NCBI RefSeq assembly: GCF_900188395.1
Contig: NZ_FZOB01000003.1
Location: forward strand, 62,001 to 126,000
Direction of reading: 5' to 3'
Length of the DNA stretch: 64,000 nucleotides
Source: Desulfurobacterium atlanticum
Lineage (GTDB): Bacteria; Aquificota; Aquificia; Desulfurobacteriales; Desulfurobacteriaceae
The notes under the pieces are model-generated. The model worked only from the letters and a program-made list of their open reading frames with translations. It was not told the DNA's origin and did no database searches. A program made the position numbers and the translations under genes. Of the stretch, positions 1 through 64,000 are shown piece after piece. Position 1 is the first letter of the stretch; every line of letters starts with the position of its first letter.

Positions 1-267
1 GTAAAACTTTCTCCGCACCAGATAGGACTTCAGGAAGTTTTATTTCTAAACGATATGAAAGGTTCAGCACCGGAATATTTAAAACTTATCGGTATTGTTC
101 CAAAGTCTCTTGATGCAAAAACTGAACTTTCTCCAGAGCTTGAAAGTAAAATGGATGAGGTGGAGAAGCTTGTTCTTGAAGAGCTTAAAAAGTTAGGTGT
201 TGAACCGATACCTAAAAAAGAAATTGATGGTGAAAAGATGTGGTGGGAGAAAAAGAAGGAGGTTTAA
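1..267 (+). CDS. Hydrogenase maturation protease (HyaD/HupD family), C-terminal part
   Basis: The reading frame is open from base 1, so the start lies outside the window. The last 88 residues are present. Proteases of this family clip the C-terminus of the NiFe-hydrogenase large subunit once nickel is in place. The segment carries the family motif SPHQIGLQEVL; its His matches the third nickel-sensing ligand known from HybD. The LIGIVPKSLD and ELSPEL stretches are also typical of the family tail. The gene ends 2 bases before hypC, whose Shine-Dalgarno site lies inside this 3' end, so it is the upstream gene of a maturation operon. The catalytic N-terminal half cannot be checked here. Confidence 0.85.
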   Translation, partial: VKLSPHQIGLQEVLFLNDMKGSAPEYLKLIGIVPKSLDAKTELSPELESKMDEVEKLVLEELKKLGVEPIPKKEIDGEKMWWEKKKEV

Positions 268-269
268 AC

Positions 270-521
270 ATGTGTGTTGGTGTTCCGATGAAAATAGTTG
301 AGATAAATTATCCGATGGCGGTTGCAGAAGCTAAAGGGGTTAAGAGAAATATAAATCTTATGCTTATACCTGAAGATGAGATAAAGGTTGGTGATTATGT
401 TATGGTGCATGTGGGAAGTGCTATTGAAGTTATAAGTGAGCAGGCAGCGGCGGAAATATGGGAAGCTCTTGATGAGGTTCTTGCACTGATGGAAGGGGAA
501 GAGGATTCTAAAGATGCATGA
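270..521 (+). CDS. hypC: Hydrogenase assembly chaperone HypC
   Basis: This is an 83-residue HypC/HypG-type chaperone. It starts MCVGVPMKI: the Cys after the initiator Met is the residue that in this family contacts HypD and the hydrogenase large subunit while the Fe(CN)2CO group is handed over. The length fits the family. The ATG at 270 was chosen over an upstream in-frame ATG at 240 because AAGGAGG lies just before it and because Cys2 must be N-terminal. The gene overlaps hypA by 8 bases, so the two are probably translationally coupled. The acidic tail after residue 70 looks unremarkable. Confidence 0.95.
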   Translation: MCVGVPMKIVEINYPMAVAEAKGVKRNINLMLIPEDEIKVGDYVMVHVGSAIEVISEQAAAEIWEALDEVLALMEGEEDSKDA

Positions 522-864
522 AACATCCCTTGTTATAGGAATGCTTGAAAAGATTACAGAGATTGCAGAGAAAGAAAACGCAAAGAAGGTTTTAAAAGTG
601 AAAGTGAAAATAGGTAAGCTTTCTGGTGTTGTTATTGATTCGTTTAAGTTTGCATTTGATACAATGAAAAGAGAGTTTCCTTTTACAGAAAATGCAGTTC
701 TTGAGATAGTTGAAGTTCCTGCAGTTTATAGATGTTTTGATTGCGGTAAGGAGTTTGAAACTGAAACTGCCTATTTTCCGGAGTGTCCTTATTGTAAATC
801 TTTTAATATTACAATCGTATCTGGCGAGGAACTGCAAATTGTTGACCTTGAAATAGATGTTTAG
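514..864 (+). CDS. hypA: Hydrogenase nickel incorporation protein HypA
   Basis: A 116-residue protein of normal HypA length. It begins MHE, whose His2 is the conserved nickel ligand, and has the zinc-binding CFDC...CPYC pair of CxxC knuckles near residues 73-97. HypA works with HypB to load nickel into the NiFe-hydrogenase large subunit in the cytoplasm. The start overlaps the end of hypC by 8 bases and the stop is 9 bases before hypB, with GGAGGAG in the gap. The gene order protease-hypC-hypA-hypB suggests that hydrogenase structural genes lie upstream of the window. HypD, HypE and HypF are not in the window. Confidence 0.95.
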   Translation: MHETSLVIGMLEKITEIAEKENAKKVLKVKVKIGKLSGVVIDSFKFAFDTMKREFPFTENAVLEIVEVPAVYRCFDCGKEFETETAYFPECPYCKSFNITIVSGEELQIVDLEIDV

Positions 865-873
865 GAGGAGAAG

Positions 874-1617
874 ATGTGTGATGTTTGTGGATGTGGAACA
901 GATTCACATAACCATAATCATGAGCACACTCATGAGAGTGTTAAAACTGTGAAACTTGAAGAGAGTCTTTTAAAAGAGAATGACAGGATTGCTCAGGAGA
1001 ACAGGAAGCATTTTGATGATAAAAATCTTTTGGCTGTAAACCTTATAAGTTCTCCCGGTTCTGGAAAGACAACGCTTCTTGAGAAAACGATAGAAATGCT
1101 GAAAGGTAAATATACAATAGGTGTGCTTGAAGGAGACATAGAGACAGAGAGAGATGCTGAAAGGGTAAGGGCAAAGGGTGCTTACGCTGTTCAGCTTACA
1201 ACAGGTGGTGCGTGCCATCTTGAAGCTCCGCTTGTTCATAAAGGGTTTCATGCTCTTGAACATCAGCTTAAAGAGGGAGAAGAGCTTGATGTTCTTTTTA
1301 TAGAAAATGTAGGAAATCTTGTTTGTCCTACTTCTTTTGACCTTGGAGAGCATTTAAGGGTTGTTCTTGTTTCTGTGCCAGAAGGTCCTGATAAACCTGC
1401 GAAGTATCCGAAAGCGTTTAGGACGGCTGATGTTTTTATAATTTCAAAGATAGATCTTCTTCCCTACTTTGATTTTGATGTTGAGAAAGTTAAGAAGGAA
1501 GCTCTTTCTCTTAATCCAAAACTTAAGATTTTTACCATCTCAACGGTTACAGGTGAAGGGATGGAGGAGTGGATTAAGTATCTTGAGGAGCTTATAAGGA
1601 ATAAAAAAGGTACCTAA
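874..1617 (+). CDS. hypB: Hydrogenase nickel incorporation GTPase HypB
   Basis: A 247-residue SIMIBI-class GTPase. The N-terminus has the CDVCGCG high-affinity metal motif followed by a short His-rich tract (about residues 12-20), both typical of HypB. The P-loop SSPGSGKTT lies near residues 58-66 and the metal-site ENVGNLVCP segment near 147-155. It hydrolyses GTP to drive nickel transfer, with HypA, into hydrogenase. The His tract is much shorter than in nickel-storing HypB proteins. It is the last gene of the operon: a hairpin terminator begins one base after the stop codon. Confidence 0.95.
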   Translation: MCDVCGCGTDSHNHNHEHTHESVKTVKLEESLLKENDRIAQENRKHFDDKNLLAVNLISSPGSGKTTLLEKTIEMLKGKYTIGVLEGDIETERDAERVRAKGAYAVQLTTGGACHLEAPLVHKGFHALEHQLKEGEELDVLFIENVGNLVCPTSFDLGEHLRVVLVSVPEGPDKPAKYPKAFRTADVFIISKIDLLPYFDFDVEKVKKEALSLNPKLKIFTISTVTGEGMEEWIKYLEELIRNKKGT

Positions 1618-1618
1618 C

Positions 1619-1645
1619 GGTAAGGGATTACCCTTGCCTTTTTAC
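1619..1645 (+). terminator. Intrinsic terminator after hypB
   Basis: GGTAAGGG and CCCTTGCC form an 8-bp stem with one G-U pair and an ATTA loop, followed by a T-rich tract. It begins next to the hypB stop and separates the hyp operon from the tRNA gene. Confidence 0.75.
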
Positions 1646-1661
1646 TTTTTCAATATATATT
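1634..1661 (+). promoter_or_regulatory. Possible promoter of tRNA-Thr
   Basis: TTGCCT and TATATT are separated by 16 bases, placing a start site about 10 bases before the tRNA 5' end. The -35 match is weak and lies inside the hypB terminator stem, so this is only a suggestion. Confidence 0.3.
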
Positions 1662-1678
1662 TTTCATCTGAAATTTCT

Positions 1679-1755
1679 GCCCACGTGGCTCAGGAGGTTA
1701 GAGCGCACCCTTGGTAAGGGTGAGGTCGGCGGTTCAACTCCGCCCGTGGGCACCA
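1679..1755 (+). tRNA. tRNA-Thr (anticodon GGT)
   Basis: The acceptor stem GCCCACG pairs with CGTGGGC. The anticodon arm CACCC/GGGTG encloses the loop TTGGTAA with anticodon GGT, which reads ACC and ACT codons for Thr. The T-arm contains GGTTCAACTCC. The discriminator is A1752 and CCA is encoded at 1753-1755. The D-arm has GG at the usual place. It folds as a normal cloverleaf without an intron or a long variable arm. Confidence 0.97.
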
Positions 1756-1777
1756 CCTAAAAATAAAAGAGGGGATT

Positions 1778-3652
<1,875 letters not shown>

Positions 3653-3658
3653 CAACTT

Positions 3659-5335
3659 ATGCGAAAATTTGCCGTTATTATACTTATGCTTTTTTCCTTT
3701 TCAATTCCATCCTTTGCTGTTTCTGTGAAAGAAGTAAAGGCTTTTGATTCTCTGAAAGGTTCTAGCAGTATAGAGCCTTTTTTTGATTTTCTCCGTAAAT
3801 ATCCCGATTCTCCTTTTAAAAAAGCAGTTGTAGAGATTTTAATTTCAAAACTTTATGAGAAAAAAAGATACGATGCCATTGTGAATCTACATCCTGATAG
3901 GATAGATATAGATGTGGATGATTTCTTCCTTTTAAAATATGCTGATGCTTTAAAATTTACAGGAAGTATAGAGAAAGCAAAAAAAGTTTATCTTAGTATT
4001 TTTTCCCGTTCAAATCGGTATGATGAGGAAGTAATAGTTAAAAATGCTGGTGATACAGCATTTCTATTTGAAAACAGCACTATTGTAAGGAAAAAGGTTT
4101 GGTATGCGTTAAGGAACAGAAATTTTGAGATAGCTGCTTTTTACCTTGATAAACTGCCTTTAAATGATAAATACTACACCTATCTTAAAGGTGTTCTACA
4201 CTATAAAAAAGGAAATCGCAAAAAAGCTCGTTTTTTCTTTGAAGCATCGGATGTTCCTGAAAGTAAATTTTATCTCCTGCTTCTTGAGAAAAATCCTTTT
4301 AAAAAAGTAGAACTTCTTAGAGAGTTACTTCTTTCTGATGCAAAGGATAGCTTCAAAAGATTAGGTGCAAGAATTGTTCTGAACAATCTTATAACTTCAA
4401 ACCTTCCTCTGTGTCGAAAAGCTATTAATGTGGTAAAAAACTATGATCTGGAAATTTACAGAGAGTTTCTTGCAAGATATTACATAAACACCGGGGATTT
4501 TAACAGTGCAATAGCTGTTTTGAAAAAGATGGACACTCCTTACAGTTACGGTTTGCTTTTTGTTCTTAATAAGTATTTGAAAAAAAACATGAAAATTAAA
4601 GTTTCCTTCGTTCCTGATTTTTATCAATTTGCAACCGGTGATCTTAAAAAGATAAAGTTTAAGGAACCTTCAGTTTTAATGATTAATGATGAGGGACTCA
4701 GGTTTATTATTGAGAGTAAGAAATTCTATCTTCTTGATTTTATAGATGGTAGCAAGGTGGATAGTTACGACTTAGCCATCGCTCTTTATTTAGGGAAAAG
4801 ATACAGAAGAGCCATAAAATTTGCGGCTGTCTCTGACAGGGATAAGCCGGAGATAAGAAGAGTCTTATATCCAACACCTGAGATATTTGGCGGAGATATC
4901 ATTTCTTTATCAATCGCAAGGCAGGAGAGCCTTTTTGAACCGGGTGCCTTCTCCCGAAGCGGAGCAATAGGATATATGCAGATAATGCCATCAACTGGAA
5001 AGCACATTGCTTCTCTTTTAAATGATGATTTTGATGTTGCCAATCTTTACGATGAAAAAGTGAATGTAAATTATGGGACTTTTTATATTAAGCGATTGAT
5101 TCGCAGGTTTGGTTCTTTCCCGATTGCAGCTGCTGCCTATAACGCGGGACCAGGAAGAGTAAATAGGTGGCTTAAGATTTATGGAAAACCAAAAAACGGT
5201 GAAGAACTGGTTCTTTTTGTGGATACTTTTATACCTTTTGATGAAACGAGAAATTATGTAAAAAAAGTTATTGTGAACTGTTTCTATTATTCTGCTATTT
5301 TGGGGTCCTCTTCATCTATTTGTAGGATTCAATGA
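3659..5335 (+). CDS. Soluble-type lytic murein transglycosylase with TPR-like N-terminal region
   Basis: A 558-residue exported protein. The signal peptide covers about residues 1-20 and ends SFAVS. Residues 20-400 are helical-repeat-like, with paired helices resembling the Slt70 ring. The C-terminal SLT domain (about 410-550) has the catalytic Glu in IARQES, then GYMQIMPSTGK and AAYNAGPGRV, the three standard motifs. It would cleave peptidoglycan to 1,6-anhydromuropeptides in the periplasm. No Shine-Dalgarno sequence is visible before the ATG, and the extended -10 box implies a leaderless transcript. The gene is monocistronic. Confidence 0.92.
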   Translation: MRKFAVIILMLFSFSIPSFAVSVKEVKAFDSLKGSSSIEPFFDFLRKYPDSPFKKAVVEILISKLYEKKRYDAIVNLHPDRIDIDVDDFFLLKYADALKFTGSIEKAKKVYLSIFSRSNRYDEEVIVKNAGDTAFLFENSTIVRKKVWYALRNRNFEIAAFYLDKLPLNDKYYTYLKGVLHYKKGNRKKARFFFEASDVPESKFYLLLLEKNPFKKVELLRELLLSDAKDSFKRLGARIVLNNLITSNLPLCRKAINVVKNYDLEIYREFLARYYINTGDFNSAIAVLKKMDTPYSYGLLFVLNKYLKKNMKIKVSFVPDFYQFATGDLKKIKFKEPSVLMINDEGLRFIIESKKFYLLDFIDGSKVDSYDLAIALYLGKRYRRAIKFAAVSDRDKPEIRRVLYPTPEIFGGDIISLSIARQESLFEPGAFSRSGAIGYMQIMPSTGKHIASLLNDDFDVANLYDEKVNVNYGTFYIKRLIRRFGSFPIAAAAYNAGPGRVNRWLKIYGKPKNGEELVLFVDTFIPFDETRNYVKKVIVNCFYYSAILGSSSSICRIQ

Positions 5336-5352
5336 CTTTAAAGGTAGTGAAT

Positions 5353-5489
5353 GTGTTTGAAAATTTCCATTTGTCTATAAAAGATATTGAGATTCTTCGG
5401 CTGCGAAGCAGCCTCAGAATGACGAAGAAAGTCATCCTGAGTGCAAAGCCCGAAGGATCTCTTAAAGTTTATAGCCATTTTTCAAGCAC
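5353..5489. repeat. Palindromic dispersed repeat, copy 1 (MITE-like)
   Basis: This is a 137 bp element whose ends are imperfect inverted repeats (GTGTTTGAAAA at the left, the complement of GTGCTTGAAAA at the right). Inside is a second large imperfect palindrome: GAGATTCTTCGG...CAGAATGAC against GTCATCCTGAG...GAAGGATCTC. A second copy at 62008-62145 matches with about 12 differences including one base of indel. No open reading frame is present. I cannot see a clear target-site duplication. It lies just upstream of the ABC importer operon. Confidence 0.8.
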
Positions 5490-5529
5490 TCTCCCAGGAT
5501 AGTTTGTTAATTTCGTTAATTTTTGTAAA

Positions 5530-5551
5530 ATTGAATGAATAGTGATTCAAT
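5530..5551. promoter_or_regulatory. Inverted repeat upstream of the importer operon
   Basis: ATTGAAT and ATTCAAT are perfect 7-base arms separated by 8 bases, ending 32 bases before the ATG of the binding-protein gene. The spacing suits a dimeric regulator site, but the arms are AT-rich and chance is possible. Confidence 0.35.
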
Positions 5552-5579
5552 AATTTATACAGGAGAATTTATACAGGAG
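5552..5579 (+). repeat. 14-base tandem duplication carrying the ribosome binding site
   Basis: AATTTATACAGGAG is repeated exactly twice (5552-5565 and 5566-5579). The second copy supplies the AGGAGG next to the ATG at 5584; the first is a spare copy 14 bases upstream. Confidence 0.85.
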
Positions 5580-5583
5580 GTAA

Positions 5584-7116
5584 ATGATGGTGAAAAAGAG
5601 ATTTTTAGCAGCTGCGTTGCCTTTAGTAATGCTTTCCACTGCCGTTGCAGGGACAAAGAAGGATACGATGGTGATAGGAACCCTTGATAAGTGGAAGGTT
5701 CTTGACCCTGCAAAAGCCTATGATGTTATGAGTTGTAACCTTATGCAGAACACACTAATAGGGTTATACGGTTATAAGCCTGGCTCAACAGTTCCAGAAC
5801 CGGTTCTTGCAAAGTCTGTGGATATTTCAAAAGATGGAAAAACTTACATTTTCCATCTGAAAAAGGGGATAAAGTTTACAAACGGAGAAGAGATTACAGC
5901 ATATACGGTGAAAAGGGCGTGGGACAGAGTTTTTAAACTTAAAGGAGATCCTGCATTTCTGCTTACAGATGTTGTTAAAAGTTATAAAGCTAAAGATAAG
6001 TACACATTTGAAGTTAAACTAAATTATCCTTTCTCTCCTTTTCTTTCTGTTACCGCTTTTACTGTTGCTTATCCAGTTCCTTCAGTTTTTCCTGAAAACT
6101 CTTTCTTTAAGGGAGATAAATATCCTGCTTCTGGGCCTTTAATGATAAAGAAGATTAAAAGAGACAGGTATATTTACCTTACAAAAAATCCGAAATATTT
6201 TGATTACAAAGACGTAAAAGCAAAAAAGATTCTTATAAGACAGTATCAGAATGCACAAACTATACGTCTTGCACTTGAGAAAGGTGATATTGATATGTCC
6301 GGTTCTTTAACAACTCTTGATATAAAAGACTTTATGACAAATCCAGAGCTTAAGGAGAAGTTTAACGTTTATGTATCTCCAAGTTTTGTTATCTCCTACA
6401 TCGTGTTTAATACAAAGAAAAAACCGTTTGATAATCCGAAGGTGAGAAAAGCTATAGCTTATCTTATCAATAGAGATGAGATAAGAAAATTTGCCTACAA
6501 CAATATATTAAGAGAAGACCTTTACTCTCTTATTCCTAAAAATATGTGGGGTTATAGACCCGTTTTTAACAAAAAACCGGATGTTCAAAAGGCTCTAAAA
6601 CTTCTTGCAGAAGCCGGATACACTAAAGAACATCCTTTGAAAATAAACTACTGGTATCCTGCAGGACACTACGGAACCGATGTAGAGAAGGAAGCTCAGA
6701 TAATAAAATCTCAGCTTGAGAAAACAGGTGTTATAAAGGTAACTATAAAAACGACAGAATGGCCTACATATCTTGATTATATGACAAAAGGTATTCTCGG
6801 TATGTTCCGTCTTGGTTGGGCTCCAGATTATATAGATCCTGATGATTATATTTATCCATTCCTTCACTCAAAGGCTGATGCTTCCCTTGGCTCTTTCTAT
6901 AAAAATCCTGAAGTTGACAAGCTTATAGAAAAGGCTCGTTCTGAAAGTGATAAGAAGAAAAGAGAAGAGCTTTACGCAAAAATTCAAGAGTATCTCTGGA
7001 AAGATGCTCCTTACATTCCGCTCCATCAGACAGAATCAGCTATTGTTGCCAATAAAAAAGTAAAAGGTGTGACAAACGATCCTATATACCCAAGATACTA
7101 TCTTCTTCATAAATAA
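5584..7116 (+). CDS. ABC transporter substrate-binding protein, family 5 (peptide/nickel type)
   Basis: A 510-residue periplasmic binding protein. The signal peptide spans about residues 1-22 with an AVAG cleavage region; there is no lipobox Cys, so it is soluble in the periplasm. Typical SBP_bac_5 segments are present: the N-terminal DTMVIGTLDKWKVLDPAKA, the YIFHLKKGIKFTNGEEITA stretch around residue 90 and the DAPYIPLHQ segment near the C-terminus. It heads an operon with two permeases and one ATPase. The ligand cannot be read from sequence; peptide is the default, and nickel is possible given the NiFe-hydrogenase genes nearby. Two adjacent ATGs (5584, 5587) are both usable. Confidence 0.9.
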   Translation: MMVKKRFLAAALPLVMLSTAVAGTKKDTMVIGTLDKWKVLDPAKAYDVMSCNLMQNTLIGLYGYKPGSTVPEPVLAKSVDISKDGKTYIFHLKKGIKFTNGEEITAYTVKRAWDRVFKLKGDPAFLLTDVVKSYKAKDKYTFEVKLNYPFSPFLSVTAFTVAYPVPSVFPENSFFKGDKYPASGPLMIKKIKRDRYIYLTKNPKYFDYKDVKAKKILIRQYQNAQTIRLALEKGDIDMSGSLTTLDIKDFMTNPELKEKFNVYVSPSFVISYIVFNTKKKPFDNPKVRKAIAYLINRDEIRKFAYNNILREDLYSLIPKNMWGYRPVFNKKPDVQKALKLLAEAGYTKEHPLKINYWYPAGHYGTDVEKEAQIIKSQLEKTGVIKVTIKTTEWPTYLDYMTKGILGMFRLGWAPDYIDPDDYIYPFLHSKADASLGSFYKNPEVDKLIEKARSESDKKKREELYAKIQEYLWKDAPYIPLHQTESAIVANKKVKGVTNDPIYPRYYLLHK

Positions 7117-7132
7117 TTGGTAAACTTTTACT

Positions 7133-7172
7133 TCAGCCTCATTCCGCTTTTAAGGGATGGGGCTGATTTTTT
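7133..7172 (+). terminator. Intercistronic hairpin between binding protein and permease genes
   Basis: TCAGCCTCATT pairs imperfectly (with G-U pairs) with GATGGGGCTGA and is followed by six T. Such partial terminators usually let the binding protein be made in excess over the membrane components. Confidence 0.65.
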
Positions 7173-7189
7173 GAAGGGAGAAGGTTAAG

Positions 7190-8206
7190 GTGAAAGGACT
7201 TTTAAAGTATATCGGTTACAGGCTTTTGTCTTCGGTAGTGATGATATTTATTATGGTTACTCTTGTGTTTTTTCTTTTAAGGGTGCTTCCAGGAGACCCT
7301 GTTCAGGCACTTACAGGTGGAAAAGCACCGCCGGAGGTGGTTCAGCAGTTAAGGGAACAGCTTGGGTTGAATCTGCCGATTTATAAGCAGTATATAAGGT
7401 TTCTTTCCGATGTTATTCACGGAAACCTTGGAACATCTATAGTGACAGGTGAAAATGTTAAAACAGAGCTTCTTGAAAGATTTCCTGCGACATTTGAGCT
7501 TGCAATTGTGAGTGTTATTCTTTCTGCAGGATTTGGGATAGTTCTTGGTATAGAAAGTGCAAAGAGGGAAGGGACACTGTTTGATTTTATTACAAAGCTT
7601 GTAGCCCTCTCATTTTATGCCATACCTATATTTTTTGTAGGTATTGTTATGCAGTATATTTTTGGTGTTAAACTTGGATGGTTTCCTATTTCTGGAAGGA
7701 TAGATCCTCTTAATGAGCCTGATAAGGTCATTACAGGGCTGTATCTTGTTGATACTCTTCTAACTCACAATTTTGAAGGTTTTGTTGATGCTTTAAAACA
7801 TATTGTTCTGCCAGCTTTTTCTCTTGCTCTTGTTCTTTTCTCTGTGATATACAGAATTACAAGAGGAAACATGATTCTTCAGTTAAAAAAAGAGTATGTT
7901 AAAGCTGCAAGAGCAAGGGGCTTAAAAGAGAGAAGGGTTGTTTACTATCATGCTTTTAAAAACGCTTTTATTCCGATTTTCACCCTTATAGGTCTTCAGT
8001 TTGCAAGTCTTTTAGGCGGTGCGATTTTAACTGAAAATGTTTTCTCCTGGCCGGGACTTGGTTCCTATTTGATTGAGAGGATAGGCTACAGGGATTTCCC
8101 TGCGATTCAGGGAGCTATACTGTTTTATGCGGTTATAGTGGTGTTTATTTCAATAGGTATAGATATTATATGTGCTTTAATTAACCCAAAAATAAAGTAT
8201 GAGTAG
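7190..8206 (+). CDS. ABC transporter permease, DppB/OppB type
   Basis: A 338-residue inner membrane permease with six predicted membrane spans. The N-terminus has the family signature RLLSSVVMIFIMVTLVFFLL then RVLPGDPVQAL. The cytoplasmic EAA loop AARARGLKERRVVYYHAF (about residues 238-255) contacts the ATPase. The start is GTG at 7190, a few bases after GGAGAAGG. It overlaps the next permease gene by 8 bases. It forms the import channel with the downstream permease. Confidence 0.92.
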   Translation: MKGLLKYIGYRLLSSVVMIFIMVTLVFFLLRVLPGDPVQALTGGKAPPEVVQQLREQLGLNLPIYKQYIRFLSDVIHGNLGTSIVTGENVKTELLERFPATFELAIVSVILSAGFGIVLGIESAKREGTLFDFITKLVALSFYAIPIFFVGIVMQYIFGVKLGWFPISGRIDPLNEPDKVITGLYLVDTLLTHNFEGFVDALKHIVLPAFSLALVLFSVIYRITRGNMILQLKKEYVKAARARGLKERRVVYYHAFKNAFIPIFTLIGLQFASLLGGAILTENVFSWPGLGSYLIERIGYRDFPAIQGAILFYAVIVVFISIGIDIICALINPKIKYE

Positions 8207-9017
8207 GCAGGTTGCAGGTATGAATTTAAAGAAAATTCAGCTTTACCTTGGAATTTCTATAGTGATATTTCTTTTTGCCATTGCTATTTTTGGACCTTTT
8301 GTTGCACCGTATGATCCGATAGCCATATCAAATGCTACATTTTCTCCTCCTTCTGCTTCCCATATCTTTGGAACCGATGCACTTGGAAGGGATATATTTT
8401 CGCGGGTTCTTTACGGAGCCAGAATATCTCTTCTTGTTTCGCTTCTTGCTGTTTTTATAGGTGTTGCTATTGGGACATTTCTTGGACTTGTGGCAGGATT
8501 CTTTGGTGGGAAAATTGATAAACTGATTGTTCTTTTTATGGATGCGATGTATGCGTTTCCTGGATTACTTCTTGCAATAACATTTACAGCGTTTTTAGGG
8601 CAGGGAATAGGAAATGTAGCTCTTGCTATTGCCATAGCTTTTGTTCCCACCTATTTCAGGCTTGTAAGGAACCAGGTGTTATCCATAAAGAGAGAGCCTT
8701 TTGTAGAGGCGGCAGAAGTTTTTAAAGTGCCTTTGTGGAAAACAGTTTTTGTTTATGTTCTTCTTCCTGTTGTTCCCACTCTTGCTGGTATTCTTGCTCT
8801 TTCTATAGGTGATGCGATTTTGACAGAGGCAGGACTTTCCTATCTTGGTTTGGGTGTTCCGCCACCTACTCCTGACTGGGGAGCGGATCTTTCCACAGGC
8901 CAGCAGTACATACTTCAGGATTACTGGTGGTGTTTTATATTCCCCGGTATAGCTATATTTCTTGCAGTTCTTGGATTTGCGTTGATAGGAGATTACTTGT
9001 CAGAGGAAAAACTATGA
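8199..9017 (+). CDS. ABC transporter permease, DppC/OppC type
   Basis: A 272-residue permease with six predicted spans. It has the DppC-type N-terminal segment FGTDALGRDIFSRVLYGAR and the EAA loop EAAEVFKVPLWKTVFVYVL near residues 166-184. The ATG at 8199 overlaps the preceding permease gene; an in-frame ATG at 8220 is an alternative that would drop a poorly conserved 7-residue lead. The stop overlaps the ATPase start as ATGA, indicating translational coupling. Confidence 0.92.
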   Translation: MSRQVAGMNLKKIQLYLGISIVIFLFAIAIFGPFVAPYDPIAISNATFSPPSASHIFGTDALGRDIFSRVLYGARISLLVSLLAVFIGVAIGTFLGLVAGFFGGKIDKLIVLFMDAMYAFPGLLLAITFTAFLGQGIGNVALAIAIAFVPTYFRLVRNQVLSIKREPFVEAAEVFKVPLWKTVFVYVLLPVVPTLAGILALSIGDAILTEAGLSYLGLGVPPPTPDWGADLSTGQQYILQDYWWCFIFPGIAIFLAVLGFALIGDYLSEEKL

Positions 9018-9934
9018 TAAAGGTTGAAGATTTAACAATCGTTTACCCTAACGGTTTTAAAGCTGTTCAAAATGTTTCTTTTAAGATAGAAGAAAGAGAA
9101 GTTTTTGCTCTTGTTGGAGAGAGTGGCTGTGGAAAATCAACTACAGCTCATGCACTTATAAGGCTATTACCAAAAGGTAGTAGGATTTACGGAAAGTTTT
9201 TTTTGAAAGATAGGGAGATTTTTTCCTTAAAAGAAAGTGAAATGAGGCAGGTAAGGGGAAAAGATATAGGTATGGTGTTTCAGGACCCCCTCAATGCTCT
9301 TAATCCCCTTGTGAAAATAAAAGATCATTTTTTTGAGGTTTTTGCAGCCCATAAAGTTAAGGAGAAGAAAGAGAAGCTTCTTGAAAGAATAAAATTTCTT
9401 TTTGATTTTATAGATTTGCCTTTTGAAAAGGTTAATGCTTTTCCTTTTGAGCTTTCAGGAGGGCAGAGGCAGAGGGTTATGTTTGCTCTTGCTCTTGTTA
9501 TGAATCCTTCTTTACTGATTCTTGATGAACCTACAACAGCTCTGGATGTTTTAGCACAGAAAAAGGTTTTAGGTCTTATAGAGAAAACAAAAAGAGAGTT
9601 TAACTCTGCCGCTCTCATAATCACTCATGATATGGGGGTTGTGAATAAAGTTGCAGATAAAGTTGCCGTTATGTATAAAGGTATGATTATGGAAATGGGG
9701 AATAAGGATAAAATTTTGTATGAACCTATTCATCCTTATACAAAGCTTCTTATATCCTGTGTTCCGAAGTTTGATATTCATGACCTTTTCATTCCGGAGA
9801 TTCCAATAGAAGATAGAGATGTTGAAGGATGTCCATTTGCTCCAAGGTGTCCACTTGCTAAAGAGCGGTGCTTCAAAGAAAAACCTTCCATTAAAGAGGT
9901 TGCCGGAAGGAAGGTTGCTTGTTTTGAAGTTTAA
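9014..9934 (+). CDS. ABC transporter ATPase, DppD/OppD type
   Basis: A 306-residue nucleotide-binding subunit. Walker A GESGCGKST lies near residues 35-43, the signature LSGGQRQRV near 150, and Walker B LLILDEPTTALD follows. The C-terminal oligopeptide-transporter extension carries the Cys-rich CPFAPRCPLAKERC motif known from this family. It starts at the ATG in the ATGA overlap with the upstream permease gene; longer in-frame extensions run through coding sequence and are rejected. A second ATPase (DppF/OppF) normally follows, but here the next gene is fmt, so the partner must be encoded elsewhere or this subunit acts as a homodimer. Confidence 0.93.
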   Translation: MIKVEDLTIVYPNGFKAVQNVSFKIEEREVFALVGESGCGKSTTAHALIRLLPKGSRIYGKFFLKDREIFSLKESEMRQVRGKDIGMVFQDPLNALNPLVKIKDHFFEVFAAHKVKEKKEKLLERIKFLFDFIDLPFEKVNAFPFELSGGQRQRVMFALALVMNPSLLILDEPTTALDVLAQKKVLGLIEKTKREFNSAALIITHDMGVVNKVADKVAVMYKGMIMEMGNKDKILYEPIHPYTKLLISCVPKFDIHDLFIPEIPIEDRDVEGCPFAPRCPLAKERCFKEKPSIKEVAGRKVACFEV

Positions 9935-9988
9935 AATTTATAATTTCTGTTAGTTTTCTAACTTTATAAATCGGGAGTGATAAATTAT

Positions 9989-10942
9989 ATGGATAAACTG
10001 AAAGTTGTCTTTATGGGAACGCCGGATTTTGCAGTTCCTTCCCTTAAGGCTCTTGTTGAAAGTGGGAAGTTTGATGTTCCGCTTGTTATTACGCAGCCTG
10101 ATAAACCTGCAGGAAGGGGAAAGAGGTTAACTCCACCTGCTGTAAAAAAGTTTGCACTTGAAAAGGGGATTCCTGTTATTCAGCCGGAAAAGATAAAAGA
10201 AAACCGGGAGCTTTTTGAGATTTTAAAGGAGATTTCTCCAGACTTCATTGTTGTGGCGGCTTACGGAAAGATTTTACCTGTTGAGCTTCTTAATATTCCT
10301 TTGATAGCTCCTGTTAATGTTCACGCTTCTTTACTTCCAAAATATAGGGGGGCTTCTCCTATTCAATCAGCAATCTTAAATGGTGAGAAGGAAACGGGTG
10401 TTACCATAATGAGAGTTAGGGAGAGGCTTGATTCTGGAGAGATATATATTCAGGAGAAAACGGAAATTTCCGATGAAGATACAGCAGAGACGCTTCACGA
10501 TAGACTTTCTGTGATGGGCGGAAAACTTCTTGTAGAGGCTCTTCCCCGTATAGCTTCAGGTGAATTAAAACCGATTCCTCAAAATGAAAGTGAAGCAACC
10601 TATTGCGGGCAAATAAAGAAAGAGGATGGCCTTATAGACTGGAGTGAGCCTGCTAAAGCTATTTTTAATAAGATTAGAGCGTTTACTCCCTGGCCTTCTG
10701 CATTTACATATTTTAACGGAAAACTCCTTAAAATTATGAAGGCAAAACCTGTTGGTAGTGGTAGTTGTGATGCCACGGGAAAAGTGGTTTCTGTTGATGA
10801 CGAAGGATTTACTGTTTCAACGGGTGATGGTTTCTTGAAAATATTGAAGGTGAAACCTGAAGGCAGGAAAGAGATGGAAGCTTGCGATTTTATTAGAGGT
10901 TATAGAGTTAAAGAGGGAGATATTTTAGGAGGTAAAGAATGA
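9989..10942 (+). CDS. fmt: Methionyl-tRNA formyltransferase
   Basis: A 317-residue enzyme that formylates initiator Met-tRNA with 10-formyl-tetrahydrofolate. The N-terminal formyltransferase domain has KVVFMGTPDFAVP and the catalytic signature HASLLPKYRGASPIQSAIL near residues 109-127. The C-terminal OB-type tRNA-binding domain follows from about residue 205. ATG 9989 follows GGGAG at 11 bases; a GTG at 9977 overlaps that site and is less likely. The stop overlaps the next gene as ATGA. Confidence 0.93.
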   Translation: MDKLKVVFMGTPDFAVPSLKALVESGKFDVPLVITQPDKPAGRGKRLTPPAVKKFALEKGIPVIQPEKIKENRELFEILKEISPDFIVVAAYGKILPVELLNIPLIAPVNVHASLLPKYRGASPIQSAILNGEKETGVTIMRVRERLDSGEIYIQEKTEISDEDTAETLHDRLSVMGGKLLVEALPRIASGELKPIPQNESEATYCGQIKKEDGLIDWSEPAKAIFNKIRAFTPWPSAFTYFNGKLLKIMKAKPVGSGSCDATGKVVSVDDEGFTVSTGDGFLKILKVKPEGRKEMEACDFIRGYRVKEGDILGGKE

Positions 10943-11322
10943 TAAACACTCACAAAAAAATTAACCAGAAACTTTGTGGTAAACCTATAAGTATTGCTGA
11001 GAATGTTGCAGAAGTTGTTTTAAAACTTACTGATGAGATGGCGGCTGATGAAAAAGGGCTTGTTCACGGTGGGTTTATTTTTGGTCTTGCAGACTATGCT
11101 GCAATGCTTGCTGTAAATCATCCAAATGTGGTTCTTGGGGCAGCTACAGTTAAGTTTCTTAAGCCTGTTGTTGTGGGAGATGAGTTGAGAGCGGTTGCTA
11201 AAGTTGTTGAGGCGAAAGGAAAAAAGTATAAGGTTCTGGTGAAAGTTAAGAAAGGTGATGATGTTGTTTTTGAAGGAGAATTTATAGCTATAGTACCGGA
11301 TACCCATGTTCTGGATAGATGA
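10939..11322 (+). CDS. Hotdog-fold thioesterase (PaaI-like)
   Basis: A 127-residue single hotdog domain. The helix motif LVHGGFIFGLADYAAMLAVN near residues 41-60 contains the HGG turn and the Asp used by PaaI-type acyl-CoA thioesterases. The following strands VVLGAATVKFLKPVVVGDEL fit the family. The substrate is unknown. It overlaps fmt and the next gene by 4 bases each (ATGA), so it is the middle cistron of a tightly coupled trio. I have no functional explanation for the link to tRNA formylation. Confidence 0.85.
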   Translation: MINTHKKINQKLCGKPISIAENVAEVVLKLTDEMAADEKGLVHGGFIFGLADYAAMLAVNHPNVVLGAATVKFLKPVVVGDELRAVAKVVEAKGKKYKVLVKVKKGDDVVFEGEFIAIVPDTHVLDR

Positions 11323-12242
11323 GAATAACAGAGGATATTTTTCAAAAAGCTGAGAAAGAGGGAAGTGCAAGAGAATTCCTGTTCTCTCTTTTGAAGCTTC
11401 TAAAGGGAAAAGATTTTTCAAGGAAGGAGTTTAAATCTTTAAACCATGAAAAAGTGATTCTTGAGATTGTAAAAGAGAACAATCTTGAACCTTTCTTTTC
11501 TATTTCTGGAAGTAAAAACATTTATAACGCATTAAGAAAAGCGTTAAGAGAGAAATTCAGGAGGGAAACAGAAAGGGAGTGGAAAAGTTCCCTGAAGAAT
11601 TGGCGTTATGAATTTGAAAGGGTGTTAACCTTTTCTATCTCCTGCTATTTTATTGAAAGTGGTTCTTTTGAAAAGATCAGATTACTTGTTTTAGAAGACT
11701 GGATAGTTCCTTCTTACGCTGTGAAAGAGTATTCTCCAGGAAAGGAACCGTTTTCTGTTTTTAAGCAGTTTCTTGATAGAGAATTTCTTTTTTCAAGGGT
11801 AAAGCAGTTTTCTTCCTTTAGCTTTTTGTCCCATAGAGGAAAAATTTTGGAGGATATTGTAAAGAGTTATTTTTATGGTATGGCTGAGCTTTCTATTTAT
11901 GCTTTGTTTGTTCAGATAGAGGGAGTTTTGTGGGATATTTTTGTGAAAGGGAATCCTTTTGAATCGGATATAGAGGAGTTGATAAGGAAGAGAAACAGAA
12001 AATTTATAACGGTTCAGTATGCTCTGAAACTTATCATTGAAAAGCTTTCCGGTAATTCTGGAAAGGTTCCTTCAGTGTTTGATTGGGTTAAGTTTGTTGA
12101 TTTTAAAGATGACGGAACTTTAAATAGAAATGCTGTCCTTCATGGGATTTCTGTTAACTTTGGAACAGATGAGAATTTTTTAAAGCTGTTTTTTCTTCTT
12201 GATTTTCTTGTTTCCCTCGGAAGTTATATTCATGAAAGATAG
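11319..12242 (+). CDS. Unknown protein with HEPN-like C-terminal motif
   Basis: A 307-residue, mostly helical, soluble protein that I do not recognise. Near the C-terminus, residues Arg270 to His275 read RNAVLHG, matching the R-x4-6-H signature of HEPN domains, and the flanking segments are amphipathic helices as expected. HEPN domains are often RNases in toxin or defence systems, but non-catalytic versions exist. The N-terminal 200 residues are rich in charged helices (EFKSLNHEKVILEIVKENN) with no visible motif. It is coupled to the upstream thioesterase gene through ATGA and shares its transcript. The HEPN assignment rests on one motif only. Confidence 0.55.
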   Translation: MRITEDIFQKAEKEGSAREFLFSLLKLLKGKDFSRKEFKSLNHEKVILEIVKENNLEPFFSISGSKNIYNALRKALREKFRRETEREWKSSLKNWRYEFERVLTFSISCYFIESGSFEKIRLLVLEDWIVPSYAVKEYSPGKEPFSVFKQFLDREFLFSRVKQFSSFSFLSHRGKILEDIVKSYFYGMAELSIYALFVQIEGVLWDIFVKGNPFESDIEELIRKRNRKFITVQYALKLIIEKLSGNSGKVPSVFDWVKFVDFKDDGTLNRNAVLHGISVNFGTDENFLKLFFLLDFLVSLGSYIHER

Positions 12243-12244
12243 AT

Positions 12245-12259
12245 GCACAAAATTTGTGC
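12245..12259. promoter_or_regulatory. NtrC-type enhancer palindrome
   Basis: GCACAAAATTTGTGC is a perfect palindrome of the GCAC-N7-GTGC form known for NtrC binding sites. It sits 74 bases upstream of the -24 GG of the sigma-54 promoter, a normal enhancer distance. A further GCAC half-site lies near 12289. Confidence 0.7.
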
Positions 12260-12331
12260 TCTAATTTTTCCTTTTGTTCAAGATATAAGCACTTTTTCCT
12301 TTAAAAATCCTCCTTTTTCGCCGTTTTATTC

Positions 12332-12347
12332 TGGCATTTTATTTGCT
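12332..12347 (+). promoter_or_regulatory. Sigma-54 promoter of glnB-amt
   Basis: TGGCATTTTATTTGCT matches the -24/-12 consensus TGGCAC-N5-TTGCW, with exactly ten bases between the GG (12333-12334) and the GC (12345-12346). The start site would be near 12358, just ahead of the GGAGG of glnB. Confidence 0.85.
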
Positions 12348-12361
12348 TTTATAGTTTGTGA

Positions 12362-12724
<363 letters not shown>

Positions 12725-12754
12725 ATAAAAACTTTTAGGTTGGGAGGTAGAAAG

Positions 12755-14062
12755 ATGGCGACAGCCGAACTGTTTCAAAATGTGAATGCCCTTACAGGGC
12801 TGGTAGAAGCTCTCAAAAACCTTTCAAATGCTCTTGATGTATTCTATCTTGTAGTTATGGGAGCCCTGGTATTTATTATGCAGTGGGGCTTTGCCATGCT
12901 TGAAGGTGGACAGGCGAGGGCTAAAAACGCCAACAACGTTATGATGAAGAACATTCTTGATTTTATGGTTGGTGGTGTTCTGTGGCTTTTTATCGGTTAC
13001 TGTATCGTTGCTTACGGTTCCGATTTTGGTCAGTGGGGAAGCTGGATAAAGGATATTTTCAGTGCTGAGGCTGGAATTGCAAATAATGGTCTTGGCCTTG
13101 CTGAGTGGTTCTTCGGTCTTGTGTTCTGTGCTACAGCAGCTACCATTATTTCTGGTGGTGTTGCGGAAAGGATAAACTTTACAGCTTATGTAATTCTTTC
13201 TATCCTTGTTACAGGTTTACTCTACCCTATCTGGGTTCATATTGGTCCCTGGGGTGCAGGAATTCTTCCATACCATGACTATGCTGGTAGCTTAAACGTT
13301 CATGCTCTTGGGGGTGCGCTTGGTCTTGGTGCGATAATAGCTCTTGGTCCACGTATCGGAAGATTTAAAATTAAAGATGGCAAAAGAATTCCTGTTCCAA
13401 TACCAGGACACAACGTTCCAATGGCTATATTTGGTGCTTTCTGTCTTGCTTTTGGATGGTACGGATTTAACGTGGGTAGTTCTATCTATCTTAAAGATAT
13501 TTCAGGTCTTGTAGCTGTAACAACCACAATGGCTATGTGTGCAGGTGCTATATCTGCTATGATAGTTTCAAAGTTTGATCCACTTGCAACAGCTAACGGT
13601 TTTCTTGCAGGCCTTGTTGCTATCTGTTCAGGAACAGATGTTGTTAGTCCATTTGGTGCTATAGTTATAGGTCTTATTGCTGGTGCGCAGGTACCTATAG
13701 TATTTTCTCTACTTGAAAAGCTTGGAATTGATGATGCTTGCGGTATATTCCCGGTTCACTTTGGTGGTGGTGCTGTAGGTGCTATACTTGCAGGTGTATT
13801 TGGAACAAAAGCTTTAGGTGGACTTGGTGATGTTAACCTTATCCAGCAGGTGATTGCTACTGTTCTTTGCCTTGTTTACGGTGTAATTGCAGGTTACATA
13901 GCTGCTAAAGTTGCAGGTGCTCTTGGTGGTGGACTTAGAGTTCCTGTTGAGTGGGAGCAGGAAGGACTTGATATTACTGAACACCATCTAAAAGCTTACC
14001 ATGATGAGGACCCGGTTTCCATGGCTGCTTATGAAAAGGCTAAAAGAGGTGAAGTTGCATAA
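12755..14062 (+). CDS. amt: Ammonium transporter (Amt family), first copy
   Basis: A 435-residue channel with about 11 membrane spans and no signal peptide. Family segments include FAMLEGGQARAKNANNVMMKN (residues around 50-70) and the twin pore histidines in YPIWVHIGPWG and GIFPVHFGGGAVG. ATG 12755 follows GGGAGG; a TTG at 12740 precedes the ribosome site and is rejected. It lies 30 bases after glnB and is presumably co-transcribed from the sigma-54 promoter. It differs clearly from the second amt gene (long N-terminal region, no leader peptide), so it is a diverged paralogue, not a recent duplicate. Confidence 0.93.
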   Translation: MATAELFQNVNALTGLVEALKNLSNALDVFYLVVMGALVFIMQWGFAMLEGGQARAKNANNVMMKNILDFMVGGVLWLFIGYCIVAYGSDFGQWGSWIKDIFSAEAGIANNGLGLAEWFFGLVFCATAATIISGGVAERINFTAYVILSILVTGLLYPIWVHIGPWGAGILPYHDYAGSLNVHALGGALGLGAIIALGPRIGRFKIKDGKRIPVPIPGHNVPMAIFGAFCLAFGWYGFNVGSSIYLKDISGLVAVTTTMAMCAGAISAMIVSKFDPLATANGFLAGLVAICSGTDVVSPFGAIVIGLIAGAQVPIVFSLLEKLGIDDACGIFPVHFGGGAVGAILAGVFGTKALGGLGDVNLIQQVIATVLCLVYGVIAGYIAAKVAGALGGGLRVPVEWEQEGLDITEHHLKAYHDEDPVSMAAYEKAKRGEVA

Positions 14063-14070
14063 AAGTTCCA

Positions 14071-14094
14071 GCAGGTAAGTGGCGGCTTACCTGC
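14071..14094 (+). terminator. Hairpin after the first amt gene
   Basis: GCAGGTAAG and CTTACCTGC form a perfect 9-bp stem with loop TGGCGG, followed by a short CTTTTCC tract. It precedes a stronger terminator 19 bases later. Confidence 0.55.
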
Positions 14095-14112
14095 CGGCTT
14101 TTCCTGTCCTTT

Positions 14113-14155
14113 GGTTCTGGCACCGCTGCCACGGTGCCAGAACCCTTTTGTTTTT
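14113..14155 (+). terminator. Strong intrinsic terminator between the amt genes
   Basis: GGTTCTGGCACCG and CGGTGCCAGAACC form a perfect 13-bp stem with loop CTGCCA, followed by CTTTTGTTTTT. It implies that the second amt gene has its own promoter or depends on read-through. Confidence 0.9.
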
Positions 14156-14164
14156 AAGGCTGGA

Positions 14165-14188
14165 GGGTAAATTTTAACAAATTTACCC
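14165..14188. promoter_or_regulatory. Perfect palindrome upstream of second amt
   Basis: GGGTAAATTT and AAATTTACCC are perfect 10-base arms around TAAC, ending 34 bases before the ATG. No T-run follows, so it is more likely an operator or mRNA structure than a terminator. Confidence 0.5.
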
Positions 14189-14222
14189 AAAATCTAGAAA
14201 CTTTTATATAAGGAGGTTTCGT

Positions 14223-15515
14223 ATGAGGACAGGAAAAGCCGCTTTACAAAGCCTGATGCTGGCACTCGCTATGTTTTCTCCAGCATTTGCTGCCGGAAAA
14301 ATTGACAGCGGAGATACAGCATGGCTTTTGATCTCCACTGCACTTGTTGTGATGATGACCCCCGCAGGGCTTGCTATGTTCTATGCGGGAATGTCAAGGG
14401 CAAAAAACATTCTTAATACAATCGGTATGAGCTATGTTTCCTACGCTGTTGCAAGTGTAGTGTGGGTAGTTATTGGCTACTCTCTTGCTTTTGGAAATGA
14501 CATTGGTGGATTTATTGGAGGACTCAACCATCTCTTTCTCTCCGGGATAGGTGTTAATGATGTGTCAGGAACAATTCCAGCTTTACTTTTTGTGTCTTTC
14601 CAGATGGCTTTTGCAGGAATAGCAATTGCTATTGTGAGTGGTTCTGTAATTGAAAGGATGAAGTTTTCAGCATGGATAATATTTTCAGCACTGTGGATAG
14701 TTTTCGTTTATGCACCTATTGCTCACTGGGTATGGGGTGATGGTGGGTGGCTTTTAAAGATGGATGCCCTTGATTTTGCTGGTGGTGCTGTTATCCATAT
14801 AAATGCGGGAATTACAGGTCTTGTTCTTGCGTATCTTGTAGGAAAGAGGAAAGGATACGGGAAAAAGCCGTTTTTCCCTTCAAGTATCGCTTTAACTGCT
14901 CTTGGTGTAGGCCTTCTTTGGTTTGGATGGTTTGGTTTTAACGGAGGTTCTGCCCTTGCGGCAAATCAATCTGCAGCTCTTGCTCTTATAACGACAAATA
15001 CTGCTGCCGCCATGGGTGCTCTTACATGGATGATTGTTGAATGGGTTAGAGATGGCCATCCGACAGTTCTTGGAATTGTTTCTGGTGTTGTGGCAGGTCT
15101 TGTAGGTATTACTCCTGCTGCTGGTTTTGTAAATGTTTTAGGAGCGTTGATTATAGGTATTACTTCAGCGATAGTTGGTTATTTTGGCGTTGCTGTTTTG
15201 AAGCCAAAGCTTGGGTATGATGATTCTCTTGACGCTTTTGGTGTTCACGGTCTTTGTGGTATATGGGGAGCTCTTGCCACAGGACTTTTTGCCGATCCAT
15301 CTGTAAGTGGAAAAGCAGGACTCTTTTTTGGAAATGTAGAGCAGTTTATCGTTCAACTTATTTCTGTGGTTGCTGTTATTGCTTATTCAGGTATAGTTTC
15401 ATTTATTGTTGCAATGGTTGTTAAAGGTATTGTTGGACTTCGTGTTGATGAAGAGGAGGAATTTGACGGACTTGATAAAGCTGTTCACGGAGAGAGAGGT
15501 TTTGAACTTGAATAA
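14223..15515 (+). CDS. amt: Ammonium transporter (AmtB type), second copy
   Basis: A 430-residue ammonium channel. A cleavable leader (residues 1-23, ending AFAAG) precedes the first span, as in classical AmtB. The DSGDTAWLLISTALVVMM segment, the MFYAGMSRAKN loop and the twin histidines in APIAHWVWG and FGVHGLCGIWG are all present. AAGGAGG lies just before the ATG. It is separated from the first amt by two hairpins and has a perfect palindrome in its leader, so it may be regulated separately. A terminator shared with cimA follows. Confidence 0.95.
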   Translation: MRTGKAALQSLMLALAMFSPAFAAGKIDSGDTAWLLISTALVVMMTPAGLAMFYAGMSRAKNILNTIGMSYVSYAVASVVWVVIGYSLAFGNDIGGFIGGLNHLFLSGIGVNDVSGTIPALLFVSFQMAFAGIAIAIVSGSVIERMKFSAWIIFSALWIVFVYAPIAHWVWGDGGWLLKMDALDFAGGAVIHINAGITGLVLAYLVGKRKGYGKKPFFPSSIALTALGVGLLWFGWFGFNGGSALAANQSAALALITTNTAAAMGALTWMIVEWVRDGHPTVLGIVSGVVAGLVGITPAAGFVNVLGALIIGITSAIVGYFGVAVLKPKLGYDDSLDAFGVHGLCGIWGALATGLFADPSVSGKAGLFFGNVEQFIVQLISVVAVIAYSGIVSFIVAMVVKGIVGLRVDEEEEFDGLDKAVHGERGFELE

Positions 15516-15517
15516 TA

Positions 15518-15545
15518 AAGGGGGCTTTTGCCCCCTTATTTTTTT
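15518..15545. terminator. Bidirectional terminator between amt and cimA
   Basis: AAGGGGGC and GCCCCCTT form an 8-bp stem with loop TTTT, followed on the plus strand by a run of T and flanked by A on the left. The cimA stop codon lies within it. Confidence 0.9.
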
Positions 15546-17137
15546 TCTTCTTCATCTTTCATAAGTTTATATTTTATGGCATCAATTAATGCAAGCCATG
15601 ATGCTTCTATGATGTTTGGAGAAACTCCAACAGTTCCCCATTTATTTTTTCCGTCAGTTGATTCAATTAAAACTCTTGGTGATGCTTCTGTTCCTGCGGT
15701 TTCATTTAGTATTCTAACTTTGTAGTCTGTCAGTTTTACTTCTTTTAGACTCGGGTAGAACTTTTCAAGAGCCTTTCTTAGTGCTTTGTCAAGGGCTTCT
15801 ACAGGACCTCTTCCATCAGCGGCAGTGTGTTCCACCCTTTCAGGCAGATTTCTTTCTTTTGCTATTTCTTCTGGGATTTCCACTTTTATTGTTGCTTCTG
15901 CATAGGCTTCCTCGTTCTCTGAGCGTTTTTCTGTTAATACTCTAAACCCTTTTAGTTCAAAATATTTTCTTGTTAGTCCAAGTGCTTCTTTTAAAAGAAG
16001 TTCAAAAGATGCTTCAGCACCTTCAAATTGGTAGCCCTGTGCTTCCAGTTCTTTTATCTTTTCAAGAACAGCTTTAACTTTTGGAGATGCTTTGTCAAGC
16101 TCTATTCCCAGTTCTTTTGCTTTGTTTATTATGTTGCTTCTTCCAGAGAGTTCTGAAACTGTAATAATTCTCTTGTTTCCTACAAGTTCAGGATTTATAT
16201 GTTCGTATGTTCTTGGATTTTTCTCTACAGCAGATACGTGAACTCCTGCTTTGTGGGCGAATGCATTTTCTCCCACATAAGGGAGATTTTCAGGATGCGG
16301 TCTGTTTGCAAGTTCAGAAACAAGTCTTGAAACAGAGTATAGCTTTTTAAGATTCTCCTTACTTATGCTTTCTACTTTCATCTTTAAAACGAGATTGGGT
16401 ATTATTGAACACAGGTTTGCATTTCCCGTCCTTTCTCCAAGGCCGTTTATGGTTCCCTGAATTTGAACGGCTCCTTTTCTAACAGCGATAAGGGAGTTTA
16501 CCACTGCCATATCTGAGTCGTTATGGGCGTGAATTCCAAGTGGAGCAGAGATAACTTCTTTTACTTTGTCTATAATTTCTTCCACTTCATACCACAGAGT
16601 TCCTCCGTTTGTGTCTGCAAGAACTATACAGTTAGCTCCTGCTTCTTCGGCCGCTTTTAAAGCTTTAATGGAATATTCGGGATTTTCTTTGAAACCATCA
16701 AAAAAGTGTTCTGCATCAAAAAACACCTCATCTGTGTATTTTTTAAGGTAGGTAATGGTCTCATATATAAGTTCAAGATTTTCTTCCAGTGAAATTTTCA
16801 GAGCTTCTTTTACGTGTAAGTCCCAGCTTTTTCCAAATATTGTTATGGCTGGAGTTTCTGCTTCTATCAAAGTTTTTATATTTGCGTCATTTTCTATCTT
16901 TATACCTGCTCTTTTTGTAGATGAAAAAGCAACAATTTTTGAGGTTTTGAGATTTAGTTTTTTAACTTCTTTAAAGTAGGCAAGGTCTTTTGGGTTTGAC
17001 CCGGGCCAGCCGCCTTCAATATAGTGAATTCCAAGGTCGTCAAGGGCCGAAGTGATTCTGAGTTTATCCTCTAAAGAGAAAGAGACGCCTTTGGCCTGTG
17101 CTCCGTCTCTTAATGTTGTATCGTAGATATAAACCAT
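15536..17137 (-). CDS. cimA: (R)-citramalate synthase
   Basis: A 533-residue enzyme condensing pyruvate with acetyl-CoA to citramalate, the threonine-independent route to 2-oxobutyrate for isoleucine. The N-terminal HMGL-like barrel starts with [20 protein letters not shown]; the catalytic metal ligands lie in [12 protein letters not shown] near residue 205. The C-terminal LeuA-type dimer domain (about 400-520) contains [16 protein letters not shown]. The AQAKG form of the first motif distinguishes the long CimA type from LeuA. It follows lysC on the minus strand behind a terminator. Confidence 0.92.
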
Positions 17138-17162
17138 TCTTTACCCCTTAAAAGTTCATATT

Positions 17163-17186
17163 AAAAAGCCGCCCTGTCAGGCGGCT
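17163..17186 (-). terminator. Intrinsic terminator after lysC
   Basis: On the minus strand AGCCGCC and GGCGGCT form a 7-bp GC-rich stem with loop TGACAG, followed by TTTTTAA. It separates lysC from cimA. Confidence 0.85.
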
Positions 17187-17213
17187 GATAATATCTATTT
17201 GTGTGCAGATTGT

Positions 17214-18425
17214 TTACTTGTCAAGGTTAAATGCTTCATGAAGAACTCTTACAGCAAGCTCTGTAAACTTTTCCTCTATTATGCAGGAGATTTTAATTTC
17301 TGATGTGGATATCATAAGGATATTTATTCCGTATTTTGCCAATGTATCAAATACCTTTCCGGCTACACCGGCGTGATTTCTCATTCCAAGTCCTACTATA
17401 GAAACTTTTGCAATTTTATCATCGGTTATTACTCCTCTTGCTCCTATCTCTTCTGCCACTTTTTCGGTTATTTTTTGAGCTTTGGATATGTCGTTTTTAT
17501 CCACTGTAAAGGAGATATCTGTATATCCATCAACGGAAACGTTTTGAACTATCATATCAACAGGTATGTTTGCTTCTGCCAGTGCCTCAAACAGTTTTGC
17601 AGCAATACCCGGTTTATCAGGAACTCTTTCAACAGTTATCCTTGCTTCGTTTTTATTATGGGCAATTCCTCTAACAACCACCTTTTCCATTTCTGCATCT
17701 TCCTCCTTTATAAGCGTTCCTTCATCTGTTGTGAATGTTGAACGGACTCTTAACGGAACTTTGTACTTCATTGCAAACTCTACAGAGCGTATCTGCAGAA
17801 CTTTTGCTCCAAGGGATGCAAGTTCAAGCATCTCTTCGTATGAGATAACATCAATTTTTCTGGCGTTTTCAACTATTCTGGGGTCTGCAGTGTAAACACC
17901 GTCAACATCGGTATAGATGTCACATCTATCGGCTTTAAGGGCTGCAGCAATTGCAACAGCTGAGGTATCAGAACCGCCCCTTCCAAGGGTTGTTATATCA
18001 CCTTCTTCAGTTATTCCCTGAAATCCTGTGATTACAACAATTTTCCCGTTTTTCAAATAATTTCTAATTCTATCTGTGTCTATCTCAAGAATTCTTGCTT
18101 TTGTAAACGCCTTATCTGTCTTTATTCCCGCCTGCCAGCCTGTTAAAGAAACTGCATCATATCCAAGACTGTTAAGGGTTATTGAAAGAAGACCTGCTGA
18201 AACCTGCTCTCCTGTAGCCACAACAAAGTCCATATCCCTTTCTGAAGGTTCAGAGGTTATCTCTTTTACAAGCTGGATTAATCTGTCAGTTTCTCCTGAC
18301 ATTGCAGAAACAACGACCACAACATCGTTCCCTTTACTTTTTTCCTCTATAACTCTTGATGCTACGTGCTTTATTCTATCTATGCTTCCCATTGATGTTC
18401 CACCAAATTTTTGAACCACTAACAC
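17214..18425 (-). CDS. lysC: Aspartate kinase
   Basis: A 403-residue monofunctional aspartokinase, the first step to lysine, threonine, methionine and diaminopimelate. It has the KFGGTSMGS nucleotide motif at the start, [15 protein letters not shown] near residue 150, and two C-terminal ACT domains (about 265-400) used for amino-acid feedback. The start is GTG at 18425, seven bases after GGAGGTG; a TTG at 18440 would place the ribosome site inside the gene. A minus-strand TATAAT lies at 18471-18466, suiting a short leader. Confidence 0.94.
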
Positions 18426-18553
18426 GAAAAACACCTCCAATCTGGTACTGGTAGTAGAAATAAAAATTATAATACAAAATTTCCATTAAAATTTATTACT
18501 TCTTTTGGTTAGTGGTGTTAAAATAGATAGTCCTGAATCTGGTTTTTAGGAGG

Positions 18554-18904
18554 TTGAAGATTAAGGTTAATGGAGAAATTTTAGAACAGATAGATTTTGA
18601 AAAAGGTAATGGTCTTGTTCCTGTTGTTGTTCAGGATGAAACCACAAAAGATGTTTTGATGGTAGCATACGCTAATCGTGATGCTATTGATAAAACAATT
18701 GAAACAGGTTATGCCCATTACTACTCAAGGAGTAGAAATAAACTCTGGAAGAAAGGGGAAACTTCCGGAAATTTACAGAGAGTGAAGAAGATTCTACTTG
18801 ATTGTGATGGTGATACTGTTATTTATATTGTGGAACAGAATGGAGTTGCCTGTCATACAGGAAGATGGAGTTGCTTTTTTAGAACAGTTGCTACGGAGGA
18901 GTGA
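18554..18904 (+). CDS. hisI: Phosphoribosyl-AMP cyclohydrolase
   Basis: A protein of about 115 residues, the third step of histidine synthesis. The zinc and catalytic motif [14 protein letters not shown] lies near the C-terminus, and [20 protein letters not shown] and [16 protein letters not shown] are standard for the family. The start is uncertain: TTG at 18554 directly abuts AGGAGG (18548-18553) with no spacer, whereas an ATT at 18560 has an ideal six-base spacing and would begin MKVNGE. hisE follows with a one-base overlap. The gene is not fused to hisE as it is in enterobacteria. Confidence 0.94.
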
Positions 18905-19191
18905 TGGATTTTTGTAAGGTTATAGAGGAACTTTATGAAACTATACAGAAAAGAAAGGCAGAAATGCCAGAAGATTCATATACTGCTTCTCTTTTTAAAA
19001 AAGGAGAAGATAAAATTCTTCAAAAAGTTGGAGAGGAAGCAGTAGAGGTGATTCTTGCTTTTAAATCGGGAAAAAAAGAGGATATTGTTTATGAGATTTC
19101 TGACCTTATTTACCATCTAACAGTTGCGATGGTTGATAAAGGGGTGACTTTTGAAGATATATCTTCAGAGCTTAAAAGAAGGATGAGGTAA
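18904..19191 (+). CDS. hisE: Phosphoribosyl-ATP pyrophosphatase
   Basis: A 95-residue all-helical MazG-like enzyme, the second step of histidine synthesis. Family residues are visible in SYTASLFKKGEDKILQKVGE and EAVEVILA followed by EISDLIYHL, which carry the Glu and Asp metal ligands. ATG 18904 overlaps the hisI stop (TGATG), and GGAGG sits just upstream inside hisI. Its neighbour one base downstream is a Nif3-like gene, so histidine and Nif3/zinc-ribbon genes share one transcript. Confidence 0.95.
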   Translation: MDFCKVIEELYETIQKRKAEMPEDSYTASLFKKGEDKILQKVGEEAVEVILAFKSGKKEDIVYEISDLIYHLTVAMVDKGVTFEDISSELKRRMR

Positions 19192-19192
19192 G

Positions 19193-19972
19193 ATGGCAAA
19201 ATATTTTGAGATTGTTAAATTTTTAAAAACCGTTGTTCCTGAAAATATTCAGGATTCATGGGATAACAGCGGTGTTCAGATAGGTATTGATGTTGAGGTT
19301 AGCAGGGTACTTTTTGCCCTTTCTTTAAGTTCAGCGATTTTGAAAGAAGCGAAAGAAAAAAAGGTTGATATGATTATTTCTCATCATCCTATTACAATTT
19401 CCGGTTTTAAAAATTTATCTGAAAGCAGGTATCCGGATAAACTCATTATTGAGTTTATAAAAGAGGGGATAGCCGTTTATTCTTTACATACCAATCTTGA
19501 TGTTTCTCCTCTTGGCCCTTCTGCTGTAATTGGAGAGATTGTCGGTTTAAAGCAGGTTTCTTCTCTTTTGGATGAAGAGGGAGTTGTTCCTTACGGTGTG
19601 GTGGGAAAGATAGAGCCTATAACCCAGAAAGCTCTTTTTGACATGCTTGTTTCATATCTTCCTGCTGATGTTTTTAGAGTGGTTAATTTTTCTGCTGATA
19701 AGATGGTTGAAAAAGTTTCTATCTGTTCTGGGAGCGGCGGTTCTCTAATTGCTCAGGCGGCTAAAAAAAGTGATGTTTACATAACAGGAGATGTTAAATA
19801 TCACGATGCTGAACTTGCTGTGGAGCTTGGATTGACTGTGTTTGATATGGGACATTTTGGGACAGAAAAACTCTTTTCTGTTAAACTTGAGAAGGTCTTG
19901 AAAGAGCGGTTTCCTGAAATAACTTTTCTACGTGCTGAAACAGAAAAATCTCCGTTTGAGGTTGTTTTATGA
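19193..19972 (+). CDS. Nif3-like dinuclear metal centre protein
   Basis: A 259-residue member of the Nif3/YbgI family (annotated by some as GTP cyclohydrolase I type 2). It shows QDSWDNSGVQIG at the N-terminus, the metal ligands in MIISHHPITISG (about residues 61-72) and HTNLD, then SGSGGSLIAQA and the C-terminal GHFGTEK segment. The function of the family is not settled. It overlaps the downstream zinc-ribbon gene by 4 bases, a pairing found in many bacteria. Confidence 0.9.
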   Translation: MAKYFEIVKFLKTVVPENIQDSWDNSGVQIGIDVEVSRVLFALSLSSAILKEAKEKKVDMIISHHPITISGFKNLSESRYPDKLIIEFIKEGIAVYSLHTNLDVSPLGPSAVIGEIVGLKQVSSLLDEEGVVPYGVVGKIEPITQKALFDMLVSYLPADVFRVVNFSADKMVEKVSICSGSGGSLIAQAAKKSDVYITGDVKYHDAELAVELGLTVFDMGHFGTEKLFSVKLEKVLKERFPEITFLRAETEKSPFEVVL

Positions 19973-20682
19973 AAGTGTGTGATATATCGGATAGTCTGCT
20001 CAGGCTTCAAGACCTTGAAATAGATGCAAGGAGAATCAGAGCGAAGATAGAGGATTTGAAAAATAGAAAGAGGGAGCTTATTGAAATAAGAAAAAAATTT
20101 GAAAAGGAGCTTGAAAATTTAAAGACTCAAATAGAAGAGAAGCGGTTTAGATTGAAAGATCTTGAAAATTTCATTGAGTATAAAAAGCAGAGGTTAAAGG
20201 AACTATCTGCTAAGAAAGAGAAAGTCTCAAGCAGGAAGGAGTTTAAAAATCTTTTAAGACAGATAGCTAAAACTGAGGATGATATTATAAGGGCAAGGGA
20301 GGAGATAAAAACTCTGTTTGAGGAACTGAAAAAGATTGAGAATCAAAATAGTGAAAAGATTGGTAAGATTGAAGCTCAATTAGAAGAAGTGAAAAATGGA
20401 ATTAAAAAGATTTCAGAAGAGATAGATAAAAAAGAAGAAGAACTACAATCTCTCAAATCTAAATTGTCTATTTTAAAAAGTGAAGTTCCCGCTGATATTT
20501 TAAAAATTTATGAGAGTTTAAAAGACAGGTTTAACGGGCTTGTTTTTGCAGATATTTCATCTGGAAGTTGTGAAGGATGCGGCATAACTTTTTCTCCTGC
20601 TGAATTTGCAAAACTAAACAGAGAAATAAAAAACGGTAAAGGAAGATGTCCTTACTGCGGTAGATTTGTATTTACAAAGTAA
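19969..20682 (+). CDS. Coiled-coil protein with C-terminal zinc ribbon (COG1579 type)
   Basis: A 237-residue protein. Residues 5-165 are almost entirely long charged helices with heptad character (many E, K and L), i.e. an antiparallel coiled coil. The C-terminal zinc ribbon has two CxxC knuckles, CEGC and CPYC, about 30 residues apart. Members of this group are predicted nucleic-acid-binding proteins and travel with Nif3. It ends in a terminator shared with the converging flavodiiron gene. Confidence 0.88.
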   Translation: MKVCDISDSLLRLQDLEIDARRIRAKIEDLKNRKRELIEIRKKFEKELENLKTQIEEKRFRLKDLENFIEYKKQRLKELSAKKEKVSSRKEFKNLLRQIAKTEDDIIRAREEIKTLFEELKKIENQNSEKIGKIEAQLEEVKNGIKKISEEIDKKEEELQSLKSKLSILKSEVPADILKIYESLKDRFNGLVFADISSGSCEGCGITFSPAEFAKLNREIKNGKGRCPYCGRFVFTK

Positions 20683-20687
20683 AGATA

Positions 20688-20711
20688 GAAGGGGAAAAGT
20701 TCCCCTTCTTT
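20688..20711. terminator. Bidirectional terminator
   Basis: GAAGGGGAA and TTCCCCTTC form a 9-bp stem with loop AAG, followed by TTT on the plus strand. It lies between the converging zinc-ribbon and flavodiiron genes. Confidence 0.85.
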
Positions 20712-21915
20712 AACTTAACGGAAGTGTTGCTACGCTTTTTACTTTTTCTGCAAGTGTTCTGGCAAGGTTTTCAAGCCTTTCAAAATCGCTGTCTGAAGGT
20801 GCTCCTTTTACCATCACCTCTTCAATCCATTCCGCTTTTAAAGAGGAAAGGTTTTGCTGAATGTGTTTAACGGTTGCAGTTGCACTCCAGCCGTAGGAAC
20901 CTATTGCTGATGCAAACTTAACCTTTGGTCTTAAACCGTTTGCAAGATATGCAAGGGAAATTATTGAAGGATGTGCTCCTGCAAGAACAGCAGGTGTTGC
21001 AAATACAACTGCCGCAGCATCAACAAGGTCCATAGCAATATTTCCGATATCTGCTGTCATAACGTTGTAAGGTCTAACTGCCACTCCGAGATCGCTTAAT
21101 TTACGGGCTAAAAATTCAACCATTATTCTTGTGCTCTCATGCATTGATACAAATGGGATAAGCACCAGAGGCTTCACTTCATCTGAAACCCAAACTTTAT
21201 AGTTATTAAGTATCCATTCAGGTTCTTTCATCACGACTCCGTGACTTGGAGCTATGATTTCAGGGTTTAACTGGTCAATCAGTTCCAGATACTTAACGAT
21301 AAATTTTCTGAAAGGCATCATTATTGTTGCGTAGTATCTTTTTGCTTCAAGGTATATTTTTGCCTTGTTTTCATCTGAAGTATCAAACAGTTCACTTGTG
21401 GCTATGTGAGATCCGAGAAAATCACATGGAAAGAGAACTTTGTCCTCTACAGCGTATGTAAACATAGTTTCGGGCCAATGAACCCATGGGGCAAGGAAAA
21501 ACTGGAGAGTTTTATCTCCAAGAGAAATAGTTTCTTTATCATCAACCACTATAAATTTTTCTTCTTCAATGTGAAGATGGTCTATAAGCATCTGTTTACA
21601 TTTTTTGTTAGTAACAACCTTTGCTTCGGGATAGAGTTTCAGTATTTCAGGAATCATTCCTGAGTGATCCTGTTCAGTGTGGTTGGAGATTATGTAGTCC
21701 AGCTTTTCGACTTTCAATGTTTTAAGGTTTTCTATCAGCTCTTCACCTTTTGCAGGTTCTACAGTATCTATCAATGCGGTTTTTTCACTTCCCTTTACAA
21801 TGTAAGCGTTGTAGGATGTTCCTTCAGGTAGAGGTATTATTTCATCAAAAATCACTCTGTCCCAGTCTATAGCTCCAACCCAATAAATGTTTTCTTTTAT
21901 CTGTTTTACAGACAT
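20710..21915 (-). CDS. Flavodiiron protein (A-type flavoprotein)
   Basis: A 401-residue enzyme with an N-terminal metallo-beta-lactamase-like diiron domain and a C-terminal flavodoxin domain. Diiron ligands are visible as His79, Glu81, Asp83 and His84 in NHTEQDHSG, with further His in APWVHWPET and PSHG and the Asp in PCDFLG. The flavodoxin part begins near residue 255 with LIPFVSMHESTRIM. Such proteins reduce O2 or NO to protect anaerobes, using electrons from rubredoxin. The rubredoxin gene is directly upstream with a one-base overlap (TAATG), strongly supporting that pairing. Confidence 0.94.
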   Translation of the reverse strand: MSVKQIKENIYWVGAIDWDRVIFDEIIPLPEGTSYNAYIVKGSEKTALIDTVEPAKGEELIENLKTLKVEKLDYIISNHTEQDHSGMIPEILKLYPEAKVVTNKKCKQMLIDHLHIEEEKFIVVDDKETISLGDKTLQFFLAPWVHWPETMFTYAVEDKVLFPCDFLGSHIATSELFDTSDENKAKIYLEAKRYYATIMMPFRKFIVKYLELIDQLNPEIIAPSHGVVMKEPEWILNNYKVWVSDEVKPLVLIPFVSMHESTRIMVEFLARKLSDLGVAVRPYNVMTADIGNIAMDLVDAAAVVFATPAVLAGAHPSIISLAYLANGLRPKVKFASAIGSYGWSATATVKHIQQNLSSLKAEWIEEVMVKGAPSDSDFERLENLARTLAEKVKSVATLPLS

Positions 21916-22085
21916 TAATTTTCCTCCTTAATAGGTTCAAAATGTTCTTTACCTACACCGCAGACGGGGCAAACCCAATCATCGGGAATGCTTTCAAATG
22001 GAGTTCCAGGGTCTATTCCGCTTGCGGGGTCACCTTTGGCAGGATCATAGATATAGCCGCATACGGTACATCTGTATTTTTTCAT
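21915..22085 (-). CDS. Rubredoxin
   Basis: A 56-residue rubredoxin with the two knuckles CTVCGY and CPVCG that hold one Fe in an FeS4 site, and the conserved YDPAKGDP and DDWVCPVCG segments. It passes electrons to the downstream flavodiiron protein. Two adjacent ATGs follow GGAGG; the second (22085) has the better five-base spacing. A minus-strand promoter should lie in 22098-22167, which is very AT-rich; I see no unambiguous -35/-10 pair there. Confidence 0.95.
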
Positions 22086-22167
22086 CATTACCTCCAAAAA
22101 TTAAAAATTATTATTAATTAGAATATATTGTCACTGTAAAACTAAGCAATATCTTCTGTTAAAAATT

Positions 22168-23796
22168 TTAGCATAATCCACAAATTTTACAGCCATTAAA
22201 GCATTTTGGAGAAACTTTCCCTTTGAATATTTTTTCGTATTCATTTCTTAAATATTCTCTTTTTATTCCACTTTCAACCAGATCCCAGGGGAACAGTTCA
22301 TCTTTTTCTCTTTCTCTAGTGTAAAGGGTTTCCATATTTAAATTTTCTTCTCTTAAGGCTTTTCTGAAAGAGATTTTCTCTTTGACCATTTTGATGGCTG
22401 CTTTGCCAATTCTTTCATCACCTCTTGATATAATGGCCTGAAATATTGCCGATTTGGTGTTTTCAGAATTAAAGTTCGTATTAGGTATCTTTAAAATTGA
22501 TGTTCTTATTTTTCTCAATCTTCTTTCAATATCACTTTTCTTAGGCATTCCATACCACTGCATAGGTGTAAAGGGTTTTGGTATTAAAGGGTTAACACTA
22601 ACAGTTATTTTTCCTGTTTTTTTTCTTGCTTTCCAATATTTAAGAGCAATTTCTCTGAACTTGTTTGTCAATACGGCTATTTTTTCAATATCTTCGCTGG
22701 ATTCTTCAGGAATGCCTGTCAGAAAATAGAGTTTAAGATTTTCTACTCCGGCTTCAAATGCTTTTTCACAAAAGTGAAAGAATGTTTCATCTTTTACTTT
22801 TTTGTTTAAAGCAAACCTTTTTATTTCTGAACCTGTCTCTGGTGCTATTGTTACTGTTTTCTGATTTGATTCAGCTATTATTTTGAAAACTATATCTGAA
22901 GAAGTGTTCGCTTTTAAAGAGGCAAAAGAGGCTTTTAAATTAAACCCTTTTAATATTTCGTAAAGCTTGTCAAGTTTAGAGTAATCTGTTACAGCTGTTC
23001 CTATAAGTCCTATTGTATTGGTATGCTCTGACAAACTTTCTATTTCTTTTTTAAGAATTTCTATACTTTTCTCTCTGTAGGGAAGTCCCATTGCCGAGGC
23101 TACACAGAATCTGCACTTTTCAATGCATCCTCTGTTTATTTCAATAAGTCCCATATTGCTGAAAGCTGTTTCTTCCACTATGAAACAGGAACAGGATAAC
23201 CGTTGTGGATACTCTTTTGACCTGAAAATTCTTTTTCTGTTTCCTGTTATTTCAATAACCCTTTCTTTTTCATATTTAAATGAATAATCTTCAGGTATAA
23301 GAATGTTATCAAAACTATCAAAAATCTCTTTTATTTTCTGTTTATCTTTTCCTGGTAGATTTGAAAATGCTTCTTCAAGTCTCTCTTCACCTTCTCCAAG
23401 ATAAATTACATCAAATATTGGAAAAAAGGGAGCAGGATTGTAGTATATTCCTATTCCTCCCCCGAAAATTAGTGGGAAATTACTGTTTCTTTTTTTCCTT
23501 TCAGATGGAATGCCCCATTCTTCAAGAGCTTTTATCACTTCAAGTAGATGCTCCTCGTAGGTTATAGAAAACATGAGAATATCAAATTTGTTGAAAGGTT
23601 TTTCAAGAAAGTAGCTTTCTGTGTGGTTTATAAAACCTATATCACAGCAAATGCCTTCTATTTTGTTAAGTGTAGAGTAGATGTTTGATATAGCAAGGCT
23701 TGAAAAACCTGAGAATGAATTGCCCGGATATATAAGACAGACCTGCAGGTCGTTTTTTGATGCCTGCAGGTGATTACATATAGGAGTTAATACCAT
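22168..23796 (-). CDS. Radical SAM protein with B12-binding-like N-terminal domain
   Basis: A 542-residue protein. Residues 15-170 resemble the cobalamin-binding-like domain found ahead of radical SAM cores (VCLIYPGNSFSGFSSLA, FGGGIGIYYNPAPF). The SAM cluster motif is CIEKCRFC near residue 225, followed by a radical SAM barrel with APETGSE and LKLYFLTGIPEE. The C-terminus ends with CFNGCKICGLC, suggesting another metal site. The substrate is unknown. The gene lies 9 bases after the second ftsZ on the same strand, so it probably belongs to the cell-division transcript. Confidence 0.85.
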   Translation of the reverse strand: MVLTPICNHLQASKNDLQVCLIYPGNSFSGFSSLAISNIYSTLNKIEGICCDIGFINHTESYFLEKPFNKFDILMFSITYEEHLLEVIKALEEWGIPSERKKRNSNFPLIFGGGIGIYYNPAPFFPIFDVIYLGEGEERLEEAFSNLPGKDKQKIKEIFDSFDNILIPEDYSFKYEKERVIEITGNRKRIFRSKEYPQRLSCSCFIVEETAFSNMGLIEINRGCIEKCRFCVASAMGLPYREKSIEILKKEIESLSEHTNTIGLIGTAVTDYSKLDKLYEILKGFNLKASFASLKANTSSDIVFKIIAESNQKTVTIAPETGSEIKRFALNKKVKDETFFHFCEKAFEAGVENLKLYFLTGIPEESSEDIEKIAVLTNKFREIALKYWKARKKTGKITVSVNPLIPKPFTPMQWYGMPKKSDIERRLRKIRTSILKIPNTNFNSENTKSAIFQAIISRGDERIGKAAIKMVKEKISFRKALREENLNMETLYTREREKDELFPWDLVESGIKREYLRNEYEKIFKGKVSPKCFNGCKICGLC

Positions 23797-23805
23797 CTTG
23801 GATTG

Positions 23806-24897
23806 TTAGAATTCTTCACTGGTTAGCTTTTTAAGAATTTCTTCCATGTTTATATTTATAACTTCTACATCGTTATCAAGCGTTTCGGCTGTTTTGTCTT
23901 TATTCTTATCAACTGGATTAAATGGATATACTCTTCCCTTTTCATCAAAACCTGTAGCTATAACAGTTACCTGAATAGAATCCTCAAGGGAATCATCGAG
24001 TGTTACTCCGAAATAGAAGTTTGTATCATCCCTTTTTGCCCTTTCTTTAATTAGCCCTGCGGCGGCGTAAGCTTCGTCAAGAGTTAAATCTGGTCCGCCT
24101 GTAATGTTAACAAGGATTCTGCTTGCCCCTTCAACCTGAACATTTTCAAGGAGTGGATTATCTATAGCTTTTCTTGCTGCCGTTAAGGCTCTTTCCTCAC
24201 CGCTTGCCTCACCTGTACCCATTAAAGCGTAACCGCCGCTGTGCATAACGGCCTTAACATCGGCGAAGTCAAGGTTAATTAAGCCTGGTCTTGTAATAAC
24301 TTCAGTGATACCTTTAACAGCCTGATAAAGGACATTATCAGCCAGCTTAAATGCGTTTAATATAGACATATCCTTTGGTGCTACTGTTAAAAGCTTCTGA
24401 TTTGGAATAACCATAAGGGTGTCAACAAATTCTTTGAGTCTTTTTATACCTTCTTGAGCGTTGATATATCTTTTTCTTCCCTCAAAGTCAAAAGGTCTTG
24501 TTACAACACCTACTGTCAGTATGCCCATATCTTTAGCTATTTTGGCGACGATAGGCGCTGCACCTGTACCTGTGCCGCCTCCCATACCAGCGGTTATAAA
24601 GACCATATCTGAGCCTTCAAGGACTTCTCTTATTTTTGGTTCATCCTCAAGGGCTGCCTGTTCTCCGATTTCAGGTTTGCCACCTGCTCCGAGCCCTTTT
24701 GTAACTTTTTCACCTATTTGAACTTTTATGGGAATTGGTGCTTTTTCAAGAACCTGAGCATCTGTGTTTATTATCACAAATTCAACACCTTCAATGCCGT
24801 TTTCATACATCCTTGCAACGGCGTTTCCGCCACCACCGCCAACACCTATAACCTTTATTACAGGTCCAAGGAAGTTGTCTTCTGCTATGTCAAACAT
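23806..24897 (-). CDS. ftsZ: Cell division protein FtsZ, second copy
   Basis: A 363-residue tubulin-like GTPase. The GTP signature GMGGGTGTG lies near residues 104-112 and the T7 synergy loop NLDFADVK near 208-215, so it should be an active GTPase. Residues 1-322 differ from the adjacent copy at only 11 positions, seven of them clustered at 144-153. The tail from 323 is unrelated: a linker rich in K and D, then [14 protein letters not shown], a plausible FtsA-binding helix. It is 16 bases after the first ftsZ and has its own GGAGG. Confidence 0.95.
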
Positions 24898-24913
24898 CTA
24901 CTGTTCCTCCATA

Positions 24914-26014
24914 TTACTCCTCTTCTTCATTTAAACTTTTCAAGATACTGGATATATCTATATCAATAACTTCCTCAGATTCCATTAGAGGTCTTTCAGA
25001 GTAAAAGCTGGCTTTTTCTCCTGCTCCTATTGGAGGAGGAAACTGCGGTCTTCCCTTTTCATCAAAACCTGTAGCTATAACAGTTACCTGAATAGAATCT
25101 TCAAGGGAATCATCGAGGGTTACTCCGAAATAGAAGTTTGTATCATCCCTTTTTGCTCTTTCTTTAATTAGCCCTGCGGCGGCGTAAGCTTCGTCAAGAG
25201 TTAAATCTGGTCCGCCTGTAATGTTAACAAGGATTCTGCTTGCTCCTTCAACCTGAACATTTTCAAGGAGTGGATTATCTATAGCTTTTCTTGCTGCCGT
25301 TAAGGCTCTTTCCTCACCGCTTGCCTCACCTGTACCCATTAAAGCGTAACCGCCACTGTGCATAACGGCCTTAACATCGGCGAAGTCAAGGTTAATTAAG
25401 CCTGGTCTTGTAATAACTTCAGTGATACCTTTAACAGCCTGATAAAGGACATTATCAGCCAGCTTAAAAGCGTTTAATATAGACATATCCTTTGGTGCTA
25501 CTGTTAAAAGCTTCTGATTTGGAACAACCATAAGGGTATCAACAAACTCTTTGAGTTTTCTTATTCCATTTTCTGCAAAAAGATGCCTTTTTCTCCCTTC
25601 AAAGTCAAAAGGTCTTGTTACAACACCTACTGTCAGTATGCCCATATCTTTAGCTATTTTGGCGACGATAGGCGCTGCACCTGTACCTGTACCGCCTCCC
25701 ATACCGGCGGTTATAAAGACCATATCTGAGCCTTCAAGGACTTCTCTTATTTTTGGTTCATCCTCAAGGGCTGCCTGTTCTCCGATTTCAGGTTTGCCAC
25801 CTGCTCCGAGCCCTTTTGTAAGTTTTTCACCTATTTGAACTTTTATAGGAATTGGTGCTTTCCCAAGAACCTGAGCATCTGTATTTATTATCACAAATTC
25901 AACACCTTCAATGCCGTTTTCATACATTCTTGCAACGGCGTTTCCGCCGCCACCGCCAACACCTATAACCTTTATTACAGGCCCAAGAAAACTGTCTTCC
26001 GCTATGTCAAACAT
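24914..26014 (-). CDS. ftsZ: Cell division protein FtsZ, first copy
   Basis: A 366-residue FtsZ with intact GMGGGTGTG and NLDFADVK motifs. The C-terminal linker (from residue 323) is Pro-rich at first (PQFPPPIGAGEK) and ends with VIDIDISSILKSL, which resembles the conserved FtsZ C-terminal peptide for FtsA and membrane-anchor binding better than the second copy does. Its helix at 144-153 reads HLFAENGIRK where the other copy has [10 protein letters not shown]. It lies 14 bases after ftsA with GGAGG. Nearly identical DNA across most of the two genes, including silent sites, points to recent duplication or continuing gene conversion. Confidence 0.96.
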   Translation of the reverse strand: MFDIAEDSFLGPVIKVIGVGGGGGNAVARMYENGIEGVEFVIINTDAQVLGKAPIPIKVQIGEKLTKGLGAGGKPEIGEQAALEDEPKIREVLEGSDMVFITAGMGGGTGTGAAPIVAKIAKDMGILTVGVVTRPFDFEGRKRHLFAENGIRKLKEFVDTLMVVPNQKLLTVAPKDMSILNAFKLADNVLYQAVKGITEVITRPGLINLDFADVKAVMHSGGYALMGTGEASGEERALTAARKAIDNPLLENVQVEGASRILVNITGGPDLTLDEAYAAAGLIKERAKRDDTNFYFGVTLDDSLEDSIQVTVIATGFDEKGRPQFPPPIGAGEKASFYSERPLMESEEVIDIDISSILKSLNEEEE

Positions 26015-26028
26015 TTTTTTCCTCCGTT

Positions 26029-27279
26029 TTATATTAGCTGGTCTATAAATCTTCTAAACCATCCAAACAATCCACTTTCGCTTTTAGATGGAACAATGTC
26101 TTCATTAACTTCAAAGATTTTCCCTTCTGGCTTTCTCGTAGCAGCTATATAGTTTAATGCACCTACTACTGGTGTGAGAGTAACGTCACTATCTTCACAA
26201 TCAGGAAGACAGATTTCTACAGGTGCTTTAAAAATTTTAGAAACTAAAATGTCTATATCTTTTAACTTTGCCAGTCCACCTGTAAGAAATACTTTATTCA
26301 TATTGATAAGTGTTGTAGGATCTTCATTTTGAAGCTCTCTTTTTATCTCTTTTAAGATTTTCTGAAGTTTAAGCTGAATAAGGGCGGGGATAACTATTTT
26401 GGGTAATTTTTTTAATTTACCACCTACAGGAATAGTTACAAATTCATCCTGTGGAATGTTCAGAGCGTAAGCACTACCATGTTCCTTAACAAGTTTTTCC
26501 ATCTCTTTTTTTCCAATTTTTATTTTGCTTATAAGGAAATCTATTATGTCGTCTCCTCCTTCAGGAAGGTGTTTGTAGAGGAAAGGTTTATCTTCTCTTA
26601 GGAAGAAATACTCGGTACTTCCAGCGCCAAGGTAGAGGAATAAATTGTTGTTAAAATAGAAGTTTTCCCGACCTTTTATTCCATAAAAAGATGCTAATGA
26701 CTGTAAAATTAAGCCGTTAAGCTTTAATCCACAGTCTCTTAAAAGATCCTGAAGGGTTTTTTTAGTTCTTTTTGTCACCATAATTATCAAAGCTCTCATT
26801 GCAAGCTCTTTTCCGCTATGACCTATGGGATTTTGAATCCCGCTCATATTTTCTATTATGAATTCCTGTGGAATAATGTGCATAGTTTCATAGTGTTGTT
26901 TTAACGGTTGACCTTTCTTTTCCATAAGGTCTTTTTCTGCTTTGTTTTTAAGGTCGTTTATATCTTTGTAGTGGATTTGTTGTATTCCGGGAAATGTTAT
27001 TTTTGCTTCTACTCTGTAGCTTAATACATGACCTCCAGGAACAATAACGTATGCTTCCCCAGGTAGGGGAGTTGTTGTTTTTAATTTAAGCTCATTTAAT
27101 GCAGCATTAAGGGCATCTTTCACAGATACAAGGCTTGAGATATTTCCGCTTTTCATTCCTTTTGAAGGAACTTTAACTGTGGCTACTATTTTTTTATTCC
27201 CTTTTCTCCCCACAGTTCCAAGAGTTGCCCTTATATAGGTAGTTCCAAGATCTATTGTAAGAATTTTTTCTTCTATCAT
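26029..27279 (-). CDS. ftsA: Cell division protein FtsA
   Basis: A 416-residue actin-like membrane tether of the Z-ring. Phosphate-1 motif LTIDLGTTYIRA is at the N-terminus, and the adenosine motif NKVFLTGGLAKLKDI lies near residue 330. The C-terminus GLFGWFRRFIDQLI is the amphipathic membrane-targeting helix expected of FtsA. It overlaps ftsQ by 4 bases and precedes the ftsZ pair. With two different FtsZ tails, this single FtsA may be shared or may favour one copy. Confidence 0.95.
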   Translation of the reverse strand: MIEEKILTIDLGTTYIRATLGTVGRKGNKKIVATVKVPSKGMKSGNISSLVSVKDALNAALNELKLKTTTPLPGEAYVIVPGGHVLSYRVEAKITFPGIQQIHYKDINDLKNKAEKDLMEKKGQPLKQHYETMHIIPQEFIIENMSGIQNPIGHSGKELAMRALIIMVTKRTKKTLQDLLRDCGLKLNGLILQSLASFYGIKGRENFYFNNNLFLYLGAGSTEYFFLREDKPFLYKHLPEGGDDIIDFLISKIKIGKKEMEKLVKEHGSAYALNIPQDEFVTIPVGGKLKKLPKIVIPALIQLKLQKILKEIKRELQNEDPTTLINMNKVFLTGGLAKLKDIDILVSKIFKAPVEICLPDCEDSDVTLTPVVGALNYIAATRKPEGKIFEVNEDIVPSKSESGLFGWFRRFIDQLI

Positions 27280-27986
27280 TTTTCCTCCCCTTCTTTGATA
27301 AGAAGGCCTGAAAATCTCAGGTCATAGTATCCAGAATATGGTTTGTCTAAAATTCTAAACAATTTTTTAAAATTTTGCCAGCTTTCTCCACCGTTTCCTA
27401 AAAAAACTATTATTTTATTCTCAGGGTATAGCAATTTTACTCCTGTATCTGTTAATAAAATTTCAGGTTTTTCTTTTATTATGTTGTTTTTTGAGAGATA
27501 AGTTGAGATGAGTTCTATTTCAAGAAGTATGCTATTTTTTACTTTAAGATATCCGGTGGTTTCCATAGTAAAAAAATCACTTCTTCCTTTGTAAAAATAG
27601 GAGTTAATTTTTTTACATAACTCTTTTCTTTTTGCCAGTAAATAGCCGTTTTCTCCCACATTATAGGTTGTGTTGCCTGACAATATACATAGTTTTACAG
27701 GCTCTTCTTTGATATTTATATTCAATGTTCCTTTTAAAAAAGAAACGGAAGCTGATTTTACCCAGGGAAGTTTCTCAAGGAATTCCTTTATCTCTTCCAG
27801 TTTGACCTCATCCACAGTTGAGTTTAGGTTTATACTTCCAGATATTGCCTCAGAGATTTCCTTTCCCCATAGATTTTTATCAAGTTTGATTTCTATTTTT
27901 TCTATTTTCATTGGAGAGTAAAGGTATATTCCTGCTGCAGAAAGAGATATAAAAAAGAGAAATATTAAAAAAAATGGCTTTTTCAT
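27276..27986 (-). CDS. ftsQ: Cell division protein FtsQ
   Basis: A 236-residue bitopic protein. Residues 5-24 form one membrane anchor; residues 28-95 fit a POTRA domain (KIEKIEIKLDKNLWG..., LPWVKSASVSFLKGTLNINI); the rest is the periplasmic beta domain. The length and position between ddl and ftsA are typical. It overlaps ddl and ftsA by 4 bases each. Sequence conservation in FtsQ is low, so the gene order matters for the call. Confidence 0.88.
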   Translation of the reverse strand: MKKPFFLIFLFFISLSAAGIYLYSPMKIEKIEIKLDKNLWGKEISEAISGSINLNSTVDEVKLEEIKEFLEKLPWVKSASVSFLKGTLNINIKEEPVKLCILSGNTTYNVGENGYLLAKRKELCKKINSYFYKGRSDFFTMETTGYLKVKNSILLEIELISTYLSKNNIIKEKPEILLTDTGVKLLYPENKIIVFLGNGGESWQNFKKLFRILDKPYSGYYDLRFSGLLIKEGEEK

Positions 27987-28855
27987 CCGTTTAATATTTC
28001 CTCAATAAGTTGTTCAAATGATATACCTGCTGCAGCTGCAGATTTTGGCAGCAGACTTCTTTCCGTCATTCCGGGAATTGTGTTAACTTCAAGTAAATAG
28101 GGAATGTTCATGCTATTTAATCTGAAGTCTATTCTTATAGCTCCTCTGCATTCAAGCACTTTGAACGTTTTAATAGCTATTTTTTCTATCTTTTCTCTTA
28201 CCTTCTCGCTTATTTTCGCAGGTACTTTGTATTGAGTTGATGAAGATTTATACTTTGAATTGTAATCATAAAAACCGGATTCTGTAACGATTTCAACGAT
28301 TGGCAGAGGTTTCCCATTTAAAACAGGAATGGTTAATTCTCTCCCTTCTATATACTCTTCAATTAGTATCTTTGAGTCGTATTTAAATGCCAATTCCACT
28401 GCGTTGTTTAGTTCTTCCTTCTTCTTTACAAGTGAAATTCCAACAGTTGAGCCGGTTCTCGCCGGCTTTACAACACATGGGAACTCAAGCCATTCTACTT
28501 TGTCTTCTTTGTAAAAAGTTCTTCCCGCAGGAACAGGTATTCCGTGGGTTTTTAAGATTCTTTTAGTAGTGTCTTTGTCAATACATATGGCACTTGTTTC
28601 AACATTGCAGCCTGTATAGGGGATTTTTATCGTTTCAAGTAATCCCTGAACAGAACCATCTTCTCCAGGCACTCCGTGAAGAGCTATAAACACTTTTTCA
28701 GGTTTTATTTCAATAAGTTTTTTGACGCAGTTTTCGTCAAATTCCATCTCAATAGTGTTATATCCAAGTGATGTAAGTGCTCTTGTGATACTTTCCGCAC
28801 TTTTTCTTGAAATTTCCGCTTCTGGAGATGGTCCTCCTTTGAGAATGACAATCAT
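27983..28855 (-). CDS. ddl: D-alanine--D-alanine ligase
   Basis: A 290-residue ATP-grasp enzyme, on the short side for Ddl (about 300-360). It has the N-terminal LKGGPSPEAEISRKSA, ALHGVPGEDGSVQGLLE near residue 58, and the C-terminal metal-binding LLEVNTIPGMTERSLLPKSA. It makes the D-Ala-D-Ala dipeptide that the adjacent MurF adds to the precursor. It is coupled to both murF and ftsQ by ATGA overlaps. Confidence 0.95.
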   Translation of the reverse strand: MIVILKGGPSPEAEISRKSAESITRALTSLGYNTIEMEFDENCVKKLIEIKPEKVFIALHGVPGEDGSVQGLLETIKIPYTGCNVETSAICIDKDTTKRILKTHGIPVPAGRTFYKEDKVEWLEFPCVVKPARTGSTVGISLVKKKEELNNAVELAFKYDSKILIEEYIEGRELTIPVLNGKPLPIVEIVTESGFYDYNSKYKSSSTQYKVPAKISEKVREKIEKIAIKTFKVLECRGAIRIDFRLNSMNIPYLLEVNTIPGMTERSLLPKSAAAAGISFEQLIEEILNG

Positions 28856-30159
28856 CCGTACCTCTTTTTGATTATTTCTGCCACATCTTCCAACCTGTTT
28901 CCTCTTGACCCTTTTATGAGAACGGTCTTTCCAGAAAATTCAAAAGTTTCTATAAAAGAGAGAATTTCATTTCTGTCTTCAAAATGATACCCCTTTCCTT
29001 TAAAACTGTTAAGATAAAACAGACCGTTTTTTCCGAAAAAAATGGCTTCTTCAACATGATGAGTGTTTAAGAACTCTCCTATCTCTTTGTGGAGTTTTTC
29101 GGAGAATTTTCCCAGTTCCAGCATTTCTCCAAGAATTGCAACTTTAGGTGAGGTATACTGTGAAAGCACTTCTATTGCATTCTTCATAGACTCAGGATTT
29201 GCGTTGTAGAAATCTTTTATCAAAGTAATATTTCCTACTCTTTCTATTTCCATTCTCCATTTTGGTGGCTTAAAAGTTTCTATAGCCTCTGTTAGCTCTT
29301 TTAAATTTATACCTAAGAGTTTTCCTACTAAAAGAGTGATTATTACGCTATTTACGATACCTTTACCAGGGACTTTAATTGTACCTTTAACTGTTTCTCC
29401 AAGGATTTTGACGGTAAAAAGAGTTTTATTTTTCTCCTTGTTTATGTTAATAATTTCGCCATCTCCACCTTGCCCGAAAAACAGTCCATTTTTAAGTCTT
29501 TCTCTGTACTTTATGGGAGCGATTGGAAAAGCTTCTTTACTGAATATGGATAGTTTTTCTTCTTCAAGGTTTTCAAACGTTTTAAATCCTTCAAGATGTG
29601 CTGCAGAAACAGTTGTAAGTATTGCTATATCAGGTTTTGCAAGATTTGTTAATGTTTCAATTTCCCCGGGAGCACTTGTTCCTATCTCCTGGATGTGAAT
29701 GTCGGAGTTTTTGAGATTGGCAAGGGTGTAACTTACTCCTAATAGGTTGTTGTAGCTTTCTATACTTGCTTCGCAGGAGAAAAATCTTCCGATGGTATGT
29801 TTTAAAAGCTCTTTTGTGGTTGTTTTTCCGACAGAACCGGTGATTCCTATCACTTTTCCCCTGTATTTTTCTCGCTTATATTGAGCTAATTTTATAAGGG
29901 ATTGGGAAGTGTCTTTTACAACTATTTTGGCTATGTTTGTTTCTATATTTTTTGAGACTAAAGTAGCTGCTGCTCCTTTGTTTTCTGCATCTTTTATAAA
30001 TAGATGTCCATCACGACTGCCTTTTATCGGAATGAAAACTTTTCCTTCAGATATCTTTCGTGAATCAAACTCAAACCCTTCAATTTTTTTTGAATAGTTT
30101 TTTTCGCCTACTATAAGTTTTCCATCTACAATTTCAGCCAACTGTTTTATTGTTATCAT
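28852..30159 (-). CDS. murF: UDP-MurNAc-tripeptide--D-Ala-D-Ala ligase
   Basis: A 435-residue Mur ligase. The ATP motif GITGSVGKTTTKEL lies near residue 106; EIGTSAPGEIETL and DFYNANPESM (about 310-320) are MurF-type segments. It adds D-Ala-D-Ala to UDP-MurNAc-tripeptide in the cytoplasm. It overlaps the end of murE by 26 bases and the start of ddl by 4, giving an uninterrupted precursor-assembly block murE-murF-ddl. Confidence 0.95.
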   Translation of the reverse strand: MITIKQLAEIVDGKLIVGEKNYSKKIEGFEFDSRKISEGKVFIPIKGSRDGHLFIKDAENKGAAATLVSKNIETNIAKIVVKDTSQSLIKLAQYKREKYRGKVIGITGSVGKTTTKELLKHTIGRFFSCEASIESYNNLLGVSYTLANLKNSDIHIQEIGTSAPGEIETLTNLAKPDIAILTTVSAAHLEGFKTFENLEEEKLSIFSKEAFPIAPIKYRERLKNGLFFGQGGDGEIININKEKNKTLFTVKILGETVKGTIKVPGKGIVNSVIITLLVGKLLGINLKELTEAIETFKPPKWRMEIERVGNITLIKDFYNANPESMKNAIEVLSQYTSPKVAILGEMLELGKFSEKLHKEIGEFLNTHHVEEAIFFGKNGLFYLNSFKGKGYHFEDRNEILSFIETFEFSGKTVLIKGSRGNRLEDVAEIIKKRYG

Positions 30160-31594
30160 TTAATGCCTCAAGAACTGTTTTTTTATCACTGAAAAACTGT
30201 TTTACCCCGTTAATTTCCTGATATTCGTCAGGCCCTTTGCCAGCAATAATCACTATACCTTTCCTGTGTTTAATAGCAGTTTTTATAGCTTTTTCTCTGT
30301 CTCTTATCACTTCTGCTTTTTCCATGTTGCATCCGGATAGAATCTCTTCCACTATTTTATCTGGATTTTCAAAGCGCGGATTATCATCGGTTATAATTAC
30401 TCTATCTGCGTATTTACAGGCGATTGCTCCCATGACAGGTCGCTTACTTTTATCGCGGTTTCCACCACATCCAAATACAACGGTTAGATGTTTCTGAGGA
30501 TAGAGTTCTTTCAATGTTTTTAAAACTTTCTCAAGAGCATCTGGAGTGTGGGCGTAATCTATAAATATGCCAGGGGCTATTTCTTCAAGTCTTCCCGGAA
30601 CAGAAATATCTTTAAATACATGTTTCATTCTTTCAATATCAATATCCAGATAGTTTAAAATAGAGACTGCTGCGGCTATGTTGTAAACGTTGAATTTTCC
30701 TTTAAGGTTGGTTTTTAGTTTTAAGTTTTTAAACGGAAGAGAAAGTTCTATCTCACTAAATCCGTTTTTGTGAATGTATTTTTCTATTTTTATATCACCA
30801 CTGTAACCGTAGCTTACCATCTTAAATTGGTGTATGGCCTTTAATCCTGCTATAATTCTCCCGAAGAAATCGTCGCTGTTTGTGGCAAAAATCCCCTCTT
30901 TTTTTATGAAGTCTGTAAATTTATACTTTGCAAGGAAATAGCTATGTATGTTTTTGTGAAAATCAAGATGTTCAGGAGAAAGGTTGGTAAAAATTCCAGC
31001 GTTGAATTTAATCCCTTCTATTCTGTGAAGTGAGATAGAATGGGATGAAACTTCCATTACAGCGTATTCTGCTCCTTCATTAACCATCCGCTTTAATAGC
31101 TGGTTAAGTTTTATCGGAGGTGGAGTTGTTCTGTCCGCTTTTTCGCAAGATAACGGAGTGATATAGTAAACGCTCCCGATTAATCCTACTTTTTTTCCGA
31201 GGTTTTTAAGAGCTTGATAGATTATAAAAGATGTTGTTGTTTTACCATTTGTTCCTGTTATTCCAATAAGTTTCAGTTTTTCTGAAGGTTTCCCGTGAAA
31301 GGTATGAGCTATATTCCCTAAAGTTTTCCTTATGTTTCGGGTTTTTATAAGGGATATTTTTCTGTTTTTAAACTTTTTCAAACGTTCGGCGTCAGAACCT
31401 ATTACCGCTACGGCTCCTTTTTTAATTGCATCTTCTATAAAATCGTGTCCATCACGTTGAAATCCTTTAACCGCAAAAAAAAGATAGCCAGGCTTTATGT
31501 GCCGGCTATCTTCTGCAATACCTTTGATGTCAGTATCGTAAAATTGTATTATTTCAATATCTTTCTCTTCATTTATTAGGTTTGACAGTTTCAA
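30134..31594 (-). CDS. murE: UDP-MurNAc-L-Ala-D-Glu--diaminopimelate ligase
   Basis: A 486-residue Mur ligase with the ATP motif LIGITGTNGKTTTSF near residue 113. The C-terminal domain contains TDDNPRFENPD; the DNPR motif is the known marker of meso-diaminopimelate specificity, so the wall is DAP-type. MEVSSHSISLHRIEG is also typical of MurE. It overlaps a YtxH-like gene by 4 bases upstream and murF downstream. Confidence 0.96.
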   Translation of the reverse strand: MKLSNLINEEKDIEIIQFYDTDIKGIAEDSRHIKPGYLFFAVKGFQRDGHDFIEDAIKKGAVAVIGSDAERLKKFKNRKISLIKTRNIRKTLGNIAHTFHGKPSEKLKLIGITGTNGKTTTSFIIYQALKNLGKKVGLIGSVYYITPLSCEKADRTTPPPIKLNQLLKRMVNEGAEYAVMEVSSHSISLHRIEGIKFNAGIFTNLSPEHLDFHKNIHSYFLAKYKFTDFIKKEGIFATNSDDFFGRIIAGLKAIHQFKMVSYGYSGDIKIEKYIHKNGFSEIELSLPFKNLKLKTNLKGKFNVYNIAAAVSILNYLDIDIERMKHVFKDISVPGRLEEIAPGIFIDYAHTPDALEKVLKTLKELYPQKHLTVVFGCGGNRDKSKRPVMGAIACKYADRVIITDDNPRFENPDKIVEEILSGCNMEKAEVIRDREKAIKTAIKHRKGIVIIAGKGPDEYQEINGVKQFFSDKKTVLEALNDNNKTVG

Positions 31595-31896
31595 GCTTCC
31601 TGCTCATCTCCTTTTATTGCTTCTTCAAGTTTTTGAATTTTTGTTTCAACCTCATCAAGTATGTCTTTTTTCTCTTCTTCTGTAAGTTCTTCTTCAGGTG
31701 CTGCTATTAATGTCTGAATATTTTCAGCTATTTCTTTTACAAGTTTTTTAGCTCTTTCTGGAAGGTCGCTTTCCTTAAGCTGTTCCTGTAGCTCTTGAAG
31801 TTTCTCCATTATCTCTTCTTTTCTTGTTGTTGCAAGGTATGTTGCTCCTGCACCTACAAGGCTACCAAGAATAAACATTATTGTTCCTCTTTTCAT
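31591..31896 (-). CDS. YtxH-like small membrane-anchored protein
   Basis: A 101-residue protein. Residues 5-24 are a Gly-rich hydrophobic segment (MFILGSLVGAGATYLATT) and the rest is a highly charged helix, likely coiled coil, as in YtxH-domain proteins. Its function is unknown. It is coupled to murE by a 4-base overlap and preceded by GGAGGA, so it is the head of, or an early gene in, the wall/division operon. Confidence 0.7.
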   Translation of the reverse strand: MKRGTIMFILGSLVGAGATYLATTRKEEIMEKLQELQEQLKESDLPERAKKLVKEIAENIQTLIAAPEEELTEEEKKDILDEVETKIQKLEEAIKGDEQEA

Positions 31897-31957
31897 TTCA
31901 TCCTCCTGAATTTGTTCTCCGTTAATTAATTTATTTATAAACTTGCTTTGCTACAAG

Positions 31958-33700
31958 CTATTTTAGTCTTTTTAAAATCTCTTTTGCTCTTTGAAGAATA
32001 TCTTTTTCTCCTTCAATACTTTTAGGTTTTGATTCCATTTTTTGGACGGCGTTTTTAAGCAGTTCTTTTGCTTTATCCCATTTTCCTGTGTAGTAGTAGC
32101 ATTCTCCAAGATGTTCTTCCACTACAGGATCTTTATTGCTAAGTTTGTAAGCCTTTTCAAGGATTTTGCAGGCTTTCTCATAATTTCTGAGTTTAAAAAG
32201 CACCCATCCATAGGTATCTATGTATGCAGGATTTTCTGGTCGCAGTTTTAAGACTTTTTTTATTAGCTTCATTGCTTCTTCCAGATTTTCTCCTCTGTTG
32301 GCGTAGATATAGGATAGGTAATTTAGAGCAGCAACATTATTGGGATTTATCTCTATGACTTTTTTCAGGTAGGTTACCGTTTCATTTTCAAGATCAAGTT
32401 TATCGGATATTACTGCAAGAGAGAAGAGAATCTTTTCATCCGTTCTGTTTTCTTCTGCAAGCTTTTTGAGTAGTTTGTATGCTCTATTAATGTTTCCGGT
32501 ATCTGCTTCTATTTGTGCTATTTTAAGGATATATTCTGGTTTTTTTGTTAGCTGGTAGAGTCTTTCGTAGTAAGCTTTTGCTTCGTCAATTTTGTTGTTT
32601 TCGGCGTAAATGTTTGCGAGTCTTTCCATAACTGTTGTATTTTCTGGAAACAGGTCAAGGGCTTTTTCGTAAGCTTTTATCGCTTTATCCTTTTCTCCTG
32701 TGATTTCATAAGATATTCCAAGCATTAGATAAGCATTTGGATTGTTAGGGTTTAGTTTCGTTATTCTTTCTATTATAGGGATAACCTTGCTGTATTCCTT
32801 TAATTCAAGCAGACTTGTTGCAACTTCTGTGAGGTTTTTGAGATTGTAAGGTTCCATCTCAACTATTCTGTTTAATGTTTTAACAGCTTTTTCCTTTTCT
32901 CCTGAAATTATGTAGATTTTGACAAGCTCTTTTAGTAGAGGCAGGGAAGGATTTTTCTGTGCTGCTTTTTCCATAAAGTTTTTAATTTTTTTACTTTTGT
33001 TATTTTTGTATATCTCAAGTAAAAGTTTATAGGTGTTCTCATTTTCTGGGTCAAGTTTTGCGGCTTTTATCAGCTCTTTTTCACTTTCTTTGAAATTTTT
33101 TTCCTGGAACAGAGTGTATCCGAGCAGGAAATGGAGCGTTGGATTTGTGTTATCAATTTTAATTCCTTTCCTGATAACCTTTTCCGCTTCTCTGGTTTTA
33201 CTTTCCTGCAGCAAAAGTTTCCCGTATATAACAAAGTCTTTCGGATTTTTTGAAATTTCTGTAAGTTTCCTGTACACTTCTTTTGCCTTTTCTTTGTTTC
33301 CTTTCATTATGTAAAGCGTGCCAAGCAATCTTAAAGTTTTTTCTTTTAAAGGGTTGTCCTTTATGGAAGCGGCTTTTTCAGCAAGATTTATTGCTTTTTC
33401 AAGGCGGTTTACCGAGGCGAAAAACATGCTCCCTTTGAGTAGAAGTTCCGGATTATCAGGTTCAATCTTTAATGCTTCAGTTAAAAATTCTTCTGCTCTT
33501 TTGGTTTCCCTTCGTTTTGATGCAAGAGAGAAATTCATGTAGTAAAAGATAAATTTGTTTGTTTTGATAGTTTCTCGCTTTCTGGTTTTTTCTTTCTTTT
33601 CAATTTTGGGAGATTCTATATCGGTTTTTGGTGGGCGTTTTTTAGGGAAGCATCCTGTTACTATAAAGGCAGATAGGAAGATGAAAAGTTTTTTTGTCAT
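31958..33700 (-). CDS. TPR-repeat lipoprotein
   Basis: A 580-residue protein. The signal peptide ends at a lipobox, FIVTGC, so the mature protein is lipidated at Cys17. From about residue 50 to the end it is built of about 15 tetratricopeptide repeats (for example NPNAYLMLGISYEITGEKDK and NPAYIDTYGWVLFKLRNYEK). TPR lipoproteins serve as scaffolds; no enzyme domain is visible. It is on the same strand upstream of the ytxH-murE operon, and divergent from recG. Confidence 0.85.
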   Translation of the reverse strand: MTKKLFIFLSAFIVTGCFPKKRPPKTDIESPKIEKKEKTRKRETIKTNKFIFYYMNFSLASKRRETKRAEEFLTEALKIEPDNPELLLKGSMFFASVNRLEKAINLAEKAASIKDNPLKEKTLRLLGTLYIMKGNKEKAKEVYRKLTEISKNPKDFVIYGKLLLQESKTREAEKVIRKGIKIDNTNPTLHFLLGYTLFQEKNFKESEKELIKAAKLDPENENTYKLLLEIYKNNKSKKIKNFMEKAAQKNPSLPLLKELVKIYIISGEKEKAVKTLNRIVEMEPYNLKNLTEVATSLLELKEYSKVIPIIERITKLNPNNPNAYLMLGISYEITGEKDKAIKAYEKALDLFPENTTVMERLANIYAENNKIDEAKAYYERLYQLTKKPEYILKIAQIEADTGNINRAYKLLKKLAEENRTDEKILFSLAVISDKLDLENETVTYLKKVIEINPNNVAALNYLSYIYANRGENLEEAMKLIKKVLKLRPENPAYIDTYGWVLFKLRNYEKACKILEKAYKLSNKDPVVEEHLGECYYYTGKWDKAKELLKNAVQKMESKPKSIEGEKDILQRAKEILKRLK

Positions 33701-33763
33701 TCTTTTTCCTCAAAATTTGCTAAACTGATAGATAAATTATATCACCTTTGATAGGGAATATTT

Positions 33764-36208
33764 ATGAAGGAAGCGGTTGAGAATATTCGTAAATTGTTAA
33801 CATTGCTTGTAAAAGAGGATTTCAAATATTTTAACAGAGTTAAAAATCCTGATAAAGCTTTATTGCTTTATCTCGGGCAAATTAAGCCTTTTGTTTCAGG
33901 CAGAGAGAAGAAATTTATAGAGAAAGTGGAAGGATATCTTAAGGAATTTGATATTCTTTCTCAGGAGCAAAAGAAACGTTTAATGAAGGAACTTCATACA
34001 GTTTTTACATTAAAGTTTTCCACTGAAGAGATAGAGCGAAATTTAAAAGAAAGGAAAGAAAGGGTTGTATCTAATATTAGGAAATCTTTCTTTTCCCTTG
34101 ACAAATATCCGGTTAAAGCATTTTTCCAGCCTGTTAGCACTGTTAAGTCTTTAAAACCGCAAAATGTTAAAAGACTTAAAAAGCTCGGGCTTGAGACGAT
34201 TTATGATGTGCTCTTCTATCTTCCTTACAGGTATGAAGATCGCACCACAGTAACTCCTTTAAATCTTCTAAAAGATGGCGAAACCGCTCTTGTTAAGGGA
34301 AAGGTTGTAAATGTTTTAGAAAGTAAAACAAAAAAAGGGAAGAAGCTTTTGAAGGCTGTAATTTATGACACTCACGGAAAGTTAACTCTTCTCTTTCTCC
34401 AGCCGAGAATCTTTGGTTTTTATAAAAAACTTTTCTTTCAGGCGAAAGAGCTTGATAAAGAGATTATTGCATACGGAAGGGTAAGAAGAAGCGGTCTTTC
34501 TTTTACGATGGTTCATCCTGAAATAGAAATTTATGAACCGGGAAGAAAGTTTAATAAAGTTGGAGTTATTTTACCTGTGTATCACTTGTCTGAAGGTTTG
34601 AAGCAAAATACTGTAAGAAGGGATATAGCTGCCGTTGTCAAAAATGCTGTTCCTCGTTTTCCAGAGTATCTTCCGCAGGATATTTTGAAGAAGCGGCAGC
34701 TTCCTGATATAGCAGAGTCTATCTGGAATGTTCACTTTCCTTCAGGGGATGTTGATGCACTTGGAGAGTTTAAAACACCGTTTCAAAAGAGATTGATATA
34801 TGATGAGCTTTTTCTCTTTCAGCTTATTCTTGCCTTCTTGAGAAAGAAAATGAAAAAGGAAAAAGGAATAGCTTTTCCGGTTGATGAGGGAATGATAGAA
34901 GAGTTTAAAAAACATCTTCCTTTTAAGTTAACATCTGCGCAGGAAAAGGTGTTGTTTGAAATAGTTGCTGATATGAGAAAGGATGAACCTATGAACAGGC
35001 TGGTTCAGGGGGATGTTGGAAGCGGGAAGACCGTTGTTGCGGCTGCCTCTGCTTTTTTTGCTGTTAAAAGTGGTTATCAGGTGGCGGTTATGGCTCCAAC
35101 AGAGATTCTTGCCAACCAGCATTTTAAAAAGTTTAAAGAGTTTTTATTTCCATTTGGAATTAAGGTTGGTATTTTAACCGGAAGTATGACGCAGAAAGAA
35201 AAGAATACGATGCTTAAAGCTATACAGAGCGGTTATTTTGATGTGGTTGTCGGGACTCATGCTTTGATTCAGGATAAAGTTGAATTCAAGAATCTTGGTC
35301 TTGTTATAATTGATGAGCAGCATAGGTTTGGTGTAAAGCAAAGAGCTGAGCTTAAGAATAAAGGCAGGCAGCCAGATTTTCTTGTTATGACGGCTACTCC
35401 TATACCGCGGACACTTGCTTTAACAGCCTATGGAGACCTTGATATTTCTATCATTGATGAGCTTCCGGCAGGAAGAAAGCCTGTAAAGACAAAAATTGTG
35501 TTTGATGATGAGATAGATAAGGTTGTTTCTTTTTTGAAGAAGGAGCTTGAAAAGGAACACAGGGTTTACGTTGTTTATCCGCTTGTTGAAGAATCTGAAA
35601 AGATGGAACTTAAAGCGGCTACAGAGATGTATCATTTCTGGCGGGAGAAGCTTAAAGGGTTTCAGGTTGGGCTTTTACACGGAAAGATGAAGCAGGAAGA
35701 GAAAGATAAGGTTATGGAAAAGTTTAAAGAGGGAGAATATCAGGTGCTTGTTTCAACAACGGTTATAGAGGTTGGAGTTGATGTGCCAGAAGCTACTGTA
35801 ATGGTTATAGAGCATGCAGAAAGATTTGGGCTTGCACAGCTTCACCAGTTAAGAGGACGTGTTGGAAGGAGTGATAGGCCGTCATACTGTTTTTTAGTTA
35901 CTAAAAGGACTGTGGGAGAGGATGCCATTAAGAGGCTGAAAATTCTTGAAAGCACGAATGATGGCTTTAAAGTTGCTGAGGCTGACCTTGCTTTCAGGGG
36001 TCCTGGTGAGCTTACAGGAACAAGGCAGTCTGGGGTTGGAGAGTTTAAGATTGCAGACCTTAGAAGAGATTTTGAGATACTTAAAAAGGCAAGAGAAGAT
36101 GCCTTTGAGCTAATTGAAAAGAATCCTGAACTTTCGGGACTTGAGAATCTGAAAGAGCTTTTAAATTATAAAATTCCGGATGGTATTGATCTTGTTGGAG
36201 TAGGCTAA
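33764..36208 (+). CDS. recG: ATP-dependent DNA helicase RecG
   Basis: An 814-residue RecG that remodels stalled forks and branched DNA. The wedge/OB domain begins near residue 130 (RLKKLGLETIYDVLFYLPYRYEDRT), followed by two helicase domains: Walker A LVQGDVGSGKTVVA, box II IIDEQHRFGVKQR, motif III MTATPIPRTLAL and motif VI HQLRGRVGRSD. About 120 extra residues precede the wedge domain, making it longer than E. coli RecG (693); similar extensions are known in Thermotoga RecG. It is 11 bases upstream of a glycosyltransferase gene. Confidence 0.96.
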   Translation: MKEAVENIRKLLTLLVKEDFKYFNRVKNPDKALLLYLGQIKPFVSGREKKFIEKVEGYLKEFDILSQEQKKRLMKELHTVFTLKFSTEEIERNLKERKERVVSNIRKSFFSLDKYPVKAFFQPVSTVKSLKPQNVKRLKKLGLETIYDVLFYLPYRYEDRTTVTPLNLLKDGETALVKGKVVNVLESKTKKGKKLLKAVIYDTHGKLTLLFLQPRIFGFYKKLFFQAKELDKEIIAYGRVRRSGLSFTMVHPEIEIYEPGRKFNKVGVILPVYHLSEGLKQNTVRRDIAAVVKNAVPRFPEYLPQDILKKRQLPDIAESIWNVHFPSGDVDALGEFKTPFQKRLIYDELFLFQLILAFLRKKMKKEKGIAFPVDEGMIEEFKKHLPFKLTSAQEKVLFEIVADMRKDEPMNRLVQGDVGSGKTVVAAASAFFAVKSGYQVAVMAPTEILANQHFKKFKEFLFPFGIKVGILTGSMTQKEKNTMLKAIQSGYFDVVVGTHALIQDKVEFKNLGLVIIDEQHRFGVKQRAELKNKGRQPDFLVMTATPIPRTLALTAYGDLDISIIDELPAGRKPVKTKIVFDDEIDKVVSFLKKELEKEHRVYVVYPLVEESEKMELKAATEMYHFWREKLKGFQVGLLHGKMKQEEKDKVMEKFKEGEYQVLVSTTVIEVGVDVPEATVMVIEHAERFGLAQLHQLRGRVGRSDRPSYCFLVTKRTVGEDAIKRLKILESTNDGFKVAEADLAFRGPGELTGTRQSGVGEFKIADLRRDFEILKKAREDAFELIEKNPELSGLENLKELLNYKIPDGIDLVGVG

Positions 36209-36219
36209 AAGGAGAATGG

Positions 36220-37758
36220 ATGAGTTTAAGAGAGAAAGTAGGAAAATATGAATTTTTATTAATGGTGCTTGTAGTATTTGCATTTTTCTTGCCTCTTGGA
36301 CTTTACCCCCTTTTTGACCTTGATGAGGGAGCTTTTAGTGAAGCCACAAGGGAGATGCTTATTTCAGGTAATTACATTACCACATATCTTAACGGTGTTC
36401 CAAGGTTTGATAAGCCTATTCTAATATACTGGCTTCAGGCTTTGAGTGTTAAGATTTTTGGTCTTAATGAGTTTGCATTTAGATTTCCTTCTGCTTTAGC
36501 AGCTGCTTTCTGGGCAGCAGGAATCTATTTCTTCACAAAGAAATATTTTGGTAGAAGAAGTGCAATTTTTGCAACACTTTTTATGGTTTCATCTCTTCAG
36601 ATAAATATGATAGCAAAGGCGGCAATTGCAGATGCACTGCTTAATATGTTTATAGCTTTTTCAATGTTTTCCTTGTGGATATTTATAGAAAAGAAGGAAA
36701 ACAAGTATATTTATCTGTCGTTCCTTTTCATAGGATTTGGAACATTAACAAAAGGACCTGTAGCAATTTTGATTCCTCTTGCAACATTCTTTTTTTATTC
36801 CCTTTTTACACGGAACCTTGGGAAATTTTTTAAAGCTTTTTTTAACTTGAAAGGAATAGCAATTTTCTCTGCAGTGGCACTTCCATGGTACATTCTTGAG
36901 TATCTTGATCAGGGTATGAATTTTGTAAGAGGATTCTTTTTAAAACACAACCTTGAGCGGTTTAAAAAACCTTTAGAAAAGCACAGTGGCAGCTTTCTTT
37001 ACTACGTGCCGGTAATTCTTACCGGCTTACTTCCCTTTACCACTCTCTTTTTATCTTTTTTAAAGCGGATGAAAGAGTTTTTGTATAAGGATATAGGTCT
37101 ATTTCTTTCTATCTGGTTTTTCTTTGTTTTTCTCTTCTTCTCTTTTTCGGGAACGAAGCTACCTCACTATGTGATTTACGGATATACTCCAGTTTTTATA
37201 TTTATGGGAGCTGTGTTTGATAAATTTTATAAGGGAGTTGATTTAAAACTTGTAGTTCCTCCTTTGATTCTTTTGATTTTTCTCTTTTTCTTTCCAGATA
37301 TTGCTGTTTTTTCAAAGCGATTTATTAAAGATATGTATATAAAAGCTCTGCTTGATGGTGTTCCGGAGTATTTTAATTTTACCTACAGAGTTTTGATAGC
37401 TGTTTGTGGTGGAGTGATTTTAGCAATACCTTTTATAAAACTGGATAGAGTGGTAAAACTTTTTATTGTTTCTTTTTCGTTCCTTTTTGTCGTAAACTAC
37501 GTTGTTGCACCATCTTATGCCAATGTTGTGCAGCTTCCTATAAAGGAGGCTGGGTTAATTGCGAAAGATAAAGGATACAAAGTTGTTATGTATGGCTTAA
37601 ATGTTCCAAGTTTTATTGTTTATTCTGAAAGGCTTGTTGAAAAGAGAAAACCAAAAAAAGGCGATGTTGTTCTAACTAAGATTTCAAAGCTTAAAAATAT
37701 AAAATCCTACGAAATAATTTATCACAAAAACGGTATCTATCTTATAAAGGTAAAGTAG
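36220..37758 (+). CDS. GT39/ArnT-like membrane glycosyltransferase
   Basis: A 512-residue protein with about 12 predicted membrane spans. The first periplasmic loop has FDLDEGAFSEATREML followed by PRFDKPILIYWLQ; the DE pair and the KP(I/P)L-W segment are the hallmark of ArnT/PMT-type transferases that use polyprenyl-phosphate sugars. It probably adds a sugar to lipid A or another envelope molecule at the outer face of the inner membrane. The donor and acceptor are not readable. A perfect hairpin begins at its stop codon. Confidence 0.85.
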   Translation: MSLREKVGKYEFLLMVLVVFAFFLPLGLYPLFDLDEGAFSEATREMLISGNYITTYLNGVPRFDKPILIYWLQALSVKIFGLNEFAFRFPSALAAAFWAAGIYFFTKKYFGRRSAIFATLFMVSSLQINMIAKAAIADALLNMFIAFSMFSLWIFIEKKENKYIYLSFLFIGFGTLTKGPVAILIPLATFFFYSLFTRNLGKFFKAFFNLKGIAIFSAVALPWYILEYLDQGMNFVRGFFLKHNLERFKKPLEKHSGSFLYYVPVILTGLLPFTTLFLSFLKRMKEFLYKDIGLFLSIWFFFVFLFFSFSGTKLPHYVIYGYTPVFIFMGAVFDKFYKGVDLKLVVPPLILLIFLFFFPDIAVFSKRFIKDMYIKALLDGVPEYFNFTYRVLIAVCGGVILAIPFIKLDRVVKLFIVSFSFLFVVNYVVAPSYANVVQLPIKEAGLIAKDKGYKVVMYGLNVPSFIVYSERLVEKRKPKKGDVVLTKISKLKNIKSYEIIYHKNGIYLIKVK

Positions 37759-38297
37759 CAGGATACTATGAAGTATCCTGCTATGCCTGAGAGGAAACCG
37801 ATTAGTCCTCCGACTAAAACATCAAACGGAAAGTGAGCTCCCATATATACTCTTCCTATTCCTATTGTTATTGCGTAGATTGTAAATACAAGTATCAGGA
37901 GTGGATTTGCGTAAAATATTATTGAGCCAAGAAGCGTAAAGGCAAAAGCGGAATCTGCTGAAGGAAAGCTTTTTAAAGTTACCTGCTCAAGAAGTTTTAC
38001 ATTTTCCATAAGTTTTGACGGTCTGTAGTGTTTAAATGTGTATTTGATTAAAGGCATAAGGATACCTGTAATAATCATTGACAGTGTAAGGTGGATGACA
38101 GCTTTTTTCCCTCCTGCAATGTAAAAAATTGGATAAAACAGAGGAAGGGAGTAAGTTTTTCCAAGACGGAAAAAGTATTTATAAAACGTGTTTAACCTGT
38201 CTATGTCTATGTTGTTTATTTTTCTGAAAAGCTTCACATTCCATTTCATTTTCATTTCCCAGTCAGGGGGAAAGAGTCTATCTTTCTTTTTTTTCAT
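37737..38297 (-). CDS. PAP2-family membrane phosphatase
   Basis: A 186-residue membrane protein with about five spans. Two of the three PAP2 motifs are intact: Lys85 to Arg92-Pro93 (K-x6-RP) and Arg149, His155, Asp159 (R-x5-H-x3-D). The middle motif, usually PSGH, reads PSAD (112-115), so its His is replaced by Asp. It would act on lipid phosphates such as undecaprenyl or lipid A phosphates if active. It overlaps the PHP gene upstream by 4 bases and the convergent transferase gene by 22. Confidence 0.82.
   Translation of the reverse strand: MKKKKDRLFPPDWEMKMKWNVKLFRKINNIDIDRLNTFYKYFFRLGKTYSLPLFYPIFYIAGGKKAVIHLTLSMIITGILMPLIKYTFKHYRPSKLMENVKLLEQVTLKSFPSADSAFAFTLLGSIIFYANPLLILVFTIYAITIGIGRVYMGAHFPFDVLVGGLIGFLSGIAGYFIVSCYFTFIR
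37756..37783. terminator. Perfect 12-bp hairpin at convergent gene ends
   Basis: TAGCAGGATACT and AGTATCCTGCTA pair perfectly around ATGA. The left arm starts with the stop codon of the plus-strand transferase; the whole structure lies inside the last codons of the minus-strand PAP2 gene. There is no T-run on the plus side; the minus side is followed by CTTTACCTTT. Confidence 0.55.
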
Positions 38298-39373
38298 TTT
38301 GTAACCTCAAAGTAGTTTGTTATTGCAACAGGTTTGAACCCAAAATATAGATTTCCCAAACGAAAGTCGTATTCAAAAACTTCTACGTGATAGAATCCTT
38401 CATCTTCAAGTTTAAAAGTAAAAGCTGGCTTATCAGTTATTTTTATAGGATTGCCGTCTTTTTTTATCATTTTAAGTGTTTTTTTCTTTTTTGCGGAAAT
38501 GTTTAAGATAGAACCTGAAGGGACTTTTTCTCCAGGAAGAAAAACTTTTCCGTTTTTCGTACATAGAAAGTCTCCTTCAAAACCTTCTATGGATAAATAA
38601 AGATTTCCGTTTGCTATCGCTTTCATTATGGATTCTTTATTTTTTATAGGTTTTCTGGAATAAATTTTGTTTATCAACCATCTGAATCCGTTTATGTAGG
38701 ACGGGATTAGAATTCCGTGGGTGTGTTCCTGATATACTGCTTTTATATGGATATCAAGTCCGCCAATGATTTTAAGTTTTTTTGCCCTTTCTGTGTAAAG
38801 TTTACTCCACGTTTCAAGAGGTATAAGGGAGTTCCACTTTCTCAAGAGATTCCTTGTAAAGGGCCAGAAAAAAATATTTTTAATAAGCGTAGCTATTGTA
38901 AGGGGCTTGTTCCATACGATTGCGTCTTTTATGTTTATAATTTCGTATAGATGGTCTTCTTTAAACTCTCCTTTCCATCTGTAGTGGTCAAATTCAAAGT
39001 TATTTGGATGGGAGATAACAGGAATTTTATTTCCAAGGAGCAAAAGTCTTCCTGACGGTGTGTTTTTTTCAACACCTGTTATCGTTCTTTCATCTTCAAA
39101 AAATTTATAGTTGTCATTGTCATGGTCTGTGATAAAAGCATAGTCTATGGCGTTAACTTCCATCGCTTTTTTTATGTCGGAAGGTTTTCCAAGTGAATCT
39201 CTTGAAAACTGTGTGTGAATGTGAATTGCAACATTGTATCTGTATATGTTTTGTGGAATCTTAACTTTATATGAAAGTCCTTTTTCCAGTTTTTTCAGCC
39301 TCTTTATTGGTCTTATATCAAGATAGAAGAAGAAAAGCAGCAGGAGAAAAATCACAAAAAACAGAGGGAACAT
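38294..39373 (-). CDS. Membrane-anchored PHP-domain phosphoesterase
   Basis: A 359-residue protein. Residues 2-18 are a single hydrophobic anchor. The PHP metal motifs follow: AIHIHTQFSRDS (about residues 49-60), ITDHDND, VISHPNNF and GGLDIHIKA. The C-terminal about 100 residues look like a beta domain, as found in carbohydrate- or lipid-linked PHP proteins. The substrate is unknown. It sits between an MsbA-type exporter and a PAP2 phosphatase on one strand, suggesting a role in envelope lipid or glycan processing. Confidence 0.78.
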   Translation of the reverse strand: MFPLFFVIFLLLLFFFYLDIRPIKRLKKLEKGLSYKVKIPQNIYRYNVAIHIHTQFSRDSLGKPSDIKKAMEVNAIDYAFITDHDNDNYKFFEDERTITGVEKNTPSGRLLLLGNKIPVISHPNNFEFDHYRWKGEFKEDHLYEIINIKDAIVWNKPLTIATLIKNIFFWPFTRNLLRKWNSLIPLETWSKLYTERAKKLKIIGGLDIHIKAVYQEHTHGILIPSYINGFRWLINKIYSRKPIKNKESIMKAIANGNLYLSIEGFEGDFLCTKNGKVFLPGEKVPSGSILNISAKKKKTLKMIKKDGNPIKITDKPAFTFKLEDEGFYHVEVFEYDFRLGNLYFGFKPVAITNYFEVTK

Positions 39374-39384
39374 TTAACCTCCTT

Positions 39385-41094
39385 TTAATTTTCTGTTTCT
39401 GATATTGTGCAAAATTTATAAAAAGCTCCCTTTTTAGCAATAAGCTCATCTTTTGTTCCCTCTTCCACAATTTTTCCGTTTTCCATAACTATTATTCTGT
39501 TAGCTATTTTAAGGGTTTTTAATCTGTGGGTTATCATAAGAATGGTTTTATCTTTAAAGTGGTTTTTTATCTCTTCCATAACGTACTCTTCGGTTTCAAC
39601 ATCAAGGGCTGATGTAGCTTCATCAATTATGAGAATATCTGGATTTTTAAGGAATATTCGTGCTATTGCTATTCTTTGCCGCTCTCCACCAGAAAGTCTT
39701 GATCCTTTCTCACCAAGCACCGTATCAAGGCCGTGTTCAAGTTTAAAAACAAAGTTAGCTTTTGCCTTTTTAAGGGCTTCTATAAGTTCCTCATCTGTTG
39801 CGTCAGGTTTGGCCACTAAAAGGTTGTTTCTAAGTGTATCGTTGAAAATGAACACTTCCTGGGATATCATGCCTATTCTGTTCCTTATACTTGGAAGTGA
39901 ATATTTTTTTAGTTCAGTTCCATCTATTAAAACTTCTCCTGCATATTCTTTAACAAGTCCCGGTAGAATTTTTACAAGGGTAGATTTTCCTGAACCGGTT
40001 AATCCAACTATTCCTATTTTTTCTCCCTTTCTAACTGTAAAATTTATATCTTTCAGAATATGGTTGTTACCTATTATTACATTGACATTTTTATATTCAA
40101 TTTTGTCCTTTAACCCGTTAAAATCTGCTCCTTCAGCTTTTTCTTCAGGAATATTAAGAATAAACTGGATTCTTTCAATTACAGGGGATAAAGCTTTTAG
40201 GTTTATGATGCCTCTTTGTAGAATCTGCATAGAGTTAATAATTATCAAAACTCCACCGAGGAAAGAGAAGAAATCTCCCGGTGTTATCTCTCCTTTTATG
40301 ATTCTTATTCCACCGTAAAATATTATTCCACCTGTGGCTGCGTATGCCAGTATTTCTGTTGTTGATAGATAAACTGTTTCGTAGAACTTACTTTTTTTCT
40401 GCCTTTCAAATAGAGTTTCATTTATTCTTTCAAAAACTTTGAAAAAGATGGTCTTTTTAAACAGCTTTACAACTTCAAAGCCTGAAATTATCTGATTCAG
40501 GTGCTGGATGTAATCTGAAAAACTTTCCTGCTGTTTTTGAGAGTATTTTTTTCTTTTGTTTCCGAGAAAATCTAAAGCCAGACTTAGAAAGGGGATTATT
40601 ATTGTAAAAATAAGAAACATTCTCCAGTCTCTGTAGATGAGAACTATTATGACTCCTATTACTGTAAATGTTTCTGTGATTATGTTTGTTCCTATTGTGG
40701 AGGATATTTCTGCAAATTTTTCAAGGTCTGTGGTTGCTCTGCTTATAAGGTCACCAGGGGAAATTTTCCTTAAAAAAGAAGGTTCTGCGTTTATTATTTT
40801 TTCATGCATTTTTTTTCTTAAATCTTTAACTGCTTTAAATATTACAAGGGGATAGATATAATTTTTAAGAAAGAATCCTATCTGTTTTGAGACTGCAAGA
40901 AGTAGAAGAATAGATACAACTACAACAAGCTTTTCGTAGCTTTTGGCTATAAATACATCATCAACAACATTTTTTACAATATATGCAAGTCCCGCAAGTC
41001 CTATAGATTCAAGAATAGAACCAAATATTGCCAGAGCAACTAACTTCCAATCTTTTTTTAGGATGAGGAGAAGGAACTTTATATCTTTTCGCAT
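39385..41094 (-). CDS. msbA: ABC exporter, MsbA type (lipid A flippase-like)
   Basis: A 569-residue half-transporter: six membrane spans in residues 1-310, then the ATPase domain with Walker A GIVGLTGSGKSTLV, signature RLSGGERQRIAIARIF and Walker B ILIIDEATSALD. The domain order and length fit MsbA and related lipid or drug exporters. Neighbouring glycosyltransferases, PAP2 and PHP genes favour a lipid A or glycolipid substrate, but this is inference. A minus-strand extended -10 (TGTTATACT) lies about 30 bases before the start. Confidence 0.88.
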   Translation of the reverse strand: MRKDIKFLLLILKKDWKLVALAIFGSILESIGLAGLAYIVKNVVDDVFIAKSYEKLVVVVSILLLLAVSKQIGFFLKNYIYPLVIFKAVKDLRKKMHEKIINAEPSFLRKISPGDLISRATTDLEKFAEISSTIGTNIITETFTVIGVIIVLIYRDWRMFLIFTIIIPFLSLALDFLGNKRKKYSQKQQESFSDYIQHLNQIISGFEVVKLFKKTIFFKVFERINETLFERQKKSKFYETVYLSTTEILAYAATGGIIFYGGIRIIKGEITPGDFFSFLGGVLIIINSMQILQRGIINLKALSPVIERIQFILNIPEEKAEGADFNGLKDKIEYKNVNVIIGNNHILKDINFTVRKGEKIGIVGLTGSGKSTLVKILPGLVKEYAGEVLIDGTELKKYSLPSIRNRIGMISQEVFIFNDTLRNNLLVAKPDATDEELIEALKKAKANFVFKLEHGLDTVLGEKGSRLSGGERQRIAIARIFLKNPDILIIDEATSALDVETEEYVMEEIKNHFKDKTILMITHRLKTLKIANRIIVMENGKIVEEGTKDELIAKKGAFYKFCTISETEN

Positions 41095-41125
41095 AGTTCT
41101 CCCTGTTGCTGTTTCTAATGGCCAA

Positions 41126-41134
41126 AGTATAACA
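41126..41134 (-). promoter_or_regulatory. Extended -10 promoter of the exporter gene
   Basis: On the minus strand TGTTATACT reads as an extended -10 element, about 31 bases upstream of the ATG at 41094. No good -35 is seen, as is usual for extended -10 promoters. Confidence 0.5.
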
Positions 41135-41167
41135 TTTTAGGTTTAAAGATGTTTTAAATGATTGAAT

Positions 41168-41196
41168 TTGACATATAAAGGGATAGCTGATAAATT
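41168..41196 (+). promoter_or_regulatory. Sigma-70 promoter of the small gene
   Basis: TTGACA (41168-41173) and TAAATT (41191-41196) are separated by exactly 17 bases. This is the closest match to the housekeeping consensus that I saw in the window. The start site would be near 41203. Confidence 0.8.
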
Positions 41197-41224
41197 TAAG
41201 TAAACTTAATATACGGGGGTTATT

Positions 41225-41308
41225 ATGGAAGCACTTGCACTTGCTGCTAAAGCATGGGGCATTCTTACTGCCTTTATAGCTATTGTTGGACCTTTGAAGG
41301 ATGAGTGA
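41225..41308 (+). CDS. 27-residue hydrophobic small protein, unknown
   Basis: The frame reads MEALALAAKAWGILTAF, then IAIVGPLKDE and a TGA stop. Residues 4-23 form one hydrophobic helix with a Trp near the middle and a charged KDE tail, i.e. a single-span membrane peptide. GGGGGT lies 4-9 bases before the ATG. A consensus sigma-70 promoter is upstream and a strong terminator begins 4 bases after the stop, giving a predicted transcript of about 130 bases dedicated to this gene. It is on the plus strand between minus-strand msbA and the CCG-subunit gene. I do not recognise it; small respiratory-complex subunits, type I toxin-like peptides, or a non-coding RNA are alternatives. Confidence 0.6.
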   Translation: MEALALAAKAWGILTAFIAIVGPLKDE

Positions 41309-41311
41309 TTT

Positions 41312-41334
41312 AAAGCCCGCAAGCGCGGGCTTTT
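41312..41334. terminator. Bidirectional terminator after the small gene
   Basis: AAAGCCCGC and GCGGGCTTT form a 9-bp stem with loop AAGC, with T on the plus side and A on the left. It serves the small gene and, in the other direction, the CCG-subunit gene ending at 41333. Confidence 0.9.
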
Positions 41335-42154
41335 ACAGTTTCACCGGTATTTTGTGGTAAATTATTCCTGAATCTTCATGAGAAAATCCAAGGGAAAGAG
41401 CTATAAGTTCTGGTAAGAAGAGGACTGGAATCTCTCTTTCAACTTTTGCTTCTTTCTGCATCATATCAAACCCCTTGAAACACAAGGGGCACGGAGTAAC
41501 TATAAACTCGGCTTCTGCTTCTTTCATACTGTTAACGATTCTTTTTATCTTCTTGAGGGCTGTTGCTTTGTCTGTATAAATTGAATGGTATCCGCAACAG
41601 GCGTCTTCTTCCTTATAGCGAATTGGTGTTCCACCGCATAATTCTATAATTTTTTCAAGACTTCCATGTTTTGCAATCTTTTCAGGATATTTGAGGTGGC
41701 AACCGTAGTAAGGGGCGAATCTGTAGGGAAGAGAAATTTTTATATATTCGGATAGCTTTTCAAATCCTATTTTTTCAACTATGAAAGGCATAATGTGCCA
41801 GATTTTTTTCTCTCCTGAATAGTAAAGGTTCTCCTCCTCAAGAATTTTGTTAACCTTTTTTTTTACAGTTTCGCTGCTATCTAAAAGTTTCTTTGCACGG
41901 TTGATTACCATAAAACATGTATTACAGCTTATTAATAAGTCAAGATTCTCTTTTTCAGCTGCTGCAATATTTCTTGCGTTTATTAGTGTAGATAAAAATC
42001 TGCTTTCTTCATCTATAACGTTTCCACCGCAACATATGGTTTTCCTTACTTCAGGAAGTTCAACTCCAAATACGGAAAACACTTTTTTAATTACATCAAA
42101 CAGAATAAAATCAAGTCCTTGAAAACAGCAACCTCTATAAAAGCCTATTCGCAT
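41333..42154 (-). CDS. CCG-domain subunit of a fumarate/succinate reductase (SdhE/HdrB-like)
   Basis: A 273-residue protein with two Cys-rich CCG domains: YRGCCF...TICCGGNV...SCNTC in the first half and YYGCHLKYPE...DACCGYHS...TPCPLC in the second. Such subunits replace the haem membrane anchor in type-E succinate/fumarate reductases and form the heterodisulfide-reductase-like part of thiol:fumarate reductase. It overlaps the iron-sulfur subunit gene by 10 bases. The flavoprotein subunit is not adjacent. In a hydrogen-using autotroph the complex would reduce fumarate in the reductive TCA cycle or anaerobic respiration. Confidence 0.85.
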   Translation of the reverse strand: MRIGFYRGCCFQGLDFILFDVIKKVFSVFGVELPEVRKTICCGGNVIDEESRFLSTLINARNIAAAEKENLDLLISCNTCFMVINRAKKLLDSSETVKKKVNKILEEENLYYSGEKKIWHIMPFIVEKIGFEKLSEYIKISLPYRFAPYYGCHLKYPEKIAKHGSLEKIIELCGGTPIRYKEEDACCGYHSIYTDKATALKKIKRIVNSMKEAEAEFIVTPCPLCFKGFDMMQKEAKVEREIPVLFLPELIALSLGFSHEDSGIIYHKIPVKL

Positions 42155-43173
42155 TTATTGTCTCCTTTAAGGAGTTTTTCTATCTTTTCATCTATTTGTC
42201 TTATCTTTTTAAAATTAATGCTTTCAATGTCTCCTTCTTCTATTAAAGCCCGTATTATAAGATCCCTTAATGCCAAAAAGCCATCAGGAAGATGAGGAAT
42301 TTCCCAGATTTCAACTCCATGCTCTTTACAGAAATTTATAAAGTCGCGGACAGCTTTTTCATTATCATATACATCAAGAGGAAGATACAGTCTATTTATC
42401 TGCCCTGTTGCATAGACCCAGTTCAAGTAATGTGACAATTTACGTGCACCGGGGGTTTCTTTGTGTCCGAGCTTTACAGTTTCATTTCTGATTTTTTGAA
42501 TGTCGTGTGCTGGTGCTATGTTTTTAGGGCAAAAAGCAACACATTTTTGACACTGAACACATGACCATACAGAGGCGTTTAGTGCTATTTTCACACGTTC
42601 TTTATGGGTTTCTTCCTTTTCTCGTGAATCTGCTATAAACCGATAGGTTTTCACAAATGCAAAAGGTCCGGCAAAAGGAGTATTTTCTTTTAAAGTTTCA
42701 CACACGCTACAACAGGTAAGGCATAAAATACAGTCGGTTTCTTTAGAGTATTTTTCCACCTCATCGGGAGATATTTTAAATTCTTCATTTTCAGGAGGGA
42801 TTTTATTTTCAAGCCACAGTTTAAATCTTCTAAGTGTATCCTGCTTTCCTTCAATATCCACCACAAGGTCTTTTATTATTTTAAAGCCGTCTATTGGTTC
42901 AATTATAAGTTTTTCAACTTCAAATTCATCAACTATTTCTTTGATTTGGGTTTTACATGCAAGTAGTGGTTTTCCATTAACTCTTACTGTACATGACCCG
43001 CACACTCCGCTCCTGCAGAAGGCTCTAAAAGTAAGAGAAGGGTCTATGTTTTCTTTTATGTAGTTAAGGAGGTCTAAGATGGTGATACCTTCTTTAAATG
43101 GAACTTTAAATATATCATATCTAACTTTTTTCCCTTTCTTCGTTCGGAAGATCTTTACCTTTATTTCCTTCAC
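42145..43173 (-). CDS. Succinate dehydrogenase/fumarate reductase iron-sulfur subunit
   Basis: A 342-residue FrdB/SdhB-type protein, about 100 residues longer than the usual 240. The plant-type [2Fe-2S] ligands are in FCRSGVCGSCTVRVNGKP (about residues 53-70), and the bacterial ferredoxin part has CILCLTCCSVC near 151 and CVQCQKCVAFCPKN near 210. The additional C-terminal region (about 245-342) is helical and may dock the CCG subunit encoded next. The start is GTG at 43173 after GAGG. No flavoprotein gene is next to it; the upstream gene is a glycosyltransferase. Confidence 0.9.
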   Translation of the reverse strand: MKEIKVKIFRTKKGKKVRYDIFKVPFKEGITILDLLNYIKENIDPSLTFRAFCRSGVCGSCTVRVNGKPLLACKTQIKEIVDEFEVEKLIIEPIDGFKIIKDLVVDIEGKQDTLRRFKLWLENKIPPENEEFKISPDEVEKYSKETDCILCLTCCSVCETLKENTPFAGPFAFVKTYRFIADSREKEETHKERVKIALNASVWSCVQCQKCVAFCPKNIAPAHDIQKIRNETVKLGHKETPGARKLSHYLNWVYATGQINRLYLPLDVYDNEKAVRDFINFCKEHGVEIWEIPHLPDGFLALRDLIIRALIEEGDIESINFKKIRQIDEKIEKLLKGDNKCE

Positions 43174-43207
43174 TGATAAACCTCATTTTTATTTGTTCTA
43201 TCTAAAT

Positions 43208-44776
43208 TTATTGCTTTTTGCAAAGATAGAAAGTTTTCTTTCCAAGTTTAAACTCTTTTATAACTTTTCCTTTTGGAGAATTTTCCGAGATAAAAAGAGC
43301 GTTTACAGGAATGGCTCTATAGTTTTTAAATGGAAGTGGAAGTTGTCTGCTTTTTTCTACGTAAAATCCTATTTTAGTATCAGGAGTAATAGTGTAAAGT
43401 GACTTTCCCTGCGTTAACTTTGCTATCTCCATGGAGACTTTTCTGTAATTGGGACGTTTGAACTCTGCAACCGATAGATAATAACTACTGTAAAATCCTC
43501 TTACTATAAGCATTGCACATCCTAAAATAAGAACGAAATTCGTTACATCTATCCTTTTCATAAAGTAGAAATAAACAAAATAAGCGACTATCAAGAAAAA
43601 TATTGTTGCGTTTAGTGCTATATCTGTTCTTAATGTTAACCATATTGTGCCAATTATTCCAATGAAAAGTAATACATCCATTAAAAATTGCATAAAAGCG
43701 ACGCCTCTTTTAAAGTTAACAGTTTTTTCATACAAAATGGATGAAAAAATTATGGAGATAAAAGGAAATATAGGAATGAGATATCTCATGCGAGTTCTGG
43801 GGGATAAAAAATATAGAATAAGGTTGGCCACAATTAAAAGAGCTATTTCTTTTAAAAATTTGTTATTTTTTAAATATTTAAAATTGCAATTTACCCTCTT
43901 TTTGTAAAATTCAAACGCCATTGCTGCTGACCAGGGAATTAAAGCATAAAAAAGCATCGGAAAGAATAAGGCCATTCCTTTTAATGTTTTTAATAGAGAG
44001 TTTGTTAGGGCAGTTCTTCTTGCTGCTTCTTTCCACAAGGTTAAAAGAGCTTTTTCAGGAGAAATTGATACTACCCACATAACAAAAGGAGATATACCTA
44101 TGATTGCACCGAGAAAATGGGCTGGTTGAAAAAATTCTTTCCACTGTTTTCTATAGAAAAGAATAGTGAAGACTGATATCAGGAAAAAAGCTAACCCCGG
44201 TAGTCCTTTTGTTAAAAACGCTAAAGATGAAAACAGGTAACCTAAAATCCAGCCTTTTAACTTTTCTCCTTTTTCAAAAAATGTGTACCATAGAGATATT
44301 GATAAAAATACAAAAAAGGTGAATATCATGTCCGGTTCACATTTTGTTGAATATTCTATTGATACAAGTCCGATGGTCAGGAAAATAATGGAGGATAAAA
44401 CTGCCACTTTTTCCCGCAGGAATTTTTTAGAAAACATATAGATGCCGGAAGCTGTTAGAACCGTTGTTATAAGAGAAGGTAAACGCATTGTGAATTCATT
44501 TATAAATTTAGGATTAAAGCCGGAAAATAGAAGTATTATCCAGTTATGTAGTGGAGGTTTTCTAAAATATGGGACCATTAAAACCGTTGGTTGAAGGAAA
44601 TTGTGGCGGAACAGCATTTCTAAGGCTACTATACCTCTCCGTGGCTCTTCATGTCTTAGGGAAAATAGCCACATATTAATGATGGCAGCTATAAGAAAGC
44701 CCATAATGAATAGTTTTAAAGTTTTGTTGTCTATTTCAGGAGTTTTCTTTAGTGTTATGGGAATTTTTCTTTTCAT
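43208..44776 (-). CDS. GT39/ArnT-like membrane glycosyltransferase, second
   Basis: A 522-residue multi-span protein related in architecture to the transferase at 36220 but clearly diverged. The first loop has RHEEPRRGIVALEML, then VPYFRKPPLHNWIILL, again the acidic pair and KPPL-W pattern of polyprenyl-phosphate-sugar transferases. The C-terminal about 100 residues form a soluble domain. The start at 44776 overlaps the upstream zinc-ribbon gene by 41 bases; GAGG precedes it. The next in-frame Met is 25 residues later. Confidence 0.82.
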   Translation of the reverse strand: MKRKIPITLKKTPEIDNKTLKLFIMGFLIAAIINMWLFSLRHEEPRRGIVALEMLFRHNFLQPTVLMVPYFRKPPLHNWIILLFSGFNPKFINEFTMRLPSLITTVLTASGIYMFSKKFLREKVAVLSSIIFLTIGLVSIEYSTKCEPDMIFTFFVFLSISLWYTFFEKGEKLKGWILGYLFSSLAFLTKGLPGLAFFLISVFTILFYRKQWKEFFQPAHFLGAIIGISPFVMWVVSISPEKALLTLWKEAARRTALTNSLLKTLKGMALFFPMLFYALIPWSAAMAFEFYKKRVNCNFKYLKNNKFLKEIALLIVANLILYFLSPRTRMRYLIPIFPFISIIFSSILYEKTVNFKRGVAFMQFLMDVLLFIGIIGTIWLTLRTDIALNATIFFLIVAYFVYFYFMKRIDVTNFVLILGCAMLIVRGFYSSYYLSVAEFKRPNYRKVSMEIAKLTQGKSLYTITPDTKIGFYVEKSRQLPLPFKNYRAIPVNALFISENSPKGKVIKEFKLGKKTFYLCKKQ

Positions 44777-45008
44777 CTACTAAAACCTCTTTGAAAAAAT
44801 CTTCCGGGATATCAGGTTTTGTCCCAACCGGATACATCTCTACATCTATGGTGTTACATTCGGGACATTTAAAGTAGCTTATCCATAACCCATTCTTCCC
44901 TGCAATTTCTTTAATTTCTCCGTTTTTGTTAAGGTTTCGGGAACCTATGTACTCAAACTCACCAACATTTCCACAGGTGCTACATTTTAGTAGTTTCTTG
45001 AATTTCAA
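44736..45008 (-). CDS. Small zinc-ribbon-like protein, unknown
   Basis: A 90-residue protein with two CxxC pairs, CSTC near residue 9 and CPEC near 53, spaced as in a split zinc ribbon. A hydrophilic, Asn-rich tail follows. No family recognised. It is just upstream of, and overlaps by 41 bases, the GT39 transferase gene on the same strand. The overlap is large for this genome, so one of the two ends may differ from what is given. Confidence 0.6.
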   Translation of the reverse strand: MKFKKLLKCSTCGNVGEFEYIGSRNLNKNGEIKEIAGKNGLWISYFKCPECNTIDVEMYPVGTKPDIPEDFFKEVLVDEKKNSHNTKENS

Positions 45009-45094
45009 TTCAATCCTCCATACATTTTCACAGGCAAATTATATAACATGCTGGTATAATTTGGGCTAATTAAATTTCTTATGGAGATGTAAAT

Positions 45095-46057
45095 ATGAGA
45101 GAGAAAAAACTTTCTATAGTGATACCTCTTTATAATGAGGAAGAAAATGTTAACGAGCTTTATAACAGGTTGAAAGAGGTTCTTGATGCTCTTCCTTACG
45201 ACTATGAGATTATTTTTGTAGATGATGGGAGTACAGATAGAACAGTAGAAAAACTTGAAGAGATAGCGAAAAAAGATTCTAAAGTGAAAGTTGTTGAGTT
45301 TGCGAGAAATTTTGGTCAGACACCTGCAATGATGGCTGGAATGGATATAGCTTCTGGTGATGTTATTATCACCATGGATGGAGATTTGCAGAACGATCCT
45401 GTTGATATTCCAAGGCTTCTTGAGAAGATTGATGAAGGCTATGATGTTGTAAGTGGCTGGAGAAAAAACAGGAAAGATGCCACTGTATCAAGAAAAATTC
45501 CTTCAAAAATTGCAAACTGGCTGATAGGTAAGCTTACAGGCGTAAGGATTCACGATTATGGATGTTCTTTAAAAGCGTATAGAAGCAATGTTATAAAAAG
45601 GATTCGTCTTTACGGTGAAATGCATAGGTTTATCCCTGCAGTTGTTTCTACCGTTACTTCTCCAGATAAAATAATAGAAATTCCTGTTAGACACCATCCC
45701 CGTAAATATGGAAAATCAAAATATGGTATTTCAAGAACTTTTAAGGTGATTGTTGATCTTTTTTATGTTTGGTTTGTTAAAAAATATATGCAGAAACCGA
45801 TCCATTTTTTTGGAGGAATAGGTCTTTTTCTACTTTTTGTGGGTCTTACTTTTTTTCTATACCTTTTGAGTGTTAAACTTCTGGGTAATCCAATAGGCGG
45901 CAGGCCTCTTCTGGTTATTTCTGTTATGTGTATAATTGCAGGTCTTCAGATGCTTACTACGGGAATAATAAGTGAAATTTTGATGAGAATATACTATGAG
46001 TCCCAGCAGAAAAAGCCTTATGTTATAAGGAGAGTTTTAAACGGTGAAGAAAACTAA
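45095..46057 (+). CDS. Polyprenyl-phosphate glycosyltransferase (GT2, GtrB/DPM-like)
   Basis: A 320-residue protein. The GT-A domain has LSIVIPLYNEEENV, IIFVDDGSTDRT and the metal motif ITMDGDLQNDP; YGCSLKAYR is typical of the GtrB/Dpm1 group. Two C-terminal membrane spans lie near residues 235-260 and 270-292. It probably loads a sugar onto undecaprenyl phosphate, making the donor used by GT39 enzymes such as the two encoded nearby. It overlaps the next gene by 14 bases. Confidence 0.9.
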   Translation: MREKKLSIVIPLYNEEENVNELYNRLKEVLDALPYDYEIIFVDDGSTDRTVEKLEEIAKKDSKVKVVEFARNFGQTPAMMAGMDIASGDVIITMDGDLQNDPVDIPRLLEKIDEGYDVVSGWRKNRKDATVSRKIPSKIANWLIGKLTGVRIHDYGCSLKAYRSNVIKRIRLYGEMHRFIPAVVSTVTSPDKIIEIPVRHHPRKYGKSKYGISRTFKVIVDLFYVWFVKKYMQKPIHFFGGIGLFLLFVGLTFFLYLLSVKLLGNPIGGRPLLVISVMCIIAGLQMLTTGIISEILMRIYYESQQKKPYVIRRVLNGEEN

Positions 46058-46943
46058 TCTGATAGTATCTGCTTTTATTTTTGCTCTTTTTATATACATC
46101 CTTTATAAATTTGATGTTTTTTCACAACTTGGTTTAATGTTGAAAACGGCAGATTATTCTTTGGTTTTTCTTTCTTTTCTGGTTTATCTTTCTGTTTATT
46201 TTTTCAGGGCTCTAAGGCTAAGGCTTTATATAGAAGAGGTTTCTATTGCAGAGATGTTTTCAGTAATAGGAGTTCATACGTTCTTTAATAATATCTTACC
46301 TTTCCGCTCAGGTGAAACTTCTTTTCCAATAATTTTGAAAAAGCTTTTTAGTATTGAAATAACAAAATCATCAATGGTCCTTTTAGGCGCAAGGATATTT
46401 GACCTTGTTTCTCTTTCTATACTTTTCCTTTTTTCTCTATTTTTTGTTTCATTTTCTGATAGAAGATTGATATTTTTTCCTATAATAGCTGTACTAATAA
46501 TGGGGTTTCTTCTGGTTCTTTCCTATAAAATACTTCACTTTTTTAAAGGAAAGGTTCCTTTTTTTGAAAAGATCTTGCTGGTTTCCGCCATATTTGTAAA
46601 GATAGATAAGCTTGTTATGATGTTTCTTTTTTCAATTCTTATATGGAGTTTAAAATTTACAGCATTTATGTTAATTTTGAAAGCTGCTCATCTTAACATT
46701 GGATTTTTCAAGACTATTTTTGTTTCCACTTTTGCCGAGCTTACAACGGTGTTGCCGATTCACAGTTTTGGTGGATTTGGAACTTTTGAAGCTGGTATGG
46801 TTGGTGGATTTTCTCTTATAGGAATAGATCCAAAGGAAGCTTTACCTTATGCTGTCTATTTTCATTCTCTTGTGTTGCTTATTTCTGGTGTTATGGCTAT
46901 TTCTGGCTGGATTTATTTGTCTTTTAAAGTTAGAAAAGGATAA
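46044..46943 (+). CDS. LPG-synthase-type integral membrane protein (flippase-like)
   Basis: A 299-residue protein with about seven or eight spans, matching the lysylphosphatidylglycerol synthase transmembrane region without the catalytic domain. Family segments are YFFRALRLRLY, NNILPFRSGE near residue 88 and LPIHSFGGFGTFEAGMVGG near 228. The start is GTG at 46044. Such proteins are thought to move or modify lipids; being coupled to a polyprenyl-phosphate transferase suggests flipping of the lipid-linked sugar, which is inference. Confidence 0.85.
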   Translation: MKKTNLIVSAFIFALFIYILYKFDVFSQLGLMLKTADYSLVFLSFLVYLSVYFFRALRLRLYIEEVSIAEMFSVIGVHTFFNNILPFRSGETSFPIILKKLFSIEITKSSMVLLGARIFDLVSLSILFLFSLFFVSFSDRRLIFFPIIAVLIMGFLLVLSYKILHFFKGKVPFFEKILLVSAIFVKIDKLVMMFLFSILIWSLKFTAFMLILKAAHLNIGFFKTIFVSTFAELTTVLPIHSFGGFGTFEAGMVGGFSLIGIDPKEALPYAVYFHSLVLLISGVMAISGWIYLSFKVRKG

Positions 46944-46969
46944 ATAAGGGTAAATTTTGTATATTTAAC

Positions 46970-47755
46970 TTAGTCTATTTCTTCCAGAATGTCTACTATA
47001 GTTTTTATTTTAAAGTAGATTTTCTCTTCTCCATCACATTTTAAAATCCATCTTTTTATATCAGGTATGTATTTTGTAAAATTTCCCGGAGCAAAGCTTG
47101 CAAGGGTTATTTCAACTTCTTTAAAGTGCTGTTTTAAGGTTTTAGCCAGAAGATTGAGATATCTGACTTTGTCTCTTATCTTTCTGCCCCTTTTATCATT
47201 CCTTTTTCCCAGTTCAAAGAAGAAAGCAAGGTTTGATTTACACTCATATCCTTCTACATAATCTTTTCCCCAGAATACCACATCTATGTTTTTACCTGTT
47301 AAAGAATTTTTATCACAGCGGATTTCTATCTTTTTCCCGTTTATCATCGGCTGACAGTGCATACACACAAGGTCAACCTTCCACTTTTTTGCAGGTCCAA
47401 GAAGATAAATTATCTCTTCAAACAGTCTTCCTTTCCTGATAGCAATCACATCATCCTGTGGTATCTCTTTTCCAGCAGAGTTTTCTGCCTGTTTCAGAAA
47501 GAATTTAACTAAAAGTTTCCATAAAATTTTCTTTTCTTCTGTATCAAGGGGAAGCTGTTTCAGGAGAGTTTCCTTTGAACTTTCAAATTCATAAAAGTCC
47601 TTTAGGTGATTTACATTCTTTAGCAAATTTGCCACAGCAATAATTGATTCAAACCGCTTTCCCCGTCTAAAGCAGCACAGAAACTGTGCAAGCTCTTTTA
47701 CAGGTTCACCTAAAAACCGCTCCACATCAACGTAGCAACTGAATCGGTTACCCAT
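46970..47755 (-). CDS. Unknown protein, possible PD-(D/E)XK nuclease fold
   Basis: A 261-residue soluble protein. Residues 109-173 contain GRLFEE (Glu113/Glu114), then NIDVVFW (Asp158) and EGYECK (Glu171, Lys173); the D-(12)-E-x-K arrangement with an upstream acidic helix is the pattern of PD-(D/E)XK nucleases. The N-terminal 100 residues are helical with a pair of Cys (27-28); residues 131 and 134 give CMHC. It starts one base after the stop of the RlmN-like gene and is the last gene of the ricT operon. The family is not recognised and the nuclease reading is tentative. Confidence 0.5.
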   Translation of the reverse strand: MGNRFSCYVDVERFLGEPVKELAQFLCCFRRGKRFESIIAVANLLKNVNHLKDFYEFESSKETLLKQLPLDTEEKKILWKLLVKFFLKQAENSAGKEIPQDDVIAIRKGRLFEEIIYLLGPAKKWKVDLVCMHCQPMINGKKIEIRCDKNSLTGKNIDVVFWGKDYVEGYECKSNLAFFFELGKRNDKRGRKIRDKVRYLNLLAKTLKQHFKEVEITLASFAPGNFTKYIPDIKRWILKCDGEEKIYFKIKTIVDILEEID

Positions 47756-47756
47756 T

Positions 47757-48527
47757 CTATTTCCTGTTAATAGTTAATGTTCCGCATCCGCCTAACGGGT
47801 CTGTCCTGAATCTGTTACTTAGAGTTGTTCGAATTTTCTTTTTCCTTAGAAACAGAAACGCATCTTCGTACTCTTTTTCTGATACCGGCAGGAAACAGTT
47901 GTGGTGTGTTTTGTTATACATCATTAGCATTACTGTTAAACTGTATTTTCCAGCAAATTCAGAAAGCAAGGAAAGTTCTTTTTCGCTGTGGTTAACTCCT
48001 TTTAGCAACAAATATCCTATCTGATATTTCTTTCTCTGACTTTTTGATAAATTCTTTATATGTTTTTCAAAAATCTCTTTTGATTTTTCAAAGGGAAAGC
48101 TGTTAGGAAAAAGTTTTTCTCTCACAGTTTTTGAAAACCCGTGAACTGAAAATGTGACTCCATCATGTTTTGCGAGCAAAATAGCTTTGAATCCTTCGGT
48201 ATTGAAGCCTGTAGTTGTAATTGTTACTTTAAGATTCTGACTTTTAAAATAGTTTAAAGCGTTTATAACATTTTTCCAGTTAGCTGTGGGTTCCCCTATT
48301 CCGGCGATAGCTATTCCCCTTATGTTTAGCTTTTCTTTTAGAATTTCATATTGGGAAACTATTTCATCACAGGAGAGATTTCTTAAAAATCCGTTACTTC
48401 CAGATGCACAAAAGTTGCATCTGACAGGGCAACCTACCTGAGTTGAAACACATAAAGTATCACCTCTGTAGAAAACAGATTCTATCTGAAATCCATCTTC
48501 TGTTTCAAAAATAAATAGTTTATTCAA
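47757..48527 (-). CDS. Short RlmN/Cfr-like radical SAM enzyme
   Basis: About 256 residues if started at TTG 48527. The radical SAM cluster motif is Cys33, Cys37, Cys40 in GCPVRCNFC, preceded by Cys26 in TLCVSTQVGC, which corresponds to the resolving Cys of RlmN (E. coli C118). A C-terminal GGCGTL supplies the Cys248 that in RlmN carries the methyl group. IAGIGEPTANW matches the SAM-binding GGE region. All mechanistic Cys are therefore present, but the N-terminal accessory domain of RlmN (about 90-100 residues) is missing. A longer frame to 48596 would overlap ricT by 77 bases and is rejected. Confidence 0.75.
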   Translation of the reverse strand: MNKLFIFETEDGFQIESVFYRGDTLCVSTQVGCPVRCNFCASGSNGFLRNLSCDEIVSQYEILKEKLNIRGIAIAGIGEPTANWKNVINALNYFKSQNLKVTITTTGFNTEGFKAILLAKHDGVTFSVHGFSKTVREKLFPNSFPFEKSKEIFEKHIKNLSKSQRKKYQIGYLLLKGVNHSEKELSLLSEFAGKYSLTVMLMMYNKTHHNCFLPVSEKEYEDAFLFLRKKKIRTTLSNRFRTDPLGGCGTLTINRK

Positions 48528-49443
48528 ACTGTTCTGGTATCTCTTCTTCAGCTTCAATGTGGGTTTTAGTAAAACATTTGAATTTATCATCAACACATCT
48601 CTTTACCTCCTGTATATACTTTTCCCATTCATCTTCAGGGATAAAGTTTTTAATGTCTATCTGCTTTTTTACGCCTGAGTCAACTTCAACTGTGATCTTT
48701 TCGGTGGGTATGTTTACATCAAGCACTTTAGCTTTTGTTCCGTCTATTGAAATAATATCTCCTATCTGGGGAAGAAATTCTCTTATTTTGTAAATCGGCT
48801 CTTCATACTTAAGGCAGCACATAAGTCTTCCACATACACCAGACAGTTTTGCGGGGTTGGGAGGAAGTCCCTGTATCCTTGCCATTGTAAGAGAAATGGA
48901 ATCAAAACATTCTAAATACTGCTTACAACAACACTCTTTTCCGCACATTCCAATAGAACCTATCATTTTTACTTCGTCTCTTACACCTATCTGGCGGAGT
49001 TCTATTCTTAATTTAAAGTGGGAAGCAAGATCTCTTACAAGTTGTCTAAAATCAACCCGTGTTTCAGATGTGAAGTAGAAAACGAGCCTTTCTCTGTTTA
49101 AGGTGGTGTAAGCTTTTACAAGCTTCATAGGTAGCTTATGTTTTGCTATTTTCTCTTTGCATATGGGAATGGCTTCCTGACAGAAATTTCTATTTTCAGC
49201 AAATTTTTCAAGGTCATCATCAGTTGGCTTCCTTAATACTTTGAAAACTGATTCTTCTTTGAATCCGAAAGAATTGAACGTTTCTTCACATATAGTATAG
49301 ACGGCGAGAGTTTTAACTATTTCAACTCCCCTATCTGTTTCTACCACAACTTTTTCATTATACTCTGCTTTAAAATCTATGGGAGCAACAGCTATTCCTG
49401 TTTTTTCAGTGTCAAAGTATTTGAATTTCAAAACTGTTTTCAT
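48520..49443 (-). CDS. ricT: PSP1-domain protein RicT (YaaT)
   Basis: A 307-residue PSP1/RicT protein. The Cys-rich signature covers SIGMCGKECCCKQYL, then KLSGVCGRLMCCLKYE near residues 205-220, the family's iron-sulfur ligands. The C-terminal part is a small beta domain (GDIISIDGTKAKVLDVNIP). In Bacillus RicT acts with RicA and RicF on RNA processing and development; in other bacteria its role is unclear. It heads an operon with an RlmN-like and a nuclease-like gene. Confidence 0.9.
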   Translation of the reverse strand: MKTVLKFKYFDTEKTGIAVAPIDFKAEYNEKVVVETDRGVEIVKTLAVYTICEETFNSFGFKEESVFKVLRKPTDDDLEKFAENRNFCQEAIPICKEKIAKHKLPMKLVKAYTTLNRERLVFYFTSETRVDFRQLVRDLASHFKLRIELRQIGVRDEVKMIGSIGMCGKECCCKQYLECFDSISLTMARIQGLPPNPAKLSGVCGRLMCCLKYEEPIYKIREFLPQIGDIISIDGTKAKVLDVNIPTEKITVEVDSGVKKQIDIKNFIPEDEWEKYIQEVKRCVDDKFKCFTKTHIEAEEEIPEQFE

Positions 49444-49527
49444 GGGTTTCTCCTGATTTTTATCTGTACTTTAATATTAACGAAATAAAGCTTCAGCTAT
49501 TTTCTCATAAATTTATGAAGAAAGGAA

Positions 49528-49547
49528 AGAAAGGGCTATGTAGCCCT
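49528..49547 (-). terminator. Intrinsic terminator after flgL
   Basis: On the minus strand AGGGCT and AGCCCT form a stem around ACAT, followed by TTCTTTCC. It lies 10 bases after the flgL stop. Confidence 0.7.
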
Positions 49548-49556
49548 ATTTGAAAT

Positions 49557-50501
49557 TTATTTGATAAAGTTTAAGAGACTTAAGTCTTTTGTTCCCGCTA
49601 CTGCTGCAAGAAGAGCCTGGTATGCTGTCTGGCTTTTTTGAAGATTTGATACGACTTCTGAAAAATCTGCATCTTCTATCTCAGATACAAGGTTTGTGAA
49701 TTTTAGTTTTAGTGATTCATTCTGGGTTTTAAGGTCATTTAATGTTGCTATCTGACTTCCGATTTTTGACCTGTGAACCATCATTTTGGATAAGCCTTTA
49801 TCAAAAGCATCAAGGAGTTTCATCTGGGTTGTAGTTCCTGTATTATCAAGGTCAACATCTATTGTAAGATTGTTGAGATTTTCTATATTTCCTGTATCTA
49901 TCGCATTTACGATAGCATCTATTACGTCAACTACAAGAATTTTACCGCTTGCGTAATTAACACCCATGTATTCAGCGCCGTTAAAGGTTGTGTTCAGTTC
50001 CACACCTTTTGATACAGGGACTGTTGTTTCTTGAGTTTCTCCCTGATATGTGCCATCAGATAGGAAAGGTTGTGTTTTTGATTTTACTCCACCAAAAACG
50101 TAGTTGTCTCCGATGGAAAGATTTGCCTGATTTATTATGTAGTCTTTCATTTTAAGAAAATAGTCCTTTAATGTTTTAGCCTGGTCATCTGTAATTACAC
50201 CGGTGTTTAAAATCTGAACGATTTTTACTCTTACAGCTTCAGCGGAATTTACAATTGTGCCCATAGTTGATTCAGCACTTTCAAGCTGATTTAATACCAT
50301 GGTGCTGTTTCTCAGGTATGTTTCAAGCTGTTTGTTGAGTTTTTTATATCTCTGGCTTCTTGCAAAACTAACTATATCATCTGAAGGTTTAAGAAGTTTT
50401 TTCCCTGATGCTGCTTCAAGGTTATATCTTTCAAGTTCCTTCTGCCTTATATTGTCATATTTTTTAAAAAGATAAAAAAGGTTAATATCTGCCACTCTCA
50501 T
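49557..50501 (-). CDS. flgL: Flagellar hook-associated protein FlgL (HAP3)
   Basis: A 314-residue hook-filament junction protein. The N-terminal D0 helix contains LEAASGKKLLKPSDD, typical of FlgL and flagellins, and the C-terminal helix has SEVVSNLQKSQTAYQALLAAVA. It is exported by the flagellar type III system without a signal peptide. It lies 8 bases after flgK and is followed by a terminator, so flgK-flgL is the end of the flagellar operon. Confidence 0.92.
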   Translation of the reverse strand: MRVADINLFYLFKKYDNIRQKELERYNLEAASGKKLLKPSDDIVSFARSQRYKKLNKQLETYLRNSTMVLNQLESAESTMGTIVNSAEAVRVKIVQILNTGVITDDQAKTLKDYFLKMKDYIINQANLSIGDNYVFGGVKSKTQPFLSDGTYQGETQETTVPVSKGVELNTTFNGAEYMGVNYASGKILVVDVIDAIVNAIDTGNIENLNNLTIDVDLDNTGTTTQMKLLDAFDKGLSKMMVHRSKIGSQIATLNDLKTQNESLKLKFTNLVSEIEDADFSEVVSNLQKSQTAYQALLAAVAGTKDLSLLNFIK

Positions 50502-50509
50502 ATTTCACC

Positions 50510-51871
50510 TCACTGAACCATATTAAGGACAGTTTGAATAAGTTCGTCAGTTACTGCTACAACTTTTGCAGATGCTTGATATGCTCTTTGAAATTTTGTA
50601 AGGTTTATAAATTCTTCATCTGTGTTTACGGCAGAAATTTCATTTAACTGTTGCTGAAGAGAATCTCTAATCTGGGTTGTTGAAGATATTAAATTGTCTG
50701 TTCTGCTTACTTCAGTTCCTATAGGTGTAACAATTTCAGATGTATAGTATTCTGCAAACGATTTATCACCAAGTCCTGAAATTTTCGTATCTTCAAGGGA
50801 TATCATAGCCTTTATATTTTCGTTATTTGAATCTGGATAGGTTGGGTCAGATGATGCAGCTATAAGTTCTGGATCTTCAAATCCAAGGGTTATGTTAGAA
50901 GCGTCAACTGTTGCAGTGCCGTTATCTGCTACAAAAAGATCTGTTCCTGGATTTCCGTTTAGGTCAAAGCCTGCTTGTTGTTGATTGTTAATTGCGTTTG
51001 CAAATTCTGTTGTAAAAGTGTTTAACCGCGTAATTGTGCCATTTATTAGGTTAATTCCTTTTAAATATCCTCCAAGTTTTCCATTTTTAAATTCGGTTGT
51101 TATATCTGTTCCCCGCCATTTTATTATAGGGTTGTTATCTCCGTCTGTTTCAAAGGTAAGGGGAATGTTTTTTGTGTCAAGAACAAGCCCAAATCCTTTA
51201 GCAGTTGAAACGTTAACGGTTCCATCGTTGTTGAAAGTTGCTTTTATATCTATTAGAGAACTCAATTCCTTTAAAGTTCTATCTCTTTCGTCAAGATATT
51301 CATTATATCTTTCGGGATTGGAATTGTAATAAAATTTTATGTTGTCATTTATTTTTGCAAGTTTACTGGTTAAAAGATTTACTTTCTCAATGGTATCTTT
51401 TACACCGAGAGTTGTTTTGTCTTTAATATCTGTGAGGAAAGAGTAGCTCTGTCTTATCCTTCCTATTAAAGCTTTCGCCTTGGAAAGTGCATCGTACCTT
51501 GCAGCAATATCACCAGGATTAACGGCTATATCGTTTAATGAGGCGAAAAACTGGTTTAATGCTTCTCCAAAACCTGCTCCGGATGTTTCGTTAAATACAT
51601 CTTCTATTTGTGTTAAAACAGACTTATAGTTATCAAGGCCTTCAGCTTCCTGGTTTACATTTAAAAGCCTGCTAAATACAATCTTACTTGAAACTCTTCT
51701 TATATCTTGAATATAAGCGCCACTTTTTGCCGGAAGGTCTGCAATTATCGGTTCTTCCCTTGAATATCCGTCAGAAAAGGCATTGGATATGTTTTTGTTT
51801 GTAGTATTTATAGCACTTTGATACGTTAACAATGATTGGCCAGCTATTGAAAGGGCGTAGAGTAGTGCCAT
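50510..51871 (-). CDS. flgK: Flagellar hook-associated protein FlgK (HAP1)
   Basis: A 453-residue FlgK, short compared with enterobacterial FlgK (547). The N-terminal YALSIAGQSLLTYQSAINTTNKNISNA and the C-terminal EEFINLTKFQRAYQASAKVV segments are the coiled D0/D1 helices. Residues 90-130 contain the FNETSGAGFGEALNQFFASL patch conserved in FlgK. It is preceded by GGGAGG and by a sigma-28-type promoter about 30 bases upstream that overlaps the flgN stop. Confidence 0.93.
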   Translation of the reverse strand: MALLYALSIAGQSLLTYQSAINTTNKNISNAFSDGYSREEPIIADLPAKSGAYIQDIRRVSSKIVFSRLLNVNQEAEGLDNYKSVLTQIEDVFNETSGAGFGEALNQFFASLNDIAVNPGDIAARYDALSKAKALIGRIRQSYSFLTDIKDKTTLGVKDTIEKVNLLTSKLAKINDNIKFYYNSNPERYNEYLDERDRTLKELSSLIDIKATFNNDGTVNVSTAKGFGLVLDTKNIPLTFETDGDNNPIIKWRGTDITTEFKNGKLGGYLKGINLINGTITRLNTFTTEFANAINNQQQAGFDLNGNPGTDLFVADNGTATVDASNITLGFEDPELIAASSDPTYPDSNNENIKAMISLEDTKISGLGDKSFAEYYTSEIVTPIGTEVSRTDNLISSTTQIRDSLQQQLNEISAVNTDEEFINLTKFQRAYQASAKVVAVTDELIQTVLNMVQ

Positions 51872-51900
51872 CTATAACCTCCCATTTTCCTATACAACTA

Positions 51901-51927
51901 TTATCGTTTATTTGTGTTGATTTTTTA
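51901..51927 (-). promoter_or_regulatory. Sigma-28 (FliA) promoter of flgK-flgL
   Basis: On the minus strand TAAAAAAT, 11 bases, then AACGATAA match the flagellar sigma-28 consensus TAAAGTTT-N11-GCCGATAA well at the core TAAA and CGATAA. The start site would fall near 51894, before the GGGAGG of flgK. Confidence 0.7.
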
Positions 51928-52278
51928 TACTTTTTTGCCAAAAATAGAGCTGGTACCTTTTATTTTCCCATTTGAAGAGTATGTGTTTATATATTCTTCA
52001 GGAATTAAGCTTTTTATAGTTTCTTCTAAGATATCCATATTGTTTATTAGAAGAATCTGGTTTCTACTATTTATCTCTTCAATTTCCTTTAGTTTGTTTT
52101 TGAAAGGTTCAAGGTCTTTTGCTTCAAGTGTTGCAAGCCTTGATAGTAATTTTCTTTTTTTCTCATTTATTTCAAGGAGCTTATCGGCTGTATCGTTTGA
52201 GGAAATTCCTTTTTTCAAAAGAGTGTTTTCCTCCTTTACCAGATTCAAAAGAAGGTCAATCTCTTTTTCTATGTTCAT
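51925..52278 (-). CDS. flgN: FlgN-like flagellar export chaperone
   Basis: A 117-residue, mostly helical, coiled-coil-prone protein (residues 1-95 rich in L, E and K) with a short flexible tail ending GTSSIFGKKV, as in FlgN chaperones. FlgN binds FlgK and FlgL and delivers them to the export gate; its place directly before flgK-flgL supports this. Sequence similarity alone would be weak. It overlaps the upstream K+ channel gene by 4 bases. Confidence 0.75.
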   Translation of the reverse strand: MNIEKEIDLLLNLVKEENTLLKKGISSNDTADKLLEINEKKRKLLSRLATLEAKDLEPFKNKLKEIEEINSRNQILLINNMDILEETIKSLIPEEYINTYSSNGKIKGTSSIFGKKV

Positions 52279-53321
52279 TCCAGCTCTCCGTTTAAAAGCT
52301 TTTTAAGTTTTTCAAATTGCTCTGTTGTTCCTATTATAATTATAGTATCTCCTTTTAGAAGCATCGTTGTTGATACCGGGTTTAGAATAAATGATCCGTC
52401 AGCCCTTTTTATACCTATAACGATTACTCCGGTTTTTTGAGGTATCTGAACGTCTTTTAAAAGTTTTCCGTGAACTGGAGAATCTGGAGGAATTTTAACC
52501 TCTTCAAGTCTAAGGTCTATCTCTCCATGTCTTGTAACGATATCAAGGAAGCTTACAACGTTCGGCCTTATCGCCATTGATGCCATACGGATACCGCCTA
52601 TTGTGTTTGGAGATATAACTTCATCAGCTCCTGCCATTTTAAGTTTTGGAATACTTGATTCTTCTGATGCTCTTGACACTATTTTTATTCTTGAATTTAA
52701 GTTTTTTGCAGAAAGCGTTATAAATAGGTTTTCAGAATCGTTTGATGTGGTGATTATAAGGTTTGATGCCGATTTTATTCCTGCTTTTAAAAGAGTTTCA
52801 TCATCGGTTGCATCTCCTATCAAGTATCGCATATTGTGGAAGGTTTCTAAAGCTTTATCTATCTTCTCATGGTCTTTTTCAATAACAACAAAAGGAATTT
52901 TCTCTCTGTGCAGTTCCTGAATAGCGGCAAGACCTGTTCTTCCAAGTCCGCACACTATTGTATGGTTTTTCATCTGGGATATCATCTTCTCCAACCTCTT
53001 TAAAGCAAAATATTTTTTCAGATCTCCTTCAAATACCATATATGCTATTGTTGAAGCTCCGTAAGCGTAAACGCCGAAGGCAACAGTAATAATTATCATT
53101 GTAAATATACGTCCAGGTTTTGACAGTGGATGGATTTCTCCATAGCCTACCGTTGAAATGGTTATAATTACGTGCCAGAGGGAATCAAAGAAAGACCATT
53201 TTTCAATTAACATTGTGCCTACGGTTGCTACTAAAACGACACCTATAAGAAGTGATAAAATCCACGTAAACTTTTTTACAACAGTTTTCCGCAGGTATTC
53301 AAGTTCAGCCTGTTTACTCAT
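52275..53321 (-). CDS. Two-span K+ channel with RCK (TrkA-N/TrkA-C) domains
   Basis: A 348-residue MthK/Kch-like channel. Spans lie at about residues 17-39 and 72-95 with the selectivity filter TVGYG at 57-61 in between. The RCK N-domain starts at the Rossmann motif GLGRTG (125-130) with VVIEKDHEKI following, and the TrkA-C domain covers about 255-348. It should conduct K+ under ligand control (nucleotide, Ca2+ or similar; not readable). It is the first gene of the run that continues with flgN-flgK-flgL. Confidence 0.92.
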   Translation of the reverse strand: MSKQAELEYLRKTVVKKFTWILSLLIGVVLVATVGTMLIEKWSFFDSLWHVIITISTVGYGEIHPLSKPGRIFTMIIITVAFGVYAYGASTIAYMVFEGDLKKYFALKRLEKMISQMKNHTIVCGLGRTGLAAIQELHREKIPFVVIEKDHEKIDKALETFHNMRYLIGDATDDETLLKAGIKSASNLIITTSNDSENLFITLSAKNLNSRIKIVSRASEESSIPKLKMAGADEVISPNTIGGIRMASMAIRPNVVSFLDIVTRHGEIDLRLEEVKIPPDSPVHGKLLKDVQIPQKTGVIVIGIKRADGSFILNPVSTTMLLKGDTIIIIGTTEQFEKLKKLLNGELE

Positions 53322-53363
53322 AAGTTGTTTTCCTTAAGTTAAGTGATATCTTTTTGAAAGGAG

Positions 53364-53372
53364 ATTATACCA
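53364..53372 (-). promoter_or_regulatory. Extended -10 box for the K+ channel gene
   Basis: On the minus strand TGGTATAAT is an extended -10 element about 43 bases upstream of the ATG at 53321. No -35 match is visible at the expected spacing. Confidence 0.4.
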
Positions 53373-53394
53373 CTACAAATAGTGTGGAGTGTGG

Positions 53395-53904
53395 ATGAAA
53401 AGATTTAGATTTTATTTTGTTGGAAAGATTCCAAGTAAGGCAAACTTCAAAAAGATTTCTCACAGGCGTGTTTACGGAGAGATGAAGCCTTTTATAATAA
53501 ATAGTGCCGATGTTTTAGCCTCTCAGCGGGAGGCGATTTTTCAATTTCATATTCAAAAGCAAAAATACGGTATGGAGCTTTTTCCTATAGATAAACCTGT
53601 AAAAGTTTCATTTACTTTTTTGCTTTCAGGCAGAGTAAAGCAAAGAGATATAGATAATGCTGAAAAGTTTATAGGAGATGTTCTTGAAAAGGCCGAAGTT
53701 TTAAAGCGAGATTCTTTGATCTATGTAAAGGAGAAGGTGGAGAAAAGACTTGGGATAAAAAAATTTGAAGAGATAGTTATTATAGATATAGAAGTGCTGA
53801 AGGATTCGCTTGTTAAGGAGTTTGAGAAAGAGGTGGAGAATTTAGAAGAAGGGCTTGTTGAATTTTTAAAAGAGCTTCGTATAGAGGTGCCTTATGAAGG
53901 TTGA
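53395..53904 (+). CDS. rusA: RusA-family Holliday junction resolvase
   Basis: A 169-residue protein. The RusA core is visible: basic N-terminus with KIPSKANFKK, then RVKQRDIDNAEKFIGDVLEK with the paired Asp of the active site, followed by RDSLIYVKEKVEK. The last about 40 residues form an acidic helical tail not usual in phage RusA. ATG 53395 has GGAG five bases upstream; the GTG at 53389 is an alternative. It overlaps the next gene by 11 bases and has no phage genes around it. RusA-type resolvases are known in Aquifex, so a housekeeping role is plausible. Confidence 0.85.
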   Translation: MKRFRFYFVGKIPSKANFKKISHRRVYGEMKPFIINSADVLASQREAIFQFHIQKQKYGMELFPIDKPVKVSFTFLLSGRVKQRDIDNAEKFIGDVLEKAEVLKRDSLIYVKEKVEKRLGIKKFEEIVIIDIEVLKDSLVKEFEKEVENLEEGLVEFLKELRIEVPYEG

Positions 53905-55447
53905 AGTTGATATTAAAGTTAAGCCTGAAGAGAATTTAGAGAAAAAACTTAAAGAAATAGGTCTTTTTGGTGATTTTAAAATTTTAAAAAAGTCTCTTGA
54001 TGCAAGGAAAAGGCCCGAGTTTCATTACAGGTTACTTTTTGATTTACCTGAAAAGGCGGCTGACAGGTTGATTACAGAAGGGATAGCAAAACCTTATAAA
54101 CCTATTGAAGAGCTGAAAATTCCGTCTGTTTCAAAACCTTTTAAAGTGGCTGTTGTGGGCAGTGGTCCTGCAGGATTGTTTGCTGCTTATGTTCTTGCGA
54201 AAGGAGGAGCAGATGTTACAGTTTTTGAAAGAGGGAGGATTGTTTCCCAGCGAGAGGAGGATGTTCAAAGATTCTGGATAAAGCGAGAACTTGATGAAAA
54301 CTCAAATGTTCAGTTTGGAGAAGGTGGAGCTGGAACTTTTTCCGATGGAAAGCTTACTACCCGTGTGAAGGATAAAAAGAAGTATTTTGTATATAAACTT
54401 TTCGTGGAACATGGAGCTCCATCTGAGATTTTGTACCTTTCAAAACCACATATAGGGACAGATAAACTTCGGAAAATAATTCCATCTTTTAGAAAAACTC
54501 TTGAATCTATGGGGGTTAAATTTAAGTTTTCCTCTCTTGTATATGATATTGAGCCAGAAGAGAGAGTGAAACTTTTTTATGAAAATCTTCTTTTCCAGAA
54601 GGACTTTTCAGAAGAGTTTGATGAGGTGGTTCTTGCTATTGGAAATAGTGCAAGAGACACTTTTTCCATGCTTAAAAAGAGGGGATTTCATACTGTTGCT
54701 AAGCCGTTTGCTGTAGGAGTAAGAATTATTCATCCTCAGCGTCTTATAAATCGCATGCAGTATGGTAGATTTCATGAACATCCGGAACTTCCCCCTGCTG
54801 AGTATTCTATCACCGCAAAAATAAAGAATAGAGGAGTTTTCTCTTTCTGTATGTGCCCTGGCGGTGTTGTAATATGTTCATCTTCAGAAAGAGAAACTGT
54901 TGTTTCAAACGGGATGAGCAACTATGCACGGGAAGGAGTTATGGCAAATAGTGCTATAGTTGTTCAGATGTTCCCTGAAGACTTTGCCAATGACCCGTTT
55001 AAGGCAATTGAGTTTCAGAGAAGTCTTGAGAAAAAGGCTTTTGTGGCAGCAGGTGGGAATTATTCTATGCCGGCGCAAAATCTTATAGATTTTCTTAAGG
55101 GTAAAGAAACTTCCCTTCGGAAACTTCCAAAACATGGATTTATTCCGGAGATTTCATCTGTAAGACTTGATAAGCTTCTTCCGGGCTTTATAACCTGTGC
55201 TTTAAAGGGTGCTTTTAAATACTGGGAAAAGAGGTTGAAATTTTTTGTTTCTGAGGAAGCCACTCTTGTTGGAGTTGAAACAAGAACATCCTCTCCGATT
55301 AAGATGTTAAGAGAAAGGAATTTTTCTGCTGCTGGTTTTCCTAATGTTTATCCTGCAGGTGAAGGTGCTGGATATGCTGGCGGAATAACAAGTTCTGCAA
55401 TTGATGGTATAAATGTTGCAATTTCTATTCTGGAGAAGTATGGCTGA
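53894..55447 (+). CDS. FAD-dependent oxidoreductase-like protein (COG2509)
   Basis: A 517-residue flavoprotein. The dinucleotide-binding motif VAVVGSGPAGLFAAYVLA begins near residue 85, after an N-terminal about 80-residue domain typical of this family. NVQFGEGGAGTFSDGKLTTR, CMCPGGVVICSSSE and the C-terminal YPAGEGAGYAGGITSSAIDG segments are family hallmarks. The reaction is unknown. It overlaps rusA by 11 bases upstream and the GIY-YIG gene by one base downstream. Confidence 0.88.
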   Translation: MKVEVDIKVKPEENLEKKLKEIGLFGDFKILKKSLDARKRPEFHYRLLFDLPEKAADRLITEGIAKPYKPIEELKIPSVSKPFKVAVVGSGPAGLFAAYVLAKGGADVTVFERGRIVSQREEDVQRFWIKRELDENSNVQFGEGGAGTFSDGKLTTRVKDKKKYFVYKLFVEHGAPSEILYLSKPHIGTDKLRKIIPSFRKTLESMGVKFKFSSLVYDIEPEERVKLFYENLLFQKDFSEEFDEVVLAIGNSARDTFSMLKKRGFHTVAKPFAVGVRIIHPQRLINRMQYGRFHEHPELPPAEYSITAKIKNRGVFSFCMCPGGVVICSSSERETVVSNGMSNYAREGVMANSAIVVQMFPEDFANDPFKAIEFQRSLEKKAFVAAGGNYSMPAQNLIDFLKGKETSLRKLPKHGFIPEISSVRLDKLLPGFITCALKGAFKYWEKRLKFFVSEEATLVGVETRTSSPIKMLRERNFSAAGFPNVYPAGEGAGYAGGITSSAIDGINVAISILEKYG

Positions 55448-55881
55448 TGAGTTTTCCACCGAAAAAGGGAACCTATATTATTGTTTTTAATTACGGGAAA
55501 AGCAGGATGATAAAGGTTAAATCAGGAAAATTTTTTATTGAGAAAGGAAGATATTGTTATATCGGTTCGGCATTTGGGTCAGGAGGCATCTTTTCAAGGA
55601 TTCAAAGGCATTTAAAAAAACGGAAGAAGAAACACTGGCATCTTGATTTTCTTTCTGTCTCGCCTTTCTTTAAAGCGGTTTCTGTTTATTGTTTTTTTAA
55701 TTTAAAAATTGAGTGTGAGATAGCTGAAAAATTCTTAAAAGTGTTTTATCCTGTAGCAGGATTTGGTGCTTCAGATTGCTCTTGCATTTCTCATCTTTTC
55801 TTTATGGAAGATAAAAACTCCAGAGAAATTGATAGAATAGTTAAAGAATTCCAGTTTGAGAAATTTGATTTAAGGGGGTAG
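55447..55881 (+). CDS. DUF123/GIY-YIG-like nuclease domain protein
   Basis: A 144-residue protein. KGTYIIVFNYG followed by GRYCYIGSAFGSGGIFSRIQRH matches the GIY...YIG pattern with the catalytic Arg, and KKHWHLDFLS is the conserved DUF123 segment. A Cys pair in GASDCSCISHLF is also typical. These proteins resemble the N-terminal domain of archaeal endonuclease III fusions and are presumed DNA nucleases. The start ATG shares one base with the stop of the preceding gene. It is followed 2 bases later by trpD. Confidence 0.82.
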   Translation: MSFPPKKGTYIIVFNYGKSRMIKVKSGKFFIEKGRYCYIGSAFGSGGIFSRIQRHLKKRKKKHWHLDFLSVSPFFKAVSVYCFFNLKIECEIAEKFLKVFYPVAGFGASDCSCISHLFFMEDKNSREIDRIVKEFQFEKFDLRG

Positions 55882-55883
55882 TT

Positions 55884-56915
55884 GTGGAGTTTAAAACTTT
55901 ACTTGATAGCGTTATTGAAGGTCAACATCTTTCTTTTAAAGATACTCAGGGCCTTTTTAACAATATAATGGACGGGAAGCTGTCAGAAGCTCAAATAGCG
56001 GGAATACTTGTGGCGCTAAGGATGAAAGGAGAAACTGTTGATGAGATAGCGGCTGCGGCTTCTGTTATGAGAGCTAAAAGTAGAAAGGTTCCACTTTCAG
56101 ATGATATGAGAAATAAAGTGGTTGATACCTGCGGAACGGGAGGGGACCTTAAAGGGACGTTTAATATTTCAACAACTGTTGCTTTTGTTCTTGCTGCAGG
56201 TGGTGTTCCTGTTGCAAAACACGGTAACAGGTCTGTTTCAAGTAAATGTGGAAGTGCTGATATTCTTGAAGCTCTTGGTGTTAAGATAGACCTTCCTCCA
56301 GAAGGTGTGGCAAAGTGCATAGAGGAAACCGGGTTTGGTTTTATGTTTGCTCCTGTTTTTCATCCTGCTATGGCAAATGTCGTAAAGCCAAGGAAAGATC
56401 TGGGAGTTAGAACAATATTTAATATTCTAGGTCCTTTAACAAACCCAGCCGGAGCTAAAAAACAGCTTATGGGTGTTTTTAACGGAGATTTGACAGAGAA
56501 ACTTGCGAAAGTGCTTTCTGTTTTAGGCGTTGAAAGGGCTTGTGTCGTTCACGGTTTTGACGGGATGGATGAGATTACTATATGCGATAGAACAAAAATT
56601 ACCGAGCTTTCAAACGGGAAGATTGAAAGTTATATAGTCGCACCGGAGGATTTTGGATTTAAAAGAGCCGATATTTCAGACATTAAAGCTTTTGATACTA
56701 CCGGAGAAAACAAACTGCTTGTTGAGAAGATTTTAAAAGGGGAGGATGATTCTCCAAAAAGAGACATGGTAGCTCTTAACGCAGGATTTGGGTTTTACGT
56801 GGCAGGAGTTGTTCATTCACCTTTAGAGGGAGTTAAAAAAGCGCTTGATTTACTTGCTTCCGGTAAGCCTTATGAAATTCTGAAAAAGGTTTCACAGGTT
56901 AGTTACTTTTTATAA
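55884..56915 (+). CDS. trpD: Anthranilate phosphoribosyltransferase
   Basis: A 343-residue enzyme transferring phosphoribose from PRPP to anthranilate in tryptophan synthesis. The PRPP loop VDTCGTGGDLKGTFNIST lies near residues 77-94, followed by KHGNRSVSSKCGSAD and NILGPLTNPAG. The start is GTG at 55884. No other trp genes are nearby, so the pathway is dispersed. It lies in a transcript of otherwise unrelated genes (rusA, flavoprotein, GIY-YIG). Confidence 0.95.
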   Translation: MEFKTLLDSVIEGQHLSFKDTQGLFNNIMDGKLSEAQIAGILVALRMKGETVDEIAAAASVMRAKSRKVPLSDDMRNKVVDTCGTGGDLKGTFNISTTVAFVLAAGGVPVAKHGNRSVSSKCGSADILEALGVKIDLPPEGVAKCIEETGFGFMFAPVFHPAMANVVKPRKDLGVRTIFNILGPLTNPAGAKKQLMGVFNGDLTEKLAKVLSVLGVERACVVHGFDGMDEITICDRTKITELSNGKIESYIVAPEDFGFKRADISDIKAFDTTGENKLLVEKILKGEDDSPKRDMVALNAGFGFYVAGVVHSPLEGVKKALDLLASGKPYEILKKVSQVSYFL

Positions 56916-56927
56916 ATGGGAGATTAG

Positions 56928-57764
56928 ATGGCTTCAGGGATATTTGCACTTCTTGATGATGTGGCTACTTTACTTGATGACATATCAACGGCGGCTAAAA
57001 TTGCTACAAAGAAAACAGCTGGTATTTTAGGTGATGATCTTGCGGTAAATGCAGAAAAATCTTCTAAGTTTGCTTCAGATAGAGAGATTCCTGTTCTTCT
57101 TGAGATAATAAAAGGTTCTTTTATTAATAAGGCTGTGATTCTTCCTGCTGTTTTTCTTTTAAATTTCTTTTTTCCGGTTGTTATAAGGATTCTGCTTCTA
57201 ATTGGTGGAGCTTATCTTGCCTATGAGGCTTTTGAAAAGGTGTTTGAGTTTTTCTTTCATAAGGAGAGGAAAGAGAAGGTATCAATCTTTTCAAGGGAAG
57301 TGGAAGATAAAAAAATAAAAGAAGCACTTATAACAGATTTTATACTTTCTCTTGAAGTTATAATAATAGCCCTTAGTGCTGTTATTGATAAACCTTTAAT
57401 AACACAGATAGTAGTTGTCACACTTATTTCACTCATTACTACTGTAGGAGTTTACGGACTTGTTCTGCTAATAGTAAGAATGGATGATTTTGGCCTGGTG
57501 CTTGTTTCTACAGATTCTAAAATTTTGAAAGCGGTAGGAAGGTTTTTAATTTTCCTTCTTCCAAAAGTTATAAAAGCTCTTGAAGTTATTGGAACTTTTG
57601 CTATGTTTACAGTGGCTGGTGGAATTTATAATCATGCTTTTCACATTACTGAAAGGTTGCTTATTCAAGTGCCTTTAATTGTGACAGAAATTCTCATAGG
57701 TTTTTGTCTGGGAGGTGTGATTTTTCTATCAATTTCTTCTGTTAAAAGACTGCTGGGCAAGTAG
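56928..57764 (+). CDS. DUF808 family membrane protein (YedI-like)
   Basis: A 278-residue membrane protein with about six spans. The N-terminus SGIFALLDDVATLLDDISTAAKIATKKTAG and DDLAVNAEKS are the clear DUF808 signature. The function is unknown. It follows trpD by 12 bases and ends within the 3' end of the convergent Toprim gene (36-base overlap). Confidence 0.88.
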   Translation: MASGIFALLDDVATLLDDISTAAKIATKKTAGILGDDLAVNAEKSSKFASDREIPVLLEIIKGSFINKAVILPAVFLLNFFFPVVIRILLLIGGAYLAYEAFEKVFEFFFHKERKEKVSIFSREVEDKKIKEALITDFILSLEVIIIALSAVIDKPLITQIVVVTLISLITTVGVYGLVLLIVRMDDFGLVLVSTDSKILKAVGRFLIFLLPKVIKALEVIGTFAMFTVAGGIYNHAFHITERLLIQVPLIVTEILIGFCLGGVIFLSISSVKRLLGK

Positions 57765-58127
57765 CTTTGAAGGAATTTCCTCAATAAATCTTATTCCTGT
57801 TTCTCTTAAACTTTCACGAAACGAGGTGTTAACATTTAGATTGTATTTACAAAATACCGATTTTAATTTTTTTGCAATTTCCTCTCCTTCAGGGTCAAAA
57901 TCTGCAAGAAGTATCACTACTGATGGATTTACTTTATCTGCAATAAATTCAGAAAAGGTGTGAAAATTTCTCCCTTTAAGATCATAAACATTCATTATTC
58001 CAAACTTTTCAAGGGCTGTGCGGTCTCTTTTCCCTTCAACTACAATAATTGCTTTTTCTTTTCTGTTTATGAAGTTTTTCAGATCGATCAACCACGATTT
58101 TAACTTTTTTACTTTCTCTTTTTCCAT
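57729..58127 (-). CDS. Small Toprim-domain protein
   Basis: A 132-residue protein consisting of a Toprim domain: IIVVEGKRDRTAL (catalytic Glu) near residues 27-39 and LLADFDPEGEEIA with the DxD metal motif near 73-85. It is close to RNase M5-type and archaeal Toprim-only proteins. The N-terminal 25 residues are basic and helical. It is translationally coupled (TAATG) to the Gate-like membrane protein gene upstream. RNase M5 itself is larger (about 180), so 5S rRNA maturation is only one possibility. Confidence 0.78.
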   Translation of the reverse strand: MEKEKVKKLKSWLIDLKNFINRKEKAIIVVEGKRDRTALEKFGIMNVYDLKGRNFHTFSEFIADKVNPSVVILLADFDPEGEEIAKKLKSVFCKYNLNVNTSFRESLRETGIRFIEEIPSKLLAQQSFNRRN

Positions 58128-59053
58128 TATCCCATCCTGCTTAACATGATTCCCATAATCATATTATATGTTGCTGGCATGAAACTTTGAATTGAGATTA
58201 AAACCGCAACAACCTTTAAGGGATATAATCCAAGGTAGTATGGAAGAACATAAGCCCACCATGCTCTTAAAAATGTAAAACAGGCGTTTCCAAGGAACAT
58301 TGCACCAAGAATTTTTGTTATGGGATAATGTTTTGCTATCATAACCTTAATGAGCCCGTAGGCCACAGGAGGACTTATTGCTGCTGTTGCCACGTAAGTA
58401 GCGCATAAATTGTCAAGACCTATCCAATTAAGGACCGGATTCATTATCAGGAGCATCTTATCCATTATTCCGTGGATTATAAGGTAGATAACAAGTGTGA
58501 AAAGAGGAGTAAATTTCAGTATAAATTTTACACTTTCCTTTATGCCGATGATAAAACCTGTTTTAATTGTGTTAAACGTTAGTTCAACATTTACTTTTTC
58601 CGGAGTAATTTTTTCTTTTCTTAAATTTCTATAAAGTTTTTTGCCTATTATCATCACAGCTATAAATACAATAAAGTCAAACAGCAATCGCAACATTCCG
58701 TAATAAATGGCTAAAACTCCTATCAGGGGAATTAATACAGGGAAATAGTATCTGTAAAGAAAGGTTATTCTCATCGGAAAGTTTGTAGCTGCTATTGTAA
58801 GGTAAAGATCTATAGGTTTTATTTTTTTCTCTTTTAAAAGTTTTGAAGCGTGAATATGGGCAGCTCTTGGACTTACAAGATAGAGAATTGGTAGATGGGA
58901 AAGGAGAGGATGAATGCCAAATCTTGATAATTTTACCGTCTTTACTCCGAGCCAGTTTATAAACTTTGTCTGGGTGAATATTCCTGCTATAACATATCCG
59001 AATGTTATAGATGAGATAATCATAAAGTAAAGTTTGACAAAATCTATTTTCAT
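58127..59053 (-). CDS. Membrane protein of nucleoside-recognition (Gate) type
   Basis: A 308-residue polytopic protein with about eight spans. Repeated Gly/Pro-containing membrane segments (FGYVIAGIFTQTKFINWLG; TAAISPPVAYGLIKVMIA) resemble Gate/nucleoside-recognition domains shared with spore-maturation and FeoB-like proteins. The transported substrate is unknown. It lies upstream of, and overlaps by one base, the Toprim gene. Divergent from pyrF; the 131-base gap holds no feature I can define beyond the pyrF ribosome site. Confidence 0.65.
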   Translation of the reverse strand: MKIDFVKLYFMIISSITFGYVIAGIFTQTKFINWLGVKTVKLSRFGIHPLLSHLPILYLVSPRAAHIHASKLLKEKKIKPIDLYLTIAATNFPMRITFLYRYYFPVLIPLIGVLAIYYGMLRLLFDFIVFIAVMIIGKKLYRNLRKEKITPEKVNVELTFNTIKTGFIIGIKESVKFILKFTPLFTLVIYLIIHGIMDKMLLIMNPVLNWIGLDNLCATYVATAAISPPVAYGLIKVMIAKHYPITKILGAMFLGNACFTFLRAWWAYVLPYYLGLYPLKVVAVLISIQSFMPATYNMIMGIMLSRMG

Positions 59054-59184
59054 GATTTCCTTTTTGTTTTAAAAGTTGATTTTATAAAGATAGGAACTTA
59101 TCAAATGATAGAAAACTGTTTTAAGGTTTCTTTTTCTTTCTGAAAAGAATAAATTGTGTGGCAACAAAAAGATCGGAGGATAGA

Positions 59185-59880
59185 ATGCTTATAGTTGCTC
59201 TTGATTTTCCTGATACTTTAACTGCTATGGAAACTGTTGATAGATTGAAAGGAAAAGTGAAAACTTTTAAGGTTGGTCTTGAGCTCTTCTTGAGGGGTGG
59301 ATTTGAAATTGTTGAAAAAATCCACAATAGAGGTTGTGGAGTGTTCCTTGACCTTAAGTTTCATGATATTCCAAATACCGTTTGCGGTGCTGCAAAGGTT
59401 GCAATAGAAAATGAGGTTTTTATGTATAACGTTCATACACTTGGAGGATTTGATTTTTTGAAAAAGGTTGCAGATTTTAATAGAGAGTATGCCGAGCAGA
59501 TGGGTGTAAGGCGTCCTCTTCTCATAGGTGTTACCATTCTTACGAGTATGGATGATGAAGATTTAAAAACTATCGGTATAGAGAGCGGTGTTAAAACTGT
59601 CGTGCTTAAGCTTGCTGAAAATGCTAAAAAAGCCGGTCTTGATGGGGTTGTCTGTTCTCCTGAAGAGATTGAAATGATAAAAAAGGAGTTTGGTGAAGGA
59701 TTTATCACAGTAACTCCCGGTATTCGTCCTGATTGGGCAGCAAAAAATGACCAGAAAAGGGTAATGACACCGAAAGAGGCTAAAAAGGCAGGAGCTGATT
59801 TTATAGTTGTTGGAAGACCTATAACAAGAGCTGCGAATGTTGCAGAGGCTGCTGAGAGAGTTCTTAAAGAAATATCTTAG
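59185..59880 (+). CDS. pyrF: Orotidine 5'-phosphate decarboxylase
   Basis: A 231-residue TIM-barrel enzyme making UMP from OMP. The active-site motif FLDLKFHDIPNTV carries the Asp-Lys-x-x-Asp network, and the phosphate-binding segment TPGIRPDWA and IVVGRPITRA lie near the C-terminus. ATG 59185 follows CGGAGG; an in-frame GTG at 59158 lies before the ribosome site and is rejected. Confidence 0.95.
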   Translation: MLIVALDFPDTLTAMETVDRLKGKVKTFKVGLELFLRGGFEIVEKIHNRGCGVFLDLKFHDIPNTVCGAAKVAIENEVFMYNVHTLGGFDFLKKVADFNREYAEQMGVRRPLLIGVTILTSMDDEDLKTIGIESGVKTVVLKLAENAKKAGLDGVVCSPEEIEMIKKEFGEGFITVTPGIRPDWAAKNDQKRVMTPKEAKKAGADFIVVGRPITRAANVAEAAERVLKEIS

Positions 59881-59933
59881 GTTATTTCTTAAAGTCTTTT
59901 AAGCTTAAACATTATTTTGTATCATTGGTTGCC

Positions 59934-60767
59934 ATGATATGTAGAAAACTTCTTGGAAAGAAAAGATTTATAAACTATGTGCTTTACGCTGTGTGTGATG
60001 CTTTTGAAAGTGATTATATGTTTTGCGCAGCGGCTATAGCGTATTTTACCCTTGTTTCAATTATTCCTCTTTTTATAACTATGTTTTTTATAGAAATTCT
60101 TGTTTTTAACGTGGATATTCTTTCTATGCTTCCTAAAGAGCTTCTTAACTCTCCTTTGAAGCCGTTTTTTGAGAGAATCCAGCATGTTATTTTAAGCACC
60201 GGAATAGTAAGTGGAACTGCTATTCCTATAATGCTCTGGTTTGCCCGTGGAGTTTTTCTTGCTGTTGAGCGGTCTTTCACCTACATTCTTGGCAAATGTA
60301 ATCCTGCTGGTTATATAGGGCGAAATATTCTTGTTATTTTGTTTATTTTTGTTCTGTGGATTTTGATGTTTGGGTTTTACTCGTTAAAGCTGTTTTTTGC
60401 TGTTGTTTTTCCCTCCAACTTTCTTGCAATGTTAATATCTTCTGTGGGACTTCTTGTTGTTATGTTTCTTATTCTCTTCTGTCTTTACTACTTCTTGCTT
60501 CCTGTAAAGTTTCACTGGAAAATGGTTTTTAAGGTGTCAGTTTTTGTGTTTATTATGCTGATTCTTTTTGAGAGAGGTTTTCTTTATTTTGTAGAGAACA
60601 TTTCAAAGATTGATATTCTGTTTGGTTCTTTTGCTGCGGTTATAGTTTTTCTTCTCTGGATTTACTATTCTGCAATAATGGTTCTGATAGGCGCAGGTAT
60701 TTTAAAGGCTAAAATGATAGTTGAAGGGAGTTATGGGGAAGGTTATGAGGGTAATAAGAACGGTTAA
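59934..60767 (+). CDS. YihY/BrkB family membrane protein
   Basis: A 277-residue protein with about six spans (UPF0761). The N-terminal [22 protein letters not shown] segment and the C-terminal [26 protein letters not shown] are the family signatures. The function is unsettled despite the old name RNase BN. ATG 59934 is preferred over TTG 59925, though neither has a clear ribosome site. It overlaps panC by 23 bases. Confidence 0.85.
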
Positions 60768-61599
60768 AGAGATGAAAGGTGTTGTAAGAGCTTTTAAAAG
60801 AGTGGGGAAAAGTATCGGCTTTGTTCCAACAATGGGTTATCTACACGAAGGGCATTTGAGTCTTGTTAGAGCGGCTAAGAAAGAAAATGATCTTGTTGTT
60901 ATGAGTATATTTGTTAATCCTATTCAGTTTGCTCCAGGTGAGGATTTTGAGAGATATCCGAGGGATGAGAAGAGGGATTTTAACCTTGCAGAAAAGGAAG
61001 GTGTTGATATTGTTTTTGTGCCTTCGGTAAAAGAGATGTATCCCCGAAAAAATTTAACTTTTGTTGAAGTAGAAGAGATAACACAGTATCTTTGCGGTGG
61101 TAAAAGACCTGGGCATTTTAAAGGTGTGACAACTGTGGTTACAAAACTTTTTAATATAGTAATGCCTGACAGGGCTTATTTCGGAAAAAAGGATTTTCAG
61201 CAGTTTAAAGTTATAAAAAGAATGGTAGAAGACCTTAACATGGATGTAGAGGTTGTGGGTTGCCCCATTGTAAGGGAAAAGGACGGTCTTGCTTTGAGTT
61301 CCAGAAACATTTATCTAACAGAGAAGGAAAGAGAATCAGCCCTTGCTCTTTATAAAAGTTTACTTCTTGCCAGGAAGCTAATAGAGGAAGGAGAAACATC
61401 TGCAGAGAGGATAAAAGAGAAGATGAAAGAATTTATCCTTTCTTTTCCACATGTTAAAAATGTGGACTATGTTGAAATTGTTGACCAGGATAGTTTTAAA
61501 AGTGTAGAATATGTAAAGGAAAGGGATTTAATAGCTCTTGCTGTCTTTGTTGGAGATGCAAGGCTTATAGATAACTGGGTAGTGGGGGAAGAGTTATGA
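60745..61599 (+). CDS. panC: Pantothenate synthetase
   Basis: A 284-residue enzyme joining pantoate and beta-alanine with ATP. Key motifs are [16 protein letters not shown] (HIGH-like), [26 protein letters not shown] and the KMSKS-like [14 protein letters not shown] 60745 gives the usual start [10 protein letters not shown]; earlier in-frame TTG/ATG codons add nothing conserved. It overlaps yihY upstream and yjbQ downstream (4 bases). Confidence 0.95.
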
Positions 61600-61997
61600 T
61601 ATATGAAATTACTCTTAGAACATCAAAGCGTTCGCAGTTTATAGACATATCCCGTGAGGTTCAGGGGATTGTTTCCCGTAGCGGTGTGGAGGAGGGAATA
61701 TGTGTTGTGTATGTTCCCCATACTACAGCTGGTATAACAATAAATGAAAATGCTGATCCAACAGTCAGGAAAGATATTGTTAGTTATCTTGAAAAGTATG
61801 TTCCGTGGAAGGAAGCTTACTTTGAACATATAGAGGGAAATTCGGCAGCACACATCAAGTCTTCTCTTATAGGTTGTAATATAACGGTGATAGTTAAAGA
61901 TGGTAGGTTACTTTTAGGGCAGTGGCAGGGAATTTATTTTTGTGAATTTGATGGTCCGAGAAACAGAAGGGTTATTGTTAAGGTATTAGAAGGATAA
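61596..61997 (+). CDS. YjbQ family protein (UPF0047)
   Basis: A 133-residue protein of normal YjbQ length. [19 protein letters not shown] (about 37-55), [12 protein letters not shown] and the C-terminal [19 protein letters not shown] are family signatures; the His residues are thought to form the active site. YjbQ has been linked to a thiamine-phosphate-synthase-like activity. It is coupled to panC by 4 bases, and the dispersed repeat begins 10 bases after its stop. Confidence 0.9.
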
Positions 61998-62007
61998 TAT
62001 CTTAAAA

Positions 62008-62145
62008 GTGTTTGAAAATTCTCATTTGTTTCTAAAAGGTATTGAGATTCTTCGGCTGCAAAGCAGCCTCAGAATGACGAAGAGAGTCATCCTGAGGGCA
62101 AAGCCCGAAGGATCTCTTAAAGTTCATAGCCATTTTTCAAACAGC
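62008..62145. repeat. Palindromic dispersed repeat, copy 2 (MITE-like)
   Basis: This 138 bp copy matches 5353-5489 in the same orientation. Outer ends are TGTTTGAAAA and its complement TTTTCAAACA; the inner palindrome is GAGATTCTTCGG...GAAGGATCTC. One extra A is present in the segment GGGCAAAAGCCC. It sits between the yjbQ stop and the sigma-28 promoter of flgM and may form a terminator-like or processing hairpin in transcripts. Confidence 0.8.
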
Positions 62146-62181
62146 CTCGATAATATTTTTCATATTTGGAAATAAATAGGC

Positions 62182-62208
62182 TAAAATTTTTGGTGAAGAT
62201 TACGATAA
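62182..62208 (+). promoter_or_regulatory. Sigma-28 (FliA) promoter of flgM
   Basis: TAAAATTT, 11 bases, then TACGATAA match the flagellar sigma-28 consensus TAAAGTTT-N11-GCCGATAA. The start would be near 62215, about 35 bases before the flgM ATG. It resembles the box before flgK (AACGATAA). Confidence 0.75.
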
Positions 62209-62250
62209 TAAATAGTGAATGGCTTAATCGAATTGGTAGGAGATGGGAAA

Positions 62251-62541
62251 ATGAAAATAGAAAGATTTCAACAAAATTTTGTGGATATATCTGATGTTAA
62301 GCAGAAGCAGCTGAGAAATAGAGAAAGGAATGGTAAGCTTAAGGGAAATACTGTTCAGGAAAGTGTTTCTCTTTCTTCTGAAGGGGTTAATGTAGAACTG
62401 CAAATAAAAGAGCAGGTTGCTCTTAAAAAAGTTGATTCTGAAAAAGTTGACCAGATAAAGCAAGCTATTGCTTCTGGGGATTATAGTGTTGATGTTCATA
62501 AGATTTCTGATTCTATAATTAAAGAAATTCTTGGTCTATAA
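62251..62541 (+). CDS. flgM: Anti-sigma-28 factor FlgM
   Basis: A 96-residue protein. The C-terminal half reads DSEKVDQIKQAIASGDYSVDVHKISDSIIKEIL, the FlgM sigma-binding helices with the GxY turn; the N-terminal half is polar and probably disordered, as in other FlgM proteins. It holds FliA inactive until the hook is complete and FlgM is exported. ATG 62251 follows GGAG; a longer frame from 62215 starts at the predicted transcript 5' end. Transcription from a sigma-28 promoter gives the usual autoregulatory loop. Confidence 0.88.
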   Translation: MKIERFQQNFVDISDVKQKQLRNRERNGKLKGNTVQESVSLSSEGVNVELQIKEQVALKKVDSEKVDQIKQAIASGDYSVDVHKISDSIIKEILGL

Positions 62542-62716
62542 TTTCAATTATGTGAAACGAAACAAGCGATGCCAGCTCAAGACATGTGTCTTGGGCTGGT
62601 TTCTCTATTTTAATTAGAAACTTTTCAACTTCTTCTTTTAAAAACTCAATATCGCTATTTTTAAGCCCTTGATTAATTATGTTGTTTAATTCTTTAGTAT
62701 AATCTTCTTTGTTCAT
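62519..62716 (-). CDS. Small unknown protein, divergent from the cyclase gene
   Basis: A 65-residue frame beginning MNKEDYTKELNNIIN, charged and helical, with GGAG seven bases before its ATG. I do not recognise it. A longer in-frame start at 62812 would run antisense through the cyclase gene and is rejected. Its 3' end overlaps flgM by 23 bases, and its coding sequence contains the flgM terminator hairpin. The two facts together lower confidence that it is a real gene. Confidence 0.45.
   Translation of the reverse strand: MNKEDYTKELNNIINQGLKNSDIEFLKEEVEKFLIKIEKPAQDTCLELASLVSFHIIEIIDQEFL
62572..62611 (+). terminator. Long hairpin terminator after flgM
   Basis: CCAGCTCAAGACA and TGTCTTGGGCTGG pair over 13 positions (one G-U) around a 2-base loop, followed by TTTCTCTATTTT. 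It lies 30 bases after flgM and inside the small minus-strand frame at 62519-62716. Confidence 0.75.
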
Positions 62717-62723
62717 TCTGTTT

Positions 62724-62733
62724 CTCCATGGAG
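62724..62733. promoter_or_regulatory. Shared palindromic ribosome binding site
   Basis: CTCCATGGAG is a palindrome that gives GGAG on both strands: plus-strand GGAGG (62730-62734) lies 4 bases before the cyclase ATG at 62739, and minus-strand GGAG lies 7 bases before the ATG at 62716. Confidence 0.6.
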
Positions 62734-62738
62734 GATTT

Positions 62739-64000
62739 ATGGTTAATATAAGGAGAAGACTTATAATCAGTATTGCTGCTATGTCTATTATTTCAGGTAT
62801 AGCAGCTCCCATTACTATACACCATTTTTTTCTTGAAGGCTATCCTGTAACCCTTCCGGAATTTGTTATGTCTCTTACCTCTAACTTTTTACTTGGCTGG
62901 TTCATATATTACGTTATAGTAAGCGGAAATCTTAAAGAATATTTTGACACTTTAACCAATATTTTTAAGAAGATAAGGCATATTCTTGAAGGTTCAAAAT
63001 CCCATTCCATAGAAGAAATTAAAGATCTTAAGATTGAAGCGGAAAAGGGTGATTTTATTTATAAAGTGTCAAAAGAGATTAATCACTTTATAGAAAAGCT
63101 ATACTATAATGAACTTCTTGACCGGTATCAGAGAGAAGTAGGAAAACTTTTTGTCACACTTTCAACTCCTCAAGTGCTTGCAGAGTCTTTTTATAAATTT
63201 CTTCTTGAAAAGTTTGGAATGGTTGGAATGGCTGTTTTTGTAAAAGAAAATGATGGGACTGTGTCAAATGTTGCCTGTTTTAATTTCAATCGTTGTGAGT
63301 TATCCGATTTTGTTAAAGCCTGCTTTGATTTTAAGGATTTAAAACTTCTCTCCACTTCAGGTATTGATTTGAAGTTGGTGGATAATGTAAAAGTAAAAGA
63401 AATTCTTGTTATTCCTTTTGTTAACATAGATTTTGCTGCTGTTCTTATTCTTGCAAAGCCTGATAAGTTTACAGGTTTTGAACTTAGGTTTTTGAGACGA
63501 ATAAGAGATTTGATGTCTCTTGGTTTGACCAATGCAAGGAATTACAGCAGGCTTCAGGAAGAATCGTATCTTGACCCTTTAACAAAGCTATATAATCGAA
63601 GATTTGGAATGAAAAGGTTTCAGGAGATACTATCTCTTGCATCAAGAGAGGAAAAACCTGTTGTTGTTGCAATGATGGATATAGATAACTTTAAAAGAAT
63701 AAATGATACCTATGGTCATTTAGCAGGAGATTATGTACTCAGAAATCTTGCGGCTATTGTTAAATCACATATAAGGGATGTTGATCTTGTTGTCAGATAT
63801 GGTGGTGAAGAGATATTACTGGTTCTTTTTAATACAGATGAAGATGCTGGTTATAAAGTTCTTGAAAGAATAAGGAAAAATATAGAAGAGTTCACTTTTG
63901 AATTTGAAGGACAGGAAATACCGGTTACAGTGAGTATCGGTTGTTATCCGATTTTACCTGATGAGCTTAAGTCTGGTAGTTTCTCCATAGAAACATTTAT
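62739..64000 (+). CDS. Membrane-associated diguanylate cyclase, C-terminus cut by window end
   Basis: The frame is open from ATG 62739 to the end (420 codons visible, no stop). Two spans near residues 7-27 and 45-68 are followed by a helical linker, a GAF-like region (about 130-270) and a GGDEF domain from about residue 275. The active-site loop is GGEEI (355-359), within the GG(D/E)EF variation, and MDIDNFKRINDTYGH is normal. The inhibitory I-site RDVD stands five residues before the loop, so product inhibition by c-di-GMP is expected. The upstream neighbour is flgM, fitting a role in the motile-sessile switch. Confidence 0.9.
   Translation, partial: MVNIRRRLIISIAAMSIISGIAAPITIHHFFLEGYPVTLPEFVMSLTSNFLLGWFIYYVIVSGNLKEYFDTLTNIFKKIRHILEGSKSHSIEEIKDLKIEAEKGDFIYKVSKEINHFIEKLYYNELLDRYQREVGKLFVTLSTPQVLAESFYKFLLEKFGMVGMAVFVKENDGTVSNVACFNFNRCELSDFVKACFDFKDLKLLSTSGIDLKLVDNVKVKEILVIPFVNIDFAAVLILAKPDKFTGFELRFLRRIRDLMSLGLTNARNYSRLQEESYLDPLTKLYNRRFGMKRFQEILSLASREEKPVVVAMMDIDNFKRINDTYGHLAGDYVLRNLAAIVKSHIRDVDLVVRYGGEEILLVLFNTDEDAGYKVLERIRKNIEEFTFEFEGQEIPVTVSIGCYPILPDELKSGSFSIETF

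What the first reader, a model, noticed from the sequence alone, without database searches (positions are those of the whole stretch)
41168..41334. Unlisted 27-codon membrane peptide gene with its own promoter and terminator
A consensus promoter (TTGACA-N17-TAAATT), a ribosome site, an ATG-to-TGA frame for one hydrophobic helix with a central Trp, and a 9-bp GC-rich terminator are packed into about 170 bases on the strand opposite to both neighbours. Such complete, isolated expression signals are rare by chance and mark a dedicated small gene or RNA. It lies next to the CCG subunit of a fumarate/succinate reductase and an MsbA-like exporter, so a small partner subunit of a membrane complex is one idea. 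A type I toxin-like peptide or a pure sRNA are others.
Basis: partly seen in the sequence, partly recalled or inferred. Interest (0 to 1): 0.75.

Follow-up and report, generated by a model that had tools for sequence, protein, structure and literature searches.

The report
Conserved 27-residue membrane peptide gene
A hydrothermal-vent bacterium of the Desulfurobacterium group carries a real but tiny stand-alone gene for a 27-residue peptide that probably spans the membrane; it is kept almost unchanged in its nearest relatives, was found nowhere else we looked, and its partner and job are still unknown.

Summary
At 41168-41333 (+) lie a TTGACA-N17-TAAATT promoter with extended -10, a GGGGG ribosome site, a 27-codon frame (MEALALAAKAWGILTAFIAIVGPLKDE) and a 9-bp hairpin. 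All four held genomes of the window's own genus have the same promoter, ribosome site, frame and hairpin, always convergent with the CCG gene. The peptide is 88-100% identical, and codon changes are almost all silent (7 silent/0 replacing; 11-12/3). No neutral simulation (0 of 20,000) gave so few residue changes. The hairpin's letters change between species while its pairing is kept. So it is a translated, selected small-protein gene, not a chance ORF and not a pure sRNA. Beyond the genus nothing was found: 136 Aquificota genomes, 199 relatives, phages, plasmids, Pfam, NCBIfam, PHROGs, PADLOC, PDB. It is not CydX: the CydX motif is absent and the cyd operons carry their own small subunits. It lacks type I toxin marks (short leader, no conserved antisense promoter, single copy). 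MsbA is not a conserved neighbour; a tie to the fumarate-reductase-like genes is possible but unsupported. Best reading: a steadily expressed single-helix accessory protein of some membrane complex, partner unknown.

The parts
41168..41196 (+). sigma-70-type promoter TTGACATATAAAGGGATAGCTGATAAATT (-35 TTGACA, N17 spacer with TG before the -10, -10 TAAATT)
   Evidence: same 29-nt element in all 4 genomes of the genus and unique in each
41203..41224 (+). short 5' leader (inferred start of transcription about 41203) with ribosome site GGGGG 41215-41219
   Evidence: GGGGG or GGGGAGG at the same place in the relatives
41225..41308 (+). 27-codon gene: MEALALAAKAWGILTAFIAIVGPLKDE, TGA stop; one hydrophobic helix with invariant W11 and K9
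   Evidence: purifying selection on the reading frame
41312..41333 (+). intrinsic terminator hairpin AAAGCCCGC-AAGC-GCGGGCTTT, also placed to end the convergent CCG transcript
   Evidence: hairpin kept in all 4 genomes with different sequence
41333..42154 (-). neighbour, not part of the gene: CCG-domain (HdrB/SdhE-like) protein, convergent in all 4 genomes
39385..41094 (-). neighbour, not part of the gene: MsbA-like ABC exporter, not at this locus in G001/G002

Best explanation
A stand-alone, monocistronic gene for a 26-27-residue small membrane protein, found only in this genus-level clade. Shown: the frame is under strong selection as protein, and promoter, ribosome site and terminator are conserved around it. 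Inferred: it is transcribed steadily from a strong extended -10 promoter into an RNA of about 130 nt, translated, and inserts in the cytoplasmic membrane as a single helix (A3-L24). Inferred: it then packs against another membrane protein as an accessory or regulatory subunit, as CydX, KdpF or AcrZ do for their partners. The partner is not identified; nothing in the neighbourhood is co-transcribed with it.
For: Present once in each of 4/4 genomes of the genus, 88-100% identical, while the adjacent CCG protein is only 65-86% identical. Codon differences 7 silent/0 replacing (G000-G003), 11-12 silent/3 replacing, all conservative (E/D, T/V, L/I), against G001/G002. Neutral simulation 0 of 20,000 for each of these pairs; the other five frames change more. 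Promoter, ribosome site and hairpin kept in all four although the upstream neighbour differs (MsbA versus recG). Hydrophobic 19-residue mean 2.03-2.29 (Kyte-Doolittle) with low amphipathic moment. A single confident helix in AlphaFold2 (pLDDT 90, single sequence with 5 added upstream residues). Weak hint of a small-residue stripe A8-G12-T15/A16-A19-G22 on one face (shuffle p about 0.03, uncorrected).
Against: No transcript, peptide or localisation data. K9 lies inside the hydrophobic stretch, leaving a short uninterrupted core, so a surface-lying state is possible. No partner is identified; the accessory-subunit role rests on analogy. Four genomes only, in two pairs.
Confidence: 0.55

Rival explanations
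1. Small membrane anchor or accessory subunit specifically of the fumarate-reductase-like FrdB-CCG proteins encoded next door.
For: Adjacent to the CCG gene in 4/4 genomes of the genus across a rearrangement on the other side. In this genus the FrdB-CCG pair stands without FrdA, unlike in the other family genera, so its assembly may differ here.
Against: Convergent, not co-transcribed; separated by a shared terminator. The 13 other family genomes read next to the CCG gene have it without the peptide. Retained order is expected from a shared bidirectional terminator and from general synteny (the PMT-FrdB-CCG order is kept too).
Confidence: 0.12
2. Type I toxin-like membrane peptide controlled by an antisense RNA.
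For: Short, hydrophobic, one helix, stand-alone gene. A weak 9/12 antisense promoter match overlaps the start in G000 and G003.
Against: That antisense match is absent in G001/G002. Short leader; the predicted pairing of the ribosome site with the 3' codons is not kept in the four folds. Single copy, neutral to slightly negative charge. No phage or plasmid carriers.
Confidence: 0.08
3. A relocated small subunit of cytochrome bd (CydX-like).
For: Similar length and an invariant Trp; cydA is present in all four genomes and no haem-copper oxidase was found.
Against: The CydX motif YxxWxxGx15E/D (PMC4325964) is not met. The cyd operons of all four genomes already carry small one-helix ORFs after cydB, as in the other genera.
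Confidence: 0.03
4. A noncoding small RNA whose ORF is incidental.
For: Compact promoter-terminator unit of about 130 nt.
Against: Substitutions fall on third codon positions; folding energy of the whole transcript is ordinary (z -1.4) and the folds differ between species except for the terminator; no Rfam family.
Confidence: 0.03

Closest known systems
CydX (cytochrome bd small subunit) and other one-helix accessory subunits such as KdpF and AcrZ
   Same: Very short, one hydrophobic helix, chromosomal, single copy, conserved as protein
   Different: CydX sits in the cydAB operon and has YxxWxxGx15E/D (PMC4325964); this peptide is monocistronic, lacks the motif and has no known partner (KdpF and AcrZ compared from memory only)
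Type I toxin peptides (TisB, Ibs, Ldr; and TimP, PMC7667032)
   Same: Short hydrophobic peptide from its own small gene
   Different: No conserved antisense RNA promoter, no long or masked leader, not multi-copy, not cationic
Genus-restricted small-protein families catalogued in the GMSC (PMC11364881)
   Same: More than half of the small-protein families with three or more members there are genus-specific and most lack any annotation; this one fits that class
   Different: Whether this sequence is in that catalogue was not tested; here the regulatory signals and codon selection are documented too

Membership tests
Genuine small-protein gene (smORF) | Reading frame conserved with synonymous bias | tested here: met
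   7 silent/0 replacing; 11-12/3; 0 of 20,000 neutral simulations as conserved
Genuine small-protein gene (smORF) | Conserved promoter, ribosome site, terminator | tested here: met
Genuine small-protein gene (smORF) | Transcript and peptide detected | not testable with these tools
   no RNA or peptide data held for this clade
CydX | Motif YxxWxxGx15E/D | tested here: not met
   A8 and L14 stand where Y and G should be relative to W11 (motif from PMC4325964)
CydX | Located in the cydAB operon | tested here: not met
   cydAB is on another contig, with its own small ORFs
Type I toxin | Antisense RNA gene overlapping or flanking the toxin mRNA | tested here: not met
   weak promoter match in two genomes only; no RNA data, so this is by sequence only
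Type I toxin | Structured or masked translation start, usually in a long leader (many but not all type I toxins) | tested here: not met
   about 22-26 nt leader; no conserved masking structure
Type I toxin | Toxic when over-expressed | not testable with these tools
   needs an experiment
Structured sRNA (Rfam) | Match to a known RNA family | tested here: not met
   (only RsmY at E 0.42, on the other strand and far below its gathering score)
Subunit of SdhE/MFR-type fumarate reductase | Co-transcribed with, or co-occurring with, FrdAB-CCG | tested here: not met
   convergent; CCG without the peptide in the other genera
Known Pfam/NCBIfam/PHROGs/PADLOC/PDB families | Profile or sequence match | tested here: not met
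   no match up to E 10

The most novel reading that the evidence does not exclude
The peptide is an undescribed, clade-specific subunit of a respiratory or quinone-linked membrane complex (for example one working with the FrdA-less FrdB-CCG pair), gained when this clade reorganised its fumarate reductases.
Probability: 0.1. Interest if true: 0.6.

Novelty: new member of a known kind. Interest (0 to 1): 0.36.

Why it matters
Single-helix proteins below 30 residues are usually not annotated. This one can be called a gene from comparative evidence alone, in a thermophilic vent lineage of Aquificota, and adds an undescribed family. If a partner were found it would show an accessory subunit private to one genus, and the promoter-plus-codon test used here could be applied to other missed genes.

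Tried and rejected
Distant homologues: HMM and protein searches in 136 Aquificota genomes and 199 relatives gave only chance-level hits outside the genus. The best-looking ones in small frames were inspected and are fragments without ribosome site or matching layout. Positional homologues: regions beside CCG (13 other family genomes) and after recG (10 other family genomes) hold no comparable peptide. A family-wide degenerate DNA pattern gave mostly chance matches, as many as the reversed control in several genomes. MsbA partnership rejected because MsbA is not at this locus in G001/G002. CydX rejected. Leader or attenuator peptide rejected: nothing lies downstream on the same strand. Phage/plasmid origin: no match. 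RNA structure other than the terminator: not conserved.

Full report
What was checked. Each element alone is not remarkable: eight promoter-like matches in 1.5 kb against 4.7 expected. The case has to rest on comparison.

Where it lies. The window belongs to an Aquificota genome of the family Desulfurobacteriaceae. The nearest named record is a MAG called Desulfurobacterium sp.. G005 of the family has one contig of 1,541,968 bases, the published length of the D. thermolithotrophum type strain, and the tool places it in another genus. So the window's genus is a sister clade of Desulfurobacterium in the strict sense. It has four held genomes: G000 (own), G003, G001 and G002.

Conservation. All four genomes have the gene once. 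The peptides are MEALALAAKAWGILTAFIAIVGPLKDE (G000, G003) and MDALALAAKAWGILVAFIAIVGPIKD (G001, G002), 88% identical, while the neighbouring CCG protein is 65-68% identical between G000 and G001/G002 and 86% between G000 and G003. Codon differences are 7 silent and none replacing between G000 and G003, 3 and none between G002 and G001, and 11-12 silent with 3 conservative replacements between the pairs. Placing the same number of base changes at random never gave so few residue changes in 20,000 trials for G000 against each of the other three; the other five frames show more changes.

Signals. The promoter TTGACATATAnRnRnATAGnTGnTAAATT, the ribosome site and the hairpin are present in all four genomes. 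With up to three mismatches the promoter pattern occurs only in front of this gene in these genomes, with one unrelated hit elsewhere in the family. The exact extended hexamer pair occurs once in the own genome. The hairpin differs in sequence between species while staying paired, and it folds on both strands, so it can end both this RNA and the convergent CCG RNA. The rest of the RNA shows no conserved structure, and its folding energy is ordinary (z -1.4). Rfam has nothing here.

Neighbourhood. In G000 and G003 the gene lies between an MsbA-like exporter and CCG. In G001 and G002 recG lies directly upstream on the same strand and the exporter is not at this locus. The constant neighbour is CCG, always convergent. 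The other genera of the family have CCG and recG without any comparable peptide beside them. In those genera CCG belongs to an FrdA-FrdB-CCG cluster (read in G005; FrdA placed next to CCG by coordinates in the others). In the window's genus the FrdB-CCG pair has no FrdA beside it, and a separate FrdA-anchor-anchor-FrdB cluster lies elsewhere. This makes a link with the reductase thinkable, but no result supports it directly.

What the peptide looks like. It has one hydrophobic stretch, A3-L24, with K9 and W11 in its first half, a KDE or KD end and net charge 0 or -1; its amphipathic moment is low. AlphaFold2 on a single sequence gives one helix with mean pLDDT 90 (five upstream codons had to be added to reach the minimum length). 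Small residues lean to one face of the second part of the helix (p about 0.03, uncorrected). This is at most a hint of packing against another helix.

Known families. No match in Pfam, NCBIfam, PHROGs, PADLOC or PDB sequences up to E 10, and none in phages or plasmids. CydX was the most natural candidate because all four genomes have cydA and no haem-copper oxidase was found. The CydX motif YxxWxxGx15E/D (PMC4325964) is not met, and the cyd operons have their own small one-helix ORFs after cydB, in this genus and in the others. Type I toxin features were looked for and not found: no conserved antisense promoter, short leader, single copy.

Conclusion. It is a real, clade-specific small-protein gene, with about 0.97 confidence on that point (my estimate). 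Its most likely role is a steadily made single-helix accessory protein of a membrane complex, with 0.55 confidence and no partner named. Such genus-specific small-protein families are common (PMC11364881), so the novelty is modest.

Limits. Four genomes in two pairs; no RNA or protein data; searches with 27 residues lose distant homologues; large genome and metagenome collections were not scanned with the peptide.

Noticed in passing
L159:2201-2284 (-) and L159:1687-1785 (-), with counterparts in L160-L168: The cydAB operons of Desulfurobacteriaceae are followed by small one-helix ORFs: a 27-32-residue MWF/MWL...KLEG or KFEG type in every genome read, and a 32-34-residue MEKVQDN.../MENSPIK... 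type a little further on. The first looks like a CydX/CydY-type subunit.
   Followed up: partly
window 41333-43173 (-): In this genus the FrdB-CCG pair has no FrdA next to it, while other genera of the family have FrdA-FrdB-CCG at the equivalent cluster and a divergent second copy beside it.
   Followed up: partly
L143:4007-7089 (-): A separate cluster of FrdA, two short membrane-anchor-like ORFs and FrdB; its FrdA is only 48% identical to that of the other genera.
   Followed up: no
window 36220-41094: A glycosyltransferase-like gene, two further genes (one with a weak PHP-domain match) and an MsbA-like gene stand between recG and the peptide gene in G000 and G003 but not in G001/G002, which suggests insertion or loss of a cell-surface gene block.
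   Followed up: partly
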